27,977 bases of DNA from IMG/VR virus record IMGVR_UViG_3300030380_005213, positions 1 through 27,977 of that record; one strand, written 5' to 3'. Positions 1-27,977 of the stretch are shown here, in pieces (the stretch's first letter is position 1; each line of letters opens with the position of its first letter). The notes beneath the pieces are model-generated. The model did not search any database. It worked only from the letters and a program-made list of their open reading frames with translations, and was not told the origin of the DNA. This DNA comes from a virus. The position numbers and the translations under genes were made by a program.

Positions 1-37
1 CTTATTACCCAAAGACCTGGACTAATTTAGGAGAAAT

Positions 38-136
38 ATGCGAGATAAAATTTGTCAGATTGTACATACGATTGCAATATCAACAATAGCAACAAGCACT
101 ACTTTAATTATGCTACGCACGTATGGTATTTTTTAA
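38..136 (+). CDS. 32-aa membrane microprotein, copy A
   Basis: This is a 32-codon gene preceded by a good ribosome binding site (AGGAG at 29-33, 4 bases before the ATG). Its protein begins MRDKICQ and continues into an uncharged hydrophobic stretch of about 19 residues, roughly residues 8-26, that could span the membrane once. It ends in the short motif LRTYGIF. The second copy at 151-249 has the same length, the same layout and nearly the same last ten residues, so this looks like a real duplicated gene and not chance. No family is recognised. It sits directly upstream of gp33, in the same direction, and could be co-transcribed with it. Function unknown; a small inner-membrane protein acting on the host is one possibility, but this is a guess. 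Confidence 0.62.
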   Translation: MRDKICQIVHTIAISTIATSTTLIMLRTYGIF

Positions 137-233
137 TCTTAGGAGATAATATGTATCAGAAAGTTTGTTTAACTATTAGTGCTTTTTCAGTTACTTGTGT
201 GGCTATCAATACTTCTTTAATTATGCTACGCAC
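102..233 (+). repeat. 19-bp direct repeat inside the microprotein pair
   Basis: Positions 102-120 and 215-233 are identical over 19 bases (CTTTAATTATGCTACGCAC), offset by 113 bp. The start codons at 38 and 151 have the same offset. The repeat encodes the shared C-terminal residues of the two 32-aa proteins. The AGGAG leaders also match, with a one-base length difference. Together this shows an old tandem duplication of a roughly 113-bp unit whose 5' coding part has diverged while the 3' part stayed conserved. Confidence 0.85.
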
Positions 234-249
234 TTACGGAATATTATAA
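151..249 (+). CDS. 32-aa membrane microprotein, copy B
   Basis: This is the second 32-codon gene of the tandem pair, with its own AGGAG at 141-145 upstream of the ATG. The protein starts MYQKVCL, has a hydrophobic middle (about residues 8-26) and ends LIMLRTYGIL, matching copy A at LIMLRTYGI. The reading frame can be extended upstream to a TTG at 52, but that extension runs through copy A in another frame and ignores the ribosome binding site, so the ATG at 151 is preferred. It stops one base before the gp33 ATG (251), so translation of the two may be coupled. No known family; function unknown. Confidence 0.65.
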   Translation: MYQKVCLTISAFSVTCVAINTSLIMLRTYGIL

Positions 250-250
250 T

Positions 251-502
251 ATGTTAGAGTTTAATGATAGTATAGTTATTACTAAAAGGTTTAGATCACC
301 CACTGAATTCTCACTTTTTATTGAAGAGAGAGTTTCTAAGGATAGAATAGGTTATATGGATGCTATCATTGATTATTGTAATACTAATGCAGTAGATATA
401 GAAAGTATAGGTAATTTAGTTACACCATCTTTGAAACAGAAGATACAACTTGAAGCTGAAGAATCTAATTTAATGAAACCAAAAGGTAAGTTACCAATAT
501 GA
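251..502 (+). CDS. 33: Late-promoter transcription co-activator gp33
   Basis: In T4, gp33 bridges host RNA polymerase and the gp45 sliding clamp to activate late promoters together with the gp55 sigma factor. The central part of this 83-aa protein resembles T4 gp33 as I recall it: FSLFIEERVSKDRIGYMDAI (about residues 21-40) and later SLKQKIQLEAEESNLMKP. Position supports the call, because T4 also has the order 33-59-32. It is shorter than T4 gp33 (about 112 aa), lacking the charged N-terminal extension. Its C-terminus ends GKLPI and not in the acidic-hydrophobic clamp-binding tail known in T4. It overlaps gp59 by 4 bp (ATGA). Sequence identity is low, so the call rests on pattern plus synteny. 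Confidence 0.82.
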   Translation: MLEFNDSIVITKRFRSPTEFSLFIEERVSKDRIGYMDAIIDYCNTNAVDIESIGNLVTPSLKQKIQLEAEESNLMKPKGKLPI

Positions 503-1107
503 TATGTATGGAAGCATTTGACGTTTATAGATCATACCTAGCACTGAGATTACATTTCACTACAGATAAGTATGATGTCATTAAACAAAGAGGTAGAGTG
601 AGAGCAACTAAACAATCTTTCTTCAAAAGGAATGATCTGTTAAGTATTAGAAAGATTGCTGATACATTTAATGAAAAAGAAGTTGTAGATTTTTTAGTTG
701 CTAATTTTGTTTCAGGAGATAGATGGGGTGGAGTTTTTAACTCTGAAGCAAAAAGTAATTATAATGATTGGAAAAGAAGAATTGAAGCAATGACTTATAC
801 GTTTACAAATGACATTGATAAGTTATTATTTGAAACAGAAAAACAAGACATAAAGTTTGAAGATATATTTGATAATGGTAGTAATCATCCTATTCTTTTA
901 AAGAAGTATTTACGTAAAGATGTTTCAATAGAGACAATGGTAATACTAAATGAGATAAATAATTATGTGGCTATATTAGATAAAAAGTTGGATAATGATA
1001 TTATATGGCCTGATGTATCAAGGATTATTAAAAAGTATACACCGTTTTTGGACGTAGATAAGGAAAAGTATGAGTCAATACTCAGACGAAGAATTAGACA
1101 AGATTAA
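499..1107 (+). CDS. 59: gp59 helicase loader (loader of gp41 helicase)
   Basis: gp59 loads the replicative helicase gp41 onto gp32-coated forked DNA and matters for recombination-dependent replication. This 202-aa product is close to the T4 length (217 aa) and shares its pattern: an N-terminal YDVIKQ segment (about residues 25-30), an aromatic and lysine-rich all-helical middle, FEDIFDNGSNHPILLKKYL (about residues 115-133), and the segment SIETMVILNEINNYVAILDK. It is placed between gp33 and gp32 as in T4. The ATG at 499 overlaps the gp33 stop; a second in-frame ATG at 508 is possible and would remove three residues. Its 3' end is overlapped for 38 bp by the next gene. Confidence 0.85.
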   Translation: MICMEAFDVYRSYLALRLHFTTDKYDVIKQRGRVRATKQSFFKRNDLLSIRKIADTFNEKEVVDFLVANFVSGDRWGGVFNSEAKSNYNDWKRRIEAMTYTFTNDIDKLLFETEKQDIKFEDIFDNGSNHPILLKKYLRKDVSIETMVILNEINNYVAILDKKLDNDIIWPDVSRIIKKYTPFLDVDKEKYESILRRRIRQD

Positions 1108-1288
1108 TGGTAGAATGGCAGAGATAGAAAAGAATATAGCCATTGCACAAGAAAATTTATACGTTCTAAATGGACAGATAAGAGATACTCAAAATGTTCT
1201 TGTTAAGTTTGCAAGGACTCAACACGAGATATCTAAAAGAATTACCTTTTGGCCTTATGTTGCAGTTGACACAAGTGCTAATAGGTAA
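1070..1288 (+). CDS. Small coiled-coil protein between gp59 and gp32
   Basis: This 72-aa product is not a recognised family. Residues about 5-60 are charged and helical, with a heptad-like pattern of I, L and V (NGRMAEIEKNIAIAQENLYV) suggesting a coiled coil. The tail ends WPYVAVDTSANR. It begins inside gp59 in another frame (38-bp overlap). AAGGA at 1060-1064 lies just upstream of the ATG, so it has its own ribosome binding site. The long overlap, the good site and the helical composition argue for a real gene. Its setting between two replication genes makes a replisome accessory role conceivable, but nothing in the sequence proves it. Confidence 0.65.
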   Translation: MSQYSDEELDKINGRMAEIEKNIAIAQENLYVLNGQIRDTQNVLVKFARTQHEISKRITFWPYVAVDTSANR

Positions 1289-1291
1289 CAG

Positions 1292-1320
1292 TTGTAAATA
1301 GTAGTAAAATACAGTAATAT
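1292..1320 (+). promoter_or_regulatory. Candidate sigma70-like promoter upstream of gp32
   Basis: The 73-bp gap 1289-1361 before gp32 is the largest non-coding stretch in the window. It contains TTGTAA (1292-1297), a 17-bp spacer, and TAATAT (1315-1320), each matching four of six positions of the sigma70 consensus. In T4, gene 32 has its own promoters, so a separate promoter here is plausible. In DNA this AT-rich such matches arise easily by chance, so this is tentative. CGGAG at 1349-1353 is the ribosome binding site for gp32. Confidence 0.3.
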
Positions 1321-1361
1321 ATACATTCATACAATAATACAATTTATACGGAGTAAAAAAA

Positions 1362-2255
1362 ATGGCAATGGATTTTTCTGCTTTAAAAAAGAATCGTGGT
1401 AATTTTGATGGCTTAATGAAAGAAGTCGAAAAGATTAACACACCATCTGAAGGAAATAAAAAAGACGAACGCTTTTGGCAACCAGAGGTAGACAAAGCTG
1501 GTAATGGTCAAGCTGTGATTAGGTTTTTACCTCCTCCAACAGGCGAAGACTTACCTTGGGCTCGTGTATGGCATCACGCCTTTCAAAGTCCTACAACAGG
1601 TAAGTGGTACATTGAGAACTCTCTCACCACTCTTAACAAACCAGATCCAGTTTCTGAGTTAAACACTGAACTATGGCATACTGGTAGAGAGAAAGATAAA
1701 GATACAGCTCGTGCACAGAAAAGAAAGCTCAGCTACATTTCTAATATCTATGTTGTAAAAGATCCTGCTAATCCTCAAAATGAAGGAAAAGCATTCTTAT
1801 ACAAATATGGTAAGAAGATCTTTGATAAGATTAAAGATGTTATGCAACCTCAGTTTGATGACGAGGATCCAATAAATCCATTTGATTTTTGGAAAGGTGC
1901 TAACTTTAAACTAAAGATCAGGAATGTTGAAGGTTATCGTAATTATGATAAATCTGACTTTAGTGATGTTAGTCCTCTATCAGATGATGATGAGAAATTG
2001 GAAAACATTTGGGCTGGTGAGTATTCATTAGTTGAGTTTACAGATCCAAAAAACTTTAAGAACTATGATGAACTTAAAAAGAAGTTAGAAATGGTTCTAA
2101 CAGCTACTGGAGCTAATTTACAAAAGGCTGAACAAGTTGACTTAGATCAACCTAAGCCAGCTGCTGCACCAGTTCCTGCTACACAGGCAAAAGTTGATAC
2201 ATCTGATGAAGATGAATCATTAAGCTATTTTGCTAAGCTAGCTAACGAAGATTGA
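1362..2255 (+). CDS. 32: gp32 single-stranded DNA-binding protein
   Basis: This is the phage ssDNA-binding protein that coats replication and recombination intermediates and recruits gp59 and the polymerase. The 297-aa length is close to T4 (301). Visible landmarks are an N-terminal self-assembly region, the core motif NGQAVIRFLP (about residues 48-57), GKWYIEN, NIYVVKDPANPQNEGKAFLY (about 127-146) with FGKK-like YGKKIFDKI, and WKGANFKLKI. The C-terminus is an Ala/Pro linker and then an acidic tail (DTSDEDESLSYFAKLANED), the partner-binding element in this family. The protein has no cysteine at all, so the T4 zinc site (His-Cys-Cys-Cys) is absent. The ATG at 1362 is chosen because CGGAG lies 8 bases upstream. 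It converges on the next gene with only 2 bp between stops. Confidence 0.96.
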   Translation: MAMDFSALKKNRGNFDGLMKEVEKINTPSEGNKKDERFWQPEVDKAGNGQAVIRFLPPPTGEDLPWARVWHHAFQSPTTGKWYIENSLTTLNKPDPVSELNTELWHTGREKDKDTARAQKRKLSYISNIYVVKDPANPQNEGKAFLYKYGKKIFDKIKDVMQPQFDDEDPINPFDFWKGANFKLKIRNVEGYRNYDKSDFSDVSPLSDDDEKLENIWAGEYSLVEFTDPKNFKNYDELKKKLEMVLTATGANLQKAEQVDLDQPKPAAAPVPATQAKVDTSDEDESLSYFAKLANED

Positions 2256-2257
2256 GT

Positions 2258-3739
2258 TTATTGATATACTGCATCTCTTTGAAGCTGCAGATCTAAAGAG
2301 CTTGGACCTTTCCTTGGCTGGGGTTTAACACCAGCTGGGGGAGGTGGAGCTTGATTAGTACTATTATCAACATTATTAACAGTAACACTTTCACCTTTAC
2401 TACCACCTTTCTTTTCATCTAATTTACGCTGAGCTTCTTTAACATCTTCAGCTGTAACCTTACGAGTAATCACTTCACCTGTATCAGTTACATCAACTGG
2501 AATTGTTGAAATTTCTCCTGAAGCAATACCTTTCAATCTTTTTTCTTCGCGTGCTGCTTCTGCTTCTGGTGAATCAAATATTTCATCATATGCATCATTT
2601 GGTGACATACCATCTTTAAGTAGTGGACTAGGTCTAGTGCCACGTCTATCCATTTTACGTATTAATACTTTTAATTTAGTTGGATTGTTTTTAGCTAATT
2701 CTTCAACTACCTCTTTATTAACATATCCATTTTTAACTAAATCTGGATCTATACCTTCCATAGCATCAGGACCAGCTCCAAAGAAACCTGCTATAGCTTT
2801 ACTTGCTGTGCCTTTGTCAAGAAGTCCAAGTGTCAAACCAGAAAGAAGTGAACCAGCAGCTGATGATGCTTTTTCACCTGTAGTTGGATCTCTACCTTCT
2901 ATTCCTAAGTTTTCTGCTGTAGCTTCATCACCATAGCCTTGAACTGCATCTCCAACAGCCATTCCAGCACCAAGAATAGCTCCAGCAGGTCCTAAAAATC
3001 TAGCAGCTTTTAATGCACCTTTACCAAATTTTGCTAATTTACTTGGTCCTTTATTTTTATCTGCTATATCTTGTGCAAGGTTTAATTGTTTATTACTTCT
3101 AGTTTGATCTGGAAGATCTGGAACCTTTGTACCTTTAGTTGTAGGCTTTGTTTGTGGTCCTTTAGTCTGTGGTCCTTTAGGTTTACCTTTAGGTTTACCT
3201 TTATTTTTACCTTTATTTCTACCAGGAAGACCAGCTTCTATAACTGGTATGGGTTTAATATTTGTAACTGTTACTTTTCTTGCAAGTCCACCTGGGCCAG
3301 TTGTTGGTTTAGTTAAAGTTGATGGTGTAGAAGGTCCTTTAAGCATATTTGCTATTTTACCTAACCCCATTTTGGAGAGTGCACCACTTAATCCTTTTAT
3401 TAACAATTTTGGAAGTTTATTTAACCCAGTAATAGCAGCAACTATTCCAGCTAGACCAAGTGCAGCACCTAAACCTTTTTTTAAGAATTCAAATATTTTT
3501 TTACCAAATGATTTTTTTTCTTCACCTACTACTTTTTCTTCTATCCTTCTAATACTATCTTGTATTGTTTGAACAAGTAAAAATTGTTGATTTTGTTTCT
3601 TTTCAATTTTAGCTAATATTTTTACTTCAGGATTAGTCGCAAATGCGCCTTTGAATTTATCAACGACAGCTCCTCTGGATTCCTTACCAGGAACCATTTT
3701 ACCCAATATGTTTTTAAGAGAATCTTTAAATTTATCCAT
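2258..3739 (-). CDS. Tape-measure/hub-like structural protein (gp29-like candidate)
   Basis: This 493-aa product has a helical, lysine-rich N-terminus (about 1-90), two Gly/Ala-rich hydrophobic segments (GAALGLAGIVAAITGL near 91-106 and GPAGAILGAGMAVGDAV near 250-266), a low-complexity basic linker of GKPK and GPQTK repeats (about 174-203), and a C-terminal part with a PPPPAG stretch. Long helical plus hydrophobic segments are usual for phage tape-measure or hub proteins. It directly follows gp26 and gp51, as the T4 hub genes 27-28-29 do. T4 gp29 is about 590 aa. I do not see decisive sequence identity, so gp29 is inferred from context. Its ATG overlaps the gp51 stop by 8 bp (ATGGATAA), suggesting coupled translation. 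Confidence 0.5.
   Translation of the reverse strand: MDKFKDSLKNILGKMVPGKESRGAVVDKFKGAFATNPEVKILAKIEKKQNQQFLLVQTIQDSIRRIEEKVVGEEKKSFGKKIFEFLKKGLGAALGLAGIVAAITGLNKLPKLLIKGLSGALSKMGLGKIANMLKGPSTPSTLTKPTTGPGGLARKVTVTNIKPIPVIEAGLPGRNKGKNKGKPKGKPKGPQTKGPQTKPTTKGTKVPDLPDQTRSNKQLNLAQDIADKNKGPSKLAKFGKGALKAARFLGPAGAILGAGMAVGDAVQGYGDEATAENLGIEGRDPTTGEKASSAAGSLLSGLTLGLLDKGTASKAIAGFFGAGPDAMEGIDPDLVKNGYVNKEVVEELAKNNPTKLKVLIRKMDRRGTRPSPLLKDGMSPNDAYDEIFDSPEAEAAREEKRLKGIASGEISTIPVDVTDTGEVITRKVTAEDVKEAQRKLDEKKGGSKGESVTVNNVDNSTNQAPPPPAGVKPQPRKGPSSLDLQLQRDAVYQ
3154..3225 (-). repeat. Tandem low-complexity repeats encoding a basic Gly-Pro-Lys linker
   Basis: GTGGTCCTTTAG occurs at 3154-3165 and 3169-3180, a 15-bp period encoding GPQTK twice. 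It is followed by 12-bp-period copies of GGTTTACCTTTA-like sequence encoding GKPK and GKNK. This forms the basic flexible linker in the middle of the tape-measure-like protein. Such repeats can change copy number by slippage. Confidence 0.8.
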
Positions 3740-3932
3740 AATGCTTTTGATTCTGTTCTATCATTTCCTGTCTTTCTTTTTTTTCTTTTAAGTGTTGTAA
3801 AAGTAATCCAACATAAACTTCTCTTTCCCAAGGTATCATATCTTCAAGTTCAGTTAACGAATAATTATATTCATTGATTAGCTGAAAATTTAATTGATAA
3901 AAATTAGCTAAATCGTCCTGAGAAAGAGTTAT
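3732..3932 (-). CDS. 51: gp51-like baseplate hub assembly factor, probable non-ATG start
   Basis: Between gp26 and the gp29-like gene lies an open frame whose translation fits the short gp51 of marine T4-like phages: an N-terminal FYQLNFQLINEYNYSLTELE, then MIPWEREVYVGLLLQHLKEK and a charged tail ending KHYG. In T4, gp51 is a catalyst of hub assembly and not part of the finished virion. The only ATG (3839 down to 3837) would start at residue 32 and drop the N-terminal part. The frame is open only from just after 3945. The coordinates use ATA at 3932-3930, which overlaps the gp26 stop codon (ATATAA). No ATG, GTG or TTG is available upstream of 3839, so the real start is uncertain. It overlaps the next gene by 8 bp. 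Confidence 0.6.
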   Translation of the reverse strand: MTLSQDDLANFYQLNFQLINEYNYSLTELEDMIPWEREVYVGLLLQHLKEKKERQEMIEQNQKHYG

Positions 3933-4627
3933 ATAAAAAAATGTTCAATTCCTTGTAATTTTACTACATTTGTAACACCGCATTCTTCGTCCTTACATTT
4001 AACTTCATCTTCATAAACTACTTTAGGCATATCTAAAAAGAATTGTTCTATAATTTCAAATTCTTTTTTAGTTAATCCTAAAATAAATTCATTAAGTTCT
4101 TTATCACTAAAATTATCATATAACTTATTATCTATAGTTATTGAATCAATACATTTACCTACTACTTCAAATACTTTATCAGTATCTGCATGTTCATATA
4201 TGTTCATCATTTCAGTGAATACAGGGTGTCTAACCTTAATATACAAATTATCTTTTATCTTTAAATTTGTATTTTGTAAATTTTCATTATTAATAACTTT
4301 AACTTCATTTAAGTTTACCACTGCAGGTAATTTTTTATTACAGTCACATGTAACTGTTATATCAACTAATTCACCTATAGATTTAGCTCTTAACATTAAA
4401 AAAATATATTCCATATCAAAATTAGGTAGTTTATCTAAATCTAACTTCTCAAATGTACATACATTTATTAATTCTTTGATAGTTTTTACAATATTGTCTG
4501 CAACAGTATTTTGTTGCTGTAATAATATTTTATGTTCTTTAACTAAAAAAGGTCTAAATTTAACAACCTCTTGTGTCGAAGGTAATATCAATTCAAAAGT
4601 AGGTGTTTCAAGTTTAGGTAATGCCAT
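3929..4627 (-). CDS. 26: gp26 baseplate hub protein (T4 baseplate family)
   Basis: This 232-aa protein resembles the T4 base-plate hub family represented by gp26 (T4 about 208 aa). It has an N-terminal beta part (LETPTFELILPSTQEVVKFR), a helical segment around 30-85, and a metal-site pattern: CDC at 94-96 and C-x4-C at 211-216, which together could form a zinc ribbon. The order gp26 then gp51 matches T4. It has a clear ribosome binding site (TGGAG in the 15-bp gap before the ATG), while the following gp51 has none, so gp51 may rely on gp26 translation. In T4 this protein acts in the central hub during baseplate assembly. Confidence 0.75.
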   Translation of the reverse strand: MALPKLETPTFELILPSTQEVVKFRPFLVKEHKILLQQQNTVADNIVKTIKELINVCTFEKLDLDKLPNFDMEYIFLMLRAKSIGELVDITVTCDCNKKLPAVVNLNEVKVINNENLQNTNLKIKDNLYIKVRHPVFTEMMNIYEHADTDKVFEVVGKCIDSITIDNKLYDNFSDKELNEFILGLTKKEFEIIEQFFLDMPKVVYEDEVKCKDEECGVTNVVKLQGIEHFFI

Positions 4628-4642
4628 TATTAATCTCCATAA

Positions 4643-5377
4643 TTAAGGTCCAAAAAATGTAGTTGTTCCTTGATTTGTTTCAGTAGTTTTAATTATACTT
4701 TCACCAACTGCATCCACTCTAACCTTAGGATTTTGAACTGTTGGTTCTTGTATTGATTTATTTGGATTATCGTTTATAAACATCCATTTTCTATATGAGA
4801 ATAAAACTATCAATCTATGTGTTTGATTCTGAGCATTATTATTAAGCTCCATTTGATTTAAACTTCTTGGAAATGCTTCAATTATTTTTATACCATATGT
4901 TCTTCTATTAAATTCATCTAATTGGTATATTTCCATATCAACAACATATTGCTCTTGATATGCAACATTAAAAGTATCTCTGTTAATTATAAATCTTCCC
5001 CAATCTTCAAAGAATCTTTTTACTGTCATTTCTCTATCAACGTGAAATGTCATGGGTAAACCGTCACCACCATAATCTGAAGTTACCGGTCTTTGATATG
5101 GTGTACCATATATTCTATAAGGTTTAACATTTATATTAAATAATGGGAATGCTGACTGTTCACATAATAGTGATATTTTTTGTGGTGCTATTGTTGAAGT
5201 TGCAATTCTCTCACCTCCAATTATTGCCCCATTAAAACCTTTTTGTGGAGATCTTTGATTGAGAAGTTTTGGTCTTGGAATTATAACTTCAAATCGATTG
5301 ACTCTTGCAAGTCCTTTGCCCAAAACTTCAGCTTGAAAGTTTGCTAAATTAAAGTTTGAAAATGTACCTATTGTCAT
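4643..5377 (-). CDS. 54: Baseplate tail tube initiator (gp54-like)
   Basis: The 244-aa product has the look of a tail-tube-fold protein: VNRFEVIIPRP near the N-terminus, SLLCEQSAFPLFNINVKPYR (about residues 70-89), a Tyr-rich GTPYQRP loop, MTFHVDREMTVKRFFEDWGR (about 109-128) and a C-terminal strand LIVLFSYRKWMF. In T4, gp48 and gp54 share this fold and sit on the hub to start polymerisation of the tube. The plus-strand gene at 6429 is the gp48 homologue, so this one is taken as gp54. It is shorter than T4 gp54 (about 320 aa). Its ATG overlaps the upstream stop (ATGA). It could instead be another tube-like terminator protein. Confidence 0.65.
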   Translation of the reverse strand: MTIGTFSNFNLANFQAEVLGKGLARVNRFEVIIPRPKLLNQRSPQKGFNGAIIGGERIATSTIAPQKISLLCEQSAFPLFNINVKPYRIYGTPYQRPVTSDYGGDGLPMTFHVDREMTVKRFFEDWGRFIINRDTFNVAYQEQYVVDMEIYQLDEFNRRTYGIKIIEAFPRSLNQMELNNNAQNQTHRLIVLFSYRKWMFINDNPNKSIQEPTVQNPKVRVDAVGESIIKTTETNQGTTTFFGP

Positions 5378-5937
5378 GCTACGCTCTTCTTTCTAGTTTC
5401 TTTGAGAACAGTTTCCATAGGAGCACCTCTAAATCTTTGTACAGGAAGCTGAGAAGCTACAACCCAATCTGGAAATGGGATTATTAACAATCTTGATCTT
5501 AATTGTTGCTTTAAATAATGTCTTATAGCTGGTTTAACAAATCTAAACATTCTTGTACTTTCTAATACTCTGTAAGATAATCTTATTCTGGTTTTCTCTG
5601 TAATTTTTTTATCTGTTGCAAATCTATTAAATTCCTTTAATATATTTACTCTCATCATGTATGGTAAGTAATGAAAATTTATACCTAAAAAACCACCTTC
5701 AGTCCTTGAAAAAGGAATAACTAATGGGAACATATCATAAAATGGAACATCTTTGTCTTTTGGATCATATTTAAAAAGATACATATTACCTGGTATAACT
5801 CTTGCTGCAAACTTTCCAGACTGTAAAAGTTTATTAGGACTTGCTCCACCTAATTCTCTAACTTGTGTTTTATACCAATTTTGTGGTTGTACCTTTCCTG
5901 CAGCACGTAAAGTTATTTGTTCTAATATATTAGCCAT
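5374..5937 (-). CDS. Conserved T4-like virion/assembly protein, name uncertain
   Basis: This is a 187-aa basic protein. A recognisable block, GNMYLFKYDPKDKDVPFYDM (about residues 50-69) followed by FPLVIPF and GGFLGINFHYLPYMMR, recurs in T4-like marine phages in my recollection, usually without a firm function. The C-terminal half is Arg/Lys-rich (RSRLLIIPFPDW), which could contact nucleic acid. It lies between gp4 and gp54. T4 has gene 2 (DNA end protector) next to gene 4, so a gp2-like role is one possibility, but I cannot establish it. Its ATG overlaps the gp4 stop by 8 bp (ATGGCTAA), so translation is likely coupled. Confidence 0.6.
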   Translation of the reverse strand: MANILEQITLRAAGKVQPQNWYKTQVRELGGASPNKLLQSGKFAARVIPGNMYLFKYDPKDKDVPFYDMFPLVIPFSRTEGGFLGINFHYLPYMMRVNILKEFNRFATDKKITEKTRIRLSYRVLESTRMFRFVKPAIRHYLKQQLRSRLLIIPFPDWVVASQLPVQRFRGAPMETVLKETRKKSVA

Positions 5938-6385
5938 ATTTGTCTAAACCAAGATCCTTTTCTGTAAGTACCAAAAATTCCCATCCTCTATCGAGACAAT
6001 ATTCATTTGCATATTTCCATTTTGCTTGATTGGTTCCATAAGTAAATACTTCGTTAATAAATCTTTTTGTCTTTCTTTTTGGTATAGGTGGTGGTTTAGT
6101 AAATCTTTCTGGTTTTATTTCAATTAAATACTTACTGGACTTTCCATCTTTGTTTCTTACCTTTATATAAAAATCCACAAAATATCTGTGTATTTTACTA
6201 TCGACAGGAGATTTGTATGGTATAATAGTTGTCTCGGATCCCCATTCTAATACATTATGGTTATAATCACACCACTTCATAAATTTAAGTTCCCAGGACG
6301 ATCTATAAACTACTTCTTTTATATCACCTCTGTACTTTTTAGGATTGGCAACTCTATATCGTCCTTTGTAGGTCTCTTTATACAT
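5930..6385 (-). CDS. 4: gp4 head completion protein (PD-(D/E)XK nuclease-like)
   Basis: The 151-aa product matches T4 gp4 (also called gp50/65) in length and in the segments KYRGDIKEVVYRSSWELKFM (about 17-36), VLEWGSE, PYKSPVDSKIHRYFVDFYIK and EIKPE. The residues E32, D71 and E89-x-K91 are laid out like a PD-(D/E)XK endonuclease site. In T4 it completes the filled head before tail joining. It is the first gene of the leftward operon. A late-promoter-like element lies 25 bp upstream (6410-6417, minus strand), but no ribosome binding site is visible in the short leader TTATTATTATTTATC. Confidence 0.92.
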   Translation of the reverse strand: MYKETYKGRYRVANPKKYRGDIKEVVYRSSWELKFMKWCDYNHNVLEWGSETTIIPYKSPVDSKIHRYFVDFYIKVRNKDGKSSKYLIEIKPERFTKPPPIPKRKTKRFINEVFTYGTNQAKWKYANEYCLDRGWEFLVLTEKDLGLDKYG

Positions 6386-6393
6386 GATAAATA
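6386..6393 (+). promoter_or_regulatory. T4-type late promoter element, rightward
   Basis: GATAAATA matches the T4 late promoter core (TATAAATA) at seven of eight positions. It lies 36 bp upstream of the gp48 ATG and is followed by a leader with the ribosome binding site GAGGA (6417-6421). It sits in the only divergent gap of the window, where a promoter is required. Expected to be read by the phage late sigma factor gp55 with gp33 and the clamp. Chance matches are common in AT-rich DNA, so position is the main support. Confidence 0.65.
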
Positions 6394-6409
6394 ATAATAA
6401 TTAAATAAC

Positions 6410-6417
6410 TATTTATG
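6410..6417 (-). promoter_or_regulatory. T4-type late promoter element, leftward
   Basis: Read on the minus strand this is CATAAATA, seven of eight matches to the T4 late core. It lies 25 bp upstream of the gp4 ATG (6385) and would drive the leftward operon. It faces the rightward element at 6386-6393, so each element lies within the transcribed leader of the other. Confidence 0.62.
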
Positions 6418-6428
6418 AGGAAAAAAAT

Positions 6429-7676
6429 ATGTCATATGGTACAACCATGGGTGGCATTAATTTAGACAGTAGTAGTTCAAGCTATTACAAGAGTGCACCT
6501 TCAGCTAAATTACAAGAAGATGTTACTAGGTTAAACGTACAACCTGATACAGCTCCAAAAGGTGAAGTTCAAAAATACAATGTTACAGATTTTGCATATC
6601 CTGAAGGTATAAGCAGCGATTTAGATAAACAACATTATATACAATTTTATATTAATGTAAGAGGTAAATCTAAGTTTAATGAAGGTGAAGCAAAAGGAAG
6701 AGAACAGATTAAAAATAATTTAATGGCTGATGTTGTAGTTGGATCTGGAGAAAACAGAATTGATCCTAATAGAAGTGCTCAAAGAGTTAATGACCTTACA
6801 AGTTTTGTTAAAGGCAATGGTGGATCAAAACTTGGTGAAATTCTTGGAATAGGTGATGGAAAACAAGTAAAACAAACAACACCATCTTCAGAATCATCAG
6901 ATTATTCTACTAATGCTGGAAGTCCTGGAATTATTGATGCAGCTAAAAATACAGTTCAAAAAGGAGTAAATACTGCATTAGAAGGTCTTGCAACATTAAA
7001 ACCAGATGTTCCACGAAGATTAAGAGATGTTATTACATTACACATACAAGATAGACCAGCAGTTAATTATGGTGTATCTTATCAAGAAACTTCATTAGGT
7101 ATGGCAGGTGGTGGTTTATTAGGAGGAGGCCAAGGAACCAGTGATTCGATAGGTATGAATCAAGAATCAGTTAAAGAAGCTACTGCAGCTATGGCTACTC
7201 AAGTTGTTGGAGGACTAAGTTCAATTTTAGGTGCTTTAGGAGGTACTAGGCCTGGTGATATTTTAGTAAATGCTTCTAAACAAATTACTAATCCATTTAG
7301 AGAACAATTTTTTGAAAGAGTAGATTTTAGAACATTTAATTTTAGACATACATTCATGCCTAAAAGTGCAGAGGAAGCACAAAAAGTTAGAGATATAATT
7401 AAGATGTTTAAATTTCATATGCATCCAGAATTAGTAGGTGGTCTTGGTTTAATGTTTTTATATCCTTCAGAATTTGAAATAAAATATATGTATAGAGGTG
7501 AAGAAAATACATATTTTAATAAAATATCAACTTGTGTACTGGAAGATATGAATGTTGAATATGGTGGTGATATTTTTGCTTCATTTGAAGATGGTCAACC
7601 GGTAGAAGTAAACATGAGCCTAAGATTTAAAGAACTCGAAGTACTCACTAAAGAAAGAATTGCAGAAGGATTCTAA
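6429..7676 (+). CDS. 48: gp48 baseplate tail tube cap
   Basis: This is a 415-aa protein whose C-terminal half is strongly gp48-like: REQFFERVDFRTFNFRHTFM, KFHMHPELVGGLGLMFLYPS and NKISTCVLEDM (about residues 290-375). The N-terminal part has YPEGISSDLDKQHYIQFYIN. gp48 caps the hub and, with gp54, starts tube polymerisation. T4 gp48 is about 364 aa; the extra length is in a Gly/Ser-rich middle (about residues 80-260) including GMAGGGLLGGGQG. Its ribosome binding site is GAGGA at 6417-6421. It is the first gene of the long rightward baseplate operon and fuses to gp53 by TAATG. Confidence 0.88.
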   Translation: MSYGTTMGGINLDSSSSSYYKSAPSAKLQEDVTRLNVQPDTAPKGEVQKYNVTDFAYPEGISSDLDKQHYIQFYINVRGKSKFNEGEAKGREQIKNNLMADVVVGSGENRIDPNRSAQRVNDLTSFVKGNGGSKLGEILGIGDGKQVKQTTPSSESSDYSTNAGSPGIIDAAKNTVQKGVNTALEGLATLKPDVPRRLRDVITLHIQDRPAVNYGVSYQETSLGMAGGGLLGGGQGTSDSIGMNQESVKEATAAMATQVVGGLSSILGALGGTRPGDILVNASKQITNPFREQFFERVDFRTFNFRHTFMPKSAEEAQKVRDIIKMFKFHMHPELVGGLGLMFLYPSEFEIKYMYRGEENTYFNKISTCVLEDMNVEYGGDIFASFEDGQPVEVNMSLRFKELEVLTKERIAEGF

Positions 7677-8398
7677 TGACATATCAATACTTTCAAAAAT
7701 ATCCGTTAGCTACATTTACATTAGATGATTACCAATCTATGCAAATTATGCCAGATTTATCTACTAGAAGTAAATTCTTAGCTAACGTAGTTACTAATGC
7801 ATCTAACTATGATGAGTATGATATTGTAAGTGGTGAAACACCTGAAATCACAGCAGATAAGTTTTATGGTGATTCAGGATTACACTGGATTATATTACAA
7901 TCTAATGGTATACTTGACCCAAGGTTTGGATGGCCATTAGATCAATTCTTTTTAAAACAATTTACAAAAGAGAAATATGGAAATATAACTTCTACTCATC
8001 ATTATGAGGATTCGACTGGTAATATAACAACTAATGCAAATATTGAAATAACTTTATCAGATACTATTGATACATTAAATTTAAGTAATGGTTCAGTTTT
8101 AACTAATGTAACAGGTAGTGGTGTTGGAGTTATAACAGATATTAATATTACCGGTAATTCTACATTTAAACTTAGAGTACCTCAAGGAGGTTTTAATAAT
8201 GGAGATACAATTGCATTAGCTTCTAATACTTCTATAACTTCTAATATCACTGGTACTGATAATATAACAAATGGTACTGCTATAACTAATTTAATTCATG
8301 AAGATAGAGAAAATGATGCAAAAAGAAAGATTAAAATAATTAAAAGTGATTTTGTACCATCAATAATTAGTCAATTTGAAAACTTAATGAAAACATGA
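7676..8398 (+). CDS. 53: gp53 baseplate wedge subunit
   Basis: The 240-aa product shows the LysM-like gp53 pattern: a start MTYQYFQKYPL, then ADKFYGDSGLHWIILQSNGI and LDPRFGWPL (about 60-88), and the conserved C-terminus KRKIKIIKSDFVPSIISQFE. gp53 joins wedges to the hub. Compared with T4 gp53 (196 aa), a Thr/Asn-rich beta-type insert lies between the two conserved parts (about residues 118-206). It overlaps the following hub gene by ATGA. AGAAGGA lies upstream in the end of gp48. Confidence 0.9.
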   Translation: MTYQYFQKYPLATFTLDDYQSMQIMPDLSTRSKFLANVVTNASNYDEYDIVSGETPEITADKFYGDSGLHWIILQSNGILDPRFGWPLDQFFLKQFTKEKYGNITSTHHYEDSTGNITTNANIEITLSDTIDTLNLSNGSVLTNVTGSGVGVITDINITGNSTFKLRVPQGGFNNGDTIALASNTSITSNITGTDNITNGTAITNLIHEDRENDAKRKIKIIKSDFVPSIISQFENLMKT

Positions 8399-9738
8399 CA
8401 CAACCTTCTATACCTTTTCAAACTGCAGGTACGGTTGATATACATGAGCTTGTGATATTTACAGGTTCTGGTAAATTTTTAGACATAAAAGATTACATGT
8501 CTGAACTTAACATTTACGAAGATATATTTTCTCCAACAATGTCAGGTAACTTTTTATTTGTTGATTCTAGAAACTTAATAAAGGAATTACCTATTGTCGG
8601 TGAGGAATATCTTTATGCTAAAATTGAAACACCAAGTAGTGGTCAATTAATAGAAAAAATATTTAGAATTTATTCTATAACAGATAGAGAATTTGCTAAT
8701 GACCAAGGAACTCAAATATATAGTTTAAATTTTATTTCTTTAGAAGCAATAGCTAATACATTTAAACCAATTTTTAAAACCTTTAAAGGTCAAATTAGTG
8801 CATTAGTTAGAGATATATTTAATGATTATATACAAACTAAAAGAACAGCTATAAAAAAAGATAATGCTTATACTTTCAATAATGATGTATCTAAATTACA
8901 AATTTTAACTTCAACTTCTAATTCAGTCAAATTTGTTAGTCCAGGATGGACTCCATTCAAATGTATAAATTGGTGTGCTTCTAAATCTATACCGCTTGAA
9001 GGCAAAGCATGTAATTTTTTATTTTTTGAGACTAATAAAGCATTTGTTTTTGGTAGTATAGAAACAATATTTAAATTCAATAAAGATAGTAATAATGGTT
9101 TGAGTATAGGTACTTACAAATATCAAACTAATCAACTAAAAAAGAACGAAAATCCAGTATCTAAAATGTTTAATGTTGAAGAGTTTCAACTTATAAAAAC
9201 TGTTGATCATTTAGCTAATTATAATAGTGGATATTTGGCTAATAGATTAATAACATTAGATATATTAAATAAAAAGTATGCAGCTCACGATTATGATGCT
9301 ATTGAAAGTTTTGAGGATTATTCACACAGTGAAGCTAAACCAAAACCTTTTTTTAATGTTGATTCTACAAGATCACCTTTATCTGATATAAAATTTGCGC
9401 CAGTCCATCCAGGTTTATTTCCTGATATGAAAGATAATGTTAATGAAAAAATGTTTGAGATACATGGTAACAGAAAGTCTAATTTAATGGAACTTAACAA
9501 TTTTAAATTAAATATGATAATTCCTGGAAGAACTGATGTTGAAGTGGGTAGAACATTAGATTTTATTTTTCCAGACGTTTCACCTAAATCTGAAAAAGAT
9601 AAAAACAAAGATACTGGAGATAAATTTTATACAGGTAGTTACTTAATATCAGCTATTAGACATAAAATAACTTTACAGTCTCATCATATGGCAGTAGAAT
9701 TAATTAAAGATTCAATGAATGGAGCAAGAGATAATTAA
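8395..9738 (+). CDS. 27: Baseplate hub protein, gp27-like
   Basis: This 447-aa protein sits directly before the gp5-like spike gene, in the position of the hub component gp27. Its N-terminal part has the usual hub pattern: VDIHELVIFTGSGKFLDIKD, LNIYEDIFSPTMSGNFLFVD and LIKELPIVGEEYL, followed by the strand pairs of a tube-like domain. The C-terminal third has LNMIIPGRTDVEVGRTLDFI, typical of the second tube-like domain. T4 gp27 is 391 aa and forms the trimeric torus holding the spike. No ribosome binding site is visible at the ATGA overlap with gp53, so translation is probably coupled. Identity to T4 is weak; the call rests on architecture and synteny. Confidence 0.72.
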   Translation: MTQPSIPFQTAGTVDIHELVIFTGSGKFLDIKDYMSELNIYEDIFSPTMSGNFLFVDSRNLIKELPIVGEEYLYAKIETPSSGQLIEKIFRIYSITDREFANDQGTQIYSLNFISLEAIANTFKPIFKTFKGQISALVRDIFNDYIQTKRTAIKKDNAYTFNNDVSKLQILTSTSNSVKFVSPGWTPFKCINWCASKSIPLEGKACNFLFFETNKAFVFGSIETIFKFNKDSNNGLSIGTYKYQTNQLKKNENPVSKMFNVEEFQLIKTVDHLANYNSGYLANRLITLDILNKKYAAHDYDAIESFEDYSHSEAKPKPFFNVDSTRSPLSDIKFAPVHPGLFPDMKDNVNEKMFEIHGNRKSNLMELNNFKLNMIIPGRTDVEVGRTLDFIFPDVSPKSEKDKNKDTGDKFYTGSYLISAIRHKITLQSHHMAVELIKDSMNGARDN

Positions 9739-11078
9739 TGAATATATTTAATAAAGACGGATTTATTTGGTTTATAGGTGTAGTGGAATCAAGAACTGAT
9801 GATCCACTTAAAGCTGGTAGATGTAGAGTAAGAATATATGGTTATCATTCAGAAGATAAAAATGAACAACCTACTGAAGATCTGCCTTTTGCAACACCAA
9901 TACAACCTATAACTTCTGCTGCTATTGCTGGAAAAGGAACAACTCCTATTGGACCAGCTGAAGGAACATGGGTTGTTGGTTTTTTCTTAGACGGCAAAAA
10001 TATGCAACAACCAGCTTTTTTTGGAACTATAGCTGGAATACCAGGTAATGAAAGTACATTTGAAGAACCACCTAAAGATCCACAGACAGATAATGACCAA
10101 TCTAAAAACAAAACTGATGCGGATATGAAAAATCAATCAGGTGAAAAAATTACAGATGGTAATAATAATCCAGTTAAGTCTGGTGTTCCACCTGTTAAAG
10201 ATTTTAAAATAGGTGATGTTGCTAAAAACAATGCTTCCACAATATTACCATTTGGAGTTGGTGCTGGTAATAAAAGTGTTGGAACAATTAATGATTATAA
10301 GACAAGCGAAGAAAGATTTGGAGCTAGGTACGGTAAGTATGAATTAGCTTCATTTTTACCTAAACACACACCAGGTGGTAAAGCAAGACCATCTTCTAAA
10401 GGTTCACCGTTAAGTACATTTGTAAAAGATTCTAAATTTAGTCCACAATTTGTAGGACTAGAACCAGGTACAGATGACTTTGATAATAAATGGTCAGAGA
10501 TATCAAGTTCTGATAGTTTTCTTTTTGAAAAAGATCAAGATGACTTTATGAAGAAAAAATACTTTGATTCATTTGTATCTAATTTAAGAAGAAAAGGTGT
10601 TGATATTAATAAGTTTGGTCCATCTGTAAAAGAACTTGGGTTTACTACTGCTTTACAATCAGGTCCATCTGGAGGCACTGAAATATTTAATAGAGCATTG
10701 AGAGGTAAATCGTCTATAAATGATAATGATATTTTAGATTCAGTTGGTGAATTTAAGAAAGCAGCTGCTGATGAACTTTTTCCAGGTTTAGATATTAGTA
10801 AATTAGATTCATTAAAATCAGAGTTAACTTCTCAAAAAAGTAGTCTTGATGGTTTACTTCCTAAAGTGCCATCATTAGGATCTTTTCCAGATTTGCCAAG
10901 TCTTCCAGGCGTACCAGATTTACCAGGATTACCTTCTTTAAGTGGTATAGAGGCCTTTCAAGGAACTAAAAATGAAGATTTGCATTACTTTGGGGATGAT
11001 CCAATAATTTATGATAGAATAAATGCAGAAAGAATAAAAAGAGGTTTATCACCTTTAGCTAATCAAAGGCCAACATAA
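9738..11078 (+). CDS. 5: Spike base: gp5 OB-fold domain with a VgrG3-like lysozyme domain
   Basis: Residues about 8-104 form a gp5/VgrG OB domain: IWFIGVVESRTDDPLKAGRC, VRIYGYHS, and GTWVVGFFLDGKNMQQPAFF. A polar linker follows. Residues about 168-345 resemble the peptidoglycan hydrolase domain at the C-terminus of VgrG3-type T6SS spikes: RYGKYELASF, GLEPGTDDFDNKWSEISSSD, QDDFMKKKYFD and TTALQSGPSGG. This is in the place where T4 gp5 carries a T4-type lysozyme. Then comes a Leu-Pro repeat (about 374-402) and a short tail ending LANQRPT. The beta-helix of T4 gp5 is not here but in the next gene. TAATG junctions at both ends. The OB call is firm; the hydrolase family is from remembered pattern, and its catalytic Glu could not be placed. 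Confidence 0.78.
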   Translation: MNIFNKDGFIWFIGVVESRTDDPLKAGRCRVRIYGYHSEDKNEQPTEDLPFATPIQPITSAAIAGKGTTPIGPAEGTWVVGFFLDGKNMQQPAFFGTIAGIPGNESTFEEPPKDPQTDNDQSKNKTDADMKNQSGEKITDGNNNPVKSGVPPVKDFKIGDVAKNNASTILPFGVGAGNKSVGTINDYKTSEERFGARYGKYELASFLPKHTPGGKARPSSKGSPLSTFVKDSKFSPQFVGLEPGTDDFDNKWSEISSSDSFLFEKDQDDFMKKKYFDSFVSNLRRKGVDINKFGPSVKELGFTTALQSGPSGGTEIFNRALRGKSSINDNDILDSVGEFKKAAADELFPGLDISKLDSLKSELTSQKSSLDGLLPKVPSLGSFPDLPSLPGVPDLPGLPSLSGIEAFQGTKNEDLHYFGDDPIIYDRINAERIKRGLSPLANQRPT

Positions 11079-13378
11079 TGAGTTCATTTAAAGTTAACCA
11101 ATTCAAAGACATAGTTGTAGCTGAAGCTCAGGCTAGACCTGAATTTACAAGGTTACCTCCTATAGCTAGAAAATTTATGAATGAAGCTTTGGAAGAAACA
11201 GCAAGTGAACTTTCAGCTGGGATAGTTAATGATATTGATTTATCTGCTAATAAAGAATTGACAGACATACCTAAGAACCTTGTTGGACCAACTAATCCAG
11301 TTGATTTAGTAAGTAGTAATTTAGATGTAACTAGTTTAACTAACAATTTAGATAGTAAAATAACAGGTGCCCTTACAGATGCATTGACAGATAGACTTAC
11401 TACCAGTGTTGTTTCAAAATTTAATAGTAAACTTCCTCCTATTCTCAGGTCTAAAATTAGTACGTCAGCAATTCAAAATGCATTGAGTGGAGGTTTATCT
11501 TCTGGTTTAAACAAAGGTATAAAACATGAATTGAATTTATTTTCTGGTGAAGCATTATCTGGTAGAATACCTCAATTACCTTCAGTACCTAATATAGGTG
11601 GCATATATGATAAGTTAAGTGCTAAGGAAGCATTTGCAGATGTCAATAAAAAATTTGATACAGCAGCTGCCACATCAGCTATACAAGATGCTGCAAATTT
11701 TAATGTTCAAAACGAAGAAAATACAAAAAAGCAAATAGTAACAAATACTGGTTTTGTAAGTCCTACAGCTACATTTCCAACTCGAGATTATTCAGCAAGA
11801 ACAGAAACTAATAAACTTGCCACTGGTGATGTAAATGGAACAATCACTTTTGAGAAAACTGAAGACAGAATATTAGGTTGCAAATTACCAAACAATGAAA
11901 GTTTTGACCAACCTCTCAATCCATACAATGCAAGATATCCATTTAATAAAGTTATAGAAACAGAATCTGGTCATATAATAGAAATGGATGATACACCAGG
12001 TGCTGAAAGATTACACATCTATCATACCAATGGAACATTTATTGAATTAGATCAATCAGGTTCTATTGTAGAAAGAACTAAAGGTAGTCAATATAGATTT
12101 GTAGATAAAAATGATCACTTATCTGTGATGGGTGAAGGAAGAGTATCTATTGGAGGTTCATTAAAGGTATATTGTTCTGGTAATGTAGATTTAGAAGTAG
12201 AAGGTGATACTAATTTGAGATGTTTTAATGATGTTACTATGGAAGCATCAGGAACTTTAAATCTATCTGCAACAGAAGAGATAAATTTAAACAGCGCTAA
12301 TATCAATATTGAATCATCTAACTTTGTTAATTTAAAAACAGAAGGAAATGCATTTATAACAGCTAAAGATAGCATTCATAATAAATGTAATAGTTCAATG
12401 TTTTTGCATACATTGAAAGACATGCATATTAATTCAGATGAAAACTTTAATTTATTAGCAGCTAAAGATATGAGTTTGATAGCTACCAGTAAAATGGTAT
12501 CGTCAGCAGATTCAATTCATGAGCAAGCTACAACTTATAATGAAAAAGCCACAACTATTAATATGAATAATCCTTCATATAGTGTTGCAGACAATCCTCC
12601 AAACATTGCTTCTGTAGCAACTTATGCTAATGATGCTAATATTGGAACTATAGGTGATAGAAACAGTGTAATAATAGAAACAATAGATGATCCAGAATAT
12701 TCTAATTATTTAGATAATGTTGGTTATGAAACAGAAGATACAGAATTAGATGAAGAAGCAGATCAGTTTGAAAAGTCACAAATTATATCAGGAGTAGCAT
12801 CACCAGGACGTTCTGATCCAGTTGAAGTAAGAAGATCAACTGCTTCTCCTACTATATCAACTATTGTTCAACCTGATATAGGTCTTAAATCTGCACAATT
12901 TGTGCCAGGTAATATGAGAATATCACCAAACTTTACTCTTGAAAAATTATCATCTAAGGCTTACTTTCCTCATGATATACCTCGTCAAGGTCAAGTTGGA
13001 CTTTCTTATGGGGAAATAGTATTTAATTTACAAGCTATGGCTTTAAATGTTTGTGAACCAGTTAAAGAATTATTTCCTAATATGTTTATTACTTCAGGAT
13101 TTAGGAAAGTTACAGCTGATGGAAGTAAAACATCTGATCACTTAAAAGGTCAAGCTATTGACATGCAATTTAAAAATACAAGAAAAAAAGAATATTTTGA
13201 TATAGCAGAGAAAATAGCAAACAATATAAATTTTGATAAAGTACTTTTAGAATATAAAGATACTGGATCTGGGTTACCTTGGATACATATTTCGTTCAAA
13301 GTAGATCAACCAAGAAAACTTATGTTTACATATTTTAATCATAGAAAAACTCATAATCAATTTGTGGATCTTGCATAA
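11078..13378 (+). CDS. Spike beta-helix protein with C-terminal M15 peptidase domain
   Basis: This is a 766-aa protein in three parts. Residues about 1-200 are helical and polar. Residues about 260-500 look like the gp5/VgrG beta-helix: GHIIEMDDTPGAERLHIYHT, GTFIELDQSGSI and then many short alternating strands (EINLNSANINIESS). Residues about 605-745 match the M15/D-Ala-D-Ala peptidase fold: MRISPNFTLEKLSS, ITSGFRKV, the zinc motif HLKGQAID (H688, D695, form HxxGxAxD) and PWIHISF (H737). It probably forms the trimeric needle below the OB protein and cuts peptide cross-links in the cell wall during puncture. It lies between the OB protein and PAAR with TAATG at both ends. Confidence 0.82.
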   Translation: MSSFKVNQFKDIVVAEAQARPEFTRLPPIARKFMNEALEETASELSAGIVNDIDLSANKELTDIPKNLVGPTNPVDLVSSNLDVTSLTNNLDSKITGALTDALTDRLTTSVVSKFNSKLPPILRSKISTSAIQNALSGGLSSGLNKGIKHELNLFSGEALSGRIPQLPSVPNIGGIYDKLSAKEAFADVNKKFDTAAATSAIQDAANFNVQNEENTKKQIVTNTGFVSPTATFPTRDYSARTETNKLATGDVNGTITFEKTEDRILGCKLPNNESFDQPLNPYNARYPFNKVIETESGHIIEMDDTPGAERLHIYHTNGTFIELDQSGSIVERTKGSQYRFVDKNDHLSVMGEGRVSIGGSLKVYCSGNVDLEVEGDTNLRCFNDVTMEASGTLNLSATEEINLNSANINIESSNFVNLKTEGNAFITAKDSIHNKCNSSMFLHTLKDMHINSDENFNLLAAKDMSLIATSKMVSSADSIHEQATTYNEKATTINMNNPSYSVADNPPNIASVATYANDANIGTIGDRNSVIIETIDDPEYSNYLDNVGYETEDTELDEEADQFEKSQIISGVASPGRSDPVEVRRSTASPTISTIVQPDIGLKSAQFVPGNMRISPNFTLEKLSSKAYFPHDIPRQGQVGLSYGEIVFNLQAMALNVCEPVKELFPNMFITSGFRKVTADGSKTSDHLKGQAIDMQFKNTRKKEYFDIAEKIANNINFDKVLLEYKDTGSGLPWIHISFKVDQPRKLMFTYFNHRKTHNQFVDLA

Positions 13379-13644
13379 TGCCAGGTGTATCAAGAGTTGG
13401 TGTAGATACAGCAGCAGGAACTATTACAGGACCTGGTGCATCAACTGTTTTTGTAAATGGTTCAAAAGTATCATTAATAGGTGATTCAGTTGCAGCTCAT
13501 AGTCCTGGAGGAATACATAATTCAGCTACTATGGTTGAAGGATCCTCAGATGTATTAGCAGAAGGTACAGGAGTAGTTAGAGCAGGAGATGCAGCAAGTT
13601 GTGGTCATACTGCTACAGGTTCTTCAGATACGTTTGCTAATTGA
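13378..13644 (+). CDS. 5.4: PAAR-repeat spike tip protein (gp5.4-like)
   Basis: The 88-aa protein has the PAAR pattern of short Gly-rich strands: VSRVGVDTAAGTITGPGAST, VFVNGSKVSLIGDSVAAHSP, and ending ASCGHTATGSSDTFAN. H41, H47, C75 and H77 fit the usual three-His plus one-Cys metal site at the sharp tip. In T4, gp5.4 caps the gp5 needle. Immediate position after the needle gene supports this. It is followed by a 13-bp gap carrying the gp25 ribosome binding site. Confidence 0.93.
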   Translation: MPGVSRVGVDTAAGTITGPGASTVFVNGSKVSLIGDSVAAHSPGGIHNSATMVEGSSDVLAEGTGVVRAGDAASCGHTATGSSDTFAN

Positions 13645-13657
13645 GGATAAATAAAGC

Positions 13658-14059
13658 ATGGCTATAGTAAATAGAAAAGCAAGAAAATTTATAGATTTTG
13701 ATTTAAATTTTCAATCAGATCTTCAAACTAAAGATTTAATCGAATCTGAAAATGAAAATGCAGTTAAGCAATCTATAAAAAATTTAATATTAACAAAAAA
13801 TTATGAAAGAAAATTTCATCCAGAAATAGGTTGTCAAGTTTATTCTATGATGTTTGAAAATTTTACACCAGCTACTAAAAATATAATGGAAAGAACTATA
13901 CAAGATGCGATTAATAATTTTGAACCAAGAGCAACATTAATAAGAGTAGACATAGTAGATAACCAAGATAGTAATGAAGTTGATGTAACTGTTGAATTTA
14001 AAATGGCTAATATTCCAAATCCATTAGTTATTACACAATCACTAACGAGAGCAAGATAA
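13658..14059 (+). CDS. 25: gp25 baseplate wedge protein (lysozyme-fold-like family)
   Basis: The 133-aa product has the T4 gp25 length (132) and its motifs: NLILTKNYERKFHPEIGCQV (about residues 43-62), the RxF/HP core, and AINNFEPRATLIRVDI. gp25 is the conserved core wedge and sheath-initiating protein found in all contractile injection systems. The ribosome binding site is GAGGA (13643-13647) in the short gap. It fuses to gp6 by TAATG, the usual gp25-gp6 pair. Confidence 0.95.
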   Translation: MAIVNRKARKFIDFDLNFQSDLQTKDLIESENENAVKQSIKNLILTKNYERKFHPEIGCQVYSMMFENFTPATKNIMERTIQDAINNFEPRATLIRVDIVDNQDSNEVDVTVEFKMANIPNPLVITQSLTRAR

Positions 14060-15918
14060 TGTCACAGATAAGTAAATTAGATGTATCTGAATTAGATTTT
14101 GATGCAATCAAAGAAAATTTAAAAACGTTTTTAAATGCTCAAGATACATTTACAGATTATGATTTTGATGGGTCAGCATTATCAGTATTAATTGATTTGC
14201 TTGCTTATAATACACATTATAATGCATATATTGGTAATATGCTGTTGAATGAAATGTTTTTAGATTCAGCAGTAAAAAGGTCATCTGCAGTTTCTATTGC
14301 AAAACATTTAGGATTCACACCAACTTCAGTAAGAAGCGCAAGAGCTAATATTAATCTAACTGTAGTAGATCCTACAGATTCACCTCCAACTGTAACTATT
14401 GAACCGTTTACGACATTTAACACTACTATTAGAAATAATACATTTACATTCACTAATTTAGAAGCAGCAACTATTGTTCCTTCAGGTAATAATTATTCAT
14501 TAAGTGGATTACAAATAGTAGAAGGTACACCAAGAACATTATCTTATGTTTCATTAGGAACAGGTCCTGATGAAAAGTTTGTAATACCTGACAGAGATAT
14601 AGATACATCTACTTTAAAAATAAAAGTTCAAGGTTCTACTTCAAATACATTTGTAAACACTTATACACAAACAACCGATATATCAAATGTTAATCCTTCT
14701 TCAAAAGTATTTTTTGTTGAAATGAATCCTTTGGAACAATACGAAGTATTTTTTGGTGATGGTACTATTGGTAGTAAATTAATTCAAGGTAATTTAGTAA
14801 TTATAGAATATCTCTTATCGACTGGAACTGGAGCTAATGCTTCGGATAAAGCTGACATTAGTTTTTCAGCAGGCCAGGCTATAGGAGGTACTACAAATAT
14901 TACTGTTGCAACTGCTTCTAATCCAAGTGCAGCAAGAGATGCTGATACTATAACTGATATAAAATTTAAAGCACCAAGAGTCAATGCAGCTAGAAATAGA
15001 GCTGTAACTGCTAATGATTATAAAGGTTTAATAGAAGCTAATTTCACAGATGCAGAATCAGTTGTTGTTTATGGTGGTGAGGATAATGTACCACCTAAGT
15101 TTGGAAAAGTAATGATATCGTTAAAACCTTTTGATGGTTTTAATATATCACAAACAACTAAAGATTCTATTGTAACTTCTATCTTAAAAGATAAAAAAGT
15201 AATGTCAATACAGCCTGAATTTATTGACCCAGATTTCTTTTTCTTAAATTTAATAGTAAATGTTGTATATAATATTAACAATACAACAAGATCTATTAAT
15301 ACTATTAAAACAACTGTTGAGAATACAATTGAAGGTTACTTTACTTCTGATTTACAAAAATTTGATAAAGACTTTAATAAATCGTTATTAATGAAAAAAA
15401 TAATAGAATCCGACAGTTCTATAGTTTCTGTAATTATTATTCCTAAGTTACAAAAAAGAACTACTGTTACTTTAAATACAATCAATACTTTTTCTGGAGA
15501 TGATAGTTTTGATTTTGATAATTCTATTAAACCTGGATCAGTTAAATCAAGTAGATTCTTTCAAAATATTCAAAATGTATCAACACTAGTTAACTTTACT
15601 GATGTTCCCGATACTTCACCAGCTGAAGATGCTGGATCTGGTACATTAGTTACTAGGAATGCACTTACTAACCAAATATTAAATGCAAAAGTTGGAAACG
15701 TAAATTATTTAACAGGTGAAGTTGTTATAGATTCGTTTGTACCAACTGCATTGCCAAATAACATTTTAGATTTTAGAGTAACTACAAATATACAAGAATC
15801 AGCACAAAATATACAAGCTAAAAGAAATCAAATAATCGTTAGAGATAAAACAATACTCAATGCTGCTGCTGGAAGAGATGCTGGATTAACAGTTAATGTT
15901 TCGAGTGTTGTTGAGTAA
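14059..15918 (+). CDS. 6: gp6 baseplate wedge protein (J-like)
   Basis: The 619-aa protein is close to T4 gp6 (660 aa). Landmarks are YDFDGSALSVLIDLLAYNTH (about residues 37-56), NAYIGNMLLNEMFLDSAVKR, HLGFTPTSVRSARA, FEMN/GDGTIGS in the middle (VFFGDGTIGSKL), and ARNRAVTANDYKGLIE (about 312-327). gp6 makes the wedge dimer core that links gp25, gp53 and gp7 in the inner baseplate. It follows gp25 by TAATG. Confidence 0.95.
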   Translation: MSQISKLDVSELDFDAIKENLKTFLNAQDTFTDYDFDGSALSVLIDLLAYNTHYNAYIGNMLLNEMFLDSAVKRSSAVSIAKHLGFTPTSVRSARANINLTVVDPTDSPPTVTIEPFTTFNTTIRNNTFTFTNLEAATIVPSGNNYSLSGLQIVEGTPRTLSYVSLGTGPDEKFVIPDRDIDTSTLKIKVQGSTSNTFVNTYTQTTDISNVNPSSKVFFVEMNPLEQYEVFFGDGTIGSKLIQGNLVIIEYLLSTGTGANASDKADISFSAGQAIGGTTNITVATASNPSAARDADTITDIKFKAPRVNAARNRAVTANDYKGLIEANFTDAESVVVYGGEDNVPPKFGKVMISLKPFDGFNISQTTKDSIVTSILKDKKVMSIQPEFIDPDFFFLNLIVNVVYNINNTTRSINTIKTTVENTIEGYFTSDLQKFDKDFNKSLLMKKIIESDSSIVSVIIIPKLQKRTTVTLNTINTFSGDDSFDFDNSIKPGSVKSSRFFQNIQNVSTLVNFTDVPDTSPAEDAGSGTLVTRNALTNQILNAKVGNVNYLTGEVVIDSFVPTALPNNILDFRVTTNIQESAQNIQAKRNQIIVRDKTILNAAAGRDAGLTVNVSSVVE

Positions 15919-17576
15919 TGGCATCAACTAGATTAAAGGAAAAAATATCTGCTATAGTTAGCAGTCAGTTTCCAGAATTTATTCAAAAAGATCATCAAAC
16001 GTTTGTTGAATTTGTTGAGCTTTACTATAAATTTTTAGAACAAGATCAAAGCCCACAAGAAACTATTCAAAATCTTCAATCATATGGAGATATTGATAGG
16101 ACGACTGATGGTTTTGTTGAATACTTTTTAAAAAATTATACAACATTAATATCTGACACTGCTTTAGCAGACAAAAAGATATTAATAAAAAGAATTAAAG
16201 ATCTTTATGAATCTAAAGGTACAAAGTTATCTTTTGAAATTTTATTTAGATTATTTTATAATGAGGAAGTTGATGTAATAGTACCTTATGAATTTGTATT
16301 AATTCCTTCTGATGGTACATTTGATCAAAGACATTCTTTAAGAATTAAATCTACAACTGGTGATAGAGCTAATTTAGTTAACAGATCCATAAGATATATC
16401 GAATCTGGTATAGAATATATTACACCAGTAGTAGGAACAGTTGAACTTACAACTGATACTACAGAAGTATTTTTAGATAAGAGTTTACTTGCGCCTACTT
16501 ATGAAATTGGAAGATCAGTTTCAGTTACAGATGCTTCTGAAGGTGGTAATGTAATATTTGAAGGTGAGATTAATCCAACTACACTTGGTTTTGATATTAC
16601 ACAACCAGGTGTTGGATTTAAACTTGGACAAGTATACACTATTAACTTTGGTGGTGGTGTTGGAACTTTGATAAGAGTATCAAACACAAATTCATCAGGT
16701 GGTGTTACTGAAGTAAAATTTTTAAACTTTGGTCATGGATATCCAAATCAAGCATTTGCTGTTGTTTTAGATCCTACTAAAACAGTATCAGAATCTGGTG
16801 ATACAATTGATGACAATACTGAAGGATTTATTGAAACAGGTGAAGTTAATGTTGGTAATGCTCTATTACAAACCTATGTAACACCAAAATATCCAAGTGC
16901 TGCTAGATATTTTGAAGATGGAAATATAAGTTATCTATCATCACAAGTTGTGTCTTTCTCAACCGTTACATCAGTTCCAGCTAGTGGAACAGTTGGAGTT
17001 GCTAATAATTTAGCAGCCATTTCATTTACTGTAGGAGCGCTTGCTAAGTATCCTGGTGAATTTACAACAAACAAAGGTTTCTTATCGGAACCAGACTTTA
17101 GATTACAAAATGATTTACTTTATCAACCATTTGCTTATCAATTAGTTACTGGTACCGATATAAATACATTTAAAGATGTAGTTTTGCAGTTAATACACCC
17201 AGCTGGGCAAAGATTATTTAATAATAGAAATATTGAAGATGTAATTGATTATAGAGCTAGTGTTGAAATAGTTTCAAATTCTAATATTAATTTAGAGCTT
17301 CATGATTTAGTTGATATTTTAGACGCTGATATTGGAAAACAAGCTAATTTAATTGTTGACAATTCAGTTGTAATGACTCAAAATATTACTGCATTGTTTG
17401 GAGAGCCAGTTCTTCCAGTAGATGTAATGGATGAAGCTGACGATTCTGGTAATATATTGACTAATGTATCTTATTGTGAAATAGATTACTTTGACTTTGG
17501 ACCAGCAAAACCAAGAGGTAATGCTTCTGCAAATCACTACTTAATAGATATAACTGAAGGACCAGACTTTACGTAA
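15918..17576 (+). CDS. 7: Baseplate wedge protein, gp7-like candidate
   Basis: This is a 552-aa structural protein. The N-terminal 110 residues are helical and conserved-looking: QKDHQTFVEFVELYYKFLEQ, YGDIDRTTDGFVEYFLKNY and DKKILIKRIKDLYESKGTKL. The middle has two short strand-turn units (ITQPGVGFKLGQVYTINFGG and FLNFGHGYPNQAFAVVLDP) of the same kind as the repeats in gp8. The C-terminus ends SANHYLIDITEGPDF. It lies between gp6 and gp8, where T4 has gp7, but T4 gp7 is about 1032 aa. The name rests on position; the family itself I recall only as a virion structural protein of marine T4-like phages. Confidence 0.65.
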   Translation: MASTRLKEKISAIVSSQFPEFIQKDHQTFVEFVELYYKFLEQDQSPQETIQNLQSYGDIDRTTDGFVEYFLKNYTTLISDTALADKKILIKRIKDLYESKGTKLSFEILFRLFYNEEVDVIVPYEFVLIPSDGTFDQRHSLRIKSTTGDRANLVNRSIRYIESGIEYITPVVGTVELTTDTTEVFLDKSLLAPTYEIGRSVSVTDASEGGNVIFEGEINPTTLGFDITQPGVGFKLGQVYTINFGGGVGTLIRVSNTNSSGGVTEVKFLNFGHGYPNQAFAVVLDPTKTVSESGDTIDDNTEGFIETGEVNVGNALLQTYVTPKYPSAARYFEDGNISYLSSQVVSFSTVTSVPASGTVGVANNLAAISFTVGALAKYPGEFTTNKGFLSEPDFRLQNDLLYQPFAYQLVTGTDINTFKDVVLQLIHPAGQRLFNNRNIEDVIDYRASVEIVSNSNINLELHDLVDILDADIGKQANLIVDNSVVMTQNITALFGEPVLPVDVMDEADDSGNILTNVSYCEIDYFDFGPAKPRGNASANHYLIDITEGPDFT

Positions 17577-17589
17577 GGAAAATAAATGG
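17575..17589 (+). promoter_or_regulatory. AAGGA ribosome binding site with shared 15-bp leader
   Basis: AAGGAAAATAAATGG spans the ribosome binding site and start of the small virion gene at 17586. Exactly the same 15 bases occur at 27182-27196 before another small virion gene. Most coupled baseplate genes here lack such a strong site, so this marks separately translated accessory genes. Confidence 0.7.
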
Positions 17590-18032
17590 TTAGCGATTCA
17601 TTAAAATTAACAGGTAAGTTAAAAGTACAAAAATTTAATCAAGATAATAACTTAGTTGAAATAAGAGAAATACCAAATTTAGTTGTTTCAGTTGGTAAAT
17701 CGCATATAGCAACAAGAATATCAGCTAATAATGAAGTTATTATGAATCATATGGCTATTGGTGGTAGTGCTACTTCACCAGCAGCTAGTGATACTTCTTT
17801 AGGTTCTGAATTAGGTAGAGTTGGTTTAACTTCGACTTCTGTTACTGCAAACACTCTGACATATCTTGGTACATTTTCTCCAGGAACAGGCACAGGAACT
17901 GTTAAAGAAGCTGGAATATTTAATGCACAAGGAAGTGGGGCAGGAACAATGTTATGTAGAACTACTTTTGCAGACATTAATAAAGGTGCATCAGACTCAA
18001 TAGTTATTACATGGAATGTATCAGTAGCTTAA
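17586..18032 (+). CDS. Small virion structural protein between gp7-like and gp8
   Basis: This 148-aa protein has an N-terminal strand block (LKVQKFNQDNNLVEIREIPN), a Gly/Ser/Thr-rich middle and a conserved-looking end: GTVKEAGIFNAQG, TMLCRTTFADINKGASDSIV and ITWNVSV. That ending recurs in phage baseplate or fibre-associated proteins in my recollection. It has its own strong ribosome binding site AAGGA (17575-17579), unlike its coupled neighbours, and shares a 15-bp leader with the gene at 27193. Its position inside the wedge genes suggests a virion role, not proven. Confidence 0.7.
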   Translation: MVSDSLKLTGKLKVQKFNQDNNLVEIREIPNLVVSVGKSHIATRISANNEVIMNHMAIGGSATSPAASDTSLGSELGRVGLTSTSVTANTLTYLGTFSPGTGTGTVKEAGIFNAQGSGAGTMLCRTTFADINKGASDSIVITWNVSVA

Positions 18033-18033
18033 T

Positions 18034-19977
18034 ATGTCATTTTTACTCAAAGACGTTGCTCATAGATCTTTAGCAGACTCAGTTCTAAATGAACTTTTAA
18101 CAAAAAGATCAACATTTTATTTCTACATAGGAAAGGTACTTCCGTGGCCAGATCCACAGAATCCTCCTGATGTAGAAAATTCATCTTTTTACGAATCAGA
18201 TGTAAGAAACAGAATAGTCAGTATAAAACGAATAGAATCATCAGATGCCTCATTAGTTGTTACAAGAAAAGACTGGACAAGTGGTAGAATATATGATCAA
18301 TTTGAGGATTATTATACCGGTAATCCAGCTCCTAATGGAGCAACAAGTTTAAGAGATGCTGATTTTTATGTATTGACAAGTGAATTTAAGGTATACAAAT
18401 GCATATTCAATAATAATAATGGAATATCAACTGTTGAACCTAATTCATCTGATTTAGCTCCAGTTAAGTATGCTGATGATTATATATGGAAGTATATGTA
18501 TACAATTCCATTATCATTAAGAAGTAGATTCTTAACTTCTGAATTCATGCCAGTAACAAAATCAGTACAAAATTCATTTTATTCAGATGGTCAAATAGAT
18601 AAAGTTACTATTACATCAAAAGGTTCTGGATATACAGGTAATGCTAAAGTTGCACTATCATTTAATGCTCCTGGAAATATAACATTTGGTTTTAGAGGAT
18701 CACCTGGTGCAGATGGAAATGTAACTCCTAATATAGCACCATCTATTAGTACTTCAGGTAGATTTGAAAAAATAATTATTACTAACACTGGTAATAATAT
18801 AAGAGCAGCTAATATTGCAATTTTTGATATTGATAATGATGGAAGTAACTTATTTGCAAATGTTAAAGTTGGAAACACTTTACATATAGGAAATGGAAAT
18901 GCTATATTGCTTCCTGTTTTACAAGAAGGTAAGATGGAAGATGTATTAATAGCAGATCCAGGAAAAAATTATACTTCTAATATTCAAACTACTATTGTAA
19001 TCAATGGAGATGGAGGAAATGCATTACTTACACCATTTGTAAATGATGTAGGTGAAGTTGAAGATATAATAGTAAATGATAGAGGATCAGGATTTACATT
19101 TGCTGATTTAAATATTGTAAGTGACACTGGAAGTGGTGCAATAGCTAATGTTGATCTTTCAACAGGCGATTTAGATACATTACAAAGTACTGTTGAATTA
19201 TCTGCTATTAGTGGAGGACTTCATAATTTTAAAATTAATAATGGTGGTTCTAATTATTCTAATTTAGCAAACTTAACACTTACTGTATCTGGTGATGGAT
19301 CAGGATTTACTGGAAATGTAGTTTTAGATTCTACATCTAATACTATATCGAGTATTACAGTTACTAATCCAGGATCAGGATTTACATTTGCTAATGTAAC
19401 AATTACAGGAGGTGGTGGAACAGATGCAAATATTTCACCAATTATATCTCCTCCTAATGGTCATGGATTTGATGCACCAACTGAACTTTTTGCTGAAACA
19501 GTAATTATGTTTTCAACAATAAATAATGAGAACATTCAAGGTGTTGATGTTAATAATGATTTTAGACAGTTTGGTATTATTAAAGATATTGAACAATCAG
19601 GAAGCAAAAAGGCTTTTGCTAATTCATTAGGAACACCTACATTTTTAGTTACTATGGATACAGTTACTGATTCTGATGGAGACCCAGTAGATAATGATAC
19701 TGTACTTGAAATAGTAAGTACAGATTTTAGATTTGAAGTAGTACAGACTTTATCTACTACAAAACAAATGCTTCTTACAAGTTTAAATAATCACACGTTA
19801 GCTATTGGTGATAAGTTAAGAAATTCATCTACAGCTACTGATTTTACTGTACAAACAGTTAATGCTGTACCTGATATAAATAAGTTTAGTGGGGATCTGT
19901 TATTTATTGATAATAGAACTTCAGTTAGTTTTACAGACGAACAATTAGTTACTCTAAGAACAATTTTAAAGTTATAA
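18034..19977 (+). CDS. 8: gp8 baseplate wedge protein, enlarged by beta repeats
   Basis: The N-terminal 185 residues match gp8: STFYFYIGKVLPWPDP, SFYESDVRNRIVSIKRI, LVVTRKDWTSGRIYDQF, FKVYKCIFNNNNGISTVEP, and DDYIWKYMYTIP. gp8 is the wedge protein bound to gp7 and gp10. T4 gp8 is about 334 aa; this one is 647 aa. The extra part, residues about 186-469, is a run of about six short strand repeats with a PGSGFT-like turn (KGSGYTGNAKV, DRGSGFTFADL, NPGSGFTFANV). After it the C-terminus resumes with a conserved-looking strand-rich section (LIFIDNRTSV-like FIDNRTSVSF). It starts one base after the previous stop and has no clear ribosome binding site. Confidence 0.85.
   Translation: MSFLLKDVAHRSLADSVLNELLTKRSTFYFYIGKVLPWPDPQNPPDVENSSFYESDVRNRIVSIKRIESSDASLVVTRKDWTSGRIYDQFEDYYTGNPAPNGATSLRDADFYVLTSEFKVYKCIFNNNNGISTVEPNSSDLAPVKYADDYIWKYMYTIPLSLRSRFLTSEFMPVTKSVQNSFYSDGQIDKVTITSKGSGYTGNAKVALSFNAPGNITFGFRGSPGADGNVTPNIAPSISTSGRFEKIIITNTGNNIRAANIAIFDIDNDGSNLFANVKVGNTLHIGNGNAILLPVLQEGKMEDVLIADPGKNYTSNIQTTIVINGDGGNALLTPFVNDVGEVEDIIVNDRGSGFTFADLNIVSDTGSGAIANVDLSTGDLDTLQSTVELSAISGGLHNFKINNGGSNYSNLANLTLTVSGDGSGFTGNVVLDSTSNTISSITVTNPGSGFTFANVTITGGGGTDANISPIISPPNGHGFDAPTELFAETVIMFSTINNENIQGVDVNNDFRQFGIIKDIEQSGSKKAFANSLGTPTFLVTMDTVTDSDGDPVDNDTVLEIVSTDFRFEVVQTLSTTKQMLLTSLNNHTLAIGDKLRNSSTATDFTVQTVNAVPDINKFSGDLLFIDNRTSVSFTDEQLVTLRTILKL
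18590..19440 (+). repeat. In-gene beta-repeat array of gp8
   Basis: About six protein repeats of 40-60 residues share a GSGFT/GSGYT turn. At the DNA level, 19084-19104 and 19372-19392 are identical over 21 bases, and a 14-base part of it recurs near 19298. This shows duplication or exchange between repeat units inside the gene. Confidence 0.75.
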
Positions 19978-19980
19978 ACT

Positions 19981-22900
19981 ATGCCTACCGTATTTCCTAC
20001 ATCACCACATTTTGACGATTTTGACGAATCTAAAGAGTTCGTAAGAATCTTATTTAGACCTGGACGTGCAGTACAGGCTAGAGAGATAACTCAACTTCAA
20101 ACCATTATTCAAGCACAAATTGAAAGATTTGGAAAAGGTATTTACAAAGATGGTTCTTTTGTATCACCTCCTGGTGAAACATTTGATCCATTTTTATCAT
20201 TTGTAAAATTAAAAGATGCATTTTCAGGTACTGATGCAGATGATGTTGTCGGAGGTTTAGTTGGACAAACTATTGTTGGTCAAACATCTCTTGTAAGAGC
20301 AACAGTAATCAATTCTTCTATATCAACTACAGCAGGTGATCCACCTACTTTATTTGTAAAATATACAGATGGTGGTACTAATAGACAAGAAGCATTTACT
20401 AATAATGAACAAATTAAAAACGAAGCAGGAACTGTTACAGTACAGGCTTTAGCTTCAGCAGCTACAGGTTTTGGAACATCTTTTTCTATTGGTCAAAGTA
20501 CAATATTTGCAAAAGGAAACTTCTTATTTGTTCCACAGCAAACACATATTGTTGAAAAGTATGCTAATGTACAAAATAAAATTATAGGTTTAAGTGTATC
20601 AGAGTCGGTTGTAGATTCTGATACTGATGAAACTTTACTTGATCCAGCTACTGGAACATTCAACTTTTTTGCGCCAGGTGCTGATAGATACAAAGCTAAT
20701 TTAGTGTTAGCAAGTAGAGAATTAGAATTTGTAGCAAACACTGATCCAAACTTTATTGAAGTTATAAGAGTTGAAGAAGGTCAAGTAATTTCTAAGAGTA
20801 TAGATCCAAGACTAAGTGTACTTGGTGATACTTTAGCAAGAAGAACTTTTGAAGAGTCTGGTAATTATATTGTTGAACCATTCAATTTAGAGTTAAGAGA
20901 ACATTTAAGAAATACACCGGTTGGTTCTAATACAGCAGCTAATATAGTTGCAACTATTAATACTGGTGAATTTTTAAAAGCTAATGGAGGTGATAATTCT
21001 TTATTTGTATCAGTTATCACACCTGGTCAAGCATATGTTAAAGGTTATGAAGTAGATGATGTACCAACAAGAAAATTAGCTGTATCTAAAGCAAGAGATT
21101 TTTCAAATGTAACTTCAAGTGTTATAGCAAGCAAACTTTCAAGTTTTGTTAACATAACATCTGCTAATTCAATACCTGATTTTGCAACAGTTGAAACATT
21201 ATCATTAAGAGATAGGTATAAATCAAGTAATGCAGGTCAAAATGGAGCAATAGTTGGTACTGCTAAGGCTAGAGGAATTGAATATCTTACAGGAAATGTA
21301 ACATTTGCAAGAGGTGGTACAGTAAGTACTAGAACAGGAAGAACTGCAACATTTAAACTTCATTTGTTTGATATACAAATGGATTCAGGAAAAACATTTG
21401 AAAGAGATGTAAAACACTTAACAGGTGATGATTTTGAATTTGCAGCTAATATTGTTCCAACAGAAACTAATATAACAGGTGCTGTAACATTTAATGCTGT
21501 TTCAACAACTGTTAGAGGAAGTGGTACTAAATTTGGTACTGATCTTAAAGTTGGAGATGTGATATCTGTATCTAATGCTTCTTCTACAGTTAGATTAGAA
21601 GTAGCTACTATTGTTGATGATGTTGAATTAACAGTAACAGCAGCTCCATTAATGAATTTACAACTTAATGGTTTCTTTACATATGCATCTGCTGCACTTA
21701 ATACAGCTAATATTGGTGATTCAGATAAAGATATTTTAATATCTAAGATACCTCGTGATGTAATAAAAGCTGTCGACCCAGATAATATTAATACAACTTA
21801 TACTGTTAAAAGACAAGAAACAAGAACACTATCTAGCGGAGCTGTAACTATTACAGCTGGTACTAATGAAACATTTTCACCATTTAACGCTAGTAATTAT
21901 CAAGCTATTATAGTTTCTGGAGCAAGAAAAGGTGAATTCATTGAAATAGACAGTAGTGATGTTACAATTAATGGAACTTCAACTGAGATAACATTTGACT
22001 TTAGTGGTACACCAGGTGAAAACTTAAATAACGAAGCTGTCGAATTTATTCTTACAGTTAATAAAAGAACTTCTGCTGCACTCAGAAAAACAAAAACATT
22101 AGTAGAAAATGCTACATTAACTCTTACAGAGAATGTTAAAGCACAAGCAGCTATTATTTCATTAGGTAAAGCTGATGGATTTAAATTAAAATCAGTTCAT
22201 ATGGCTAATGTAGATACTCAGTTTGGAATGGCATATACTACTGATTTACAGTCAAACATTACTTCAAGATATAGTTTTGATACAGGTCAAAAAGCTACAT
22301 TTTATGATTTAGCAAAAGTAAAATTAAAACCTGGTGCTGCTAAGCCAGCAAGACCAATTAGAATTACATTTGATCACTTTACACATGGTGCTGGAGATTT
22401 CTTTTCAGTTGGTTCATATCCTGATTATGAAGATATACCAGAAGTTACCTTTAATGGTCAATTATTTAAACTTAGAGATTGTTTAGACTTTAGACCAAGA
22501 ATAAATGACGCTGGTACAGGATTTAGTGGTACTGGAGCTTCTACTACAGAATTTTTAGATCAAGATATTAACTTTGTAACTAACTTCCAGTTCTTTTTAC
22601 CTAAGATTAATTCTATAGGTTTAGATGAAAATGGAAATTATTTTGTTGTAAATGGAAAGAGTGAACTTAATCCAAGAGAACCTAACTTTCCATCTGAACT
22701 ATTAAAGTTATTTGTTTTACAACAAAAACCATATGTATTTGATATTAAACAAGACATTGAAGTTAAGAGAGTAGAAAACAAACGATTTACCATGAAAGAC
22801 ATTGGTAAGTTAGAAAATAGAGTTAAGACTTTAGAATTTTATACATCACTTAATTTATTAGAAAGAGATGCACAACAAGCTCAAATACAAGACGAGTTAG

Positions 22901-24348
22901 GATTTGATAGATTTAAAAATGGTTTTGTAGTCGATTCATTTACAGGTCACGGTGTTGGAGATTCAGTAGATAATCCTGACTACGCTGTATCAATGAACTT
23001 TACAAAGAAAGAAGCATCACCATTAATTAAAAGTAGATTTATAAATTTAGAAGAAAAATCTTCTACAGATGCACAAAGAACTAGCAATAATTATGTTATT
23101 ACTGGAGCTTTAGCTTCTTTGCCTTACACACATGAATTATTAATACAAAATCCATTTTCAAGTAAAACTCAAAATTTAAATCCATTCAACTTAAATCAGT
23201 TCCAAGGATTAATGAGAATATCACCTCCTGGTGATTTGTGGTTTGACGATAGAAGAGTACCAGACGTAGCAGTTGATAGAACTGGTACATTTGATTCGTT
23301 ATTATCACAATCGCTTATTAAAAGAGATGGTAGAAATGTTTTTGGTTCTTTAAATGATATAGAACAATTAAGAAATGGTATTCCACAAAACACAGATGAA
23401 CTTCCAGATACTGAAAAAGGATTAGCAGATCTTCTTGGTAGTTTATCACCTGCAACAAGTACTGTACAATTACAAGGTAATGATGTAGTTAAAAATATCA
23501 CAGTTATACCAAAAATGAGAGATGTAAATATAGGGTTTAGAGCTGAAGGAATGAGGCCTAACACAACAATGCATGCTTTCTTTGATGATACAAATGTAAC
23601 AGCTTTTTGTAATCAAAAGACTGAATTAGTCAGAGCAAGACAACAGGCTTTACAAGCTAATGTTGCTGCAGGACAACCAGAACCCATAATTAAGTTAGAT
23701 CAATTAAGACTTAGTAATGTTCTTGCTAATGTATCAGTTGGTTTATCTACTGATGCTAATGGATTAATTGAAGGTAACTTCCAATATTTGTCTGAATCAT
23801 TAAATATATCTACAGGTAAAAAAATATTTAGATTAACAAGTTCAGCATCTAATGATAGAGAAGCGGAAGTATCTTTTGCTGAACAGGTTTTTGTTAGTGA
23901 TGGAGTTATAAGAGAGATATCTAATGAATTTCTTAGACCACCTCCACCTCCACCACAACCAGAACCACAACCTCGTGTTGAGCCTCAGCCTGACCCAAAT
24001 CCTTCTGTTATGGATAAAATATTTCTTACGGTTAGAGGTGCAGCTATTATGACACCATCTGTAAGAGCGTCTTATGAGGCAATATGTCCTGGTATAACTA
24101 CTTCTACAAATCCAACTGCTTTGAATCAAGATAAGTTGAGACAAGTTACGCAACAAGCAGCAGCTGGTTTTGCTGTAAACGGTAGAGATGGTAAAGAAAT
24201 GGGTGGTAACGGAAGTATACTTCAAACAGGAACAGTAGGTCCAGCAGCTGTTACAGGAGCTAGAGTAAGAAGAGGTGAAATTACAGTTGAAGAAGCAGCT
24301 TTGCAACATGCTGATAGTATACAAAAAGCACTAGGAGTTGAATTTTAA
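19981..24348 (+). CDS. DUF4815-like baseplate/fibre-connector protein, 1455 aa
   Basis: The largest gene of the window. The N-terminus DFDESKEFVRILFRPGRAVQ (about residues 14-33) with AREITQLQTIIQAQIERFGK is the signature I associate with the DUF4815 family of tail proteins. Further conserved-looking blocks are EGQVISKSIDPRLSVLGDT, GQAYVKGYEVDDVPTRKL, RDCLDFRPRIND and KLENRVKTLEFYTSLNLLE. A proline-rich hinge (about residues 1319-1343, RPPPPPPQPEPQP) leads to a separate C-terminal domain of about 110 residues. It lies between gp8 and a gp10-like protein, so it probably forms part of the outer baseplate that holds fibres. Exact role unproven. It joins the next gene by TAATG, with AGGAG upstream. 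Confidence 0.8.
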   Translation: MPTVFPTSPHFDDFDESKEFVRILFRPGRAVQAREITQLQTIIQAQIERFGKGIYKDGSFVSPPGETFDPFLSFVKLKDAFSGTDADDVVGGLVGQTIVGQTSLVRATVINSSISTTAGDPPTLFVKYTDGGTNRQEAFTNNEQIKNEAGTVTVQALASAATGFGTSFSIGQSTIFAKGNFLFVPQQTHIVEKYANVQNKIIGLSVSESVVDSDTDETLLDPATGTFNFFAPGADRYKANLVLASRELEFVANTDPNFIEVIRVEEGQVISKSIDPRLSVLGDTLARRTFEESGNYIVEPFNLELREHLRNTPVGSNTAANIVATINTGEFLKANGGDNSLFVSVITPGQAYVKGYEVDDVPTRKLAVSKARDFSNVTSSVIASKLSSFVNITSANSIPDFATVETLSLRDRYKSSNAGQNGAIVGTAKARGIEYLTGNVTFARGGTVSTRTGRTATFKLHLFDIQMDSGKTFERDVKHLTGDDFEFAANIVPTETNITGAVTFNAVSTTVRGSGTKFGTDLKVGDVISVSNASSTVRLEVATIVDDVELTVTAAPLMNLQLNGFFTYASAALNTANIGDSDKDILISKIPRDVIKAVDPDNINTTYTVKRQETRTLSSGAVTITAGTNETFSPFNASNYQAIIVSGARKGEFIEIDSSDVTINGTSTEITFDFSGTPGENLNNEAVEFILTVNKRTSAALRKTKTLVENATLTLTENVKAQAAIISLGKADGFKLKSVHMANVDTQFGMAYTTDLQSNITSRYSFDTGQKATFYDLAKVKLKPGAAKPARPIRITFDHFTHGAGDFFSVGSYPDYEDIPEVTFNGQLFKLRDCLDFRPRINDAGTGFSGTGASTTEFLDQDINFVTNFQFFLPKINSIGLDENGNYFVVNGKSELNPREPNFPSELLKLFVLQQKPYVFDIKQDIEVKRVENKRFTMKDIGKLENRVKTLEFYTSLNLLERDAQQAQIQDELGFDRFKNGFVVDSFTGHGVGDSVDNPDYAVSMNFTKKEASPLIKSRFINLEEKSSTDAQRTSNNYVITGALASLPYTHELLIQNPFSSKTQNLNPFNLNQFQGLMRISPPGDLWFDDRRVPDVAVDRTGTFDSLLSQSLIKRDGRNVFGSLNDIEQLRNGIPQNTDELPDTEKGLADLLGSLSPATSTVQLQGNDVVKNITVIPKMRDVNIGFRAEGMRPNTTMHAFFDDTNVTAFCNQKTELVRARQQALQANVAAGQPEPIIKLDQLRLSNVLANVSVGLSTDANGLIEGNFQYLSESLNISTGKKIFRLTSSASNDREAEVSFAEQVFVSDGVIREISNEFLRPPPPPPQPEPQPRVEPQPDPNPSVMDKIFLTVRGAAIMTPSVRASYEAICPGITTSTNPTALNQDKLRQVTQQAAAGFAVNGRDGKEMGGNGSILQTGTVGPAAVTGARVRRGEITVEEAALQHADSIQKALGVEF

Positions 24349-26198
24349 TGGCAATTAATAGAATAGATCCAGTTGCTCAATCGTTTTTTATAGAAGAGCC
24401 TACATACATTACAAAGGTTGATTTATTTTTTCAATCAAAGGATGAGAATATTCCTGTATTTGTACAGATAAGAAAAAATAAAAATAATAGGCCAGGTGAT
24501 ACAGCAATACCATTTAGTGCAAAAATGATTTCAGCTGCTAATGTTAATATATCTTCAAATGCAAATGTAGCAACTACAGTGACTTTTGATTCACCTGTGT
24601 TTTGTGATATAGGTGAATATTCATTAACACTTGGTTCAGATTCAAGAGCATATAATGCATATGTTGCTGAATTAAATCAAACAGATACTTTATCTGGTAG
24701 AAGAATATCTGAACAGCCAATGATTGGTTCATTGTTTTTATCTGAAAATTTAAAATTATTCCAACCAGATTTGTTTGAAGATCTTAAAGTAAATATTTAC
24801 AGAGCAAAATTTAATACTGCATCTACAGGTTCAGTTGAAATGGATTTAGTAGGTACAGGAGTTAATCATACTGATATATTAAATGTGCTTGAAGTAGATC
24901 CATTAGAAGTTTATCCAGAAATTAAAACCATGAAAGTTTATCATTTCAATCATGGTTATGTAAATGATTCTTTTGTTAGATTTAGAAATGTAGCAAATGC
25001 AAATGCATTAGGTACAGTTGGTAATGTAGTCGGTTTGCCTGGTACTTCTATTCAAGATGTAGACTTTCAAATCGCTAATGTAAGATTAGACTCTTATACA
25101 GTTACACTTCCTATTGTTCCAAATGTAAGAGAAAGAACTAGATTTGGTGGAGAGTTAGTTAACGTAGAAGAAAATGTTGGATATTCAAGTATTACACCAC
25201 AACTGTCTATATTTAAACCTGCAAACACTGTAGTTACAAGTAAAGCAATAACTACTGTTCCAGGTGCTAGTTATACAATTGGAGCTTTTGAAGAAGTACA
25301 AAATGCTGTACAAAATGATTTTGATTCTGCAAGAGTAATAGCGAGTGGCAAAAATCAATCTCACAAAACAGCTAATGCAACTACTTTTAGATATAAAGTT
25401 GAAATGTCTTCAGTAAATGATAGAGTTTCACCTGTAATAGATTTAGAACAGTTGGGAATAAACTTTAAGAGAAACTTGGCAAATGAACCTTCATATGCTA
25501 ATTTATTAAAACATGAGTTTGATGTAACTTCAAATACGATTACTCCTCATAGAGCTAATATAATAAAATTATCTAATAACATTGGTGTTATTACTTTAGC
25601 AAATATAATGGATCAGCAAAATGCAAATGCATTAGTAAATGGTACATTCTTAAATGTCACTTCAAACCATACTACTGTTGGAGCAGCTGTTTATAATGAA
25701 GGAATATATAGAGTATTGGATGTAATAGATGGTGGAGCAAACATTAAAGTTGCTAAGTTGACAGGTAATGCTGTTATAACTACTGATGAAGGTAATGCTA
25801 ATGTTTACTCTATAGTAAGTTCACCTAACTTTATTGCAGAAGAAGCAGCTGTAGGTGGTTCATCTTTCTCGAAATATATTTCAAGACAAGTTGATTTTTT
25901 CAATCCAAGTACTGGAGCTAAATTCTTTTTAGATGTTTCAAAACCAGCTTCAGCTAATGTACAATTTTATGTTAAGACTAAATTAGCTGGTGATACAAAA
26001 AATATGGATGAAGTAGAATATACAAAAGTAGATGATGTTGATATTACAACATCTCTTGGTGGAGAATTTGTACAGTATGAACAAGAAGTTTTAAATCTAC
26101 CAGAATTTAATTCATTAATATTCAAAATAGTTTTAAATTCTACTGATGAATCACAAATACCTAAAATTAAAAATTTGAGAGTTATTGCATTACAATGA
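24348..26198 (+). CDS. gp10-like baseplate/short fibre connector protein
   Basis: The 616-aa protein starts with INRIDPVAQSFFIEEPTYIT and KVDLFFQSKDENIPVFVQIR (about residues 3-41), a block common at the end of DUF4815-type proteins or in the adjacent gene in tailed phages. GEYSLTLGSDSRAYNAYVAE and a long beta-rich body follow, ending LIFKIVLNSTDESQIPKIKN. Together with the gene before it, it probably makes the outer wedge part that connects to tail fibres, like T4 gp10. T4 gp10 is about 602 aa, a similar length, but direct homology is not visible to me. It overlaps the next gene by ATGATAA. Confidence 0.65.
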   Translation: MAINRIDPVAQSFFIEEPTYITKVDLFFQSKDENIPVFVQIRKNKNNRPGDTAIPFSAKMISAANVNISSNANVATTVTFDSPVFCDIGEYSLTLGSDSRAYNAYVAELNQTDTLSGRRISEQPMIGSLFLSENLKLFQPDLFEDLKVNIYRAKFNTASTGSVEMDLVGTGVNHTDILNVLEVDPLEVYPEIKTMKVYHFNHGYVNDSFVRFRNVANANALGTVGNVVGLPGTSIQDVDFQIANVRLDSYTVTLPIVPNVRERTRFGGELVNVEENVGYSSITPQLSIFKPANTVVTSKAITTVPGASYTIGAFEEVQNAVQNDFDSARVIASGKNQSHKTANATTFRYKVEMSSVNDRVSPVIDLEQLGINFKRNLANEPSYANLLKHEFDVTSNTITPHRANIIKLSNNIGVITLANIMDQQNANALVNGTFLNVTSNHTTVGAAVYNEGIYRVLDVIDGGANIKVAKLTGNAVITTDEGNANVYSIVSSPNFIAEEAAVGGSSFSKYISRQVDFFNPSTGAKFFLDVSKPASANVQFYVKTKLAGDTKNMDEVEYTKVDDVDITTSLGGEFVQYEQEVLNLPEFNSLIFKIVLNSTDESQIPKIKNLRVIALQ

Positions 26199-26401
26199 TA
26201 AAAGTTAAAGATCATCCAAATTTAGTTAGAGATCCAAAATCAAAAGCTATAATTAATATGGACTCTAGTGGATATAATGAACGGAAACAAAAGATTTTGG
26301 TTAATGATAAAATGATAAATATGAATAATGAAATAAATAACTTAAAACAATCTGTAGATGATATTAAAAATTTATTGCAACAACTTATTAAGAGACAATA
26401 A
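26195..26401 (+). CDS. Small conserved coiled-coil protein of marine T4-like phages
   Basis: The 68-aa protein begins MIKVKDHPNLVRDPKSKAII and has a helical, heptad-like C-terminal half (NNLKQSVDDIKNLLQQLIKR). I recall similar short proteins with an NPNLVRD-type start after the baseplate genes in marine T4-like phages, without known function. It is linked to both neighbours, by ATGATAA upstream and TAATG downstream. A role as a trimerising or bridging piece of the virion is possible. Confidence 0.72.
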   Translation: MIKVKDHPNLVRDPKSKAIINMDSSGYNERKQKILVNDKMINMNNEINNLKQSVDDIKNLLQQLIKRQ

Positions 26402-26646
26402 TGGCACACATAACATTAAGACAATCAGGTACACCTTATAGTAACACAATAGCGCATGCTAATGTTACTAATAAAGGAGCACCATTAACTAATTTAGAAG
26501 TTGATAATAACTTTGCTAATATTAATATTTCAGTAGGTAATCTACAAAATTTAGGTACCACAGCTAAACAAAACGTTGTTGTTGCTATTAACGAAGTTAA
26601 TGCTGCAGCAATAAATCCAATACCATTTGCTATTGCGTTAGGATAA
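26401..26646 (+). CDS. Short tail-fibre-like protein
   Basis: The 81-aa protein contains LEVDNNFANINISVGNLQNL and GTTAKQNVVVAINEVNAAA (about 36-70), a pattern seen at the start of many phage tail-fibre proteins (LGTTAK..LVAAINE). It stops soon after, with IPFAIALG. It could be a free-standing fibre-attachment piece or the N-terminal remnant of a longer fibre. Fused to the previous gene by TAATG. Confidence 0.65.
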   Translation: MAHITLRQSGTPYSNTIAHANVTNKGAPLTNLEVDNNFANINISVGNLQNLGTTAKQNVVVAINEVNAAAINPIPFAIALG

Positions 26647-26658
26647 TCAAGGAAAGAT

Positions 26659-27018
26659 ATGGCTAATAATTTTAAAAATCATCTCACAGCAAATATTAAT
26701 AATTTTGCTAATGTTGGAGGCTTTACAGTCAAAACAGGACAAGTAGCAACTATAATTGGATTATCACTTGCTAATATGACCAATGTAACTGTTACTGCAG
26801 ACGTACAAATTAATCAAGGAATTGGTCCAGCAGGAAATATTAACATAGTTAAAGGAGCTCCTATACCAGTAGGCGGTTCATTAGTAGTAGTTGGCGGGGA
26901 TCAAAAAGTTGTAATGGAATTTCCTCACTCACTACAAGTAAGAGCTAATTCAACTGTAACACCAACTGTTGGTAATGTAGATGCTGTAATGTCAATATTA
27001 GAATCAGATGTAACATAA
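26659..27018 (+). CDS. Small beta-sandwich virion protein
   Basis: This 119-aa protein is rich in V, T, N and G with alternating strands (TVKTGQVATIIGLSLANMTN, then VPVGGSLVVVGGDQKVVMEF-type strands), suggesting an Ig-like or jelly-roll fold as in decoration or fibre-associated proteins. It has AAGGA at 26649-26653, 5 bases before the ATG. No family is recognised with confidence. Its composition and layout resemble those of the gene at 27193. Confidence 0.65.
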   Translation: MANNFKNHLTANINNFANVGGFTVKTGQVATIIGLSLANMTNVTVTADVQINQGIGPAGNINIVKGAPIPVGGSLVVVGGDQKVVMEFPHSLQVRANSTVTPTVGNVDAVMSILESDVT

Positions 27019-27030
27019 CAAGGAAAAGAT

Positions 27031-27180
27031 ATGGCTTTAACTACGTTAAGAGGAAACATTATAGCTACTGGAACAATTAGCAATGCTTCTATACAAGTTG
27101 GATCTATTGCAGATAATAAACTTGTTACAGCTCCATTTTCGACTGGCAAAGCTATTGCTATGTCAATGGTATTCGGTTAA
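27031..27180 (+). CDS. 49-aa small structural protein
   Basis: This 49-codon gene has a strong AAGGA site (27020-27024), 6 bases before its ATG. The protein begins MALTTLRGNIIATGTISNAS and ends SIADNKLVTAPFSTGK then AIAMSMVFG. The ending (GKAIAMxxVFG) recurs in short proteins of marine T4-like phages as I recall, and is similar in style to the IPFAIALG end of the gene at 26401. The spacing between its neighbours (12 bp each side) and the good start signal make it convincing despite its size. Function unknown; its setting suggests a fibre accessory. Confidence 0.68.
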   Translation: MALTTLRGNIIATGTISNASIQVGSIADNKLVTAPFSTGKAIAMSMVFG

Positions 27181-27192
27181 AAAGGAAAATAA

Positions 27193-27558
27193 ATGGCAAA
27201 TCCAAATATTGTAGGCGTTACCACAATCAATGGAAACACTACTTCAGTAGCAGCAGCAGTAGCTTCGAAGACATTAATTAATAACCCAGCTTCGAGTGGT
27301 AAAATAATGAAAGTTAATACATTGTTAGCAACTAACAATGCAACTGCAGACGTTGATGTTACAGTAGTACTTTATCCTCAAGATGATTTGGGCGGCTCTG
27401 AAACATTCATAGCACGTACTATAAGTGTTCCACAAAATTCAACTCTTATTGTTATAGATAAGAATTCATCTTTCTATCTATTAGAAGATAGAACTTTAGC
27501 TGGAAATGCTTCAGCGGTAGGAATTACATTTACAACAAGTTTTGACGAAATAAGTTAA
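27193..27558 (+). CDS. Small beta-rich virion protein
   Basis: The 121-aa protein begins MANPNIVGVTTINGNTTSVA and has strands MKVNTLLATNNATADVDVTV, ISVPQNSTLIVIDKNSSFYL and a short acidic end. This pattern (SVP.NSTLxVIxKxxxxYL) is familiar from small virion proteins of marine T4-like phages. It is preceded by AAGGA (27182-27186) and shares its 15-bp leader with the gene at 17586. Likely a decoration or fibre-associated protein. Confidence 0.72.
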   Translation: MANPNIVGVTTINGNTTSVAAAVASKTLINNPASSGKIMKVNTLLATNNATADVDVTVVLYPQDDLGGSETFIARTISVPQNSTLIVIDKNSSFYLLEDRTLAGNASAVGITFTTSFDEIS

Positions 27559-27560
27559 TC

Positions 27561-27977
27561 ATGTCTGATCGTTATACAGGTGGAGTTCTAAGAGCTAATG
27601 CCTTAACTACGGGAAGGTTCGGAACTAACAGTGGTATGTTTACACTTGGCCAGCAGTTTAGTGCTGCGCTTGGTGAATCCTGGCCGACTGGTTTTACTGT
27701 ATCACGTCAATTCACAGGTTCAGGTTCTTTGGTTATACCTGCAGGTGTAGATTCAATTGAATACTTAGTTATAGCAGGAGGTGGAACAGGTGGTGTAGCT
27801 TTTGGTGGAGGTGGAGGTGCTGGAGGAATGAGATTTGGTACAGCTTCGGTTTCAGGTGGCACTACATTCACAATAGTTGTAGGTGGTGGTGGCGCTGCTT
27901 CACCAGGTGCTGCAGGTGGTGATGGTTCAGATAGTTCTTTAGCAGGAACTGGTTTACCTAGTCCAGCAACTGTAACT
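27561..27977 (+). CDS. Glycine-rich tail fibre/adhesin, 5' part (cut by window end)
   Basis: An open frame starts at ATG 27561 and runs 139 codons to the end of the window without a stop. The N-terminus (LRANALTTGRFGTNSGMFTL, then GQQFSAALGESWP) looks like a fibre anchor segment of marine T4-like phages. From about residue 50 comes a Gly_rich-type domain: FTGSGSLVIPAGVDSIEYLV, IAGGG and several GGGG runs. Polyglycine-rich domains are used in receptor-binding adhesins of T4-like phages. No ribosome binding site is visible within the 2-bp gap after the previous stop, so it may be coupled. Product size is unknown. Confidence 0.75.
   Translation, partial: MSDRYTGGVLRANALTTGRFGTNSGMFTLGQQFSAALGESWPTGFTVSRQFTGSGSLVIPAGVDSIEYLVIAGGGTGGVAFGGGGGAGGMRFGTASVSGGTTFTIVVGGGGAASPGAAGGDGSDSSLAGTGLPSPATVT

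Follow-up and report, generated by a model that had tools for sequence, protein, structure and literature searches.

The baseplate cluster examined here probably encodes a T4-type puncturing device in which the adaptor and the needle are separate, translationally coupled chains, the needle being tipped with an M15 peptidase and the accompanying muramidase domain having become degenerate. The window analysed is the whole stretch of IMG/VR record IMGVR_UViG_3300030380_005213 (27,977 nt), which derives from a T4-like myovirus and in which a T4-like gene set was detected (gp33, gp59, gp32, gp2, gp4, gp48, gp53, gp25 and gp6). The genes of interest all lie on the plus strand, and run from a gp53-like baseplate wedge gene (7676–8398; Pfam Phage_gp53, E=2e-7; phrog_232, E=1e-36), through a hub gene remotely related to T4 gp27 (8395–9738; phrog_350, E=1e-86), a gene for OB and VgrG3-like domains (9738–11078, 446 aa), a needle and M15 gene (11078–13378, 766 aa) and a PAAR tip gene (13378–13644, 88 aa; PAAR_motif, E=1e-9), to gp25-like (13658–14059; GPW_gp25, E=5e-16) and gp6-like (14059–15918; phrog_219, E=1e-147) wedge genes. 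The four spike-region ORFs, from hub to PAAR, are hence located between gp53 (7676) and gp25 (13658), with ATGA or TAATG overlaps at their junctions. Elsewhere in the window, the gp53-like protein (7676–8398) possesses an additional stretch at approximately residues 112–200 with weak Ig-like matches, and a 493-aa protein encoded on the minus strand (2258–3739), which partially matches phrog_26249, adjoins a block of genes on that strand encoding baseplate hub, tail tube, gp2 and gp4 proteins.

The first of the two central proteins begins with an OB domain (9738–10157, residues 1–140 of 446), which is recognised by Gp5_OB (PF06714) at E=2.5e-16, and the OB region of T4 gp5 (residues 7–148) aligns with residues 8–147 of the window protein at E=3e-19. 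This is followed by a VgrG3-like muramidase-fold domain (10215–10859, residues 160–374), for which the T6SS_VgrG3-like_C profile (PF21277) returns a match of E=3e-25 that begins at profile position 24. The domain is similarly related to the C-terminal muramidase of VgrG3 (VgrG3C, 4noo), both by sequence (1e-13) and in an AlphaFold model of the lysozyme-like part (E=1.9e-10, TM 0.80), with GH46 chitosanases as the next best structures; in this model pLDDT is mostly 70–92 for the lysozyme-like part and poor for the OB part. The remainder of the protein is a C-terminal tail (10860–11075, residues 375–446), ending YDRINAERIKRGLSPLANQRPT.

The second protein opens with a domain of predicted helices (11078–11692, residues 1–205) without a Pfam match, and continues with a linker motif, GFxDPTxxYP...TNxLAxGD (11750–11830, residues 225–251), and a gp5C-type needle (11885–12487, residues 270–470), predicted by homology to form a triple-stranded beta-helix. 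Residues 270–410 align with T4 gp5 368–513 at E~4e-17, and the needle profile search also retrieves the needle constructs 4jiv and 4ku0; the structural model of this protein is of low confidence (mean pLDDT 59). At its C-terminus lies an M15 peptidase domain (12875–13375, residues 600–766), with H688, D695 and H737 as ligands, plus E725. The Pfam M15 score of the window protein (20.2 bits) is under the 23.2-bit cut-off, which is cleared by a sister protein, and the PHROG endolysin family phrog_894 matches the domain at E=2e-16. Across M15 sequences the metal ligands of the HxxxxxxD...H pattern are invariant (86/86), with the Glu present in 82/86. Weak fold matches to hedgehog N-domains, which share the M15 fold, were also returned.

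With regard to the genes flanking this pair, profile–profile comparison (hhalign) of the hub with T4-type gp27 is collinear over the full length (probability 82%, E=1e-5). This match appeared only with the wider profiles, there being no signal against the single T4 gp27 and no match amongst PDB sequences. The PAAR gene is assigned to phrog_281, the PHROG that also contains T4 gp5.4, such that both a gp27-type hub gene and a PAAR gene are present in the baseplate cluster of the window. Much of what a reading made from the sequence alone had proposed for this locus is borne out by these searches, namely an OB and lysozyme-like gene, a needle carrying a different enzyme at its end, PAAR as a third gene and a hub gene upstream at 8395; the Gp5_OB, VgrG3-like and PAAR profiles that it named were all found, with M15 alone below its Pfam threshold. 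The same sequence-only reading had counted the separate PAAR gene as part of a dissection, a view that does not survive comparison, as PAAR is also separate from gp5 in T4 (5.4), RB49 and Aeh1 and is therefore normal rather than unusual. Its likening of the locus to a dissected VgrG-PAAR holds as an analogy alone: the closest relatives of the OB domain and needle are phage gp5 proteins, the hub and OB domain occupy separate genes, unlike the gp27–gp5 fusion of VgrG, and no T6SS gene neighbourhood is found in the window, where the neighbours are the phage genes gp53, gp25, gp6, gp32 and gp59. VgrG3C itself (4noo), whilst sharing fold and sequence family with the lysozyme-like domain of the window, resides on a T6SS spike.

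Division of the spike between two genes is a consistent property of its relatives. Four scans of viral contigs yielded at least 85 loci in which OB-lysozyme and needle are encoded as two genes, and the junction between them is split in 89/89 measurable related loci, with spacings of −4 (30 loci), −1 (38 loci) or, for the remainder, 0 to +296 nt. A sequencing error at 11078, which could have disguised a single fused gene, is excluded by these related environmental junctions. The TAATG overlap seen there by the sequence-only reading does exist, but is in no way special, as a 1-nt overlap of this type occurs at eight late-gene junctions of the window. It is the commonest late-gene spacing of the window, and was rejected as a mark of recent fission. 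Because ten late-gene junctions in the window have overlaps of −1 or −4, that at 11078 is best read as ordinary translational coupling. A further apparent split exists in the window, where the ORFs at 19981–24348 and 24348–26198, joined by TAATG at 24348, match phrog_358 (2056 positions) at 6–1397 and then 1419–1605. In four other loci (L124, L131, L140 and L105) the needle gene is interrupted, likely through sequencing frameshifts.

Three environmental loci, L198, L199 and L201, have the same domain order as the window (OB, VgrG3-like, linker, needle and M15) on one chain. They differ in being a single fused gene, in retaining an intact Glu/Asp motif and in having no helical N-domain; the latter, of approximately 200 aa, is present in the split relatives and absent from the fused ones, and homology to the mid-regions of the fused relatives was rejected for lack of any match. 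In a FastTree phylogeny the split loci with a lysozyme group together (support 0.958), and in IQ-TREE three fused loci fall amongst them (67%), so that the two trees conflict over a single origin of the split; parsimony requires five changes between fused and split states overall. A second group of split loci (L216:2389–8217, L221:2422–7479, L226:4039–8028 and L228:4501–8166) possesses very long needle proteins of 1221–1942 aa, in which some 550–1200 residues without assignment precede the linker and needle. The fused loci favour a joint function of the two products, and one T4-type spike is the likely product of the window genes, as judged from homology and conserved adjacency. The two genes might instead serve two distinct machines, one a plug made of OB-lysozyme and the other a free-standing spike without OB domain, in which the helical N-domain of the needle protein could serve as its own adaptor; this is very improbable, given that adjacency and overlap are conserved amongst relatives and that L198, L199 and L201 carry the domains on one chain.

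Comparison with T4 gp5 indicates that the arrangement is not merely a T4 spike cut in two. T4 shares with the window a gp27-like hub, an OB domain, a muramidase-fold domain, a gp5C-type needle, a separate PAAR gene and a two-chain final state; its gp5 is, however, a single gene whose product is cleaved post-translationally, and it has neither the M15 domain nor the helical N-domain of the window needle. The position of the linker provides a further distinction. The motif GFxDPxxxYP...TNxLAxG lies between OB and needle in gp5 proteins without lysozyme (L040, L060, L098 and Vibrio phage D479), and precedes the lysozyme in T4, RB49 and Aeh1 at approximately residues 110–139, with match scores of 17.5 (a short match), 23.3 and 24.2 bits, respectively, against a best of 8.3 bits from 2000 shuffles. 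Both the window and its relatives have the motif in the needle protein, downstream of the lysozyme-like domain. As such, the T4 enzyme is situated between linker and needle, where the window has no T4-type lysozyme domain, whereas the VgrG3-like domain is situated between OB and linker. Opposite sides of the linker and different enzyme families together indicate independent insertions of lysozyme, and by these sequence criteria the VgrG3-like muramidase was probably acquired independently of that of T4.

These observations bear on a simpler reading, in which a T4-style gp5 was split at the site where it is cleaved during maturation, a gene boundary taking the place of proteolysis with all else as in T4. 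T4 gp5 is cleaved at Ser351/Ala352, between lysozyme and needle (PMC3004832), and the final complex likewise contains separate gp5* and gp5C chains (PMC3004832; PMC7650644), so that the two-chain end state is alike and the coarse order of OB-lysozyme followed by needle matches. Against this, the linker precedes the lysozyme in T4, RB49 and Aeh1 but follows it in the window, the lysozyme families differ, and the window needle gene carries an added helical domain; the gene break is also out of register with Ser351/Ala352, because the lysozyme lies across the linker from that of T4. Simple fission is therefore rather improbable, and whilst the proposal that the parts of T4 gp5 are spread over two genes stands for their coarse order, it fails as a description of a dissected T4 gp5.

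The VgrG3-like domain of the window has also departed from its own family. In relatives it carries the motif YESGG...GDxGGASYGxYQ, which the family profile aligns to KYESAGRGPG...GDYGGASYG of 4noo and both acids of which are retained in 51/60 distinct homologues. The motif Glu and Asp, 15 residues apart, are what we take to be the reported VgrG3 catalytic pair; their putative roles are assigned from the position of the motif in VgrG3C together with background knowledge. In the window the corresponding region of the catalytic Glu (10218–10292, residues 161–185) contains no Asp or Glu, and Gly175 occupies the Glu position in an ungapped register (17- and 60-homologue alignments), whereas the Glu is present in VgrG3. 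The position of the motif Asp is taken by Glu192, and FGARYGKYE stands in place of GGASYGxYQ. The Glu is similarly absent in sister loci L008, L010, L012 and L106, and the Asp in L013, L015, L148 and L153, in which the Glu column is doubtful owing to an insertion. All motif-broken loci form one subclade (FastTree 1.0, UFBoot 99), which adjoins the motif-intact L107 and L126 (UFBoot 100). Pfam scores agree with this, with motif-intact L091 matching at 1e-55 over profile positions 1–183, compared to 3e-25 from position 24 for the window. A C-terminal extension of 45–90 residues is confined to this subclade, as all 12 long-tailed proteins lie inside it and 76 others have none; since all carriers form one clade, tail and motif loss count as a single evolutionary event.

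Despite this, the domain is evidently maintained. Between the window and L010, dN/dS is 0.10 for the VgrG3-like domain and 0.09 for OB, and this similarity argues that the domain is retained for some function. That function could be muramidase activity through another acidic residue, given that purifying selection equals that on OB and that D186, E191 and E192 are nearby. We consider this unlikely, however, as residues 161–185 are devoid of acids, residues around the motif have changed as well, and E191 is not compensatory, being present in the motif-intact sister L107 (SEDRGGASYG). Instead, the sequence changes point to a non-catalytic domain in the window subclade, presumably kept as a structural or glycan-binding part, and the family label 'tail lysozyme' is probably wrong for the genes of this subclade. 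Neither the loss of the catalytic-motif Glu, nor the helical needle N-domain, nor the fused L198, L199 and L201 had figured in the sequence-only reading.

Several components of this arrangement are known from other phages. Methylophilales phage Melnitz (MZ577098), like the window, has an OB gene, then a needle–M15 gene with a 1-nt overlap, and then a PAAR-like gene; unlike the window, no VgrG3-like domain is detected, there is no helical N-domain, and it is placed elsewhere in the tree. Its OB protein (L001:3428–4465) shows a weak VanY-like match at residues 229–282, and the Melnitz spike may hold two peptidase domains; a term search of the Melnitz paper returned no mention of gp5. Caulobacter phage Cr30 and Pseudomonas phage pf16 possess, as in the window, a gp5 with M15 at the needle C-terminus, encoded in both cases by a single gene, with Phage_lysozyme2 between OB and needle in Cr30 and only approximately 40 residues there in pf16. 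In Aeromonas phage Aeh1 the same order is seen with a fused gp5 (hub, 5, 5.1, PAAR, 25, 6). A two-gene OB/needle–M15 spike and an M15-tipped gp5 are accordingly known already (Melnitz; Cr30 and pf16), and what is new is the VgrG3-like two-gene arrangement, unseen here amongst cultured phages: the split form with this domain was found in environmental contigs only, among the matches listed, no phage record in the collection searched covers at least 80% of the window spike proteins, and no described split gp5 was found in the literature searched.

The M15 domain is itself variable in its placement. In the window, as in Melnitz, Cr30, pf16 and BUCT-ZZ01, it follows the needle at the C-terminus; Vibrio phage 1.244.A (L005) and L219 have it joined to PAAR, and in L225 it constitutes its own gene between needle and PAAR. 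Such exchange amongst genes neighbouring the tip supports a tip position for M15. A downstream 'peptidase' of phiN3 was considered as a further M15 and rejected, having no match.

For the T4-type device with separate adaptor and needle chains, the following sequence of events can be envisaged. In the first protein, the OB domain would act as the adaptor beneath the gp27-like hub, whilst the needle protein would trimerise, with its M15 zinc peptidase at the tip-proximal end and PAAR as the cap. Tail contraction would drive the needle through the outer membrane, whereupon M15, which is presumably the working enzyme of the spike, would cleave the stem peptides of peptidoglycan. The needle would then depart and the tube open; by analogy, it would be free to leave because needle and adaptor lack a covalent join. 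T4 reaches a comparable two-chain state via cleavage of gp5, and there the lysozyme activity of gp5 is lowered about tenfold by gp5C (PMC7650644). In the window subclade, the VgrG3-like domain, having lost its catalytic-motif Glu, would persist as a structural or glycan-binding part. A fuller history is offered tentatively, in which a VgrG3-family muramidase may have been gained at a new position in gp5, the spike split with a helical domain for coupling, and the subclade left with a pseudoenzyme and docking tail, M15 cutting the wall.

Taken in the context of other phages, these data suggest that T4-type spikes carry their enzyme as an exchangeable insert, with inserts so far comprising a T4L-type lysozyme (T4), Phage_lysozyme2 (Cr30), a VgrG3-like domain (window) and perhaps a VanY-like domain (Melnitz). 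It is suggested that these enzymes were inserted on either side of a conserved linker, and that division of the spike into two genes occurred on more than one occasion. The subclade that seems catalysis-free, with fold and tip peptidase kept, provides a natural test of the dependence of the spike on muramidase, and is of relevance to cell-wall penetration by contractile phages and to the annotation of 'tail lysozyme' genes.
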